Shown: piece by piece, positions 1 to 47,118 of the stretch
How positions within the stretch are numbered: the first letter of the stretch is position 1
Layout of the letters: every line of letters begins with the position of its first letter
Made by a program: the position numbers and the translations under genes
DNA from: Bacteroidaceae bacterium
GTDB lineage: Bacteria; Bacteroidota; Bacteroidia; Bacteroidales; Bacteroidaceae
Assembly: GCA_017548165.1 (NCBI GenBank)
Contig: JAFYMW010000002.1
Location: 1 to 47,118 of the forward strand
Direction of reading: 5' to 3'
Length of the DNA stretch: 47,118 bases
The notes under the pieces: model-generated
Databases searched by the model: none
What the model saw: the letters and a program-made list of their open reading frames with translations, nothing else
Told to the model about the DNA's origin: nothing

Positions 1-743
1 CCCTGACGCTTTTCAAGTACTTCTATATAGGTGGATGCTTCGCTCAGAGAGTCATGCGTACCGGTGTCCAGCCATGCAAAACCACGACCAAGTGTCTGCA
101 CCTTAAGTTCGCCCTTCTCCAGAAAATGCTGATTCACGGTAGTTATCTCGTATTCACCACGTGCCGAGGGTTTGATGCTACGTGCCACATCTACTACACG
201 ATTGGGATAGAAATAAAGTCCAACTACGGCATAATTGCTCTTAGGATTAGCTGGTTTTTCCTCAATAGACAGACAATTGCCATCCTTATCAAACTCTGCG
301 ACACCATATCTCTCGGGATCGTTGACCCAATAACCAAATACAGTGGCCTTGTCTTCCTCTTCAACAGTACGAACGGCCTCCTTTAACATCCCCGTGAATC
401 CTGCACCATGGAAAATATTATCACCTAAGACTAAGCAAGCACTATCATTGCCTATGAAATCAGCACCAATGGTGAAAGCTTGTGCAAGACCATCTGGCGA
501 AGGTTGTTCGGCATAGGTAAATTCCACTCCGTAATCAGAACCATCGCCCAATAGACGTTTAAAACCAGGCAAGTCGTGTGGCGTAGATATAATCAGGATT
601 TCACGTATCCCAGCCAACATCAAAACACTAATGGGATAATAAACCATTGGTTTGTCGTATATTGGCATTAACTGTTTTGATATACCCTTGGTGATGGGAT
701 AAAGGCGAGTACCAGAACCTCCTGCTAATACTATTCCTTTCAT
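1..743 (-). CDS. rmlA: Glucose-1-phosphate thymidylyltransferase, 3' end outside window
   Basis: Makes dTDP-glucose from glucose-1-phosphate and dTTP, the first step toward dTDP-L-rhamnose for surface polysaccharides; cytoplasmic. The reading frame runs off the left edge of the window, so about 247 of the usual 290 or so residues are present. The start at 743 gives [20 protein letters not shown], the nucleotide-binding signature of sugar nucleotidylyltransferases with its catalytic Arg and Lys. [20 protein letters not shown], then GDNIFHG and EEKP, follow in the order seen in RmlA. It lies downstream of the radical SAM gene on the same strand with a 78-base gap. That gap holds a near-consensus TACCTTTA box at 774-781, so it may have its own promoter. 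Family assignment is secure. Confidence 0.95.
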
Positions 744-773
744 AAATGTGAGAATTATATATATTTTTCTTCG

Positions 774-781
774 TAAAGGTA
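774..781 (-). promoter_or_regulatory. Possible -7 box for rmlA
   Basis: On the minus strand the bases read TACCTTTA, one mismatch from the Bacteroidetes TAnnTTTG box, 30 bases upstream of the rmlA start. I see no well-placed TTTG -33 element, so this is a weak call. Confidence 0.3.
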
Positions 782-821
782 AGCAATATTATCGACATTC
801 TCAACTTCAGGGATTAGGATT

Positions 822-1727
822 TTAATTTTTCTGTAGCAAAAGTTTCTTTATATGTCCCTCTACAACCGATGGTTTTACACCGAAACGTGGTGCAAGTAGC
901 ATATCTTTAGGTGCGGAAGAGGCGTAACGCTCTATGCAAATATCATCACGAAGTCTATTAACAAATTCTGCGACAAACTCTGAATAACTATCCAAAGTAA
1001 AAGACAAAAAGTCAGCAGAATTCTTCTCCCACTCACGAGCAATAGGTGTTCCTCTTAAAATCTGCAATTGGTGAAGTTTCAATGCATCAATAGGTAGAGA
1101 ATTTATCAGTTCTGTTTGTGCAAGAATATCCTCCCTACTCTCCCCTGGCAGACCGAGAATCAGATGAATTGTAACAGGAATAGCATATTTCTTACACATT
1201 TGGATTGCTGTAATGGACTGTGCTACTGTGTGTCCACGATTCACTCTCTCCAATGTGCGATCGTAAAAGGACTCACAACCTAATTCTATGGCAACACTAT
1301 AATTCCTTTCCCGAATAGAAACAAGAAGGGACAATACGTTTTCGTCTATACAATCAGGACGTGTCGCAATAACCAATCCTACAACATCCTCAACAGCCAA
1401 TGCTTCTTCGTAGCGTTGACGAAGTACATCAAGCGAAGCATAGGTCGAACTATAAGCCTGGAAATATGCCAAATACTTCATATTGGAATACTTCCCCCTG
1501 AAAAACGCCTTACCTGCCTCTATCTGTTCATGAATTGTTTTATTATCACGACAATAATCTGGATTGAATGATTCGCACTGACAGAAGCTACAACCTCCAC
1601 GTCCCACTCGACCATCACGATTGGGGCAAGTGAATCCGCCATCAAGCATTATCTTCTGCAACTTAGGAACGGTATTCGTCTGATGGCTGTATTTGGACTG
1701 ATTGTCTAAGCTTTCCTTTGCTACCAT
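822..1727 (-). CDS. YhcC-type radical SAM protein (TIGR01212 family)
   Basis: A 301-residue radical SAM protein of the YhcC group; the substrate is not established for the family, though relatives of Elp3 suggest RNA-related work. The likely iron-sulfur ligands are Cys34, Cys46 and Cys49 in CPNRDGRVGRGGCSFCQ, the unusual widely spaced cluster motif of this family. Other family features are the YFQAYSSTYA segment, VIATRPDCI and the HLILGLPGE strand. Length is normal. It is last in a minus-strand run, 11 bases after the DHHW gene, so it is probably cotranscribed with the acyltransferase genes although no functional link is obvious. Confidence 0.88.
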   Translation of the reverse strand: MVAKESLDNQSKYSHQTNTVPKLQKIMLDGGFTCPNRDGRVGRGGCSFCQCESFNPDYCRDNKTIHEQIEAGKAFFRGKYSNMKYLAYFQAYSSTYASLDVLRQRYEEALAVEDVVGLVIATRPDCIDENVLSLLVSIRERNYSVAIELGCESFYDRTLERVNRGHTVAQSITAIQMCKKYAIPVTIHLILGLPGESREDILAQTELINSLPIDALKLHQLQILRGTPIAREWEKNSADFLSFTLDSYSEFVAEFVNRLRDDICIERYASSAPKDMLLAPRFGVKPSVVEGHIKKLLLQKN

Positions 1728-1738
1728 TTAAAAGCAAC

Positions 1739-3325
1739 CTAATCTGAAACTACAGATGCAGAATCCGTTTCTTCCACAGACTCCTCCGTTGATTCACCGA
1801 CAGCATCCTGCTCTACATTTTCTTCTGTTACACGAAACAGAGAATCTGATGTTGATTCTACAGAAGGAGCAGCAACAACCACACTATCTTTCTGTTGCTG
1901 AGTAGCAGAATCAGTCATAACCTCATCTGTCTCCTTTACACGATTTTTATAGAATGCTGTGCTAGGATTATCCTTACAACCCTCTGCCATAGTGAGGAAG
2001 AAATCATATGCACGATAGCGCCCGCCACATGCCTGAAATATATTATTGGCAAAAAGGATATCTGTAATCTTATTCTGCTGAACATACTCTTTCATATTAT
2101 GAGTAAAATAGCGTCCGTCAATAACATGAATTTCCTCGAAAGAATACATGAGATACCCTGGAAGAGCATTACCATAACTATCCTTCAATATAACAAGACG
2201 ACGACCATTGGCAACATCGGTACGAACCTGTGTCAACTTAGTATCGCCACCCATAAATGTGCTATATGCCATTGAACTGCCATCACGGAACTTCTTGAAA
2301 AATTCATCCTTGTGAGGACGCCCTACAGAAACTACTTGATAATTCTCATCAACTACATAATTGGTAAATGTTGTTTCGTAGACCGCCTTCTGAGGAATAT
2401 AGTATATAAAATCCTCAGGAGAATTCTTTACAGAAATATCCTTGGAGTATCCGTACATCGAACCAACAAAACGTTGTATGGTATCGGTACGATAATAACC
2501 TTCCTCCGTCAGTTCATGAAATGGAACATCTGCAACCTCGGCAAATTTCTGTGCAGCATAGTATGCTCCTAATGGTGACCAATGGTGGTCGGTACGAAGA
2601 TATATATTCTCCTCGGCATGCTTACCGAGAACAGTATATATATCCACTGCATGCACGGCAGAGTCAAGATGATTGTATATGTTACGTATAGTTGCAGATT
2701 GATCCTTACTCATACGACTAACCTTCTCTGGCATATAATAAGCTGCTGCAGAGGGAACTATCATACAATATACATTGACATCAGAAAACGTTGACTTGTA
2801 TTTGTTACACACATTGGCATATGGAGTACCGGCCTTGTTGCTACCTCCGAAACACATCAAGGCTCTTACATTACCTTCGCGTCCTATGATGACAATACCG
2901 GCATTGGCCACCTTGGCTTTTTCGTTGGCGGTAAGTTTATTGACATATTCCTCTGGATTACGCCCATCGTCTTCAACAATATCTTCTTCTGGTACTACAA
3001 CATCTTCAACAGAAAAGTCAGAAAGGTCATCTGTAGAGGCATGGAAGGTAACGTTCTCTTCACCTGTTTTGAGTTTTGCCCAATCTTCCAACATCATTGA
3101 GAAGGTTATAAAACGATCACGATATGGCTGGGAATCAGAAAACCAGGCACTCACTGCTTCTGCAAAGTCACCACTCCAAAGACTATCTGTAGAAAAATGT
3201 GGAAACACAGCCAAATCACGTTTCTCAAGTTCTGAATAACGTGGACGTGGGAATGTATCAAAGACTAAGGCAAAGACACCAAAGACAACGGTTATCAGTA
3301 TTACATATATTTTATTCTGTTTCAT
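1739..3325 (-). CDS. DHHW/AlgX-like cell-surface acetylation partner protein
   Basis: A 528-residue membrane-anchored SGNH-like protein that probably works with the adjacent MBOAT to O-acetylate an extracellular polysaccharide. Residues 6-22 form one hydrophobic segment (IYVILITVVFGVFALVF) that acts as signal anchor. The diagnostic motif RTDHHWSPLGAYYAAQ lies near the middle and carries the Asp-His pair of the AlgX/AlgJ catalytic site; LKDSYGNALPGY further on matches the other conserved block with the Ser. The last 70 or so residues are acidic, Ser/Thr/Glu-rich and probably disordered. It starts 12 bases after the MBOAT stop, so the two are translated from one message. The family call is firm; the acetylated polymer is unknown. 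Confidence 0.85.
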   Translation of the reverse strand: MKQNKIYVILITVVFGVFALVFDTFPRPRYSELEKRDLAVFPHFSTDSLWSGDFAEAVSAWFSDSQPYRDRFITFSMMLEDWAKLKTGEENVTFHASTDDLSDFSVEDVVVPEEDIVEDDGRNPEEYVNKLTANEKAKVANAGIVIIGREGNVRALMCFGGSNKAGTPYANVCNKYKSTFSDVNVYCMIVPSAAAYYMPEKVSRMSKDQSATIRNIYNHLDSAVHAVDIYTVLGKHAEENIYLRTDHHWSPLGAYYAAQKFAEVADVPFHELTEEGYYRTDTIQRFVGSMYGYSKDISVKNSPEDFIYYIPQKAVYETTFTNYVVDENYQVVSVGRPHKDEFFKKFRDGSSMAYSTFMGGDTKLTQVRTDVANGRRLVILKDSYGNALPGYLMYSFEEIHVIDGRYFTHNMKEYVQQNKITDILFANNIFQACGGRYRAYDFFLTMAEGCKDNPSTAFYKNRVKETDEVMTDSATQQQKDSVVVAAPSVESTSDSLFRVTEENVEQDAVGESTEESVEETDSASVVSD

Positions 3326-3337
3326 CGTTGTCTTCCA

Positions 3338-4825
3338 TTAAAAACGTGTATAAATAAAAGGATTGTTGGTTTCACCAATAAGCAAAGTGACGCTTAGCAA
3401 TATTATGACAAGCGACAAAACAGTGCGAGTGGCAAAAATCATATTTCTTGTAAGGAGACTCTCCTCACCTGCCATTCGCACCCAATGATTGTAACACCAT
3501 TGACGAACTGGCATACAGAATAGTATGGCAATAACCCATAACCAGAAATGGTCGGTTATGGCCGTTATGCTGACATAGGAATGCAACTCCTCTGCACCAC
3601 CGAAGGCCTTGACAAAGAACTCCTTCATCTGGCTGAAGTCAGTAAAGTAAAACAGGCCTCTACCCAGAGTGACAAGTCCCATAGCGTACAGATGGAGCAA
3701 AGGAGAAGGGATGAAGTCCATCACCTTGCGGTATCTTGGGCGTCCCTTTGCATCGGGTTCTGGCAAGGGTTTGCCCACGCTCTTCATCAGTGTGTACTTC
3801 TCAAACAGAAGTATGACACCGAAATACAGACCCCAGCATGCAAAGTTCCAGCTTGCACCATGCCAGAAACCTGTCAAGAACCAGGTTGCAAGGATATTGA
3901 ACCACTGATGACGGCGATTACCTCCAAGGGGAATGTAGACATAATCACGGAAGAAACTTCCCAAAGATATATGCCATCGGTGCCAGAAATCGGTAATAGA
4001 ATTACAACAATACGGATGTCGGAAGTTCTCGTTGAAATGGAAACCAAGACATCTGCCAATACCTATTGCCATATCAGAATAGCCTGAGAAGTCAAAATAC
4101 ACCTGAAGCGAATAAGCCAGAATACCTATCCATGCACCTGTAGTGGTACAGCTTTCAAAACCATTTACAAGGAACTGCTCTGCTACAATGCTCATCTGAT
4201 TGGCAATGATAACCTTCTTACCCAAACCATAGATAAAACGGAAGATTCCATCTGCCATATCACGCATACCTACATGTCTGTCGTGAATCTCGCTAGCAAT
4301 AGTGCCATAACGCACAATTGGACCAGCAATGAGCTGAGGGAACATACTGATATATAGGAGGAGGTCCATAAAGCGACGTTGAGCTGGACTTTCCTTCTTA
4401 TACACATCAATCAGATAGGATATGCTTTGAAATATATAGAAACTAATACCAATAGGCAATGCTATCTTGGGATCGGGCATATGAAAGCCAAGCATTGTCA
4501 ATGTAGTGGCGGTGAGCGAAGCATACTTAAATACCCCAAGAGCCAAGACATTAAGTATCACACCAACATTAAGTATCAACTTGCGATGCGGAATGTCGGA
4601 ATCTATCAGCCTACCTACATAGAAATTAATCAACACTAGTCCCAACATGAGGAACACATACACTGGTTCACCCCATGCATAGAATAGCAACGAAGCAACC
4701 ACCAACGTGGTATTGCGACACTTATACGAGGAGATTATCTTCTTGTCCAAGAAGGTTGCAAGCATATAACTACCAAAAAACAATGGCAGAAATACGAACA
4801 AAAAGAATAAATCTGAAAATACCAT
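3338..4825 (-). CDS. MBOAT O-acyltransferase (AlgI/DltB-like)
   Basis: A polytopic inner-membrane acyltransferase of 495 residues that should move acyl (usually acetyl) groups across the membrane to the DHHW protein or a surface glycan. About ten hydrophobic segments are visible. The family signatures are YFDFSGYSDMAIGIGRCLGF, FWHRWHISLGSFFRDYVYIP and FWHGASWNF, the last containing the catalytic His. The start codon overlaps the stop of the antiporter gene by one base (TAATG), which indicates translational coupling. Length and motif order are normal for the AlgI group. Which polysaccharide is modified cannot be told from the window, though rmlA beyond the end of the run suggests an exopolysaccharide or O-antigen setting. 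Confidence 0.92.
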   Translation of the reverse strand: MVFSDLFFLFVFLPLFFGSYMLATFLDKKIISSYKCRNTTLVVASLLFYAWGEPVYVFLMLGLVLINFYVGRLIDSDIPHRKLILNVGVILNVLALGVFKYASLTATTLTMLGFHMPDPKIALPIGISFYIFQSISYLIDVYKKESPAQRRFMDLLLYISMFPQLIAGPIVRYGTIASEIHDRHVGMRDMADGIFRFIYGLGKKVIIANQMSIVAEQFLVNGFESCTTTGAWIGILAYSLQVYFDFSGYSDMAIGIGRCLGFHFNENFRHPYCCNSITDFWHRWHISLGSFFRDYVYIPLGGNRRHQWFNILATWFLTGFWHGASWNFACWGLYFGVILLFEKYTLMKSVGKPLPEPDAKGRPRYRKVMDFIPSPLLHLYAMGLVTLGRGLFYFTDFSQMKEFFVKAFGGAEELHSYVSITAITDHFWLWVIAILFCMPVRQWCYNHWVRMAGEESLLTRNMIFATRTVLSLVIILLSVTLLIGETNNPFIYTRF

Positions 4826-6282
4826 TACTGCTCCTCCTTCTTATTTTCGGATATATACAAAAGTTTGTCACCAACCTTCAGTTCCATACGACCATTGGGA
4901 ATCATAAATTCCTTTCCTCGCTTCACGAGCATCACCAGTGTACCCTTGGCTATATTCATATCCATCAGACGGTTACCATCCTCAAGCATCTCTGCCGTCA
5001 GAGTCACATCTGTCAGCTGGCTGTCTATCTCTTCGGGGATCTCCACACCGAAGTCATTACCTTCTTTCTCTTGAGGCAAATCCAGTTTCAACCATCGTGC
5101 TACGGAGGCAATAGTCATTCCCTGGAATATCAACGATATCAAAGTAATGAAGAATACTATATTGAAAATTACTTTGGAGCCAGGAATCTCATTAACAACA
5201 GGATATGTGGCAAAAATGATGGGTACGGCACCTCGCAATCCCACCCATGAAACAAAGCACTTGGCTCTAAATGTCATCTGACGGAAGGGCATGAGACACA
5301 ACATTACAGTAAGCGGACGTGCTACGAATATCATAAATAGGCCTATAAGCAAGGCACTGACAGAAACATCCAACATTTCGTGAGGGTTGACCAGCAGTCC
5401 CAAAGAAAGGAACATCACCAACTGACTGAACCATGTCAAACCGTTCATAAAGGTGTTTATCTCTTTGCGGAAAACCAATCGTGCATTACCCACCATAACA
5501 CCAAGGATGTACACAGCCAGATAACCATTGCCATGGAGCATATCGGTAATAGTAAAGGTCATGAATACAAGGCTCAGCAACAGAATGGGATAAAGCGAAC
5601 TGTTGGAAAGATTTATCTTGTTTATAAGCCACACAGCGAAACGTCCGAAAGTGTAACCGATAACACCACCAACAAAGAACTGCACAAGCAAATCCTTTAT
5701 CAACAGGCCCAAATCAAATCCGCTTCCGCTAACAATAACCTGTATCAGAGCTATGGTGAGCATATATGCCATAGGGTCGTTACTACCGCTCTCCAGCTCC
5801 AACATAGGTTTGAGATTCTCCTTCAAATTCATCCTTTGCGAGCGAAGCAGGTTGAACACTGATGCCGAGTCTGTTGAAGACATAGTTGCCGCCAACAAAA
5901 GACTGGTCATCACGGGCAAGGCAATGTTCATGTTAGAATAGCCTGACAACCAAAAGATAAATCCTCCTGTAAGCAACGTCGTAATCAATACACCCAACGT
6001 GGAAAGTACCATACCTTGCGCCATGACAGGTTTAATCTCGCGCAGTTTGGTGTCCATACCGCCAGTAAACAGGATAATGCTCAATGCTATCATGCCTATG
6101 AATTGTGCATCCTCAGCACTATCAAATTGCAAACCTAATCCATCACTTCCAAATCCCATGCCTACGAGCAGGAACAACAACAATGTGGGGATGCCGAAAC
6201 GATATCCAGTCTTGCTGATGATGATAGCGCAGAATATCAACACCGCACCTATCAACAATATATTTCCAGCGGTAAATATCAT
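4825..6282 (-). CDS. Potassium/proton antiporter (CvrA/NhaP2-like)
   Basis: A 485-residue monovalent cation/proton antiporter of the CPA1 family. The N-terminal 390 residues are strongly hydrophobic with about 12-13 membrane segments; the central block ATMSSTDSASVFNLLR and LELESGSNDPMAYMLT holds the paired Asp residues typical of the transport site. After ARWLKLDLP comes a cytoplasmic tail with VTLTAEMLEDGNRLMDMNIA and a TrkA-C-like fold ending near 485, which senses nucleotides or ions in this group. It is the first gene of the minus-strand run and follows a promoter at 6314-6347. Exchange of K+ rather than Na+ is inferred from the tail and the CvrA-like architecture, not demonstrated. Confidence 0.85.
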   Translation of the reverse strand: MIFTAGNILLIGAVLIFCAIIISKTGYRFGIPTLLLFLLVGMGFGSDGLGLQFDSAEDAQFIGMIALSIILFTGGMDTKLREIKPVMAQGMVLSTLGVLITTLLTGGFIFWLSGYSNMNIALPVMTSLLLAATMSSTDSASVFNLLRSQRMNLKENLKPMLELESGSNDPMAYMLTIALIQVIVSGSGFDLGLLIKDLLVQFFVGGVIGYTFGRFAVWLINKINLSNSSLYPILLLSLVFMTFTITDMLHGNGYLAVYILGVMVGNARLVFRKEINTFMNGLTWFSQLVMFLSLGLLVNPHEMLDVSVSALLIGLFMIFVARPLTVMLCLMPFRQMTFRAKCFVSWVGLRGAVPIIFATYPVVNEIPGSKVIFNIVFFITLISLIFQGMTIASVARWLKLDLPQEKEGNDFGVEIPEEIDSQLTDVTLTAEMLEDGNRLMDMNIAKGTLVMLVKRGKEFMIPNGRMELKVGDKLLYISENKKEEQ

Positions 6283-6313
6283 AATTTTTCCTATTTTTAA
6301 ATATAAACGCTTG

Positions 6314-6347
6314 CAAAGTTACTATTTTTCCTTCAAACCTTAGACAA
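6314..6347 (-). promoter_or_regulatory. Promoter for antiporter-acyltransferase operon
   Basis: Minus strand: a perfect TAACTTTG -7 box occupies 6314-6321, with a TTG -33 element at 6345-6347, 23 bases away. The predicted start of transcription is near 6307, about 25 bases before the ATG at 6282. It is divergent from the promoter of the nucleosidase gene. Confidence 0.55.
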
Positions 6348-6363
6348 TAAAAATATCTTTTCT

Positions 6364-6371
6364 TAACTTTG
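6364..6371 (+). promoter_or_regulatory. -7 box upstream of methylthioadenosine nucleosidase
   Basis: A perfect TAACTTTG lies 37 bases before the ATG at 6409, giving a leader of roughly 30 nucleotides. No clear TTTG -33 element is present at the normal spacing. Confidence 0.5.
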
Positions 6372-6408
6372 CCTTAAATATTAACACACCTATTTAATAT
6401 ATATAGGC

Positions 6409-7128
6409 ATGAACATACTTTATATCATAGCCATGCAGGCAGAGGCACAGCCTTTCATCGAGCACTACGGAGTGGAGGAGGTAAAAGATTTTTTTATCCC
6501 ATTACCTTGCAAATTGTACCGCACCACCATTACTGGCAAAGACGGAAAAGAATCCATACTGAATGTTGTTCTCAACGGTCAACAACACGGAAGCGACCTT
6601 GTAGGATGCGAAGCTGCATCTGTTGCTACCCTTTCTGCAATTGAACGTCTACACCCTGATATCGTTGTCAATAGTGGCACGTGCGGAGCTTTTCTAGAAA
6701 ACGGAGCAAGCATAGCACAAGTGTATATCGGCAATGCATGCATGTTTCACGACCGCCGCGTTCCTGGTGATGACCAATGGGGCACACAAGCTTTGGGCAA
6801 TTATCCCGTTTGGACAGGAGCACAGGAATTGGCCAAAGAATTAGGTTTGCCTATGGGTAAAATCACCACTGGCTCATCATTGGACATGCAACCTTGCGAC
6901 CTACAAATCATCAAAGAAAACCATGGAGAACTGAAAGACATGGAAGGTGCCGCCGTGGCCTTTGTATGCTCGCTATTAAACACTCCTATCCTCTTTGTCA
7001 AAAGTGTCACCGACCTTTGCGATAGTGGTGCAGAAACATTTGAGGAGTTCAGTCGCAATCTTGCTTTGGCAAGCCATGCTTTGAAAGAGGCCAACGTGAG
7101 GGTGATTGACTATCTGTGCAATTTATAA
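6409..7128 (+). CDS. 5'-methylthioadenosine nucleosidase, plant-like type
   Basis: A 239-residue nucleoside hydrolase expected to split methylthioadenosine (and possibly S-adenosylhomocysteine) into adenine and a thioribose, in methionine and polyamine recycling. Evidence: the phosphorylase-fold signature VNSGTCGAF, HDRRVPGDD, TTGSSLDMQPCD, the purine-site KDMEGAAVAFV containing the catalytic Glu, and VKSVTDLCDSG with the catalytic Asp. The HDRR and TTGSSLDM segments match, as I remember them, the plant MTAN proteins better than E. coli MtnN. Futalosine hydrolase is a related alternative; the KDMEGAAVA block argues for MTAN. It is followed 29 bases later by a small TPR-like gene on the same strand. 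Confidence 0.8.
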   Translation: MNILYIIAMQAEAQPFIEHYGVEEVKDFFIPLPCKLYRTTITGKDGKESILNVVLNGQQHGSDLVGCEAASVATLSAIERLHPDIVVNSGTCGAFLENGASIAQVYIGNACMFHDRRVPGDDQWGTQALGNYPVWTGAQELAKELGLPMGKITTGSSLDMQPCDLQIIKENHGELKDMEGAAVAFVCSLLNTPILFVKSVTDLCDSGAETFEEFSRNLALASHALKEANVRVIDYLCNL

Positions 7129-7157
7129 ACTAACGACAAACACACATTCCTTCATAT

Positions 7158-7361
7158 ATGGAAAACAATATTGTAGCTGCCATGATAGCAGCAATGAACG
7201 AAGAACTGGAAAAAGAAGGTCCCAACGCCAACATCCTTAAAGAACGAGGCAGGCTGAAAATGCTCATTGGCGACAAAATAGGTGCTATGGAAGACCTTAG
7301 ACAAGCTGTTGCTTTAGACCCCTCTATCGTTGACCACATCAATGGTGAATTCAAAAAATAA
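7158..7361 (+). CDS. Small TPR-like protein
   Basis: A 67-residue, mostly helical, acidic protein. Residues 26-62 fit one tetratricopeptide repeat: LKERGRLKMLIGDKIGAMED followed by LRQAVALDPS, with the G-A-L-P spacing of a TPR helix pair. One repeat cannot form a superhelix alone, so it may pair with a partner or itself. It lies 29 bases after the nucleosidase and probably shares its transcript. Its codon use is ordinary and it has a clean ATG, which makes it a likely real gene, but no function can be named. Confidence 0.6.
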   Translation: MENNIVAAMIAAMNEELEKEGPNANILKERGRLKMLIGDKIGAMEDLRQAVALDPSIVDHINGEFKK

Positions 7362-7437
7362 TGGTACATATTCTACCTTAATACGCTATATTTATCTTTT
7401 TTCTTGGTAGAAATACCCTTTTCTTTCCAAAAACATA

Positions 7438-7445
7438 TACCTTTG
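7438..7445 (+). promoter_or_regulatory. -7 box very close to pheA start
   Basis: TACCTTTG matches the Bacteroidetes -7 consensus. Transcription would begin near 7450-7453, at or just before the pheA ATG at 7454, which would give a nearly leaderless message. No -33 TTTG is evident at normal spacing, so the match could be chance. Confidence 0.4.
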
Positions 7446-7453
7446 CTATTGAT

Positions 7454-8299
7454 ATGAAAAAACAGATAGCAATACAGGGCATAAGGGGATGCTTCCACGA
7501 TATAGCATCGCATAGGTTCTTCCAGAACGAAGAACTTGACCTCGTCGAGTGCAACACTTTCGAGGAGGTTTTCCTTGCCATGAAGCAGAACCCCGACATG
7601 ATTGCGCTGGTAGCAATAGAGAACACCATAGCAGGATCGCTTCTGCACAACTATGAGTTGTTGCGCGACTCGGGTCTTACCATCATCGGCGAGCACAAGT
7701 TGCGCATCCAGCATAGCATCATGTGTCTGCCCGAGGATAGTTGGGAAGACATAACCGAGGTAAACTCCCACCCCGTGGCTCTCATGCAATGCCGTGCCTT
7801 TCTTGAGGCGCACCCCGACTTCAAGGTGGTGGAAGTTGCCGACACGGCTGGTGCGGCGGCCACTATCAGCCAGAAGCATCTTCGCGGACATGCCGCCATA
7901 TGCCACAAAGATGCGGCCGAGATATATGGCCTGAAGGTACTGGAGGAAAGCATCGAGACAAACAAGCACAACTACACACGCTTCCTTGTACTTGCCAACA
8001 TAGCCAGAGCTGGTAAGCTACGCGATGTGACCACGACCAACAAGGCAAGTCTGGTCTTCACCCTGCCTCACGAGGAAGGTTCTCTCTCGGCAATACTCTC
8101 CGTGCTGTCCTTCTACAAGCTCAATCTCACCAAGATACAGTCTCTCCCCATCATTGGCAAAGAGTGGCAGTATATGTTCTACATAGATGTGAGTTTCGAG
8201 AACACACAACGTCTGCATCAGGCTATCAATGCCATCACTCCCCTGACCCAGGAACTGAAGACCCTTGGCATATATTGCGATGGCAAGCAGACAATGTAG
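7454..8299 (+). CDS. pheA: Prephenate dehydratase with ACT domain
   Basis: Converts prephenate to phenylpyruvate in phenylalanine synthesis. This is the stand-alone form of 281 residues without a chorismate mutase domain; that activity sits in the DAHP synthase two genes downstream. The N-terminus IAIQGIRGCFHDIAS and the central AIENTIAGSL and HPVALMQC strands belong to the dehydratase lobes. HNYTRFLVL is the conserved Thr-Arg-Phe catalytic block. Residues from about 200, beginning with KASLVFTLPHEEGSLSAILS, form the ACT domain, whose KIQSLPI (normally ESRP) matches the phenylalanine-binding region. It is first in the aromatic block and 44 bases before the aminotransferase. Confidence 0.93.
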   Translation: MKKQIAIQGIRGCFHDIASHRFFQNEELDLVECNTFEEVFLAMKQNPDMIALVAIENTIAGSLLHNYELLRDSGLTIIGEHKLRIQHSIMCLPEDSWEDITEVNSHPVALMQCRAFLEAHPDFKVVEVADTAGAAATISQKHLRGHAAICHKDAAEIYGLKVLEESIETNKHNYTRFLVLANIARAGKLRDVTTTNKASLVFTLPHEEGSLSAILSVLSFYKLNLTKIQSLPIIGKEWQYMFYIDVSFENTQRLHQAINAITPLTQELKTLGIYCDGKQTM

Positions 8300-8343
8300 C
8301 CCCCCACCCACCTGAACATCCGAATTAAATTCTACACATACAC

Positions 8344-9513
8344 ATGATAAAGCCAGCAGACAGACTTGCCTCTGTCAACGAATACTATTTCTCACGCAAA
8401 CTCAAGGAGGTTGCCGCTATGAATGCCCAGGGGATGGACATCATCTCTCTGGCCATAGGCAGCCCCGACATGCCTCCTTCCGACTCTACCATAGAGACCC
8501 TGTGCAACGAAGCTCGCAAGGCCGATGCCCATGGTTATCAGCCCACAACCGGCATACCCCAATTGCGTCAGGCGATGGCCAACTTCTACAAGCGCTGGTA
8601 CAATGTGGAGCTCAATCCCAACAATGAAATCCAACCTCTCATAGGTTCAAAGGAGGGCATACTGCATGTCACTCTTGCCTTCGTCAACCCTGGCGATGGT
8701 GTACTGGTGCCCAACCCTGGTTATCCCACCTACACCTCGTTGAGCAAACTGCTGGGTGCACGAATCGTAAACTATGACCTTGTGGAGAGCAACGGTTGGC
8801 AACCTGACTTCGAACAACTTGAGCAGATGGACCTCACGGGTATCAAGTTGATGTGGACAAACTATCCCAATATGCCCACTGGTGGTCAGGCGCAGATGAA
8901 GACCTACGAAAGATTGGTGCGCTTTGCCAAGGAGCACGACATCGTCGTGGTGAACGACAACCCCTACTCCTTCATCCTCAACGAGGGCGAGAAGCTGAGC
9001 ATCCTTCAGGTTGAGGGTGCCAAGGATTGTTGCATAGAATTCAACTCCATGTCCAAGAGCCACAACATGCCCGGTTGGCGTGTGGGCATGCTTACCACCA
9101 ATAGTGAGTTCATCTCATGGATTCTGAAGGTGAAGAGCAACATAGATAGCGGCACCTTCCGTGCACTCCAACTGGCGGCCGCTCAGGCATATGACAATAC
9201 CGAGGAGTGGCACTCTGTGGCGAATATCCAAACCTATGCCAACCGTCGTGCCATGGCCCGCGAGATAATGGACACCTTGCATTGCTCTTATGATATGAAT
9301 CAAGTGGGTATGTTCCTCTGGGGCAGAATACCCGACTCCTATAGCAATGTAGAGGAACTCACCGAGCGCGTACTTCACGAGGCAAGGGTGTTCATCACAC
9401 CGGGTTTCATCTTCGGTTCCAATGGTGAGAGATACTTGCGCATCAGCCTTTGCGCCAAGGACGAGAAGTTCAAGGAAGCCGTCGCACGCATCAAGGCTCT
9501 AAAATGGCAATAA
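8344..9513 (+). CDS. Class I/II PLP aminotransferase, probably aromatic
   Basis: A 389-residue fold-type I pyridoxal phosphate enzyme. The block SMSKSHNMPGWRVGM contains the Schiff-base Lys (in SKSHNMPGWR) and the phosphate-binding Arg. NPGYPTY, NYPNMPTGG and VVNDNPYSF are the standard cofactor-pocket motifs, and the C-terminal YLRISLC holds the substrate carboxylate Arg. Its place between prephenate dehydratase and DAHP synthase/chorismate mutase implies that it transaminates phenylpyruvate and hydroxyphenylpyruvate to Phe and Tyr, or prephenate itself. Related enzymes also act on LL-diaminopimelate or aspartate, so specificity is inferred from context only. Confidence 0.88.
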   Translation: MIKPADRLASVNEYYFSRKLKEVAAMNAQGMDIISLAIGSPDMPPSDSTIETLCNEARKADAHGYQPTTGIPQLRQAMANFYKRWYNVELNPNNEIQPLIGSKEGILHVTLAFVNPGDGVLVPNPGYPTYTSLSKLLGARIVNYDLVESNGWQPDFEQLEQMDLTGIKLMWTNYPNMPTGGQAQMKTYERLVRFAKEHDIVVVNDNPYSFILNEGEKLSILQVEGAKDCCIEFNSMSKSHNMPGWRVGMLTTNSEFISWILKVKSNIDSGTFRALQLAAAQAYDNTEEWHSVANIQTYANRRAMAREIMDTLHCSYDMNQVGMFLWGRIPDSYSNVEELTERVLHEARVFITPGFIFGSNGERYLRISLCAKDEKFKEAVARIKALKWQ

Positions 9514-9546
9514 TGCCTTCAAAAAAGACATCATATCGTCAAGACA

Positions 9547-9600
9547 CAGACAATACGTTGAATGAAGCCAGACAATACATTGAATAAGGTCAGACAATAT
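9547..9600 (+). repeat. 22-bp tandem repeat in the DAHP synthase leader
   Basis: Two full 22-bp copies (9547-9568 and 9569-9590) and a partial third (from 9591) each begin CAGACAATA; the two full copies continue with C, one variable base and TTGAAT. GACAATA occurs again at 9663-9669, right at the ATG of the DAHP synthase gene. The 155-base gap between the aminotransferase and DAHP synthase holds little else, so the copies may be operator sites, but that is inference. Confidence 0.7.
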
Positions 9601-9668
9601 AACGACCCAAAACGAGACTACCAAACACTGACAAACATAACACATAGACACCACCACACACTGACAAT

Positions 9669-10730
9669 ATGGAATTAGACTTGCAGCCCCTCGATCTCCC
9701 TTGTAGCACGGAGAGACCATTTATAATCACAGGCCCCTGCTCTGCCGAGACAGAGGATCAGGTAATGAACACCGCCAAGCAACTGGCAGGCAAGGGTTTT
9801 CACATCTTCCGTGCAGGTATATGGAAACCTCGTACCAAGCCTGGAGGTTTTGAAGGCAACGGAGAAAAAGCTCTGCCTTGGATGCAGATGGTGAAGAAGG
9901 AAACTGGTCTACTCACCGCCACCGAGGTGGCAACTCCCGAACATGTGGAACTGGCACTTAAATACGGCATCGATGTCCTGTGGATAGGTGCACGAACCAC
10001 CGCCAACCCCTTTGCCATGCAATCCCTTGCCGATGCACTTAAAGGCGTGGATGTGCCTGTATTGGTAAAGAACCCCGTAAACCCCGACCTCGAACTGTGG
10101 ATTGGTGCCTTGCAACGCCTCAATGGTGCCGGCATCAAGCGTTTGGGTGCCATACATCGTGGTTTCACCAGTTATGAGAAGAAACTATATCGCAATGTGC
10201 CCATGTGGCAGATTCCTATCGAGTTGCACCGTCGCATGCCCAACCTGCCCATCATCAACGACCCAAGCCACATAAGTGGTCGACGCGACCTCATCGCTCC
10301 TCTTTGCCAACAGGCTATGGACCTTGGCATGGACGGACTGATGGTGGAGAGCCATTGCGACCCCGACAAGGCCTGGAGCGATGCTTCACAACAGGTTACT
10401 CCCGATGTGCTCGACTATATCCTGTCCATGCTCACCATACGCGAAACCGTGGACCTTACCGCCTCGCTCAGCACCCTGCGCAAGGGCATTGACGAGATTG
10501 ACAATGAACTCATCGACCTGCTTGCCAAGCGCATGGGCATATCCCGCGAGATTGGTGCATACAAGCGCGACAATGGCATGACCATCGTGCAGACAAAGCG
10601 TTATAGCGAGATTCTGGACAAGCGTGCCGCACAGGGTGTGCTGAAGGGCATTGATGCCGAGTGTATCAAGAAAATCTTCGAATGCATACACGAGGAGAGC
10701 GTGCGCCAGCAGGTGGAACTTTTACGTTAA
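9669..10730 (+). CDS. Bifunctional DAHP synthase / chorismate mutase
   Basis: Catalyses the first step of the shikimate pathway (PEP plus erythrose-4-phosphate) and, in the tail, chorismate to prephenate. Residues 1 to about 255 are a type I-beta DAHP synthase of the KDPS-like group: GPCSAETEDQV, FRAGIWKPRTKPGGFEG, WIGARTTANPFAMQ, LVKNPVNPD and INDPSHISGRRD are in order and include the metal and PEP ligands. Residues 265-353 are an AroQ-type mutase, with LRKGIDEIDNELIDLLAKRM, ISREIGAYK and IHEESVRQQ. In this fusion type the mutase domain commonly lets prephenate feed back on the synthase. It sits between the Phe and Tyr branch genes, so all of the terminal pathway is here. Confidence 0.93.
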   Translation: MELDLQPLDLPCSTERPFIITGPCSAETEDQVMNTAKQLAGKGFHIFRAGIWKPRTKPGGFEGNGEKALPWMQMVKKETGLLTATEVATPEHVELALKYGIDVLWIGARTTANPFAMQSLADALKGVDVPVLVKNPVNPDLELWIGALQRLNGAGIKRLGAIHRGFTSYEKKLYRNVPMWQIPIELHRRMPNLPIINDPSHISGRRDLIAPLCQQAMDLGMDGLMVESHCDPDKAWSDASQQVTPDVLDYILSMLTIRETVDLTASLSTLRKGIDEIDNELIDLLAKRMGISREIGAYKRDNGMTIVQTKRYSEILDKRAAQGVLKGIDAECIKKIFECIHEESVRQQVELLR

Positions 10731-10749
10731 GCCATAAGGGCAGACCCAG

Positions 10750-10797
10750 ACTTGTTTGAGTTATGCCTTGGCGAGTAAAAGAAGAACAAAGTTCAAC
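10750..10797 (+). repeat. Dispersed intergenic repeat, copy 1 (GCCTTGGCGAG type)
   Basis: A 48-base stretch with the core GTTTGAGTTATGCCTTGGCG and an end GTTCAAC. It aligns with 13617-13664 apart from a few indels and substitutions. It occupies the gap between the DAHP synthase and prephenate dehydrogenase genes, so if it is transcribed it separates them within the operon. No coding frame is conserved between the two copies. Confidence 0.65.
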
Positions 10798-10832
10798 TTA
10801 TAAATAAGTAAAGATAAGGTATAGTATAAAAG

Positions 10833-11606
10833 ATGAGAATACTTATCCTCGGCGCCGGCAAGATGGGAAGTTTCTTCACCGATGTGTTGAGCTTTGACCA
10901 CGAATGTGCCGTCTACGAAGTGGACACCCGACGCATGCGTTTTCTCTACAACACGCAGCGTTTCACCACCCTTCAGGAGATTGACGACTTTCGTCCAGAA
11001 CTTGTCATAAATGCCGTTACGCTGAAGTACACTCTCTCCGTCTTTCAGGAGGTCATACCCCACCTGCCCAAGGATTGCATCATCAGCGACATTTCGAGTG
11101 TGAAGACGGGGGTCCTCGAGTTCTATGAGCAGACCGGCATGCGCTATGTGAGCACACACCCCATGTTCGGTCCCACCTTTGCCAACCTGGGCAAACTGAG
11201 CACCGAGAATGCCATCGTCATCACTCAGGGAGATTACATGGGACGCATATTCTTCATGGACCTATACCGCCGTCTGGGACTGAATGTGCACGAATACTCC
11301 TTCGACGAGCACGACGAGGCCATGGCCTATTCCCTGTCCGTGCCTTTCGTAAGCACCTTCGTCTTCTCTGCCGTGATGAAGCACCAGGATGCACCCGGCA
11401 CCACCTTCAAACGTCATCACAAGATAGCGCGTGGCGTACTCTCGGAAGACGACACTCTCTTGAGGGAAATCCTCTTCAACCCACGCACAAAGAGTCATGT
11501 GGAGAACATCCGTGCCGAGCTGAAGCAACTCATCCAGATTATCGACGACAAGGACGAGGAAGCGATGTATGCCTACCTGACCAAGATTCGCAAGAACATA
11601 GAATAA
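10833..11606 (+). CDS. tyrA: Prephenate dehydrogenase
   Basis: Oxidatively decarboxylates prephenate to 4-hydroxyphenylpyruvate for tyrosine. The 257-residue protein opens with the NAD(P) Rossmann motif MRILILGAGKMGSFF. ISDISSVKTGV and THPMFGPTFANLG are the dehydrogenase catalytic blocks, with the catalytic His in THPMFGP. The helical C-terminal half includes HDEAMAYSLSVPF. No ACT domain follows, so tyrosine control is not built in by that route. Last of the four aromatic genes; the 102-base gap before it contains the dispersed repeat. The length is typical for Bacteroidetes TyrA. Confidence 0.9.
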   Translation: MRILILGAGKMGSFFTDVLSFDHECAVYEVDTRRMRFLYNTQRFTTLQEIDDFRPELVINAVTLKYTLSVFQEVIPHLPKDCIISDISSVKTGVLEFYEQTGMRYVSTHPMFGPTFANLGKLSTENAIVITQGDYMGRIFFMDLYRRLGLNVHEYSFDEHDEAMAYSLSVPFVSTFVFSAVMKHQDAPGTTFKRHHKIARGVLSEDDTLLREILFNPRTKSHVENIRAELKQLIQIIDDKDEEAMYAYLTKIRKNIE

Positions 11607-11625
11607 CCCACACACCATCACAACG

Positions 11626-12111
11626 ATGAAACGCATTGGCCTCCTGTCAGACACGCACGGTTATTGGGACGAACGCTATGCACGCTATTTAGCCGAGTGC
11701 GACGAGATATGGCATGCCGGGGACATAGGTTCTCCGGAGTTGGCCAAGCGCCTGAACGACATCCGCCCACTGAAGGCCGTCTACGGCAATATCGACGGAG
11801 GAGAATTGCGGCGCACCTACACCGACATACTCCGTTGGCAATGCGAGGAAACCCGTATAATGATGACGCACATAGGCGGTTATCCTGGCAAATACGATCC
11901 CAGGATTCGCAAGCAACTCCTTGCCGACCCTCCCGACCTTTTCATCAGCGGACATAGCCACATACTGAAGGTGCAATACGCCCCTGCCCTCTCCTGCCTC
12001 CACATCAACCCCGGAGCAGCAGGTCTGCAAGGATGGCACACCGTACGCACCCTTGTCCGCTTCACCATCGACGGGAAACAGTTCAAGGACCTGGAAGTGA
12101 TAGAGATATGA
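11626..12111 (+). CDS. YfcE/MJ0936-type metallophosphoesterase
   Basis: A compact 161-residue phosphodiesterase of the calcineurin-like superfamily. All metal-site blocks can be read: LLSDTHGY, HAGDIGS, YGNIDGG, MTHIGGYPGKYD and SGHSHILK, supplying the Asp, Asn and His ligands of two metals. The physiological substrate of this family is unclear. It begins 19 bases after tyrA, and its TGA overlaps the ATG of the DUF554 gene (ATGA), so it is part of the same transcript as the next two genes. Confidence 0.9.
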   Translation: MKRIGLLSDTHGYWDERYARYLAECDEIWHAGDIGSPELAKRLNDIRPLKAVYGNIDGGELRRTYTDILRWQCEETRIMMTHIGGYPGKYDPRIRKQLLADPPDLFISGHSHILKVQYAPALSCLHINPGAAGLQGWHTVRTLVRFTIDGKQFKDLEVIEI

Positions 12112-12821
12112 TCGGCACCATAGTCAACACCTGCACAATCATCATCGGCAGCATTGCCGGAGCAGCACTGAAGCAACGCATCCGCCCTCAGTGGCAAGGT
12201 GTGCTATACACCGCCATGGGACTTGCCTCGCTTGCCCTCGGCTTCAATGCCGTATGCAACAATATGCCCAAGAGCCAATACCCCGTGCTCTTCGTTGTCT
12301 CCCTGGCTTTAGGCTCGCTTCTTGGCACCATGCTCAATCTGTCCGGAAGGTTCGATGCCCTTGTTGACAAACTAAAGAAAGGCAAGCCCTCACAACCCGG
12401 CAAGAACCTGGCACAGGGCCTCTCAACCGGAATACTACTCTATTGCATCGGCACATTTAGCATCCTGGGCCCCATAAACAGTGCCCTCCTGGGCGATGAG
12501 ACCTTCCTGCTCACCAATGCTACCCTGGACCTCGTCACCAGTGCCGTACTTGCCGCCACCTACGGCTATGGCATGGCATGGGCTGCACCCGTGCTGTTCT
12601 GCTGGCAAGGCTCGTGGTATATGATAGCCAAACTCTTTGGCGACATCATTCCCCAGGAGATGATATGCGAAATGAGCATCGTTGGCGGAACCCTGATTGC
12701 CGCATCGGGCCTGGGCATTTTGGGCATCAAGGATTGCAAAACGCTGAACCTTCTGCCCTCGCTCTTCGTACCCGTTGTGTTCTTTATACTGAAATCCCTA
12801 CTTCAATCATTTGGCTTATGA
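12108..12821 (+). CDS. DUF554 family membrane protein
   Basis: A 237-residue integral membrane protein of the DUF554 (YdfK-like) family, function unknown, with about six or seven hydrophobic segments. MIGTIVNTCTIIIGSIAGAA at the N-terminus and the glycine-rich FSILGPINSALLGD in the middle are characteristic. The frame stays open upstream to 12033, but the ATG at 12108 is chosen because it overlaps the preceding stop by four bases (ATGA) and gives the conserved N-terminus. The end overlaps trmO in the same way. Confidence 0.85.
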   Translation: MIGTIVNTCTIIIGSIAGAALKQRIRPQWQGVLYTAMGLASLALGFNAVCNNMPKSQYPVLFVVSLALGSLLGTMLNLSGRFDALVDKLKKGKPSQPGKNLAQGLSTGILLYCIGTFSILGPINSALLGDETFLLTNATLDLVTSAVLAATYGYGMAWAAPVLFCWQGSWYMIAKLFGDIIPQEMICEMSIVGGTLIAASGLGILGIKDCKTLNLLPSLFVPVVFFILKSLLQSFGL

Positions 12822-13480
12822 TAACGATAGCACATATCTATAACGACTTTGACGGCAAGTTCGGCATCCCTCGCCAAAGTGGTTTGGTTGAGGGGCTGGA
12901 TGCACGGATTGTATTCTGCCCTGAGTATCGCAATGTCGAAGCTCTGCGCGGACTTGAAGGCTTCTCGCACATCTGGCTACTATGGGATTTCAGTCAGGCA
13001 CACTCCGACAAGTGGTCACCCACCGTTCGTCCTCCCCGTCTGGGTGGTAACAAGCGCATGGGTGTTTGGGCAACACGTTCACCTTTCCGTCCCAACAACA
13101 TCGGTCTCTCGTCCGTTAGGATAACACGAATAGAACTCGACACCCCAGAGGGTCCCGTAATCCACGTGGAGGGTGCCGACCTTATGAATGGCACACCCAT
13201 TCTGGACATCAAACCCTACCTTCCCTTTACCGACTCGCACCCCGATGCCTCGGCAGGCTGGACTACGGAAACTCACAACGACACCCTGCAAGTCAGCATC
13301 ACCGACTCTGTCCGTCAGAAATACAATTTCACCCCACGTCAATGGCAAGCCATCGAAAGCATCCTTGCCAGCGACCCCCGTCCCCACTATCAGAACGATC
13401 CCGAGCGCATATATAGTTTTGAGTTCAAGGGTATAACTATAAACTTCAAGGTGCAAGACAATATTGCCATCGTCATATAG
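12818..13480 (+). CDS. trmO: tRNA (adenine37-N6)-methyltransferase TrmO
   Basis: Methylates N6 of the t6A37 base in tRNAs reading ANN codons, using SAM. The 220-residue protein has the YaeB/TsaA beta-barrel: FGIPRQSGLVEGLDARIVF, the signature FRPNNIGLSSVRI, and GADLMNGTPILDIKPYLPF, with the C-terminal RQWQAIESILASDPRPHY segment. The frame is open back to 12578, but the start at 12818 overlaps the DUF554 stop (ATGA) and matches the family N-terminus. It is followed at once by a terminator. Confidence 0.92.
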   Translation: MITIAHIYNDFDGKFGIPRQSGLVEGLDARIVFCPEYRNVEALRGLEGFSHIWLLWDFSQAHSDKWSPTVRPPRLGGNKRMGVWATRSPFRPNNIGLSSVRITRIELDTPEGPVIHVEGADLMNGTPILDIKPYLPFTDSHPDASAGWTTETHNDTLQVSITDSVRQKYNFTPRQWQAIESILASDPRPHYQNDPERIYSFEFKGITINFKVQDNIAIVI

Positions 13481-13483
13481 ACA

Positions 13484-13531
13484 CAAAAAGAGGACTGCCT
13501 GTCATCATGCTACAAGCAATCCTCTTTTTTT
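13484..13531 (+). terminator. Rho-independent terminator after trmO
   Basis: AAAAAGAGGACTGC at 13485-13498 pairs, with one mismatch, with the GCAATCCTCTTTTTT segment at 13516-13530, and the right arm runs into a T tract. It lies within 10 bases of the trmO stop. Confidence 0.88.
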
Positions 13532-13536
13532 AGTTT

Positions 13537-13704
13537 ATCCCAAATCGGTCATTAGCGTTATGATGGTAATAGTCTTATTTTTGACCCTTTTCGTTAAGCC
13601 AATTGAGCGGACTCAAACTCGTTTGAAGTTAGCCTTGGCGAGAAAAGTTCGAATATAATTCAACAGATGTTTTGCGCGTAACAGTCTAATGACCGATTTG
13701 GGAT
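13537..13704. repeat. CGGTCATTAG hairpin element, copy 1 (expanded loop)
   Basis: Two 19-base arms are perfect inverted repeats: 13537-13555 contains CCAAATCGGTCATTAG and 13686-13704 contains its complement. The 130-base space between them holds the GCCTTGGCGAG repeat, and the bases next to the right arm (GCGTAACAGT) match the complement of the short loop of copy 2 at 45584-45626. This copy therefore looks like the simple hairpin with an insertion in its loop. It lies between converging genes (trmO and manA). Confidence 0.75.
13617..13664 (+). repeat. Dispersed intergenic repeat, copy 2 (GCCTTGGCGAG type)
   Basis: Same family as 10750-10797: it shares GTTTGA, GCCTTGGCGAG, an AAAAG run and TTCAAC in the same order and orientation. 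It is nested in the loop of the hairpin element at 13537-13704. Confidence 0.65.
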
Positions 13705-13768
13705 TATTCGTCAATCGTTGGTAGGTTCACTAGTTAATTCTAACCTGTGCATTTAACCTAACTCAACG

Positions 13769-14746
13769 TTAAACCTTATCAACATATACCTCCATTAGTT
13801 CCACCACGCCAGTTTCACCTATTGGAGTAATTGTAACATCAGCACATGAGGCTGGAATCAAACAACTTTGACCATACTTAAGTACCACAGATTCTCCTAT
13901 TTTGCACTCACCGGCAAGGCATATATAAATGAGGAAAGAATCCAAATGCTTTAGGTTGCGTTGCTTAGCCTCGTTGAGTTTAAGATTATTAACGGTAAAA
14001 TACTCACATTCGCACACCAGATTTGACTGATTCATGTCTTTGGTATAATTGACAGAATATTCCTTGTGCACAGCATAGTCTATAACGTCCTTTGCCAACT
14101 CTGTATGCAATTCACGAGGCTTACCATCCATACCCATACGACCATAGTCGTAGATTCGGTATGTGATATCACTGCTTTGCTGTACCTCTGCTATTAACGC
14201 ACCTCCACAAATGGCATGCACACGACCGGCAGGAATAAAGAATGCATCACCAGCACTGATGTAATGCTTTGCCAACACCTCACAAATGGTTCCATCCTCT
14301 ACCTTACGGCAATATTCCTCAGGAGTAACACTCTGAGCAAAACCCGCATAGAGATATGTTCCAGGCTTGGCATCCACCACATACCACATCTCAGTCTTGC
14401 CCATACAGCCATGACGCTCTGTGGCCTGTTCATTGTTTGGGTGTACTTGAATACTCAAATCGCTCTCAGCATCGATAAACTTTACCAACATAGGGAATTC
14501 ACCATTGAACTTCTCATGAACATATTTGCCCAATAGTTCTTCACCATACTCTGCCACCAACTGAGCAAGAGTCTTGCCCTTTTGGTCGCCATTGGCAACA
14601 ACAGATTCCTTGCCTGGCACGGCACTGACTTCCCAACTCTCGCCCACGGGCTCACAACTGGGGGCCATGCCCTTCATCTGCCTCAAGCGGGTACCGCCCC
14701 ACACAATAGGGAACAGGCTTGTCTCAAACAATAATGGATATAGCAT
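13769..14746 (-). CDS. manA: Mannose-6-phosphate isomerase, class I
   Basis: Interconverts mannose-6-phosphate and fructose-6-phosphate, feeding GDP-mannose for glycans or mannose catabolism; zinc enzyme. The 325-residue product has the short ManA layout: FIDAESDLSIQVHPNNEQA (zinc ligands Gln and His), KTEMWYVVDAKPG (zinc Glu), GDAFFIPAGRVHAI (zinc His) and EVQQSSDITYRIYDYGR. The frame extends upstream to 14947, but the start at 14746 gives MLYPLLFETSLFPIVWGGTR, the normal family beginning. A TATCTTCG box at 14774-14781, one mismatch from the -7 consensus, supports it. Transcribed toward trmO. Confidence 0.92.
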   Translation of the reverse strand: MLYPLLFETSLFPIVWGGTRLRQMKGMAPSCEPVGESWEVSAVPGKESVVANGDQKGKTLAQLVAEYGEELLGKYVHEKFNGEFPMLVKFIDAESDLSIQVHPNNEQATERHGCMGKTEMWYVVDAKPGTYLYAGFAQSVTPEEYCRKVEDGTICEVLAKHYISAGDAFFIPAGRVHAICGGALIAEVQQSSDITYRIYDYGRMGMDGKPRELHTELAKDVIDYAVHKEYSVNYTKDMNQSNLVCECEYFTVNNLKLNEAKQRNLKHLDSFLIYICLAGECKIGESVVLKYGQSCLIPASCADVTITPIGETGVVELMEVYVDKV

Positions 14747-14839
14747 TGTTGAAATTATATTAAAAATGATGTGCGAAGATACGAAAAAATGCAGATATTG
14801 AGGAGCAAACAGCATATTTATTATACATTTACATTGAAA

Positions 14840-14873
14840 TTGACATGAATAAGGTTTTATTTCACTACCTTTG
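14840..14873 (+). promoter_or_regulatory. Promoter for LpxL-like acyltransferase gene
   Basis: A perfect TACCTTTG -7 box at 14866-14873 with TTGAC at 14840-14844, a spacing of 21 bases. Transcription would begin near 14880, about 25 bases ahead of the ATG at 14905. It is divergent from manA. Confidence 0.6.
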
Positions 14874-14904
14874 AACTTCGTACGGAGATAGTAAAGCAAA
14901 AAAA

Positions 14905-15834
14905 ATGGAAACACAACTGAAATGGTATCACAATATATGTCTGGCAATGCTGTGGGGACTTTTCCTTTTTATCAGCATAACACCCAGATGTTTCAGGTAC
15001 TATATACTCAAACCCATCCTGGCATTGCTTCTTATCCTTTCGCATTACAGGCATAGGGTAATTGCAGAGAACCTGACCAAATCGTTCCCAGAGAAGAACA
15101 AGCAGGAGATAAAAAGACTGCTACGCAGCTACTACATCCACCTGGCAGAGGTGGCGGTTGACATTATCAGCCTGGTAGGTGCAAGTGAGAGGCGCAAGGA
15201 CAGGGCAGTGAACTGGGTGAACGCCAAAGAAGTGACAGAAAGACTGGACGGCAAGGACTGGATAGCCGTGGGTGCCCATTATGGTTGCTGGGAGTACCTG
15301 CCTCTATGGAGCAGGAAGCAGATGTGTAATACGTTCATGAGCGTGTACCATCCGATGAGCAGTGTGGTGTTCGATATGTTTTTCCTGCGCCTGCGAAGGT
15401 TCTCGGAAAACATCACCACCGTACCCATGAAAAGCACCATAACCTATTATCTGAGAAATCGCAACAAAGGCAAGGGTTTCATACTGGGACTTCTCTCCGA
15501 CCAGAGTCCGAACCTGAGGGCAGACACCCATTGGTTCCGTTTCCTGAACCAGGACACGGCATTCATAGACGGAGCAGAGAGTATTGCCACGAAATTCAAG
15601 ATACCCATTCTTTTTGCCTACACAAGACGTGTTGCCCCGGGCAGATACGAAGTAATACTGGAAGAAATCTACGACGGCAAGGAGGAGATTGCCCAGCACG
15701 AGATAACACAACGCTATGCTACCCGACTGGAGGAGATGATAAAAGAACAACCGGAACTCTGGATGTGGTCACACAAACGCTGGAAGCACACACCAGAAAA
15801 ACAAGAAAAATATTTTGGCACAAGCACTTGCTAG
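14905..15834 (+). CDS. LpxL/HtrB-type lysophospholipid/lipid A acyltransferase
   Basis: A 309-residue inner-membrane enzyme that adds a secondary acyl chain to lipid A or a related lipid at the cytoplasmic face. One hydrophobic segment (residues about 11-28, CLAMLWGLFLFISI) anchors it. AVGAHYGCWEYLPLWSRK carries the H-x4-E catalytic dyad (variant of HxxxxD/E), and GLLSDQSPN the second conserved block. The C-terminal ELWMWSHKRWKHTPE matches the W-x-HRRWK end typical of the LpxL family. The adjacent Stealth gene starts 33 bases later on the same strand. Confidence 0.9.
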   Translation: METQLKWYHNICLAMLWGLFLFISITPRCFRYYILKPILALLLILSHYRHRVIAENLTKSFPEKNKQEIKRLLRSYYIHLAEVAVDIISLVGASERRKDRAVNWVNAKEVTERLDGKDWIAVGAHYGCWEYLPLWSRKQMCNTFMSVYHPMSSVVFDMFFLRLRRFSENITTVPMKSTITYYLRNRNKGKGFILGLLSDQSPNLRADTHWFRFLNQDTAFIDGAESIATKFKIPILFAYTRRVAPGRYEVILEEIYDGKEEIAQHEITQRYATRLEEMIKEQPELWMWSHKRWKHTPEKQEKYFGTSTC

Positions 15835-15867
15835 ACACATTAAGCATCTTACTTAAAGACATACTCT

Positions 15868-16746
15868 ATGGACATAGTAATTACATACGTAAACGGACTT
15901 GATCCCGTATGGCAGAAGGAATACGAAAAGCATACCAACACCCCTATCCTGGAAAAGCGATTCCGAGACTGGGGCACACTGAAATACCTGTTCCGTGGCA
16001 TCGCGAAGAATATGCCATTTATACGTAAGGTGCATCTTGTCGTTTCCGGAGAAAGTCAGGTGCCAGAGTGGCTGAACAGAGAAACTGTAAATGTGGTACT
16101 ACACAAAGATATCATTCCCAAACAGTTTCTACCGACTTTCAATTGCAATCCCATTGAAATGCACTTGCACAACATTGAGGGTCTGGACGAAGAATATCTG
16201 TATTTTAATGACGATATGTTCCCACTCAAGCCATGCATACCTGAGGAGTTCTTTTGCAACGGACAAGGAGTAATAGGAATGAGCCACCACCTTCTCTCCC
16301 TTGACATGTACAAGAAGATATGCCGCAACTCAAACAGCGTTGCACGCAAGGCTCTTGGCATGAAAGAATCAATATGCTTCCTACGCCCTCAACATATATG
16401 CAGTCCAATGCTAAAGAGCATCTGCGAGGAGGTATACGAGAAGGCCAAGCCCTATATCCTCAAGACACTGACACGTACAAGGGAAAGTAACAACCTAAAC
16501 CAATATTTATTCCTTGATTATATGTACCTCAAGGGAAAGATTCTAAACAGAAGACTTTCGAAGAAGCATCTGTCATTAGGCATCACATCAACAAAAAAAC
16601 TAAGTACATTTCTTGAATCTCCGACACACACACTTGCTTGCATAAACGATGTGCAGATGAGCGAGGATAGATACAAAGAAATAAGAGACACATTACTCAT
16701 TACGTTCAACAAGCTACTCCCCCAAAAATCAAAATACGAAAAATAA
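15868..16746 (+). CDS. Stealth-family capsule-type sugar phosphotransferase
   Basis: A 292-residue protein of the Stealth family, whose members transfer sugar-1-phosphate units in capsular or surface glycans. The first conserved region is MDIVITYVNGLDPVW and the second contains RDWGTLKYLFRGIAKNMPFI, LPTFNCNPIEMHLHNIEGL and YLYFNDDMFPLKP. The latter has the Asp pair thought to bind metal. The C-terminal third is less conserved and rich in Lys and Arg. The protein is shorter than GlcNAc-1-phosphotransferase relatives but normal for bacterial members. It ends 37 bases from the converging GT2 gene. The donor sugar is unknown. Confidence 0.87.
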   Translation: MDIVITYVNGLDPVWQKEYEKHTNTPILEKRFRDWGTLKYLFRGIAKNMPFIRKVHLVVSGESQVPEWLNRETVNVVLHKDIIPKQFLPTFNCNPIEMHLHNIEGLDEEYLYFNDDMFPLKPCIPEEFFCNGQGVIGMSHHLLSLDMYKKICRNSNSVARKALGMKESICFLRPQHICSPMLKSICEEVYEKAKPYILKTLTRTRESNNLNQYLFLDYMYLKGKILNRRLSKKHLSLGITSTKKLSTFLESPTHTLACINDVQMSEDRYKEIRDTLLITFNKLLPQKSKYEK

Positions 16747-16783
16747 AAAATCCTTTAGTCACTGCTGTGGCATTTCCATAAAA

Positions 16784-17731
16784 TCACTTTCTTGATAGCG
16801 CATACAGTTTAGTTACAAGTTGTGCAAACAAAGGAACATCTGACCCACATTGTATCTTAGCTCTTCGCACTGCAGAGGCGAGATATGGATACTGAGCAAA
16901 AAGGTCAAGATTATAGAATATTGAATACCATCCTGCTTGCATAATAATATCATTGAAAATGCACTCTACCGGGTTTGTTCCATGTGGCATATTCCTATAT
17001 TTTTCATACAGGTCAAGAAAATTTGCGGCATACTCGCGCTTACGCATCCTGCGCCCCTGTCTGGTGATTGAATTGGGGTTATCCTTGCGATAGTGGTAAA
17101 CATCCTCGTCAAGATAAGCAAGGCTACGCGCATACCCCACAAGCTGAACGCTTATAAAACAATCCTCGGCATAGCTGTAACGCGGAACATATATGCTATT
17201 TGAACTATACAAAGAAAATCTCACGCATTTATTGCATAGAGTTCCATAAGCCTTGTGATTATACATATTGCGTATATAAGTTTCCTTGCTATCAGCAGCA
17301 TATACACGCTCACACTTGCGACTTGAACGATTTGCATACTCCTTGACATAGTTGAAATACACAATATCACAATCTGTTTCCTCTATCTTGTCCACAATTT
17401 TCTCTATTGAATTAGGAGACAACCAATCATCTGGGTCTACATTATAGACATAATCACCTGTAACATAGTCCAGTCCTGTACTACGAGCTGCAGGTAAGCC
17501 CTCGTTCTGCTTATTCACAATAACTATCTGTTCCCTACGATGAGAATACTTGCTATTGATAAGTTCCTCCAGAATATCTATTGAGCGGTCTTTTGTCCCA
17601 TCATTCACAAAGATGAACTGCATATGTGGATACGACTGAGACAGTACAGAATCTGCAAATCTAACGATATATTTCTCAACACCATATATTGGTGCTATCA
17701 AAGATATGGTAATGGGAGATTTGGACTTCAT
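16784..17731 (-). CDS. Family 2 glycosyltransferase
   Basis: A 315-residue GT-A fold transferase acting in cytoplasm on a lipid-linked glycan. ISLIAPIYGVEKYIVRFADS opens the fold, VNDGTKDRSIDIL and NKQNEGLPAARSTGLDYVTG follow, and VDPDDWLSP gives the DXD-type metal site. The C-terminal half carries the acceptor region with SYAEDCFISVQLVGYA (ED catalytic base region). It is last in the minus-strand run that starts at the MsbA-like gene, 79 bases after licD. Donor and acceptor cannot be predicted. Confidence 0.88.
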   Translation of the reverse strand: MKSKSPITISLIAPIYGVEKYIVRFADSVLSQSYPHMQFIFVNDGTKDRSIDILEELINSKYSHRREQIVIVNKQNEGLPAARSTGLDYVTGDYVYNVDPDDWLSPNSIEKIVDKIEETDCDIVYFNYVKEYANRSSRKCERVYAADSKETYIRNMYNHKAYGTLCNKCVRFSLYSSNSIYVPRYSYAEDCFISVQLVGYARSLAYLDEDVYHYRKDNPNSITRQGRRMRKREYAANFLDLYEKYRNMPHGTNPVECIFNDIIMQAGWYSIFYNLDLFAQYPYLASAVRRAKIQCGSDVPLFAQLVTKLYALSRK

Positions 17732-17810
17732 TGGTTGCTATGTATATTAATCAATAATGGCTAAACTGATTGTGATAAAATGTTAGTCAGATTCAGATGC
17801 TTAGAGCATT

Positions 17811-18629
17811 CTATTGAACACTCGCTGTGGAGTCTCCAAATATCTCCCTAACATACATTGGATAATGAATTGACTTTTTTATCTGTTCCTCCGTTGGCAG
17901 TTTTCTCCAATCTCCATAAATATTTGTCAAATAGGCATCTGTGTTACCTGGTACAGGAAATTCCACTCCCTCAAATTCCATCTTTGAGAGAGGGAATATA
18001 TCTTTAAGAAAGAATTTACTTTTATAGAATCCTCCCCCAAAAGCAATACGATACTCATTATTAGGATTAGATAGCCATGCAACAAATCGGCAGAAAGGAA
18101 TTAGAATAGCAAAATTGACAATTTGTACCAACCTTATACACAAATGTCTCAAAATACGGTTCTTGATGTATTGAGTTGGGTGTTGCATATTCTGATAAAA
18201 AAATTTAGCCATATGAGATGCCAAACGACTAGACTTTTCTATATAGAAAACATCAACACCAACCCCCTGATACTTAAAATATTGCGAACGCGAGTCTGCA
18301 GAAAAGACAGGTTCATGCTTTTTCCTGAATTTGCCATACACATTCACATGTTCAATATCAGTATTGATACACTGATAAAAGTAGTCTTCACTTTTCATGT
18401 CAGCAAGAACCTTCTCAAGTTTTTTATAGTCTTCTTTCAACATAGACACATCCATATCGTCATCCCAAGGAATAAAGCCCTTGTGACGAGCAGCCCCTAA
18501 CAATGTGCCAGAACACAGCCACCACTTTATATCGTGCTTCTTGCAAATATCTGCAAAAGCGACCAATACTTTTAACATCTCTAATTGGTCTCTTCTTAAT
18601 ACAGAACCCTCAGGATTATAGTTTCTCAT
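17811..18629 (-). CDS. LicD-family phosphotransferase
   Basis: A 272-residue nucleotidyltransferase-fold protein of the LicD/FKTN group, which moves phosphocholine or another phosphorylated alcohol onto surface glycans. The signature WWLCSGTLLGAARHKGFIP continues directly into WDDDMDVSM, providing the paired Asp metal ligands; GVDVFYIEKS and a C-terminal GDWRKLPTEEQ complete the family pattern. It starts one base after the GT4 stop, so the pair is coupled. The transferred group need not be choline; no choline uptake or activation genes are in the window. Confidence 0.9.
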   Translation of the reverse strand: MRNYNPEGSVLRRDQLEMLKVLVAFADICKKHDIKWWLCSGTLLGAARHKGFIPWDDDMDVSMLKEDYKKLEKVLADMKSEDYFYQCINTDIEHVNVYGKFRKKHEPVFSADSRSQYFKYQGVGVDVFYIEKSSRLASHMAKFFYQNMQHPTQYIKNRILRHLCIRLVQIVNFAILIPFCRFVAWLSNPNNEYRIAFGGGFYKSKFFLKDIFPLSKMEFEGVEFPVPGNTDAYLTNIYGDWRKLPTEEQIKKSIHYPMYVREIFGDSTASVQ

Positions 18630-18630
18630 T

Positions 18631-19803
18631 TTATTCTATTGTTTTTAGATGTTCAAACAAGACTCTCCATTTTTCTGATATGATTTCTGGAGCATACGTT
18701 AGTATCTTTGCCACTGCTCTCTGTCTTATTGCCATGTTTTCATTGTCGCCCATTGCAGCAATTGCCAACAATATATCAGCGTATTTCCCTTCATCAAAAG
18801 GTGGCACCACAAATCCGCAGCCACAGTCTGGCGAAAGAACCTCTTTAACACCAGAGGTACAACCGAATGCAACACCTATACATCCCATAGCTTGCCCCTC
18901 TGTCAAAACCAACCCCCACCCCTCTGTTTCGGAAGTCAAAGCCACAACAGATGCCTTTTGATAATATTCTGCAACATTGTTTTGTCTGCCTTCAAAATGA
19001 ACGCGTTGCAGATGCATGGCTTTGGCCAGGTTCCGCATCCTATGCCAATCGTCACCATCGCCCACAAGAACCAGTTTCCAGTCCAACATCCGATCCTGAA
19101 CAGAATGCCATATCCTTAAAAGGCGATCAATACGCTTGGACCAATTTTCAAATCTTCCTACAAAAAGGATTATATTTTCTTTATTGTAATTTACTTCCGC
19201 AACAGGACGCTCCGAATTTTCTATGGCATATATGTGAGAAGAAGCCTCATCTATACCTAAAACAGAAAGCGTCTCCTGTATATATGACCTACAAAGAACT
19301 GTGTATGCATCTGATGTTTCATAATCTCTTCGCGTACGAGATATAGCCATTCTCATTGCCAACGTCCCGTCCTCAAATCTTCGTCTATTAAAGAGATGCC
19401 ACATCAGTTTACGGAAAAAGCCTTTCTGTCTGCGATGCATTATCACATGACGTTGCCAGAATGGCTCTCCATGGCATGCCACAATTGTCTTAACACAGGT
19501 TCTCTCCTTTATCTTCTCTATTCCAGGAATAGCCTTACCAGGCTGAACAAGTATGTCTATTTCATCCTCAAGAATATAACGCTCTATCTGCTTGGTTCTG
19601 CTATGGGATATAAACTGTGTTGGAATCTTACGCAATGTAAAATTGCTTAGCATCTCATCATTTAGCTGCGCTTCAGAAATCCTTGATGCATATACAAAGA
19701 CTTCATAACCTCCATACTCTTTCAGGTAGGAAGCTATATCCATTGTCACTCGCTCTGCACCTCCTGCAGGAAAACGATTATGCACAAAAGCAATCCTTAT
19801 CAT
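18631..19803 (-). CDS. Family 4 glycosyltransferase
   Basis: A 390-residue GT-B retaining glycosyltransferase. IRIAFVHNRFPAGGAERVTM is the N-terminal glycine-rich acceptor motif of GT4 enzymes; NIILFVGRFENWSKRIDRLL starts the donor domain, and SETEGWGLVLTEGQAMG is the E-x7-E nucleotide-sugar site. An upstream in-frame ATG at 19821 exists; 19803 is preferred because the protein then begins MIRIAFVHN as is usual. It follows the LuxR-type gene by 21 bases and is directly joined to licD. Confidence 0.9.
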   Translation of the reverse strand: MIRIAFVHNRFPAGGAERVTMDIASYLKEYGGYEVFVYASRISEAQLNDEMLSNFTLRKIPTQFISHSRTKQIERYILEDEIDILVQPGKAIPGIEKIKERTCVKTIVACHGEPFWQRHVIMHRRQKGFFRKLMWHLFNRRRFEDGTLAMRMAISRTRRDYETSDAYTVLCRSYIQETLSVLGIDEASSHIYAIENSERPVAEVNYNKENIILFVGRFENWSKRIDRLLRIWHSVQDRMLDWKLVLVGDGDDWHRMRNLAKAMHLQRVHFEGRQNNVAEYYQKASVVALTSETEGWGLVLTEGQAMGCIGVAFGCTSGVKEVLSPDCGCGFVVPPFDEGKYADILLAIAAMGDNENMAIRQRAVAKILTYAPEIISEKWRVLFEHLKTIE

Positions 19804-19824
19804 ATATGCATCATATTGCAAATG

Positions 19825-20421
19825 CTACACATTATAAATCCCGTTCATCACACAATAGATAATCACATCTGCAAGGGAGCGTGCTCCGAGTTTTTCCATG
19901 ATGTTCTTTCGGTGAGTGATAACGGTAGTAATACTGATGTTCAGTTTGTCTGCCACCTCCTTGTTTATGCACCCTTGGCATAGCAATAGGGCCACTTCCA
20001 CCTCCCTTGTTGAAAGCAGTGGTTCTGGTTTTTCCTTGGACATAGGATGTGGTGCAATGTTAGCATGAGCGCTATGTGCCGACATACCAGCATGGTGGCC
20101 CCTGCGTTGCAATGCCACCAGATCACGCACCAAAGCCGCTTCGCCCTGACAAACATTCAGCGTTGCCACACCGTTGATAATCATGTCACCCCCCACCATC
20201 ACTATGCTACGACCGCTTCTGTCACGGAAGTATGCAGTATGCTCAAAGTATATTCTTGACGACACAAAATAATGGACAAATTCCGCCTCGCCCTTTGAGA
20301 GCAGTTCCTCAAAGGACTCACAAGTGACAATCTCAGCCACAGGAATCAATTCATCCAATATTCTCTCCAGGCCCATACAAGCCAGAATATTGGAATCTAT
20401 TATGGCAATCTTGAATTGCAT
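19825..20421 (-). CDS. LuxR/NarL-type regulator with degenerate receiver
   Basis: About 198 residues. The C-terminal 65 are a clear LuxR-type HTH: LLSTREVEVALLLCQGCINK followed by EVADKLNISITTVITHRKNI and MEKLGARS. The N-terminal part begins FKIAIIDSNILACMGLERIL like a response-regulator receiver, but where the phospho-acceptor Asp is expected the sequence reads YFVSSRIYF. The acidic pocket is reduced to one Asp, so phosphorylation control is unlikely. In-frame starts exist at 20448, 20430 and 20421; I use the last because the receiver-like fold begins there. It sits between the flippase and the glycosyltransferase genes and may control them. Confidence 0.8.
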   Translation of the reverse strand: MQFKIAIIDSNILACMGLERILDELIPVAEIVTCESFEELLSKGEAEFVHYFVSSRIYFEHTAYFRDRSGRSIVMVGGDMIINGVATLNVCQGEAALVRDLVALQRRGHHAGMSAHSAHANIAPHPMSKEKPEPLLSTREVEVALLLCQGCINKEVADKLNISITTVITHRKNIMEKLGARSLADVIIYCVMNGIYNV

Positions 20422-20491
20422 ATTTCGCATCTCTGTAAACTCACCCATTAAGTCCTTCGGTTTCCATTTTCACCTTTCACCTTTCCGTTCT

Positions 20492-22330
20492 CTACAGCTG
20501 CTGCATATCATACAACCTCTTGTAGTATCCGTTCTTTGCAATGAGCTCGTCGTGACCACCACGCTCCACTATCTCGCCCTCGTAAAGAACGAAGATTTCA
20601 TCTGCATTCTTGATTGTTGACAGACGATGCGCTATGGCTATGGTGGTGCGACTCTTCATCAGACGCTCCAATGCCTCCTGAACCAAGCGCTCCGACTCGG
20701 TATCAAGTGCCGATGTAGCCTCATCCAGTACAAGTATCGGAGGATTCTTCAAGATGGCACGCGCTATGCTCACTCGCTGACGCTGACCACCAGACAAGCG
20801 ACCACCACGGTCACCAATCATCGTGTCGTATCCATTCTCGCTCTCCATAATGAAATCATGAGCATTGGCAATCTTTGCTGCCTCGATGACCTGCTCCATA
20901 GTGGCATTCTCCACACCGAAGGTTATGTTGTTGTAGAAAGTATCGTTAAAGAGAATGGCCTCCTGATTCACATTGCCAATCAAGGCACGCAAATCACGTA
21001 TACGCACACTTTTAATATCCTTACCGTCAATGAGTATCTGACCCTCGCAGACATCGTGATACCTGGGAATAAGATCCACCAGCGTAGACTTACCACTACC
21101 CGACTGTCCCACCAATGCTATGGTCTTGCCCTTGGGGATGGTAAGGTTAATGCTCTTCAACACATCCCTACCACCCTCTTGATAACGGAAACCAACATTG
21201 CGCAACTCCACCTCTTTCTCAAACTCGGTCAGTTCCTCTGGCTTTGCCAGTTCCTTTATAAGATTCTCTGCTTTCAGGATGAAGTCGATGCGGTCCATCG
21301 AAGCCAATCCATGAGGAATCTGATACGAAGCCCTGGACAAGTCCTTCAATGGATTTATCACGCTATACAGAATCACCATGTAGAAGATGAATGTAGACGC
21401 ATCTATCATGCTGGTACCGTTCAGGATTAGCCAGCCGCCAAACCAAAGCACAATAACGATTATAGATGTGCCCAGAAACTCCGACATGGGATGTGCAGCA
21501 TTCTGTCTCACCACCATCTCTGTCATCTCTCTGCGGTACTCGTCGTTCTTCTCATAGAAACGCTGCGACATCTTCTTCTCCGCAATGAAAGCCTTTATGA
21601 TGCGCAAACCACCCAATGTCTCGTCGAGATGAGCAATGATGTCACCCCATCTGCTCTGCACACTGGCCGACTGACTCTTGAGCTTACGGCTCACCTTGCC
21701 CATCACCCAACCTGCCAACGGAGCAACGATAAAGACAAAGAGAGTCAGCTGCCAACTTACACTAAACAAAGTCACGAAACACACCACTATGGCTATAGGC
21801 TGACGTATAATCATATCAACGGACGACATCACCGCCGTCTCCACACACTGCACATCAGCACTCATACGGGCAATGATATCACCTTTCCTCTCTTCTGAGA
21901 AGAAACTCAAAGGCAAGGCCAACACCTTATTATATAATTGTGTCCTTATATCCTTCACCACACCGGTTCTCAAGGGCACCATCACAGCACTTGAGGCAAA
22001 GTATCCAAATGTCTTTATGCCCGTCATCAGCACCAGCGCAACACCCATTATCACCAATGTCAAGAATGCGCCGTGCTCGTTAATCAGTTCTTGCACAAAG
22101 GCATAACCATTGTTTACAACCGTTTCCTTGCTTAGCGTATCCCAAGTCCACTCCTTGTAAGTATACACCGTCTGATCTATCTTGAACAAGATATTCAGTA
22201 TAGGTATCAGCACCACAAAGGAGAACACATTCATCCATTGCGAGAAAAAGTTCAGCAATACCGAACCTACCAAATATTTTCGATAGGGCTTCAAATATCG
22301 CCCCATTATCTTTAAGAAATGCTTCAACAT
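20492..22330 (-). CDS. MsbA-like ABC transporter (fused permease and ATPase)
   Basis: A 612-residue half-transporter that dimerises in the inner membrane, probably flipping lipid A or a lipid-linked glycan. Residues 1 to about 320 hold six membrane segments of the type 1 exporter fold. The ATPase domain has Walker A (GQSGSGKSTLVDLI), the Q-loop, LSGGQRQRVSIARAIL, Walker B (ILVLDEATSALD) and the switch His in AIAHRLSTIK. It is first in a five-gene minus-strand run and has a good promoter at 22369-22400. Lipid A flipping is likely given the acyltransferase and glycan genes nearby, but other lipid cargo is possible. Confidence 0.9.
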   Translation of the reverse strand: MLKHFLKIMGRYLKPYRKYLVGSVLLNFFSQWMNVFSFVVLIPILNILFKIDQTVYTYKEWTWDTLSKETVVNNGYAFVQELINEHGAFLTLVIMGVALVLMTGIKTFGYFASSAVMVPLRTGVVKDIRTQLYNKVLALPLSFFSEERKGDIIARMSADVQCVETAVMSSVDMIIRQPIAIVVCFVTLFSVSWQLTLFVFIVAPLAGWVMGKVSRKLKSQSASVQSRWGDIIAHLDETLGGLRIIKAFIAEKKMSQRFYEKNDEYRREMTEMVVRQNAAHPMSEFLGTSIIVIVLWFGGWLILNGTSMIDASTFIFYMVILYSVINPLKDLSRASYQIPHGLASMDRIDFILKAENLIKELAKPEELTEFEKEVELRNVGFRYQEGGRDVLKSINLTIPKGKTIALVGQSGSGKSTLVDLIPRYHDVCEGQILIDGKDIKSVRIRDLRALIGNVNQEAILFNDTFYNNITFGVENATMEQVIEAAKIANAHDFIMESENGYDTMIGDRGGRLSGGQRQRVSIARAILKNPPILVLDEATSALDTESERLVQEALERLMKSRTTIAIAHRLSTIKNADEIFVLYEGEIVERGGHDELIAKNGYYKRLYDMQQL

Positions 22331-22368
22331 ATCCTTTTTATAATACCAAATTAATGATTATATTTCTG

Positions 22369-22400
22369 CAAAGATACAATTAAGCGAGCGAAAAGGCAAA
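22369..22400 (-). promoter_or_regulatory. Promoter of MsbA-like/glycan operon
   Basis: Minus strand: TATCTTTG at 22369-22376 and TTTG at 22397-22400, separated by 20 bases, both perfect matches to the Bacteroidetes consensus. The start of transcription would be near 22362, about 32 bases before the ATG. Confidence 0.75.
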
Positions 22401-22710
22401 TATATTTCATATTTTCATAGCACGATGGGCTTTTATAGACATATTGCCATCTCATAACTTATACCTTCTGTTTATATACGACAGAAATATATTATAGCAG
22501 GTCTTATTCTAACCCATAATGATTTTTCTTTTAAAAATATAAACAAACGAGCGAGAAGCATGAAATTTACTTCAATGTTTATTGATCTATATTCGAGGTT
22601 TACCGCAATGATACGAAAATCGCACTAAATGGGCAAATCCCAACCATAGAATTCTTTATTTTGGAATATATTTAATATATTTGCGTTAGAATTAAATATA
22701 TTTCGGAATA
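22401..22710. other. AT-rich intergenic boundary of the defence island
   Basis: No credible coding frame on either strand. Apart from the msbA-side promoter and the -7 box at 22676-22683 I see no tRNA, terminator or direct repeat that would mark an integration site. The shift to AT-rich sequence begins here. Confidence 0.5.
22676..22683 (+). promoter_or_regulatory. -7 box for the first defence-island operon
   Basis: TATATTTG, a perfect -7 match, lies 28 bases upstream of the first HTH gene. A TTTG occurs at 22660-22663, but 12 bases is closer than the normal spacing. Confidence 0.5.
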
Positions 22711-22911
22711 ATGGCAAATCTTAATCGTATCAAAGTAGTACTCGTTGAACAACAAAAGACAGGCAAATGGCTGGCAGAACAAATGGGCAAATCCGCCTGC
22801 ACAGTCAGCAAATGGTGTAGCAACTCCAGTCAGCCAGACTTGGCGACATTGGATAAAATCGCCACTCTTTTAAATGTGGATAGACGAGAATTGATTGCAC
22901 CTTCAAAATAA
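22711..22911 (+). CDS. Small Cro/C1-type HTH regulator (paralogue 1)
   Basis: A 66-residue single-domain DNA-binding protein. WLAEQMGKSACTVSKWCSN is the helix-turn-helix, followed by LATLDKIATLLNVDRREL, the usual fourth and fifth helices. It closely resembles the protein at 25907-26110: both share NRIKVVLV, KWL, TVSKWC and SQP, more than half identical by eye. Small regulators of this type often sit first in Bacteroidetes restriction operons and set the timing of nuclease expression. It precedes a nuclease gene by 65 bases, so control of that gene and itself is likely but inferred. Confidence 0.88.
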   Translation: MANLNRIKVVLVEQQKTGKWLAEQMGKSACTVSKWCSNSSQPDLATLDKIATLLNVDRRELIAPSK

Positions 22912-22976
22912 CTACAAACACATAAAATAGAGGCACGTCACATGAAGTAATTTCAAGCAAGTAAATATTTTAAATT

Positions 22977-24131
22977 ATGCAGATAATTGAGACTATAGGC
23001 AATCAAAATTTAATGAATAGAGAAAAAACGCTATTTCTATGTTCCAAGATGACGCCTATAGGACTGTATGGCAAAGTGTTCAAGTGGACGGATAGCCTAA
23101 CAGATAAAGACTGCATTGCTTGCTTCAATTCTACCGACATGGAGTCGGAAGTGCTGAAGGCGCTACTCGTTGCCAAAGTCCCTGCCATTTTGTTTGTAAT
23201 GAACCGCTTCACTGACGGAAACAACATTCAGATAGAGCGGGCACTACAAGAAAACAGAATGCTTATTGTTGTTCTGAGGCGTAATGAACCAAGAGGAAAA
23301 GGAGCTATGCCCAGACTGAGAAATGAGTATGTATTGTCGATTTGCCAGCATGTCATTTGTGGTTATGTCAATAAGAATGGCAGCGTGTTCCCCTTGTTGG
23401 CAGGGCGAAAAGATGTAGTAAATCTTGTTGATGAAAATACATGTTCTAAGGTAGCAGAACAAAACAATCAACATGAACGATGGACTGTGGCACATGACAA
23501 GATGCTGCTTAGGATGTTTTACAATGACATGGGAATCCATGCCATCCATAAGCAACTGCAAAGAACATATACTGCTATCTATTCACGCCTTCACTCCATA
23601 ACTTTATCAGAAGAGTTGCTAAAAGGACGAGAGTTTGAGGATTATGTGCTCAGCCTGTTTAATCTTCAGGAAAATGACGAACTCATTTTGCAAGAATGGC
23701 AAGGTGACAAATCGTATGGCAAGGTTAAGGCTGAAAATAACAGGAATCCCGATTTCGTGTTCCGATACAGGCAAAACGAGTTTGCCGTAGAATGTAAGTG
23801 GCGCGAGAAACTAAACCGCGATTTGGGCAAGGACTTGTTTCCTATAAAAAGGATTGAGAATTATAAGCATTTCTCCGAAGTTCGGCACATGACAGTAACA
23901 ATCATTCTTGGTGTTGGCGGTGAACCATGCAACCCTGAACTTCTTTACAAAATTCCGTTAAATGAAATCGCTCCTATCATCTCTGGAAATCAGTCGATAG
24001 CTAATTATCTACATCCTGCATCTTCTTTTGAAGTCTCTATGTTCTTACGACAAGAGGAGAACACCAAGGAAAGAGCATATACACTTAGCGAGAAGCGCGA
24101 GAAATGCACTAAAGATGTTCAATACGATTGA
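22977..24131 (+). CDS. SLOG-like, Myb-like HTH, PD-(D/E)XK nuclease fusion
   Basis: A 384-residue protein with three regions. Residues 17-155 resemble a DprA/SLOG Rossmann domain: KTLFLCSKMTPIGLY, CIACFNSTDMESEVLKALL (in place of the usual GxxS/E surface), VPAILFVMNRF and MLIVVLRR. Residues 168-206 fit a Myb/trihelix DNA-binding unit, with W169, DMGIHAIHKQL and RTYTAIYSRL. Residues 216-280 form a restriction-endonuclease core: KGREFEDYVLSLF, PD at 258-259 and VECK with Glu272 and Lys274. The last 60 residues are unassigned. The order suggests ligand sensing, DNA binding and cutting in one chain. I do not recall a named system with this arrangement. Expressed after a small HTH gene. Confidence 0.72.
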   Translation: MQIIETIGNQNLMNREKTLFLCSKMTPIGLYGKVFKWTDSLTDKDCIACFNSTDMESEVLKALLVAKVPAILFVMNRFTDGNNIQIERALQENRMLIVVLRRNEPRGKGAMPRLRNEYVLSICQHVICGYVNKNGSVFPLLAGRKDVVNLVDENTCSKVAEQNNQHERWTVAHDKMLLRMFYNDMGIHAIHKQLQRTYTAIYSRLHSITLSEELLKGREFEDYVLSLFNLQENDELILQEWQGDKSYGKVKAENNRNPDFVFRYRQNEFAVECKWREKLNRDLGKDLFPIKRIENYKHFSEVRHMTVTIILGVGGEPCNPELLYKIPLNEIAPIISGNQSIANYLHPASSFEVSMFLRQEENTKERAYTLSEKREKCTKDVQYD

Positions 24132-24253
24132 ACAAACTGTATTTATTGAACAAAAACGGTATTTTGGAAGAATAAAAGTGAAGAAAACGCTATTAAAACG
24201 ATGTATACTTAAAAAAATGCAGATATAGTGTCTTTATTTTGATGGGAAATGAT

Positions 24254-24261
24254 TAATTTTG
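24254..24261 (+). promoter_or_regulatory. -7 box ahead of the ATPase/DUF4435 pair
   Basis: TAATTTTG matches the -7 consensus 66 bases before the ATPase ATG at 24327, with TTTG at 24238-24241 (12 bases apart, shorter than normal). It implies that this pair is transcribed separately from the nuclease gene, whose stop is 195 bases upstream of that ATG. Confidence 0.45.
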
Positions 24262-24326
24262 CATATGTGTCATTCATATTGTAGGTGATATATCGGAAAT
24301 AACGAACAGATTAAAGAATAGGCTTT

Positions 24327-25052
24327 ATGTCGTACTCAAAAATTGAAGAAATCACAACTAACCTCTGGGGTAAGTATAACGTTCGCTTTTCAGCCAATGC
24401 GGATGTGAATATTATCGTTGGTATAAATGGTAGTGGCAAGACTACGTTGCTGAACGAAATATACAAATTGGCCCTTGAAAATTCCAGTGATAAAAAACAA
24501 GTAGTTTTTGTGCCATCTATAGATAATATAGCTATGCGCGATAAGCGCAAAGTGGCTAATGCACTGACACAGGATCTTGAATTTTACATGTTCGACATGA
24601 AAACAGGCCCGTCAATGATGTATTATCGTATGTCCATGATTGATGCTAAAGCGGAAAAACAAACAGAGATGAAGGCACGTATTGGAGATTTCTGTTCTAT
24701 TATAAATTCTTTGTTTAAAGAAACTGGAAAGCACATTGAAATCGAAGGTAATAAATTTAATGTAGTTTCTAAGGGGCAGATTATTCCTATTGAAGCTTTG
24801 TCCTCTGGTGAAAAACAAATGCTTTTGATTTTACTTCGTGTATTTCTTATGGACGGGAAAGAAGCATTCGTACTGCTTGATGAACCAGAAAACTCGCTTG
24901 ACATCAGCTGGCAATATGAGTTGATTAATACACTTGTGAAACTCAATCCTAATGCGCAGTACTTTATTACTACACATTCACCAAGTATCTTTGGTGACGG
25001 ATGGGGCGATAAGATTATTTACATGGAGGACATTACTACTCCAATTAAGTAA
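24327..25052 (+). CDS. Compact ABC-type ATPase of a PARIS-like pair (AriA-like)
   Basis: A 241-residue ATPase of the AAA_15/ABC class. Walker A is GINGSGKT at 32-39, the signature LSSGEKQ at 158-164, Walker B AFVLLDEPE with Asp185-Glu186, the D-loop SLD at 190-192 and the switch His217 in ITTHSP. All catalytic parts are therefore present although the chain is short. There is no membrane segment or transporter partner. The next gene, six bases on, is a DUF4435 protein; the ATPase plus DUF4435 pairing is the architecture of the PARIS anti-phage system, where the ATPase senses an anti-restriction protein and releases the nuclease. Whether this pair has the same trigger is unknown. Confidence 0.8.
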   Translation: MSYSKIEEITTNLWGKYNVRFSANADVNIIVGINGSGKTTLLNEIYKLALENSSDKKQVVFVPSIDNIAMRDKRKVANALTQDLEFYMFDMKTGPSMMYYRMSMIDAKAEKQTEMKARIGDFCSIINSLFKETGKHIEIEGNKFNVVSKGQIIPIEALSSGEKQMLLILLRVFLMDGKEAFVLLDEPENSLDISWQYELINTLVKLNPNAQYFITTHSPSIFGDGWGDKIIYMEDITTPIK

Positions 25053-25058
25053 TGTGAT

Positions 25059-25904
25059 ATGAACAGAATCGAAGAACAAGCACGTTACTTTCGTAATATT
25101 CCTTTGCGCGACAGAAGCATCAAGGCTGTTGTACATTTGGAGGATGCTGAGGATAAACTTTTCTGGAACAACCAACTCCAGAAGGCCTTCTCAGGAAAGT
25201 ACCTTTTTATTCCATACTCGAAGAATCAGAAAGGTAATGACGTACATGGTTGTGAACAATGTCTTCGCTACAAAGCATATCTTACAAAGACTTTCTTCAT
25301 TTGTATAGATAGTGATTTGCGACAATTAAAAGGAGAAGAAGGATTGACGGCTGAATCCCTCATTGCTCAGACATATGCCTATTCATGGGAAAATCACTTT
25401 TGTGAGGCAGAACATCTGCAAGAACGCTTTGAGGAATTAGTTCCAAATTCCGACTTCGATTTTCAGGTTTTCTTGCGAAAACTTTCAGCTGTTATATATA
25501 AACCTCTTCTCTATCTTGTACAATATAGCCAAAGTTCAGAGTTGAATCAACAATGGAACATTACCCGATTCAACTCATGTCTGCCATTACAACCCTCAAG
25601 AGATGAATTAGCAGACAATGGTAGCGCTTATATTGAACGGGTGAAACTGTTATTTGAAGCTGCTCTTCAGAATCTTCAACAACCTGAGAATATGGTAAAC
25701 GAGCATCTTGATGATGCCAATGCCTATCTTCATATTCAAGGTCATCAGCTGTATAAACTTGTACTCCATATTGGAACAATGCTTTGTAAAAGAACAAGGG
25801 TGGCATTTAAGACAGATATTCTTGATAAGTCCCTTCATACAGACGGATACCTGGAGATAAACAGTGTGCAAGCTGATCTCAGTAAAATAACTTCAAAAGA
25901 ATAA
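25059..25904 (+). CDS. DUF4435 TOPRIM-like effector (AriB-like)
   Basis: A 281-residue DUF4435 protein, predicted nuclease effector of the preceding ATPase. The TOPRIM-like features are Glu28 in VVHLEDAEDKLFW and the DxD at 84-86 in FFICIDSDLRQL, spaced as in DUF4435. AYSWENHFCEAEHL around 105-118 is the further conserved block of the family. In PARIS the corresponding protein becomes a tRNA-cutting nuclease once released from the ATPase, causing translation arrest; that role is inferred here. It ends two bases before the second small HTH gene, which is therefore probably part of the same transcript. Confidence 0.8.
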   Translation: MNRIEEQARYFRNIPLRDRSIKAVVHLEDAEDKLFWNNQLQKAFSGKYLFIPYSKNQKGNDVHGCEQCLRYKAYLTKTFFICIDSDLRQLKGEEGLTAESLIAQTYAYSWENHFCEAEHLQERFEELVPNSDFDFQVFLRKLSAVIYKPLLYLVQYSQSSELNQQWNITRFNSCLPLQPSRDELADNGSAYIERVKLLFEAALQNLQQPENMVNEHLDDANAYLHIQGHQLYKLVLHIGTMLCKRTRVAFKTDILDKSLHTDGYLEINSVQADLSKITSKE

Positions 25905-25906
25905 AG

Positions 25907-26110
25907 ATGGAAAATCGGATAAAAGTTGTACTCGTTGATAAAAAGAGAACCAATAAATGGCTTTCCGAACAGTTGGGGTGTGCGCCTACCACTGTAAGCA
26001 AATGGTGCACCAATGTTTCTCAACCACCTATGGAGACATTTGTCAAGATTGCAGAACTCCTTGAAGTCGATATAAATGAACTCGTTCGCCTCGAACGTAA
26101 ATCACAGTGA
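25907..26110 (+). CDS. Small Cro/C1-type HTH regulator (paralogue 2)
   Basis: A 67-residue protein with HTH segment WLSEQLGCAPTTVSKWCTN and LEVDINELV at the end, a close paralogue of the protein at 22711-22911 down to shared DNA (GTACTCGTTGA in both). Only two bases separate it from the DUF4435 stop, suggesting coupled translation. It may regulate the pair upstream, the methylase block downstream, or both. A role as a restriction-modification controller is plausible from position; target sites are not visible to me. Confidence 0.87.
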   Translation: MENRIKVVLVDKKRTNKWLSEQLGCAPTTVSKWCTNVSQPPMETFVKIAELLEVDINELVRLERKSQ

Positions 26111-26152
26111 GTTCGAAATTAGATAGTTGAACCATGATTTTTTAATACGATA

Positions 26153-26791
26153 ATGGATAAAAATCAAGATATACCCCGTATCCGAAAAGGTGATGCCTTT
26201 GTTCAAATGGAGCCGCATCCTCTCGTTTTCATGGAGATAAACGAGGTGGAAGGGAATGCAGGAAATAAAGATTTCTGCATTGTAACGTGGTATTTGCTTG
26301 ACGAAAAGGGGCTCAATGCTCAGCGTCGATTCCCAATGGTTGCAGTTGATGGTGGATTCTGTAACTTCGAGCCGATTCCTCGCAAACTTCTTAAAGATGC
26401 TAAAAACCTGATGCATCAATACGATGCTGATGTGAAACTGTTAACAGTTAAGGCAGAAGCAAAATCACTATACAATAATTATACTCGTAAACTGATAGAG
26501 TTGCTCCCTGACGCTGAAAACAGACAGGCAATTGCTCTGCAAATTGAAAAGAAGATTATCACTAACGAATGGATTGACTGTACAGAAGATAATTACTGGG
26601 TGGAAGAAGATCTTGAACAGAATGACAAGTACTTTACACTTGTTTGTCTTACAATAGAATCATACGATGACAAAAAAGACCATACTATAGCAGAGCAATA
26701 TTTATACTTGTACAAGAACTGTCCGTATAGTTGGAATATTCTTGCAAATAGTGGTGCTAAGTATATGGTGGTTGAGAAGCCGAAGAAGTAA
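26153..26791 (+). CDS. Unrecognised 212-residue protein in defence island
   Basis: I do not recognise the family. The protein is soluble, without signal peptide or membrane segment. Residues 1-75 look beta-rich (GDAFVQMEPHPLVFMEINEV, CIVTWYLLDEKG), residues 80-145 are charged and helical (LLKDAKNLMHQYDADVKLL), and the last third is mixed with acidic stretches (WIDCTEDNYWVEEDLEQN). No nuclease, ATPase or HTH motif is evident. It lies 42 bases after the second HTH gene and 42 before the decayed GHKL ATPase, in the same direction, so it probably belonged to a system containing that ATPase. AT-rich codon use matches its neighbours. Confidence 0.72.
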   Translation: MDKNQDIPRIRKGDAFVQMEPHPLVFMEINEVEGNAGNKDFCIVTWYLLDEKGLNAQRRFPMVAVDGGFCNFEPIPRKLLKDAKNLMHQYDADVKLLTVKAEAKSLYNNYTRKLIELLPDAENRQAIALQIEKKIITNEWIDCTEDNYWVEEDLEQNDKYFTLVCLTIESYDDKKDHTIAEQYLYLYKNCPYSWNILANSGAKYMVVEKPKK

Positions 26792-26833
26792 ATTGTATTG
26801 ATGTGATTGAAAGAATAACGAGTACAATAACGT

Positions 26834-27346
26834 ATGAAAAAAATAGAAAACCCTCCTATAGCAAATTATCTTATGGGGTCCATGCGATACATGGGATATT
26901 CTTTTGAAGATGCGGTAGCTGATGTTATTGATAATAGTATTAGCGCAAGATGTCATGTCGTAAAAGTATTATTCTCTAAAGAACCGTCTAATTTATATGT
27001 GGGTATATTAGATGATGGTAAGGGTATCTTTTTGTCTAAACGTTCTGATAACACCTGGGGACAATTCGCCAACCAATGAATGGCTCTAAAGGGAAACAAC
27101 ATTTCATTGAAATCACACCATATAGACTACCATTTGTTTCCGATATGAGTGAAAAAGAAAAAAAAACTCATCGGAGGAGATGATAAAATGAACCGTATGC
27201 AAGGGTATTACATATATCGAGGTAAAGGATTAATCAAATATGGCACATGGTTCGGAACACCTAGACATGAAGTGTCCAAATATGGTCGTGTTAAAGTTGA
27301 TATTCCAAACAGCATGGACGAAATAAGAAAGGAAAGAGAAAAGTAA
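26834..27346 (+). pseudogene. Decayed GHKL (Hsp90-like) ATPase gene
   Basis: Three pieces of one ATPase gene remain. Residues from 26834 give GYSFEDAVADVIDNSISARC and VGILDDGKGI, the N box and G1 box of GHKL ATPases, then stop at 27079. A short frame from 27076 gives ITPYRLPFVSDMSEKEKK. After an A9 run at 27158-27166 the continuation is in another frame, with NRMQGYYIYRGKGLIKYGTW and KYGRVKVDIPNSMDEI, the middle-region pattern of the same family. So most of the ATPase core and all of the C-terminus are missing, and there is an apparent frameshift in the A run. Intact relatives run to several hundred residues and usually sit with a DNA methylase and Z1 or nuclease genes. The gene is not functional as read. 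Confidence 0.75.
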
Positions 27347-27348
27347 TA

Positions 27349-29202
27349 ATGAGATATTTAGGAAGTAAAGAAAGTTTGACCGATTCTATAAAGGAACTCT
27401 TGCAAGAGCATAACCTGCTTCAAAGAAATTTTGTTTTCTTTGATGCATTTTGTGGTATGGGTTCTGTAGCAGATAGTCTGAAGTCTATCTATGACCATAT
27501 TATCATTAATGACTCTTTAAAATGCTCAACGTATTTTACAAGAGGGAAATTGTATGCAAATAGATGTACATTTGACAGACTAGGTTTTGACCCTTTTGAG
27601 TTCCTCAATAATGGAAATAATACGCTCCATGGATTCATATACCAGAATTATTCTCCTGGTGGTTCAGACCGAATGTATTTTTCTGAAGAAAATGCAGGCC
27701 GTATAGATTATTTCCGCAGGCAAATTGAAGAATGGAAAGAACAAGGTCAAATAACTGAAGAGGAGTATGTGTATCTTTTAGCATGTCTGTTAGAATCTGT
27801 TTCTGATGTGTCTAATACAGCTGGTGTATATGGAGCATATCTAAAACATTGGGATAAGCGAGCATTAAAGCCCATTATCTTCAGCAAAATAGATTCTAAC
27901 GAGGGTGTTTGCGAGAATATTGAAAGCCAGAATGATAAAATTGAGCAGATCATTTCAGATATAGAATGTGACATTTTATATCTTGACCCGCCGTACACCC
28001 AGAATCAATATGGCACACAATACCATTTGTTGGAAACATTGATACTAAATGATAACCCTCCAATTAGTAGAGTAACTGGCTCACGACCGACTACTCCAAT
28101 GCGTTCTAACTGGTCAAAGATGTATCATGCTCACATTCTGTTTGAGAAGGTGGTGGCAGAGACAAAAGCTTCTCATATTATCCTGAGTTATAACAATGAT
28201 GGATTTATGTCGAAAGACTACATTGAGAAGACGCTCAAGCGATTTGGGATAGAAGAAACATACGATTGTAAAACAATAGATTACAAGAAGTACAACAACA
28301 CGAAATGTCAAGGTGCTGATGGACATCAAGAGTATCTGTTTTACATACAGAAAAAGCCTGCTGAAGAGGTAATAGTTCAATCTCCTCTTAATTACACGGG
28401 AAGTAAGACAAAAATGGTTCCTATCATTAAGCAGTATCTGCCTAATCATCCGTTACACACTTTTATTGACGCTTTTGGTGGCGGCTTCAATGTGGGTATA
28501 AATATTGATGCGGAGCGTATTGTCTACAACGATATTAATCCTTTTGTTGAGGGACTAATTAAGTCATTCACTACTGATACATACGAGTATTTACTATATG
28601 TTTCCAAGTTAATTCAGAAATACGAATTAGCACCAAATAGTAGGGAGGGATATGTAGCATTGAGAGATAAATACAATAGCACTCCAATCCCTAAGCGAGA
28701 CTCTCGTATGCTGTATACTCTTATTCTATATGGTTTCCAGCAGCAAATACGTTTTAATACAAATCATGGCTTTAACAACCCAATAGGTTCCCGTTGGTTT
28801 AACGAGTGTCTTCTTTCAAAGTTTATTACATTTGCGAGATGCTCTAAGGCAAAAAGGGTGGAATATCTTAATGTAAGTTTCGACAGGTTGGAAGATCAGA
28901 TAACGCCAGATACATTTGTCTATGCGGACCCTCCATATCGCTCAACACTTGGTGTATATAACGATGGGAAAAGAGGGTTTGAAGGATGGACAATAGACCA
29001 TGAACAACGACTATGTACCTTCTTGGACTTGATTCATCAGCGTGGAGCACAATTCATGTTTTCATACGTTTTGCAGGTTGAAGGTTTCTATAATGAAGAC
29101 GTTGCTAATTGGGCAGAGAGAAATAATTATCATGTAATTGACATAGAAATACCCCAAGGCAGATATAACAACCGTCGCGAGGTGTTAATAACAAATTATT
29201 GA
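27349..29202 (+). CDS. Tandem two-domain D12-class DNA adenine methylase
   Basis: A 617-residue DNA N6-adenine methyltransferase built from two complete D12 (Dam-like) units. Unit 1 has RYLGSKESL at the N-terminus, motif I FDAFCGMGSVA at 31-41 and DPPY at 213-216. Unit 2 has LNYTGSKTKMV, FIDAFGGGFNVG at 372-383 and DPPY at 527-530. Two units in one chain are known from M.FokI, where each half methylates one strand of an asymmetric site, so a type IIS-like target is likely. The HNH endonuclease gene follows two bases after the stop, and the pseudogene ends two bases before the ATG. Confidence 0.92.
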   Translation: MRYLGSKESLTDSIKELLQEHNLLQRNFVFFDAFCGMGSVADSLKSIYDHIIINDSLKCSTYFTRGKLYANRCTFDRLGFDPFEFLNNGNNTLHGFIYQNYSPGGSDRMYFSEENAGRIDYFRRQIEEWKEQGQITEEEYVYLLACLLESVSDVSNTAGVYGAYLKHWDKRALKPIIFSKIDSNEGVCENIESQNDKIEQIISDIECDILYLDPPYTQNQYGTQYHLLETLILNDNPPISRVTGSRPTTPMRSNWSKMYHAHILFEKVVAETKASHIILSYNNDGFMSKDYIEKTLKRFGIEETYDCKTIDYKKYNNTKCQGADGHQEYLFYIQKKPAEEVIVQSPLNYTGSKTKMVPIIKQYLPNHPLHTFIDAFGGGFNVGINIDAERIVYNDINPFVEGLIKSFTTDTYEYLLYVSKLIQKYELAPNSREGYVALRDKYNSTPIPKRDSRMLYTLILYGFQQQIRFNTNHGFNNPIGSRWFNECLLSKFITFARCSKAKRVEYLNVSFDRLEDQITPDTFVYADPPYRSTLGVYNDGKRGFEGWTIDHEQRLCTFLDLIHQRGAQFMFSYVLQVEGFYNEDVANWAERNNYHVIDIEIPQGRYNNRREVLITNY

Positions 29203-29204
29203 AT

Positions 29205-30386
29205 ATGGAAGCAACAATAACATACAGACCAGATGCTCAGAAAACGCCAGGACTTTATGACAGGCTCCTGACAAGAGAAGTTCTTTTGGACATTTGTCAA
29301 CATGTTACAGGTCAGAGCAGATTCCGTGTGGTAAAAGACCGCTCAACTTATAACCGAGGACGTCTGTTGCTTGTGGAATATGAAGGGATGATTAATTACG
29401 TGTCTCTTTCTGAAGCGAGTATTGAAGGGCGCAATTCCAGTTTGCAAAGTGTTCCAACAGCTATCAATATGTTCTATGCAGATCAACGTCTGAACAAACG
29501 TCTCTGTTACTATTTTATACCTCATATTGGAAACGCATTTACTGATTATCATCTTTTCGTTTATCGCCTACTGATGACCGCTGGCATAGATTTTTTGAAT
29601 ATTGGAAGCTATTATCAGCAATCCGTATTACCATATAGAAACATCGATGATTTGATTTTTGACAGAAGAGAAAATCAAACTTCAAATTCGTCCAACAACT
29701 CATCATATGTATCAAAGACTAGTGACAAGATTCAGATTTATGCCAAGACCTTTGGGGCCAGCAAATATGAATCAACACTCCTTGCTGTCGCAATATCACA
29801 TATCGCAGACAGACCTATAGATTTGTTCAATATCTGCGAACAAGACTTAACGAGACTACCTCAAGCCTCTATGAACACGATAGAAAGCTTAGGCAATATC
29901 TCAATGCACTACACATCGCTTTTCTTAGACAAGCGTGAGTATTTACAACAATCGGACAGAACAGAGTTGCGCTCTGCATCCTATTTGTACAACCTCTTCA
30001 ATAGACTTGGTTCTAAGAAATGTGCATTATGTGGGTGTGAAATTCCTGAAATCATTCAAGGTGCACATATATGGGGCGTAGCCCAAATATCCAGAACGAC
30101 CGAACTTGACGATGACACAAAATTCAACCATGCTGTGAGTGGCCATAACGGATTATGGCTGTGTCAGAATCACCATAAGTTATTTGATTCAAATATCATC
30201 ATGTTAGATAATGATGGATATGTGAGGATTAAAGATAGTTTGGTAACAGACAATGTGATGTTTATCAGAAATACAACGTTCAAGCCTTCGCTAGATGTTC
30301 GTGTTATGAGTGACGAGTTCAGAGGTTATTTGGCAAGGAGAAACGAGAACGTTGATTTGGCTCATTCTCACAGATTGGTAGTATGA
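29205..30386 (+). CDS. HNH restriction endonuclease
   Basis: A 393-residue endonuclease predicted to cut unmethylated DNA. The C-terminal quarter holds an HNH_2-type site: CALCGCEIPEIIQGAHIW gives the CxxC pair and first His, and GHNGLWLCQNHHKLFD the remaining catalytic and zinc residues. The N-terminal 270 residues are not recognised and should contain target recognition. A TTG at 29199 is in frame, but the ATG at 29205 is preferred as the first proper codon. Two bases follow the methylase stop, and the end overlaps the next methylase gene (ATGA), which binds the three into one restriction-modification unit. Confidence 0.87.
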   Translation: MEATITYRPDAQKTPGLYDRLLTREVLLDICQHVTGQSRFRVVKDRSTYNRGRLLLVEYEGMINYVSLSEASIEGRNSSLQSVPTAINMFYADQRLNKRLCYYFIPHIGNAFTDYHLFVYRLLMTAGIDFLNIGSYYQQSVLPYRNIDDLIFDRRENQTSNSSNNSSYVSKTSDKIQIYAKTFGASKYESTLLAVAISHIADRPIDLFNICEQDLTRLPQASMNTIESLGNISMHYTSLFLDKREYLQQSDRTELRSASYLYNLFNRLGSKKCALCGCEIPEIIQGAHIWGVAQISRTTELDDDTKFNHAVSGHNGLWLCQNHHKLFDSNIIMLDNDGYVRIKDSLVTDNVMFIRNTTFKPSLDVRVMSDEFRGYLARRNENVDLAHSHRLVV

Positions 30387-31588
30387 TGATAAAAGAGCCA
30401 TATTATTCTACTCAAAACAATGATTTCACTCTTTATCAGGGTGATTCTTTTGAGGTTTTACACTACATCAAAGGATCTTTCGATATGATATTTGCTGACC
30501 CTCCCTATTTCCTCTCAACTGGCAATGGCAAGGTAAATGTGAATGGGCAATACATAAAGTTTGATAAAGGCCAATGGGATCGGGTTCGTTCAAGAGATGA
30601 AAAAGATTCCTTCAACAGGAAATGGCTTGAACCTTGCAAAAAGCTGCTAAAGTCGAATGGAACCATCTGGATTTGTGGAACGTATCACAATATCTTTTCT
30701 GTTGAGAAATGCTTGGATGAATTAGGCTTTAAGATTATCAACATGGTTGTTTGGCAGAAGCCTGATCCTCCTGTGACTTTATCAGATAAACGGTTCAACT
30801 TTTGTGCAGAATATCTTATTTGGGCTACACGGCGTGGCTGTAAAGATTATACCTTCAACCGAGATGCTCTAAAAGCGGTAAATGGTGGTGTATACATGCC
30901 GGACGTTTGGAAACTGTCTGCTGCAAGTGCTTGGGAGAAACTCCAAGGGAAACATCCTACTCAAAAGCCATTGCGACTGCTTTATCGTGCCATCTTGGCA
31001 TCTACTAATAAGGGAGATATAATACTTGACCCATTTGCTGGTAGCTCAACGACAGGAATTGCTGCAAACCTGTTAGGCAGGAACTTTGTAGGGATAGATG
31101 AAAGCGAAGAATTTCTGGATTTAAGTATCAAAAGAAGGGAATACATAAGAGAAGATTCTCATTTCTTTGAGATGAAACAAAGAATGGAAGAAGACCCAGA
31201 ACAAGTGATGGTGCTAGTAAATCACGCTCGTCCTGAATTGAAAGCAAAGATGCTTAAAACGGGTATTTGTTATGTAAGAATAGGAGATTCAAAAGGTTCC
31301 GTCCTTGTCACATATGGCTTTGAACGGATGCAATATGTTCTACTCCATACAAATGGCGAGGATTGCCACTTATTCAGATTGAAATCGAAAGGTACTTTCA
31401 AAATATGGGTAAAAGAGACATTGGAAGGATTGGGGTTTCATCCAGAGCATTCTCCGTACTATGCTGTATTCCATTTTGACAATACACGAGAAATCAGTTT
31501 CCCTAAGATGCCAAATTTGAAGAATAAAATCAATACTTATCGTGCGAGAATTCGCCCATTAGAGGATTTCTTCGAAGAGAATATATAG
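30383..31588 (+). CDS. Beta-class MboII-like DNA methyltransferase
   Basis: A 401-residue site-specific methyltransferase. DPPY comes first (39-42, in FDMIFADPPYFL) and the SAM motif later (DPFAGSSTTG, 215-224), the order of the beta class, and the GKHPTQKPLRLL block between them is typical. DPPY suggests N6-adenine, though N4-cytosine enzymes are close relatives. Residues 245-401 are an extra domain not needed for catalysis and possibly for target contact. MboII-type enzymes act on asymmetric sites. With the tandem methylase before it, the locus has three methylase domains for one HNH enzyme. The start overlaps the HNH stop; ATG at 30386 is an alternative. Confidence 0.9.
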   Translation: MMIKEPYYSTQNNDFTLYQGDSFEVLHYIKGSFDMIFADPPYFLSTGNGKVNVNGQYIKFDKGQWDRVRSRDEKDSFNRKWLEPCKKLLKSNGTIWICGTYHNIFSVEKCLDELGFKIINMVVWQKPDPPVTLSDKRFNFCAEYLIWATRRGCKDYTFNRDALKAVNGGVYMPDVWKLSAASAWEKLQGKHPTQKPLRLLYRAILASTNKGDIILDPFAGSSTTGIAANLLGRNFVGIDESEEFLDLSIKRREYIREDSHFFEMKQRMEEDPEQVMVLVNHARPELKAKMLKTGICYVRIGDSKGSVLVTYGFERMQYVLLHTNGEDCHLFRLKSKGTFKIWVKETLEGLGFHPEHSPYYAVFHFDNTREISFPKMPNLKNKINTYRARIRPLEDFFEENI

Positions 31589-31618
31589 CTATTGTTTAAT
31601 GTGTATTATAAGTCTAAT

Positions 31619-32971
31619 ATGGAAGATACAACAATACATAATGGTCTCTGGTGGATGCCTGATGATGAAGGAAAGCAGATTCCTGGGACTCTAATTATTG
31701 AACGAGACCGGATTGTGCTTGAGACTATAGGTACATTAGGTTCAGAATCTCCTATGGACCACTTTGTTGGGGATGGAGTTGTACAACATGATGTTATTTG
31801 GGGTATTTCTTCTGAATCGAAGAAGATTAGCATCTTTAATAGCCACGAGGCAATGACATTTAATGCGAATTGCCCATTCTCTACGGCTAAATATACGCCT
31901 CAAGTAGTTGCTATAGGAAAACATATAAGCTCATTAAATGAACCGGGGAATTACGATGTTAAAGTATATATTGACGAATTGCCATATTGGTTTAATCCAA
32001 ATTGCCTGCATTATAATGGTAATGAAAAGTTATTTAAGTGGTCAGCAGATTTAAACAATGCGCATCAGGTTTCTGTTCAGATAGAAGACGGATGTAACCT
32101 GGAACTACAAGGAGAAGTACACTTCTCACATACGAAAACAGGAATGAGAGTTGAAGTAGAACAGCTAAGTACGCTCAATTTTGTTTTTACAAAACCGGTT
32201 TCTATGCAAGATGCAAAACGTAAAGTATTTGCTTTCGAACAGTTTCTCTCTTTTGCAACACTATCCCCTATACAATATAGCCGTTTTCAACTTGTTGACA
32301 AGGATAATAAACCTGACCCTACGAAGCAATGGACAATAGAAATCCTTGATAAAAAAGAAAAAAAAATGGGCTCACCGGAGAGGTTCTGGGAATACTTGTT
32401 TGTTTATGAAACTATAAAGTATTCATTTCCCTCGATTATTCGGAGATGGTACGAAGAGAAAAACTCTTTTCCAATACGAGCCCATCTAATAGATAGTGTT
32501 GGTCATCGTGGAACATTCTGTAGCAATGATTTTCTAATTGTTGCCCAGGCTGTTGAGGGATATTATTGCAGATATAAAAAGGATGGTCTTGGAATAACGG
32601 GAATTCTTAAGAACTTAAGACGAGACTTTTCTGATATTGCTATTTTAGAATTGTCGGATGAAGATATTGATTGTATTCGTGATTCTCGTCACTACTTTTC
32701 ACATCTTCTGCCACCTGGGAAGAAAGAACATGTTGTAGATGGTCTCCAACTCTACAATTTGAATCACAAATTGAGAAAGCTCTTACTCTGTTGTTTGTTG
32801 AGCTTCATAGGTTTCTCAAACGAGGAAATTAACAAGATATTTGCGAAAAGCAATAATTCTTTTCTTCGTATGATTGACAAATCAAAGCGAGACCTTGAAC
32901 AAACAGAACCAATAAAACTTGAGGGGGAAGTGCTTTCCACTACACATAGTGAGGAGTTTTGTCCTGAATAA
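31619..32971 (+). CDS. ApeA-type HEPN protein, predicted abortive-infection RNase
   Basis: A 450-residue protein with the two-part ApeA layout. The N-terminus NGLWWMPDDEGKQIPGTLII matches the ApeA N-terminal domain. The C-terminus, from about residue 290, is a HEPN domain with the active-site motif RHYFSH (R-x4-H) inside CIRDSRHYFSHLLPPGK, followed by LYNLNHKLRKLLLCCLL. Known ApeA proteins block phage growth and are thought to cut RNA. A TTG-initiated extension to 31592 is possible, but ATG at 31619 begins the conserved region. It lies 30 bases after the methylase and looks like a passenger of the same operon. Confidence 0.85.
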   Translation: MEDTTIHNGLWWMPDDEGKQIPGTLIIERDRIVLETIGTLGSESPMDHFVGDGVVQHDVIWGISSESKKISIFNSHEAMTFNANCPFSTAKYTPQVVAIGKHISSLNEPGNYDVKVYIDELPYWFNPNCLHYNGNEKLFKWSADLNNAHQVSVQIEDGCNLELQGEVHFSHTKTGMRVEVEQLSTLNFVFTKPVSMQDAKRKVFAFEQFLSFATLSPIQYSRFQLVDKDNKPDPTKQWTIEILDKKEKKMGSPERFWEYLFVYETIKYSFPSIIRRWYEEKNSFPIRAHLIDSVGHRGTFCSNDFLIVAQAVEGYYCRYKKDGLGITGILKNLRRDFSDIAILELSDEDIDCIRDSRHYFSHLLPPGKKEHVVDGLQLYNLNHKLRKLLLCCLLSFIGFSNEEINKIFAKSNNSFLRMIDKSKRDLEQTEPIKLEGEVLSTTHSEEFCPE

Positions 32972-32995
32972 GCAAAATTAGAACGTTATAAGATT

Positions 32996-33172
32996 ATGGC
33001 TGATATAAAACAAGATACAAACAACATCCCAGATCTTCAATCACCTTTCGAGCAGTTACGAGAAGTGGATGCAGAGGACAAGGAATGGTGGAACTCGCGT
33101 AAATTAGCGCAAGTGACGGGTATGGCTTAACTATTTGAAGAGGGTGCACCAACTATTAGCAAGTATATAATA
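32996..33172 (+). pseudogene. DinD-like N-terminus joined to a RhuM-like scrap
   Basis: A 44-codon frame from 32996 reads SPFEQLREVDAEDKEWWNSR and KLAQVTG, the N-terminal pattern of DinD/BRO-type phage antirepressors. It ends at a TAA at 33128-33130. The same frame then continues LFEEGAPTISKYI, which aligns with LFDVNIPAISKHL of the RhuM protein just downstream. A CAA-to-TAA change and a fusion of two gene fragments explain this best. It is not functional as read. Confidence 0.6.
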
Positions 33173-33187
33173 TGAAAATAACGTTTC

Positions 33188-33658
33188 ATGGCAAATCGAA
33201 AAGAAATAAGAAATAGTACTGCCGAGTTCCTAATTTTTCAAGTTGAAGGGAAGGAACAAGGTGTTGAGGTATATTATAAGGATAAGACGGTTTGGTGTAC
33301 CCAGAAAGCTATGGGTATGCTGTTTGATGTGAACATACCTGCAATAAGTAAGCACCTTAAAAACATTTATGAGCAAGGGGAACTCACAGAAGAGCGAACT
33401 GTTTCCAAAATGGAAATAGTTCGAATGGAAGGTAATAGGCAGGTTAAACGAGAAACTGTGTTCTACGATCTCGATGCTGTTATTAGTGTAGGTTATCGTG
33501 TGAACAGCATTCGTGCAACTCAGTTTCGTCAATGGGCAACAAGCGTATTGCGAGAGTTCGCTATACGTGGATATGTTTTGGATAAGAAAAGAATGGAGAA
33601 CGGTTCGTTCCTTGGAGAAGATTATTTTGAGCACATAAGATTTCCTAAAGTTGCTTGA
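33188..33658 (+). CDS. Truncated RhuM-family protein
   Basis: 156 residues of a RhuM-type (virulence RhuM/Fic-like accessory) protein, known from pathogenicity islands and often found near restriction genes; biochemical role unknown. The recognisable part is VWCTQKAMGMLFDVNIPAIS, KHLKNIYEQGELTEERTVSK, then YDLDAVISVGYRVNSIRATQ and the FRQWATSVLREFAIRGYVLD block. Full-length relatives are about twice as long. The frame departs from the family after GEDYFEH and ends eight residues later. It may be a truncated, inactive gene. It marks the right end of the defence island. Confidence 0.75.
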   Translation: MANRKEIRNSTAEFLIFQVEGKEQGVEVYYKDKTVWCTQKAMGMLFDVNIPAISKHLKNIYEQGELTEERTVSKMEIVRMEGNRQVKRETVFYDLDAVISVGYRVNSIRATQFRQWATSVLREFAIRGYVLDKKRMENGSFLGEDYFEHIRFPKVA

Positions 33659-33758
33659 ATAAAACAAAGCCAAAGGCAGTTGAATAGCAGGAATCTTAAA
33701 CAGCTATTTTGGACAGAGAAACACAGAGAGCCAGTACCGATTTTTATTTCGCATAATC

Positions 33759-33832
33759 GGTACTACAGTACCAGCCCATTGGTACTGCAGTACCGACATT
33801 GAAGTATTACAGTACCAACTATATAGTACTGG
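33759..33832. repeat. 22-bp tandem repeats with GTACTGCAGTAC palindrome
   Basis: Three 22-bp units (33759-33780, 33781-33802, 33803-33824) plus the start of a fourth. The units share the core GTACTnCAGTACC (GTATTACAGTACC in unit 3). The middle copy contains the perfect 14-bp palindrome GGTACTGCAGTACC. An inverted CCAGTACCGA lies just before at 33731-33740. The array lies in the 174 bases between the truncated RhuM gene and the converging DUF6078-like gene, at the edge of the island. Confidence 0.7.
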
Positions 33833-34273
33833 CTATCTAACCCAGTGAATGGATTCTATGTATTCGTCAAAATCGAAATGGGAATCTATTCCACACTTTT
33901 TCAAGGCATTAAGCACAACCTCCTGCTCATCTGGAGGCAGGACTACCTTACCACTTCTGCGCATGAAATACTGATTGCGTCCGAAGTGCAAGATGAGCAT
34001 ATCCATGAACTTAGAATATTGCTGAGGGAACATACGTTTCTGGAAGTTGGTGAAGCCTCTGGCAAACCTTACTGGCTGGGCACAGGCATAATGGGGACAA
34101 TTGTCCTGCATGGTACACAATGACGGATTTATCAAAGTGAGGTGACTTCCCAATTCCTCATGACGACGGAATGCCAACTGGTGCAGGCAGGTATCTGCCT
34201 TCGGACAATTGGCATGCAGACAAAGCGGATACTTTGCCGGAATACCCTTGTTTGATTTTGCTATTCTGCTCAT
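33833..34273 (-). CDS. DUF6078-like cysteine-rich protein
   Basis: A 146-residue protein of a Bacteroidales-specific family (I believe DUF6078), function unknown. The N-terminal half has paired Cys residues (CLHANCPKADTCLHQLAFRR and CTMQDNCPHYACAQPVRFAR) that look like metal ligands. The C-terminal half (FTNFQKRMFPQQYSKFMDML and LPPDEQEVVLNAL) is helical and basic. No membrane segment. It runs on the minus strand 167 bases downstream of dnaK and past its terminator, so probably as its own unit. Confidence 0.72.
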   Translation of the reverse strand: MSRIAKSNKGIPAKYPLCLHANCPKADTCLHQLAFRRHEELGSHLTLINPSLCTMQDNCPHYACAQPVRFARGFTNFQKRMFPQQYSKFMDMLILHFGRNQYFMRRSGKVVLPPDEQEVVLNALKKCGIDSHFDFDEYIESIHWVR

Positions 34274-34374
34274 CTGTTATCTCTATTTACGTATTTATAT
34301 ATGCTCAAAAGTACAACTATTTTTTGTATTCCCCTCTGCACATTAGAGAGAATACCACAATCAAAGCCAAGAAT

Positions 34375-34417
34375 AAAAAAGTGGCGAGCAACGACATTAT
34401 CGAGTTGCCCGCCACTT
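34375..34417 (-). terminator. Rho-independent terminator of dnaK
   Basis: Arms 34404-34417 and 34379-34392 form a 14-base stem of AAGTGGCGGGCAAC type with one or two mismatches; on the minus strand the stem is followed by six T residues (34375-34380 complement). Confidence 0.88.
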
Positions 34418-34440
34418 GCCTATTATATGTCAACCTTATA

Positions 34441-36345
34441 TTACTTCACTTCTTCGAAGTCTGCGTCCTGGATGTCATCCTTGGGGTTCTGCTGAGCACC
34501 TGCATTGCAACCACCGTTGCAACCGCCGTTCATGTCGGGACCTGCACCAGCCTGTTGCTGTGCCTGATAGAGCTTGCCAGCAGCGTTCTGCAGTTCGGTC
34601 ATTGCAGCATCGATAGCAGGAATGTCCTGTGCCTTGTGAGCTGTGCGCATCTTCTCGAGAGCAGCCTCAACCTCTGCCTTAACATCAGCAGGAATCTTGT
34701 CGCCAGACTCCTTGAGCATATTCTCGGTCTGGAAAATCATTGAGTCGGCCTGGTTGAGCTTTTCAATCTTCTCGCGCTCCTTCTGGTCAGCCTCAGCATT
34801 TGCCTCAGCCTCAGCCTTCATGCGCTCGATTTCCTCCTTAGAAAGACCAGAAGATGCAGTGATGGTGATATGCTGCTCCTTACCTGTAGCCTTATCCTTG
34901 GCAGAAACATTGAGGATACCGTTGGCATCGATATCGAAAGTAACCTCAATCTGAGGAACACCACGACGTGCAGGAGCGATACCATCGAGGTTGAACTGAC
35001 CTACGCTCTTGTTCTGACTTGCCATGGGGCGCTCGCCTTGAAGAACGTGGATAGTAACTGCAGTCTGATTGTCAGCAGCGGTAGAGAAGATCTGGCTCTT
35101 CTTGCAGGGGATGGTAGAGTTAGCATCGATAAGCTTTGTCATCACACCACCCATGGTTTCGATACCCATAGACAGAGGAGTTACGTCGAGCAATACGATG
35201 TCGCTCTTCTCACCAGAGAGAGATGCACCCTGAATAGCAGCACCAAGAGCTACAACCTCGTCGGGGTTAACACCCTTTGAAGGCTCCTTGCCAAAGAAGT
35301 CTGCAACCATCTTCTGCACTGCGGGAATACGAGTAGAACCACCCACGAGGATTACCTCATCAATATCGCTGTTAGACAAACCTGCATCGCGCATAGCGTT
35401 CTGGCAGGGAACCTTACAAGCCTGTACCAGAGCATCTGCAAGGCGCTCGAACTCGCTACGGCTCAGAGTCTTAACCAAGTGCTTGGGCACACCACCGTCG
35501 GCAGTGATATAGGGCAGGTTGATCTCTGTAGAAGTTGTGCTTGACAACTCAATCTTTGCCTTCTCGGCAGCCTCCTTCAGACGCTGAAGAGCCATGGGAT
35601 CCTTAGACAAGTCGATACCCTCTTCTGCCTTGAAACCATTTACCAACCAGTCGATGATAACCTGGTCGAAGTCGTCACCACCAAGGTGAGTATCACCATT
35701 TGTAGAGAGAACCTCGAACACACCGCTACCGAACTCAAGTATAGAGATATCGAAGGTACCACCACCAAGGTCAAACACAGCAATCTTCATATCCTTATCG
35801 CCCTTGTCAACACCGTATGCCAGAGCAGCAGCTGTGGGCTCGTTCACGATACGCTTAACCTCGAGACCTGCAATCTGACCAGCCTCCTTGGTAGCCTGAC
35901 GCTGAGAGTCAGAGAAATAAGCAGGAACGGTGATAACAGCCTCTGTAACCTCCTGACCGAGATAGTCCTCAGCAGTCTTCTTCATCTTCTGAAGAATCAT
36001 AGCGCTGATTTCCTGTGGAGTGTACTGACGACCGTCGATGTCAACACGAGGAGTGTTGTTGTCGCCCTTTACCACGCCGTAGGGCACACGACCCACTTCC
36101 TTGCTCACTTGCTCATAGGTCTCACCCATGAAACGCTTGATAGAGAAGATGGTCTTCTTGGGGTTGGTGATAGCTTGACGCTTTGCAGGGTCGCCCACCT
36201 TGCGCTCGCCACCATCTACGAATGCTACGATAGAAGGTGTGGTGCGCTTACCCTCACTGTTGGTAATAACAACGGGCTCATTGCCCTCATAAACTGATAC
36301 ACAAGAGTTTGTTGTACCTAAGTCAATTCCAATAATCTTTCCCAT
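34441..36345 (-). CDS. dnaK: Chaperone DnaK (Hsp70)
   Basis: ATP-dependent chaperone of 634 residues. [20 protein letters not shown] begins the ATPase domain, [13 protein letters not shown] and [11 protein letters not shown] are the nucleotide-site motifs, and [16 protein letters not shown] opens the substrate-binding domain near residue 390. The lid ends in a Gly/Asn-rich stretch and the C-terminal DADFEEVK, matching the EEVD-like end of bacterial Hsp70. No dnaJ or grpE is adjacent. The 167-base gap to recA upstream is AT-rich and contains the recA hairpin at 36451-36480. I see no obvious CIRCE or -7 box for it. Codon use is that of a highly expressed gene. Confidence 0.98.
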
Positions 36346-36450
36346 AATTGTATTCTTTTTTTATTTATTCCTTATTTATATATTATATATTTTAGAGGGT
36401 GAATGGTATTCATCATACCAGTTCTCTCACCCGTTCACTATATAATATGC

Positions 36451-36480
36451 AAGGCCCGTGCCACAACGAGCACGAGCCTT
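36451..36480 (-). terminator. Hairpin downstream of recA
   Basis: AAGGCCCGTGC (36451-36461) pairs with GCACGAGCCTT (36470-36480) with one mismatch and an 8-base loop. It lies 32 bases after the recA stop. The minus-strand tail (GCATATTATATAG) is T-poor, so its strength is uncertain; the plus-strand side reads GGTTTTAG. Confidence 0.6.
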
Positions 36481-36512
36481 GGTTTTAGTGTTTAATATGT
36501 CAGATTGGCAGT

Positions 36513-37541
36513 TTAGGACTTTTTTTCCTTCAGTTTTTCTGTCACCTTTGCAGTTATTTCTTCCAACAACTCAGGATTGTCACGAACTATGGACTTTGCC
36601 ACCTCGGCACCTTGTCCCAGTTTGCTATCGTTGTAGCTGAACCAACTGCCACTCTTCTTGATGATATCCATGCTGACAGCAAGATTGAACACCTCGCCCA
36701 CTCTGCTGACACCCTCGCCAAACATGATTTCGAATTCTGCCTTGCGGAATGGAGGAGCCACCTTGTTCTTTACCACCTTCACTCTCACGAGATGTCCCAT
36801 CACCTCTTCGCCAGACTTTATGGGAGACACCTTGCGGATGTCCAGACGCACACTGGCATAGAACTTCAGGGCGTTACCACCAGTGGTTGTCTCGGGGTTG
36901 CCAAACATCACACCTATCTTTTCGCGCAACTGATTGATGAAGATACATGTGGTATTGGTCTTTGATATCGTTGAGGTGAGTTTGCGCAAGGCCTGACTCA
37001 TGAGTCGTGCCTGCAGACCAACTTTGTTCTCGCCCATATCGCCCTCTATCTCTGCCTTTGGAGTCAGAGCTGCCACAGAGTCTACCACCACGATGTCAAC
37101 AGCAGCAGAGCGTATGAGTTGCTCGGCAATCTCCAGAGCCTGCTCGCCATTGTCGGGCTGAGAGATGAGAAGATTGTCCACATCTACACCCAGTTTCTGT
37201 GCATAAAAGCGATCGAAAGCATGCTCGGCATCGATGATGGCAGCTATGCCACCAGCCTTCTGTGCCTCGGCTATGGCATGAATGGCCAGTGTGGTCTTAC
37301 CAGAACTCTCAGGGCCATATATCTCTATGATTCTGCCCTTGGGATAACCACCCACACCCAGAGCGTTGTCCAGTGTGATAGAACCGCTTCGTATCACCTC
37401 GACATCGTCTACCTTATGTTCGCCAAGTTTCATTACGCTGCCCTTGCCAAACTCTTTCTCTATCTTACCCAAAGCAGCCTCGAGAGCCTTGAGTTTTGCA
37501 GCCTTTTCCGAAGTATCTATTGTTTGATTTTCCTTTGCCAT
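36513..37541 (-). CDS. recA: Recombinase RecA
   Basis: 342-residue DNA strand-exchange protein and SOS coprotease. [20 protein letters not shown] is the Walker A region, [12 protein letters not shown] and [20 protein letters not shown] the following conserved strands, [20 protein letters not shown] loop L2, and [20 protein letters not shown] the C-terminal core. Length is normal with a short acidic/basic tail. It lies 48 bases after the carboxynorspermidine dehydrogenase gene and has no visible TAnnTTTG box of its own, so it may be read from that gene's promoter. No LexA box was recognised. Confidence 0.98.
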
Positions 37542-37589
37542 GTAGTATGAATAATACGTGATTAGTTTTTTCTTCTCAATCGCTAATCG

Positions 37590-38831
37590 TTAGTCGTTAA
37601 ACTCCAAGTCGCCATCGTGAATCTCGTGCCAGGGCAGACCGTGCTTGTTCAATTCGTCCATGAATGGATCGGGATCGAACTCTTCCACGTTGTGCACACC
37701 TGGTTTGCTCCAAATGCCCTTGAGGAACATCATGGCACCTATCATCGCAGGCACACCAGTGGTATAGCTCACGCCCTGCATACCAGTCTCTTCGTAGGCA
37801 GCCTGATGAGAGCAGTTGTTATATACATAATATGTGTGCTCCTGACCATCATTGCCAATACCACGTATGCGGCAACCGATAGAGGTCTCGCCATCGTAGT
37901 TCTCGCCCAGATCCTGGGGATTGGGCAGAACAGCCTTGAGGAACTGCAGAGGCACTATCTTCACCACCTCCTCGCCAGTGCCGTCGGCCTTGGGAGCCTT
38001 GTACTCTACCTCGTCGATGCGAGCCATACCAATGTTCTGAATTACATCCAGATAGTTGAGGTACTGCTGACCGAATGTCATCCAGAAGCGTGCACGCTTG
38101 ATGGTGGGGAAGTTGATAACCAGCGACTCTATCTCCTCGTGGTGCAAGAGGTAGCTCTCCTTGGGACCGATGCCGGGATAGTTCAATGGCTGGTGTATCT
38201 CCATGGGCTCTGTCTCGATGTACTTGCCGTTCTCGTAGTACAAGCCCTTCTGTGTGATTTCGCGGATGTTGATTTCGGGGTTGAAGTTGGTAGCAAATGC
38301 CTTGTGATGATTGCCAGCATTGCAGTCCACGATGTCCAGATAGTGCATCTCCTTGAAGTGGTGCTTTGCAGCATAGGCTGTGTAGATGCTTGTTACACCT
38401 GGGTCGAAACCGCATCCCAGAATGGCGCACAAGCCAGCCTGTTCAAAGCGCTCGCGATAAGCCCACTGCCATGAGTACTCAAAGTGTGCCTCGTCCTTGG
38501 GTTCGTAGTTGGCAGTATCCAGATAGTTGCATCCAGTCTGCAAACAAGCCTCCATGATGGTGAGGTCCTGATAAGGCAGAGCCAGGTTCATGACTATCTC
38601 GGGCTTGTAGTCAGAGAGCAGCGCCACGAGTTCCTCCACGCTGTCGGCATCCACCTGAGCTGTTGTCACATTTGTTCCGTATTTCTTATTAAGAACCTCT
38701 GCCAGAGCATCACATTTAGACTTGGTACGACTGGCAATCTTAATCTCTGTGAACACATCTGTGTTTTGGCAAACCTTGTGCGCTGCCACTGTTGCGACGC
38801 CACCAGCGCCGATAATCAGAACTTTTCCCAT
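37590..38831 (-). CDS. Saccharopine dehydrogenase family, probable carboxynorspermidine dehydrogenase
   Basis: A 413-residue NAD(P)H-dependent oxidoreductase that most likely condenses aspartate semialdehyde with a diamine to form carboxy(nor)spermidine for polyamine synthesis. The Rossmann motif GKVLIIGAGGVATVAAHKVC is at the N-terminus and the Lys9-like core (CNYLDTANYEPKDEAHFEY and LGCGFDPGVTSIYTAYAAKH) matches that enzyme better than lysine-degrading saccharopine dehydrogenases. The partner decarboxylase is not in the window. The gene has a good promoter at 38860-38889 and precedes recA. Confidence 0.83.
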   Translation of the reverse strand: MGKVLIIGAGGVATVAAHKVCQNTDVFTEIKIASRTKSKCDALAEVLNKKYGTNVTTAQVDADSVEELVALLSDYKPEIVMNLALPYQDLTIMEACLQTGCNYLDTANYEPKDEAHFEYSWQWAYRERFEQAGLCAILGCGFDPGVTSIYTAYAAKHHFKEMHYLDIVDCNAGNHHKAFATNFNPEINIREITQKGLYYENGKYIETEPMEIHQPLNYPGIGPKESYLLHHEEIESLVINFPTIKRARFWMTFGQQYLNYLDVIQNIGMARIDEVEYKAPKADGTGEEVVKIVPLQFLKAVLPNPQDLGENYDGETSIGCRIRGIGNDGQEHTYYVYNNCSHQAAYEETGMQGVSYTTGVPAMIGAMMFLKGIWSKPGVHNVEEFDPDPFMDELNKHGLPWHEIHDGDLEFND

Positions 38832-38859
38832 ATCTATAAAGTATTTATTTTTTTCTATG

Positions 38860-38889
38860 CAAATATACGAAAAAAGGCAGAACCTGCAA
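38860..38889 (-). promoter_or_regulatory. Promoter of the carboxynorspermidine dehydrogenase gene
   Basis: Minus strand: TATATTTG at 38860-38867 and TTG at 38887-38889, 19 bases apart. Transcription should begin near 38853, about 22 bases before the ATG at 38831. Confidence 0.65.
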
Positions 38890-38982
38890 TATTTTCTCCG
38901 ATATATTTGCCCTCAAAGGCCTATGTGTGGAGAGTATTTTAAAAGTTTAGGCATATAAATTCATTACTAACAGATTATTTGC

Positions 38983-38990
38983 TATATTTG
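38983..38990 (+). promoter_or_regulatory. -7 box for the hexosaminidase gene
   Basis: TATATTTG, a perfect match, lies 42 bases before the ATG at 39033. Because transcription would start near 38997, the earlier in-frame codon at 38979 cannot be used, which supports 39033 as the start. Confidence 0.6.
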
Positions 38991-39032
38991 CATGCAAAAT
39001 ATTGTCAAATAAGTAAAAACGCACTATTCCCC

Positions 39033-41243
39033 ATGAACAAAAGCAAACTGAGACATCTTTTGGCATGCGTTGCCTTTATGGGAGTTTGTAGTACTTCTGC
39101 ACAAAACACACTCCCCGTCAACATCATCCCCCAACCTGTGCAAATGGAGCAGACCAAGGGCATCTTTGTTCTGCCACAGAAAATCGTCATTGCCTACGAC
39201 AGTTCTCTCTCCGAGCAAGCCAAGTACCTGCAAGACATTCTGGCACAGTCCACCGCTCGCGTAGCAGTTTTGAAGGAGGGTAAGACCAAGGGCGACATTG
39301 TCCTCACCACAGATGCCACAGGCCAGATGAAAGCCGAGAGCTACACTCTGTCCGTCACCCCCAAGGGTGTCAAGATTGTTGGTGCCGACATCAGTGGTGC
39401 CTTCTATGGCATACAGTCATTGTTGCAGCTCTTCCCTGCCGAGATTTACAGCAAGAGTTGGGAGCGCGACACCCAGTGGCAAGCACCCTGTGTGGAGATT
39501 AGCGATGCCCCCGAGCGTCCCTGGCGTGGCATGATGCTCGATGTGGCCAGATATTTCTACGACAAGGAGTTTGTCAAGAAGTACATCGACATGATGGCTA
39601 TGTACAAGATGAACAAACTCCAGTTCCACCTCATCGACGACTCGGGCTGGCGACTGGAGATCAAGAAATATCCCCGACTCACCGAAGTGGGTGCATGGGC
39701 TGGCCCCGAAGAGAAGCGTCTGGGTGGCTACTACACACAGGACGACATCCGCGAGATGGTGGCTTATGCCAAGGTGCGTGGTGTAGAACTCGTTCCCGAG
39801 ATTGAGTTCCCTGCACACATCCTCTCTGCCGTAGTGGCATATCCCTGGCTCAGCTGTACTGGTGTTCAGCACGAACTGCCCACACAGCACTTCATCAGCC
39901 GCGACCTCCTCTGTGCTGGCAAGGAGACATCACTGCAATTCCTCCGCGATGTGCTCGAGGAGACCGTAGAACTCTTCCCCTCATCCTACATCAACATCGG
40001 TGGCGACGAGGCTGTCTATGTACGTTGGGAGCAATGCCCCGACTGTCAGGCTCTTATGAAGCGCGAGGGACTTAAAAAGGCTTCCGATATCCAGGGCTAC
40101 CTCACCAACGTGGTTGCCAAGATGATGAAGGAGAAGGGACGCACCGTTATCGGTTGGGACGAGATCATACAGCGTGGCAAGATCGACGAACCCGTTGTGG
40201 CTCTCTCATGGCACCATGTCACCGACTCGCTCCGTGCCACCAAAACTGGCCACAAGGCCATTCTCACCCCCGCATCTCACATGTATCTTGACTTCCCCGA
40301 AGTGAAAATCCCTGGCGAGGTACAAGCAGCTGGCTGGTATCCCCCCATCACATTGGAGAAGTGCTACTCTATGCCCGTCAACGACTACTCAGAGCAGTCT
40401 ACCGTCATCGGTGTGCAGGGATGCTTCTGGAGCGACCAGTTCATCCACGGCACTGTACTGCAAGAGATTGCATGCCTCAACGAAAACCGTTCCGAGAACT
40501 ATGCCGAATACTTCACCTTCCCTCGCCTCCTGGCCATCAGCGAGGTAGCATGGCAGAAACAGAGCCGCCGCAACTGGGAAGACTTCCGCACTCGTATTGG
40601 CACACACTACGAACGTCTGGACTATAAGGTCTGCCACTATCGTCTGCCACAGCCTCGCATCGTCAAGGAAGAGAAACAGGCCGACGGCAGCATCAACTTC
40701 ACCCTTGCCTGCGATGTTCCCGGAGCCGTTATCCGCTATAACACTGATGGCAAATACCCCACCGTGCGCTCTGCCCTCTACACTGGTCCCATCAACGTGG
40801 CCAAGCGCGATGACCTGCGTGCCATGATCGTGAAGACCAACACACAGTATTCGCTGCCCCTCTATTTTGCTCCCGACTACTCTGCCTACAAGGCCTATGG
40901 CGAGCATGTCTTCGCATGGGAACCCCTGCGCGTACAGCCCAAGCCCTCAAACTGGCGCTTCGAGGTGACTGGCAAGGTTAACGACAATGGCACCTACGAA
41001 CTCACCGTCATCCCCACACGTGGTGACAACTCAGTGCAACTGGGCACTCTGAAGCTCTGGAAGCGCAACGAACTCATGGCAGAGATCAAGGCCACCCATA
41101 CCGTCAAGGCAGGAGACTCTCCCGTGACCTATCGCTTCACCCTTGACCAGTTCGAAGCCGGCACTCCCTTCCACATCGAGCTCCAAGGCCATGCACCCCA
41201 AGGCAACAACACCTCGGGCATGATGTTCTTGAAGAAACTTTAA
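39033..41243 (+). CDS. Secreted GH20 beta-N-acetylhexosaminidase
   Basis: A 736-residue exported glycosidase that removes terminal GlcNAc or GalNAc from glycans. The start at 39033 gives a signal peptide (KSKLRHLLACVAFMGVCSTS, cleaved near SAQN). Residues 30-150 are the GH20b N-terminal domain, with NIIPQPVQ. The catalytic barrel has WRGMMLDVARYFYDKEFVKK, FHLIDDSGWRLEIKKYP, VPEIEFPAH and GGDEAVY with the Asp325-Glu326 catalytic pair. Residues about 545-610 (VPGAVIRYNTDGKYPTV) form a chitobiase-type C-terminal domain, followed by a beta-rich end with no secretion tail. It is followed by a hairpin terminator. Likely periplasmic or surface, for host mucin glycans. Confidence 0.92.
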   Translation: MNKSKLRHLLACVAFMGVCSTSAQNTLPVNIIPQPVQMEQTKGIFVLPQKIVIAYDSSLSEQAKYLQDILAQSTARVAVLKEGKTKGDIVLTTDATGQMKAESYTLSVTPKGVKIVGADISGAFYGIQSLLQLFPAEIYSKSWERDTQWQAPCVEISDAPERPWRGMMLDVARYFYDKEFVKKYIDMMAMYKMNKLQFHLIDDSGWRLEIKKYPRLTEVGAWAGPEEKRLGGYYTQDDIREMVAYAKVRGVELVPEIEFPAHILSAVVAYPWLSCTGVQHELPTQHFISRDLLCAGKETSLQFLRDVLEETVELFPSSYINIGGDEAVYVRWEQCPDCQALMKREGLKKASDIQGYLTNVVAKMMKEKGRTVIGWDEIIQRGKIDEPVVALSWHHVTDSLRATKTGHKAILTPASHMYLDFPEVKIPGEVQAAGWYPPITLEKCYSMPVNDYSEQSTVIGVQGCFWSDQFIHGTVLQEIACLNENRSENYAEYFTFPRLLAISEVAWQKQSRRNWEDFRTRIGTHYERLDYKVCHYRLPQPRIVKEEKQADGSINFTLACDVPGAVIRYNTDGKYPTVRSALYTGPINVAKRDDLRAMIVKTNTQYSLPLYFAPDYSAYKAYGEHVFAWEPLRVQPKPSNWRFEVTGKVNDNGTYELTVIPTRGDNSVQLGTLKLWKRNELMAEIKATHTVKAGDSPVTYRFTLDQFEAGTPFHIELQGHAPQGNNTSGMMFLKKL

Positions 41244-41270
41244 GAAAAAACGATAATATCAAGAAATTGC

Positions 41271-41301
41271 AATCCGCAGCACTTCAACAGTGTTGCGGAT
41301 T
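41271..41301 (+). terminator. Terminator-like hairpin after hexosaminidase
   Basis: AATCCGCAGCACT (41271-41283) pairs with AGTGTTGCGGATT (41289-41301) apart from one G-T pair. The T-rich tail is weak (TCTGTTATTTG). The same stem sequence recurs at 46310-46359. Confidence 0.7.
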
Positions 41302-41577
41302 TCTGTTATTTGTAAGCGGTTCTGAGGGGTGAACTGATGAGCATAATACCACTAAAATCAATATTTTTTACTATATATTAACAAAAAAACAGTCCCAACA
41401 TGCTGATATATAAAGAAAAAACATAACTTTACTCCCAAAATATGCGTAAAAACGACATAAAATATAGCCCCCAAAGGCCCAAAAATAGGGAACATATATA
41501 CATTAATATATATATTTAGAGAACCAAAACATTTTTATCACGAATTTATTAACCTAATTAAACAACCAAAAACATTT
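41302..41577 (+). other. AT-rich leader of the 1286-residue protein gene
   Basis: 276 bases with no coding frame that looks real. TAACTTTA at 41424-41431 is one mismatch from the -7 consensus and would give a leader near 140 bases. I see A-runs but no convincing riboswitch. Confidence 0.35.
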
Positions 41578-44500
41578 ATGAAAAAGATTACGTCTTTTCT
41601 GATGATGATGGTGATGTGTTGTCTCAACACATTTGCTCAGTTTGATGAAGCGCTTACTGCGATTACAGACCTCTCTGAGTTGAGCGACGATGCAGTTTAC
41701 ACCATCCACAGCGAGAGAACATTCTTGTTCTACAGCGATGCTGTACCCGACAAGATTGCATCTGGTAATGGTACCAGCGTGGGCAACGTAAGTTGGAACC
41801 CATTCGATCCCAACCAGCAATTCAAAATCAAGAAGATAGAGGACAAATACTACCTCTATAGTGTTGGCATACAGTTGTATGTTAACAACGAAGGTTATTA
41901 TGGTGTAAATCCCGAGACAGAACTCAAGATTATGCCTGCAATCTCTACAGACTATCCTTGGTTCCTTGGCTTGGGCAGCAATTTCTTGAACTCTCAGGGA
42001 CCTGGCCAGACCCCTAATGGTCTTGCTATCAACACTTGGGGTTCAAACCAGAGCGCACATGAAGATGCTGGTAACCACTACAACATCTACGAGGTGGACA
42101 TGAGTCAATACGACCCATACGCCATCGCTTTTGACAATCTTGTTGCTGACTTGAACACCATCGTCAATCAGAGCAGTGGTGCTTTCATCGACAACTTGAT
42201 GGCAGGTGAAAACGTAGGTACCAAGCCCGGCAACTATCGTCAGGAGAATGTAGACGCTTTCTTGGCTCTGCACAAAATTGTTGACGATTTGATGTTTACC
42301 ATGGAAACTGATGGTCTTGAGGCAGTTCAGGCTCTGTATCCCACACCCGAGGACATCACTAAGCTGAACGAAGACTATGTAGCAGCTTACAACCTCTTGG
42401 TTACCGACAAGGTACCCCTTGCTATATCAAACATCACTCCTGGTTACTACACCTTCAATAGCTGTCTCTTCTGGTACGTCAACAAGCAAGACACCACTTT
42501 CTACACTCAGGAAGAGGCCGACTCTGTAAACGCAGAGATGGGTTACCAGGAAGGCGATGAGGGTTTCGTTACCGTAAGCAATGTTAAGGAAGTAACCACT
42601 CATCAGGTTGCTGCTCCCATCAAGTCTCTCTATTCTAGACACGACGATGGCACCAATGCAGATTGGATGGCATGGGGCACCCAGGAGTCCAAGGCAGACT
42701 TCTTGTGGAAGATTGAGGCTGTAGAAGGCAAGCCCACAGAGTATCGCATGATCAACATGGCCAATGGCAAGACTCACATCAGCATTGGTCAGAGTTCAAA
42801 TTCAAAATTGGAGCTCAACGACACAGCTACCGTATGCTTCGACTGGAGAAACGATGCAGAAGTTGTTAAGCACATGATCAATGGTGAAGAGGTTGAGAGC
42901 ACAGTAGTTTCATTCAACATCCGCAGCTCAAAGCAGGCAGAAGGTGCTTACAACTATATGCACTGTGGTAGCCACAGCAGTGGTGCCGGCACAGGTTCTT
43001 GGATTGTTGGTTGGGCCGATGGTGGTGCTACACGTTGGTACATGTCTCCCGTTGACGAGGCTACAGCCGACTTGTGGATCAATGGTCCCGCAGCTCAGCT
43101 CCGCGCTATGGTTGACAAGGGCGACAGCATTGCTGCTGCATTCCCCGCTCAGTTGAAGATTGCTACCGACTTGGTAGGTCCTATGACCGACAAGCCCATC
43201 GCAAGCGCAGAAAACTTCTATAGCCCCTACCACTGCCCTGCAGAAGGTAACATCGCTCAGTTGTTCGACGGTCAGTACAACAACACTGGCAACTTCTGGC
43301 ATTCTAACTGGCAGAGTAACAATGCATACGCATATAGCAATGTAAATGGTACCAACTACTTCGTTGTAGAGGATATCAATAGCGACATCAATGGTGCATT
43401 GGTTGTTAAGGTTGCTCGTCGTCCTGTTGCTAATGACCACTTGACAGAATTGGTTGTTTATGGTACTAACGACGCATACGTGCTTGACGATGATTTGGCT
43501 AACATCAAGGCTGGTGGCGAAGACCTCTATGAGTGGACCCAGCTTGGTACATTGAGCACTCCTTATGGTAGCGGTAGCGAATTCATCACTTCTAACTCTA
43601 TCGAGTTCGAGGGTCAGTACAAGTTCTACAAGTTCGTTGCTACAAAGACCACAACCAACCGTGGCTACTTCCACATGGGTGAGTTCCAGCTCTATCCCGT
43701 TTCTAACGAGAAGCGCTATGAGACCACTCAGTACGACGTTCGCAAGGCCGAGGCCGATGCTCTTGAGGCTGCTGTAGCAGTATGGAACGAGAAGGCATTC
43801 TCTGCAGACTCTCTCGAACTTCTCGAGGACGAGAGCTTCACCGCTGCTTACAACACCCTTATCGCTGCTGGCGAAGCATGGGGCAAGGTATTCGTTGATC
43901 CCGCAGCCCTCCGCGCTGCTATCGCTGCTGCTCCCGATGCTAACTTGTTCGTAATCGGTAACAACCCCGGTCAGTGGAAGGAAGGTACAGTAACTCCCGC
44001 TACTGTAGTTAATGCTGCCGAAGCTTACAACGCTGCTGGTGCTTACACTCCTGCCGAGTCTGAGGCACACATCGCTGCTATCGCCAAGGCTGAGACTGAC
44101 GTTTGGGCTGCTGCCAACAAGGTAGAGACTGGCAAGTGGTACCGCTTCAGATTCGCTACCGAGGAGATGTACGACACCTACGGATGGGGCAAGGAAAACA
44201 TCGGAGCTACTGTAAATAAATACGACATCGAGACAGCTTCTGCATTGTTCAACAAGGTTGTTGCTGTAGGTAAGACTCTGACTACTTATATACCTTACAC
44301 CACTGATGAGGGTGCTGAGGACACTGTTACCGTTTACTCTGTAGAAGCTACCGATGAATGGTACGATGGTGACAGACTCGGCTTCTACGAAGAGGAGTTC
44401 ACCGAAGGCGAGGATCTCTTCCAGTTCATCCAGGCTACTGATTCTTCTTACATCATCCAGAACAAGGCTACTGGTCTGTTCGTACGTGGCGGTCGTCCCA

Positions 44501-45438
44501 TGACTCTGAGTGCTATTCCCAGCTACTTCTGCACTAATCAGGCTCTCGGTGCTGGTGGTAACGCTATGCAATTCACAAACGTACTTGGCAAGGCCGACAA
44601 TCAGTACATTTACATGCACGCAGAACAGCAAACACAGCTCCTCACTGCATGGAATGATAAGTCTGCTCTTAAGAGTATGATAATGATCGAGGAGGTTGAG
44701 GCAGTTAACGATGTTCCCACCACCGATTACATGACCAAGTTGTGGCCCGGTAAGATCTACACCTACACAATGCCTGTTGACGTAACCATCACCGAAGGTG
44801 CAAAGGCATACGCAGCAGAGTTGGTAGCAAGCGAAGAAGACACCGCTATCGTTCTGATGGCCTTCGAGGAGAAGATTAAGGCAGGTACTCCTTTCATCAT
44901 GATTGCTGACACAGAAGGTGAATACATCTCTACCAGCGACCGTTTGAAGGAAATTGCTTCTCAGATTTGCGAAACTGAGGGTAAGTATGGCAAGAACGAG
45001 CAAGCTATGGCCAACACTCAGCTGAACGACGAGTATGCTATCATTGAGATGAACCACGGTATGGAGGTTGACACTGTTGTTACCGACTTGTACAGCATGC
45101 GTGGTACCATGGCACCCGTTAACGTAGAACCTGGTAAGGGTATTGTAGCCAACGAGAACGGCTTTGCACACATCCGCATCAGAAAGGAAATCAGTGCATT
45201 CGGTGCATGGATTGCTTCCGACTTCGATCCTAAGAGTGCAGACGTACTCAGCAACTTGGTTATCAAGATTGAAGGTTCTGTAGACACAGGCATCAACGAG
45301 GTATTGAACAAGGTTGCTAAGAATGGCAACATCTACAACGCTGCTGGTCAGCTCGTAGGTAAGGGTAACATCAACACCGTCAACAACTTGCCCGCAGGCA
45401 TCTATGTTGTAAACGGCGTTAAGGTTACTAAGAAGTAA
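41578..45438 (+). CDS. Very large secreted surface protein with discoidin-like region
   Basis: 1286 residues, no catalytic motif recognised. MKKITSFLMMMVMCCLNTFA is a signal peptide. Residues about 540-715 (SAENFYSPYHCPAEGNIAQL through LVVYGTNDAYVLDD and GYFHMGEFQLYP) resemble a discoidin (F5/8 type C) beta-sandwich, a glycan-binding fold. Residues about 725-870 are Ala-rich and helical. The final 30 residues (NIYNAAGQLVGKGNINTVNN, then LPAGIYVVNGVKVTKK) resemble the type IX secretion tail, so the protein is probably exported to the cell surface. Codons are uniformly those of abundant proteins. A terminator follows. It could be a structural or adhesive protein. Confidence 0.85.
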   Translation: MKKITSFLMMMVMCCLNTFAQFDEALTAITDLSELSDDAVYTIHSERTFLFYSDAVPDKIASGNGTSVGNVSWNPFDPNQQFKIKKIEDKYYLYSVGIQLYVNNEGYYGVNPETELKIMPAISTDYPWFLGLGSNFLNSQGPGQTPNGLAINTWGSNQSAHEDAGNHYNIYEVDMSQYDPYAIAFDNLVADLNTIVNQSSGAFIDNLMAGENVGTKPGNYRQENVDAFLALHKIVDDLMFTMETDGLEAVQALYPTPEDITKLNEDYVAAYNLLVTDKVPLAISNITPGYYTFNSCLFWYVNKQDTTFYTQEEADSVNAEMGYQEGDEGFVTVSNVKEVTTHQVAAPIKSLYSRHDDGTNADWMAWGTQESKADFLWKIEAVEGKPTEYRMINMANGKTHISIGQSSNSKLELNDTATVCFDWRNDAEVVKHMINGEEVESTVVSFNIRSSKQAEGAYNYMHCGSHSSGAGTGSWIVGWADGGATRWYMSPVDEATADLWINGPAAQLRAMVDKGDSIAAAFPAQLKIATDLVGPMTDKPIASAENFYSPYHCPAEGNIAQLFDGQYNNTGNFWHSNWQSNNAYAYSNVNGTNYFVVEDINSDINGALVVKVARRPVANDHLTELVVYGTNDAYVLDDDLANIKAGGEDLYEWTQLGTLSTPYGSGSEFITSNSIEFEGQYKFYKFVATKTTTNRGYFHMGEFQLYPVSNEKRYETTQYDVRKAEADALEAAVAVWNEKAFSADSLELLEDESFTAAYNTLIAAGEAWGKVFVDPAALRAAIAAAPDANLFVIGNNPGQWKEGTVTPATVVNAAEAYNAAGAYTPAESEAHIAAIAKAETDVWAAANKVETGKWYRFRFATEEMYDTYGWGKENIGATVNKYDIETASALFNKVVAVGKTLTTYIPYTTDEGAEDTVTVYSVEATDEWYDGDRLGFYEEEFTEGEDLFQFIQATDSSYIIQNKATGLFVRGGRPMTLSAIPSYFCTNQALGAGGNAMQFTNVLGKADNQYIYMHAEQQTQLLTAWNDKSALKSMIMIEEVEAVNDVPTTDYMTKLWPGKIYTYTMPVDVTITEGAKAYAAELVASEEDTAIVLMAFEEKIKAGTPFIMIADTEGEYISTSDRLKEIASQICETEGKYGKNEQAMANTQLNDEYAIIEMNHGMEVDTVVTDLYSMRGTMAPVNVEPGKGIVANENGFAHIRIRKEISAFGAWIASDFDPKSADVLSNLVIKIEGSVDTGINEVLNKVAKNGNIYNAAGQLVGKGNINTVNNLPAGIYVVNGVKVTKK

Positions 45439-45522
45439 ATCAAGAAGCCCCCTCTCCCACCCCTCCCCACCATGTGTGGGAGGGAGTGGTAAACAATCCA
45501 AACGAGGGGACCTACTAATATC

Positions 45523-45555
45523 AAAAAGCGCTCCGCTCTCTGCGGTGCGCTTTTT
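45523..45555 (+). terminator. Strong Rho-independent terminator
   Basis: AAAAAGCGCTCCGC (45523-45536) pairs with GCGGTGCGCTTTTT (45542-45555) with a 5-base loop and one mismatch, and T-rich sequence continues. It ends the large secreted protein gene; another GC-rich stem (CTCCCAC/GTGGGAG) lies just before at 45456-45483. Confidence 0.9.
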
Positions 45556-45583
45556 CTTTTTTTATCTCTCTGTCCTATTAAAG

Positions 45584-45626
45584 CCAAATCGGTCATTAGA
45601 CTGTTACGCGCTAATGACCGATTTGG
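45584..45626. repeat. CGGTCATTAG hairpin element, copy 2 (compact)
   Basis: A perfect 16-base stem, CCAAATCGGTCATTAG at 45584-45599 and its complement at 45611-45626, enclosing the 11-base loop ACTGTTACGCG. Same arms as 13537-13704. It may also act as a terminator, but there is no T run. Confidence 0.85.
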
Positions 45627-45755
45627 GATTATTTATAATCCCTATTCTATGTGCAGACACATCGTCCACCAAAGGACAAATATACGCAAAATTCCTTATA
45701 TCGTGCATGTGCTGACAATATATTATTCTCCTGCACACAATATATTATCCGCCTT

Positions 45756-45793
45756 CAAACAAAGTATTCCTCCGCCTCCAAACAAAGTATTCC
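45756..45793 (+). repeat. Two direct copies of CAAACAAAGTATTCC
   Basis: The 15-base word occurs at 45756-45770 and 45779-45793, 8 bases apart, in noncoding sequence. Function unknown; could be slippage. Confidence 0.7.
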
Positions 45794-45812
45794 TTGCACG
45801 CCCACGCCAAAA

Positions 45813-46112
45813 GGATTACAGATTACGATTACAAAACTTTCTCTCCCCCCTCTCTTGCAGTGACGCTACGTGTAGCACCCCCCCAAAAAACAAGACCCAC
45901 TACCAAGTAAGAAGCATATATATAAATATAAATGTATATAGTATATAGATATAATATATAGTATATATATATATACATTATTATAAGTATATTATATAAT
46001 ATGATATCAACCAAATAACTAATATACAAGACTTTAACCCAACTCTACTGCTCTGCCACTGCACCACTCCTGCACCCCATAGCGAATGTTTTGTAATCGT
46101 AATCTGTAATCC
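45813..46112. mobile_element. 300-bp element with 25-bp perfect terminal inverted repeats
   Basis: The left arm 45813-45837 (starting GGATTACAGATTACGATTAC) is the exact reverse complement of the right arm 46088-46112. Internal sequence is AT-rich and has no coding frame, except a tRNA-like fragment near 46029-46079. This is the build of a miniature inverted-repeat element, but I see no flanking target duplication, so it may instead be a chance or structural inverted repeat. Confidence 0.5.
45917..46003. repeat. AT dinucleotide-rich tract
   Basis: Long runs of TATATA and TATAT with few G or C bases inside the 300-bp inverted-repeat element. Probably noncoding; several reading frames through it are composed only of Ile, Tyr and similar residues. 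Confidence 0.75.
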
Positions 46113-46242
46113 CCAGCACCCCACCTTACGAAGTGAAAGGTGAGAACGGACTTGCGTAGCTTGATGAGCGTAGGCGAATAAAAGTGAAAACTGAATGGTT
46201 TTTATCCATCTCCTCAGTCTCTTTGCTTCTTTACCCAGTGTT

Positions 46243-46291
46243 AATCCCAAATCAGCCATTAGACTGTTACGCACTAATTACCGATTGGATT
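46243..46291. repeat. CGGTCATTAG hairpin element, copy 3 (diverged)
   Basis: Left arm AATCCCAAATCAGCCATTAG at 46243-46262, loop ACTGTTACGCA at 46263-46273 (one change from copy 2), right arm CTAATTACCGATTGGATT at 46274-46291. Stem pairing is partly broken by substitutions in both arms, as expected of an old copy. Confidence 0.75.
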
Positions 46292-46309
46292 AGAACAGAA
46301 ATGCGAATA

Positions 46310-46359
46310 AACAGCAATCCGCAACACCTTGCCATTGATTGGGGGTGCTGCGGATTGTT
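46310..46359 (-). terminator. Hairpin after the BspA-like gene
   Basis: CAATCCGCAACACC (46315-46328) pairs with GGTGCTGCGGATTG (46344-46357) with one G-T or mismatch position. It lies downstream of the LRR gene stop at 46398, and shares its stem with the hairpin at 41271-41301. Confidence 0.65.
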
Positions 46360-46397
46360 ATTTCAATGTCGCTAAAAGCTAAAACGCTAATCGCTCC

Positions 46398-47118
46398 TTA
46401 CTTAACCATCAACTTTCCATTCTGGATATAGATACCCTTCTGTGCCTTCTGCACACGGCGACCAGAGAGGTCGTAAACGGCAGTTTTCACATTTGCGTTT
46501 TCCGTTTTCACCTCCTCAATGCCTGTCTCCTCTTCGGTGAGGGCTACGTTATTGCCAAACTTGCTCCAAGGCGTTTTTGCCTTATAGCTCTCAATAGAAG
46601 CAGCAGGAACATGAAGATTAGCATATTCTGGATAAGAACCGTCAAAAGCATCGCTCTTCGTAGAGGGTACCTTTTCTGCATAGCAATAGACATCAAGCAG
46701 CTCTGGGCAATTGGCAAAGGCACTTGAATAAATGTTCTTTACTCCACTACCTATAGTCACCGATGTCAAACCAGAGCAACCATCGAAAGCATAATCCCCT
46801 ATGCTCGTCACACTATTAGGAATAGTTACCGAGGTCAAACCAGAGCAACCATAGAAAGCATACCTCCCTATGCTCGTCACACTATTAGGTATAGTCACCG
46901 AGGTCAAACGAGTGCAACCAGAGAAAGTTCTAGTCCCTATGCTCGTCACACTATTACCGATAGTCACCGAGGTCAAACCAGAGCAACCAGAGAAAGCCCA
47001 ATCCCCTATGCTCGTCACACTATTAGGTATAGTCACCGAGGTCAAACCAGAGCAACCAGAGAAAGCATTATCCCCTATGCTCGTCACACTATTAGGTATA
47101 GTCACCGAGGTCAAACCA
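46398..47118 (-). CDS. BspA-like LRR surface protein, 5' end outside window
   Basis: The C-terminal 239 or so residues of a leucine-rich-repeat (LRR_5) surface protein. Six 23-residue units can be read, each like [20 protein letters not shown], with small changes (YAFYGC, RTFSGC). They are encoded by nearly identical 69-bp units at roughly 46700-47118. The chain then reads [20 protein letters not shown] and ends in [26 protein letters not shown], a type IX-like tail. BspA-type proteins bind fibronectin or fibrinogen or act as coaggregation adhesins. The frame runs off the right edge. Repeat copy number is prone to change. Confidence 0.88.

Follow-up and report, generated by a model that had tools for sequence, protein, structure and literature searches.

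Can2 and Card1 combine a CARF domain, which binds cyclic oligoadenylate, with a PD-(D/E)XK nuclease, and Thoeris proteins of the ThsA type carry a SLOG sensor. DprA-like and SLOG domains have a common fold. Fusions of SLOG domains with nucleases may be mentioned in the survey of nucleotide-centric conflict systems that Burroughs and others published in 2015. SLOG is spelt out as SMF/DprA-LOG in the abstract of PMC11204291. In the DprA-PRTase defence system and in ShosTA-type pairs, a DprA-like protein is proposed in PMC9122126 to sense phage DNA on behalf of an effector; there DprA is paired with a phosphoribosyltransferase effector, whereas the protein described here, NUC, is a single gene carrying a nuclease. 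No DprA-like/PD-(D/E)XK fusion was recognised by title or abstract among the literature matches listed.

NUC is encoded in the window, the whole stretch of 47,118 nucleotides analysed here. It comprises the following parts, where A2 is the alignment of 19 full-length NUC rows (window included), A3 is the joint N-domain profile of 27 rows (10 NUC and 17 free-standing proteins) and A4 also includes distant nuclease-only proteins.

22977–24131, + strand: NUC, a DprA-like/trihelix/PD-(D/E)XK protein of 384 aa with an ATG start (open reading frame, relatives, purifying selection).
22977–23441, + strand: compact DprA-like Rossmann domain, NUC residues 1–155 (hhalign chain to DprA; 3uqz is the top PDB match with A3).
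23469–23612, + strand: central trihelix, about residues 165–212, a putative DNA-binding module (matches the C-terminal trihelix of relatives).
23625–23966, + strand: PD-(D/E)XK domain, about residues 217–330 (alignments A2 and A4; sub-threshold Pfam matches).

The original prediction of three parts in one 384-residue chain was borne out, and the closest relatives add a fourth, a trihelix at the C-terminus; this profile-based domain architecture is very likely correct. Identity to the window protein ranges from 45 to 94% among the 18 full-length relatives in A2. For the seven pairs with finite dS among eight compared, overall dN/dS was 0.08–0.15, and finite per-domain values were 0.00–0.22, indicating purifying selection in all three domains; the open reading frame at 22977–24131 is therefore a real, selected gene. 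The original prediction also named no known system with this arrangement, and indeed the protein matched no model in Pfam (E <= 1), PADLOC (E <= 0.1; PADLOC-DB of 2023) or NCBIfam (E <= 1). PHROGs gave four weak matches, the best being phrog_323 (D5-like regulator; E 0.0067) over the trihelix. A PDB search with the single sequence returned one chance-level match (pyridoxal kinase, E 0.73). That NUC is an undescribed system is plausible.

The N-terminal domain is related to DprA through intermediates. Free-standing proteins matching NUC residues 1–155 occur in the same genus and order, and the NUC N-domain profile matches this compact DprA-like family at 99.9% (hhalign, E 4.8e-33). The free-standing family in turn matches 28 canonical DprA sequences at 94.5% (E 8.3e-8, 138 columns), against 2.4% for the best of 100 column-shuffled controls, and pooling the free-standing and NUC rows gave 92.5% (E 4.8e-7). 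Compared with DprA directly, the NUC profile reached only 0.3%, which is not significant, so the relationship of NUC to DprA is transitive. The predicted DprA/SLOG-like Rossmann domain is thus upheld for DprA, and the profile check proposed for it succeeded by way of the free-standing family but failed in direct comparison. Searched against the PDB, A3 found S. pneumoniae DprA (SpDprA, 3uqz) as the best chain (E 0.0015; runner-up E 0.55). The Pfam DprA model, PF02481, has no match to NUC at E <= 1; in six free-standing relatives it scored below its cut-off in four (19.9–24.7 bits vs 29.6) and had no match in two.

According to PMC4066776, R115 of SpDprA shows total conservation and takes part in ssDNA binding. 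In the alignment of A3 with 3uqz this residue is faced by NUC K24, and SpDprA R208 N209 by an RN pair. Position 24 is K in all ten NUC rows of A3 and in 18 of the 19 rows of A2 (R in L041), and it varies among the free-standing relatives, with R in only 8/17. The RN pair is invariant in 27/27 rows of A3; one row of A2, L021, has W for R115 of NUC. The basic patch of DprA is partly kept, the NUC residues opposite SpDprA K119, K144 and K202 being non-basic (counted by hand). NUC resembles DprA/Smf in the order of its Rossmann core, in a basic residue (K24) at the R115 position, in the RN motif and in a GN...L start, but differs in lacking a PF02481 match, in consisting of the Rossmann core only, in a changed SGxxxGID loop and in its fusion to a trihelix and a nuclease.

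The fold common to DprA-like and SLOG domains bears on the reading of the original prediction, a ligand-gated DNA cutter whose Rossmann domain would switch the nuclease on when occupied by a ligand derived from nucleotides (compare the SLOG domain of ThsA and cADPR isomers). NUC has the sensor-then-nuclease order of CARF nucleases, with a Rossmann-like N-terminal sensor and a C-terminal PD-(D/E)XK domain, and Can2 was the top PDB chain for the full-length NUC profile, although its E value of 0.41 is not significant (obelin, at E 2.3, was the sole other match). Unlike Can2 and Card1, NUC matches neither CARF nor any other Pfam family at E <= 1, and has a trihelix between its domains. All 17 free-standing relatives retain the glycine of the SGxxxGID loop, which all 10 NUC rows replace by F or C. 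Nor did the neighbourhood survey, from which a recurrent partner might have emerged, reveal one: among adjacent genes at the 19 full-length NUC loci, no family, whether of messenger synthases or of another kind, appears at more than three, which also separates NUC from Thoeris systems with their messenger-making enzyme. This comparison used genes from a longest-ORF script, which may miss small genes, several loci end at contig ends, one 32-locus cluster consisted of NUC and its domain relatives themselves, and L024 (G027) was left out. With no recurrent partner next to the gene, the loop glycine lost and an ssDNA-binding DprA as the nearest relative found, gating by a messenger is not supported; we regard this alternative as weakened and unlikely.

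The nuclease domain carries the predicted catalytic residues. E221, D244, K245, P258, D259, E272, C273 and K274 are invariant in all 19 full-length rows of A2, so that the PD-(D/E)XK core of D259, E272 and K274 stands as it was proposed; in A4, E and K are present in 21/21 rows and D in 20/21. Pfam searches on these 21 members returned 11 families, all below cut-off, of which four are restriction or PD-(D/E)XK nucleases: REase-ARP (6/21 members), PDDEXK_11 (5), TnsA_N (4; best E 0.0017) and PDDEXK_15 (1). TnsA is itself a PD-(D/E)XK nuclease. The other seven have unrelated names at E 0.019–0.41, for example Fn3-III_PB4 (2 members, E 0.019) and DUF427 (2). The nuclease profile had no match in the PDB.

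Nuclease-only proteins of Bacteroidota match the NUC nuclease at 99.9% (hhalign, E 4e-37). These relatives (L047, L048, L053 and others) have the nuclease domain in common with NUC, but in place of its DprA-like domain and trihelix 16/20 have a hydrophobic N-terminal part, probably a membrane anchor (judged by eye). The union of a DprA-like domain with this nuclease is therefore a special architecture. Probably membrane-anchored nucleases with the NUC-type PD-(D/E)XK domain were seen at L047, L048, L053–L055 and L160, that of L053 also having a weak TerB match (E 0.11).

Between the DprA-like domain and the nuclease of NUC lies the trihelix, and here the original prediction held in part. The central trihelix matches the C-terminal trihelix of relatives at 94.8% (E 5e-8), whereas 200 shuffles reached 5.95% at most, which supports the trihelix as a repeated module. 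Its Myb-like character is not established: Pfam gave nothing for the central copy at E <= 5, and of three C-terminal copies one had no match and two had weak ones (E 0.016–0.16), mostly to HTH models. Myb_DNA-binding was a weak match to one of the three (E 0.06, 13 residues), and the first match for the L035 copy was a death-domain model.

The second trihelix follows the nuclease in 10 of 26 distinct NUC copies, namely 7/19 rows of A2 together with L117 and L120 (found by script) and L124 (by eye). The closest relatives are four-part proteins of 431 aa with this C-terminal trihelix, which the window copy is without.

24105–24131, + strand: junction at which the C-terminal trihelix of L035 and L036 is missing here (blastn ends, DNA comparison).

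DNA homology to L035 and to L036 ends in both cases at 24105, 222 bases before AriA. Relative to the four-part proteins of its nearest kin, NUC of the window is thus shortened to three parts, and forms of this kind are common.

A restriction context exists for the free-standing relatives of the N-domain. The free-standing set comprises 28 loci and 30 proteins, 17 of them shorter than 180 residues and 13 longer; L158, in which no N-domain was found at E 1e-5, is left out when neighbours are counted. Homologues of a type IIG restriction enzyme lie within about 6 kb of 13/17 short proteins, aligning over about 790 residues or more in 11 (including L030, which supplied the type IIG and helicase queries) and partly in L144 and L145. 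A PLD-SNF2 helicase homologue lies near 10/17 short proteins; the PADLOC types of the query pair are HKD+Snf2 and REase_MTase_IIG. By contrast, no type IIG homologue was found near the 13 longer proteins or at any of the 19 NUC loci, some of which end at contig ends. These compact proteins of Bacteroidales belong to the same domain family as NUC residues 1–155 but are without a nuclease, and the type IIG neighbours of the short ones link the DprA-like domain to restriction independently of NUC.

All three homologues, free-standing DprA-like protein, PLD-SNF2 helicase and type IIG enzyme, were seen together at ten loci (L030, L032, L034, L141, L142, L147, L148, L152, L156 and L157). Such loci resemble restriction systems of several genes in which one subunit is DprA-like. 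An NYN-like protein (VDGFNLYFG or VDGYNFYYG) was also noticed by eye at L142, L148 and L156. At L143 and L149, two different DprA-like proteins of about 200 and 390 aa flank an XRE-type-HTH-like gene (by eye).

Could NUC itself be an orphan restriction enzyme, a modification-dependent or sequence-specific nuclease of type IV or type II-like character, with the DprA-like part serving only as a scaffold for structure or dimerisation? The gene has no regular methylase companion, the trihelices could give specificity, and restriction-modification genes lie near NUC in the window and at L035. Yet constraint on the N-domain is similar to that on the nuclease (finite dN/dS 0.05–0.19 for both), the N-domain has invariant polar residues, and Mrr_cat is absent from the Pfam matches listed for the 21 nuclease members and from those of NUC. 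We consider this reading slightly less likely than gating by a messenger.

NUC is rare, and its carriers are Bacteroidales of the gut and rumen. Of 139 genus genomes searched, 19 carry it at full length (in two pieces in G492), as do 2/393 genomes of an order sample and 1/395, the window's own, of a phylum sample; G458 has an extra NUC fragment at a contig end, beyond the 19. A scan of genome_contigs with one sequence, which reaches close relatives only, gave 16 loci: four nuclease-only matches and 12 full-length relatives, all labelled as Bacteroidales (Prevotella, Prevotellaceae, Bacteroidaceae, Alloprevotella and Paludibacteraceae), mostly of rumen and gut. The 26 distinct copies considered here are the 19 of A2, window included, and 7 of 13 further copies, the other six being identical to A2 members; L022 and L127 look frame-broken. 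The plasmid and phage collections held no match at E 1e-3, and none was found in viral_contigs by peptide patterns.

Such patchiness within one genus, at differing chromosomal sites, argues against an accessory nuclease of recombination or repair, or a competence-related factor, with no part in defence. The relationship to DprA and the many copies that lie, judged by eye, among housekeeping-looking genes (glt/asn/car, pdxT, trpS and others) favour such a role, and NUC would then be an addition to the canonical DprA that the window's genome carries separately (G000:C87). We judge it improbable. That canonical gene led us to reject NUC as a replacement for DprA.

The surroundings of NUC in the window include an HTH gene upstream and a defence system downstream.

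22656–22711, + strand: 21-nt inverted repeat (86%, 14-nt spacer; repeat search), a probable operator whose last base is also the first of the HTH1 start codon.
22711–22911, + strand: HTH1, a 66-aa Cro/C1-type HTH protein (Pfam HTH_3 1.5e-7, HTH_26 1e-6).
24327–25904, + strand: neighbouring PARIS pair, AriA at 24327–25052 (241 aa) and AriB at 25059–25904 (281 aa) (PADLOC 1.5e-111 and 2.2e-116, near full length).

The original prediction had given NUC its own HTH regulator. HTH1 does precede NUC in 3/26 distinct copies (window, L035 and L036), but it is not specific to NUC. L035 has two HTH copies (9735–9935 and 12224–12433), each 98.5% identical to HTH1; one stands before NUC and has a diverged upstream region, the other precedes a type I methylase and has the operator as it is in the window, and a nearly identical repeat also precedes the HTH of L036. 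Because HTH1 accompanies so few copies and its counterpart stands before a methylase, an HTH dedicated to NUC was rejected; the HTH and its probable operator are a portable control module. A second HTH in the window (25907–26110), after PARIS, is 60% identical to HTH1 over 58 residues.

The PARIS system looks complete, but NUC also occurs without PARIS and was rejected as a regular part of it; no relatives of the window's AriA and AriB were found at the other loci L019–L050 (tblastn, E 1e-4). Defence genes lie directly downstream of NUC at three loci: PARIS in the window, HEC-01A/B at L020 and an HEC-02A/AriA-like ATPase at L021. At 1.1–1.2 kb downstream are a type I methylase (L035) and a match to the PDC-M13 model (L036). 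Further along the window, an 81-aa open reading frame at 26834–27079 with a partial HATPase_c_3 match (PADLOC MzaB-like, 4e-9) is apparently a remnant, and 27349–31588 holds a probable type II restriction-modification cluster of a 617-aa protein with two D12 methylase stretches, an HNH protein and a CcrM-like N6_N4 methylase.

The junctions around HTH1 and NUC are sharp. Within 20001–30000, the region searched, DNA homology apart from HTH paralogues spans 22616–24105 for L036 and 22652–24105 for L035. At L044, two very similar NUDIX-like genes flank NUC (9615–9989 and 11884–12297; by eye), which looks like an insertion accompanied by a duplication. These junctions, the variable sites, the L044 arrangement and three loci near glt/asn/car-like genes would suit a selfish gene of the homing kind, spreading by means of its nuclease. 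Homing endonucleases, however, are known for holding to a single site, and the sites of NUC differ so widely that this is very improbable.

NUC is probably a one-gene defence against foreign DNA, nameless so far. From its sequence relationships and distribution, we think it rather probable that it is an accessory nuclease of the defence type. The fuller reading, a solitary, DNA-sensing, accessory and horizontally spread one-gene restriction-type nuclease, is the one we tentatively prefer, at somewhat short of even confidence, and that its trigger would be DNA rather than a messenger is held a shade more tentatively again. A solitary gene needs a trigger of its own, and the DprA-type domain offers single-stranded DNA or recombination intermediates. 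Counting against the preferred reading are the failed direct comparison with DprA, the incomplete basic patch, the variability of position 24 in free-standing relatives, the W of L021 in the RN pair, the housekeeping-like surroundings of many copies and the absence of matches in the phage, plasmid and viral collections.

We propose that the DprA-like N-domain would recognise a state typical of invading or replicating foreign DNA, in the form of single-stranded regions or intermediates of recombination. Double-stranded DNA would be held by one trihelix or two, and the PD-(D/E)XK domain would then cut. As no methylase regularly stands beside NUC, selectivity would come from the DNA structure sensed by the N-domain. 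In the window, L035 and L036, the HTH module with its probable operator may limit NUC expression.

DprA is known as a mediator of recombination that takes up ssDNA entering the cell. More speculatively, and on balance doubtfully, a domain of this type may have been repurposed to aim a nuclease, giving single-gene immunity directed by the single-stranded or recombining state of DNA and a condensed counterpart of the SNF2 helicase/type IIG loci. If this were true, a restriction system of one gene would be triggered by the state of the DNA, and not by its sequence, its methylation or a messenger, and a role would suggest itself for the free-standing DprA-like proteins found near SNF2/type IIG restriction loci.
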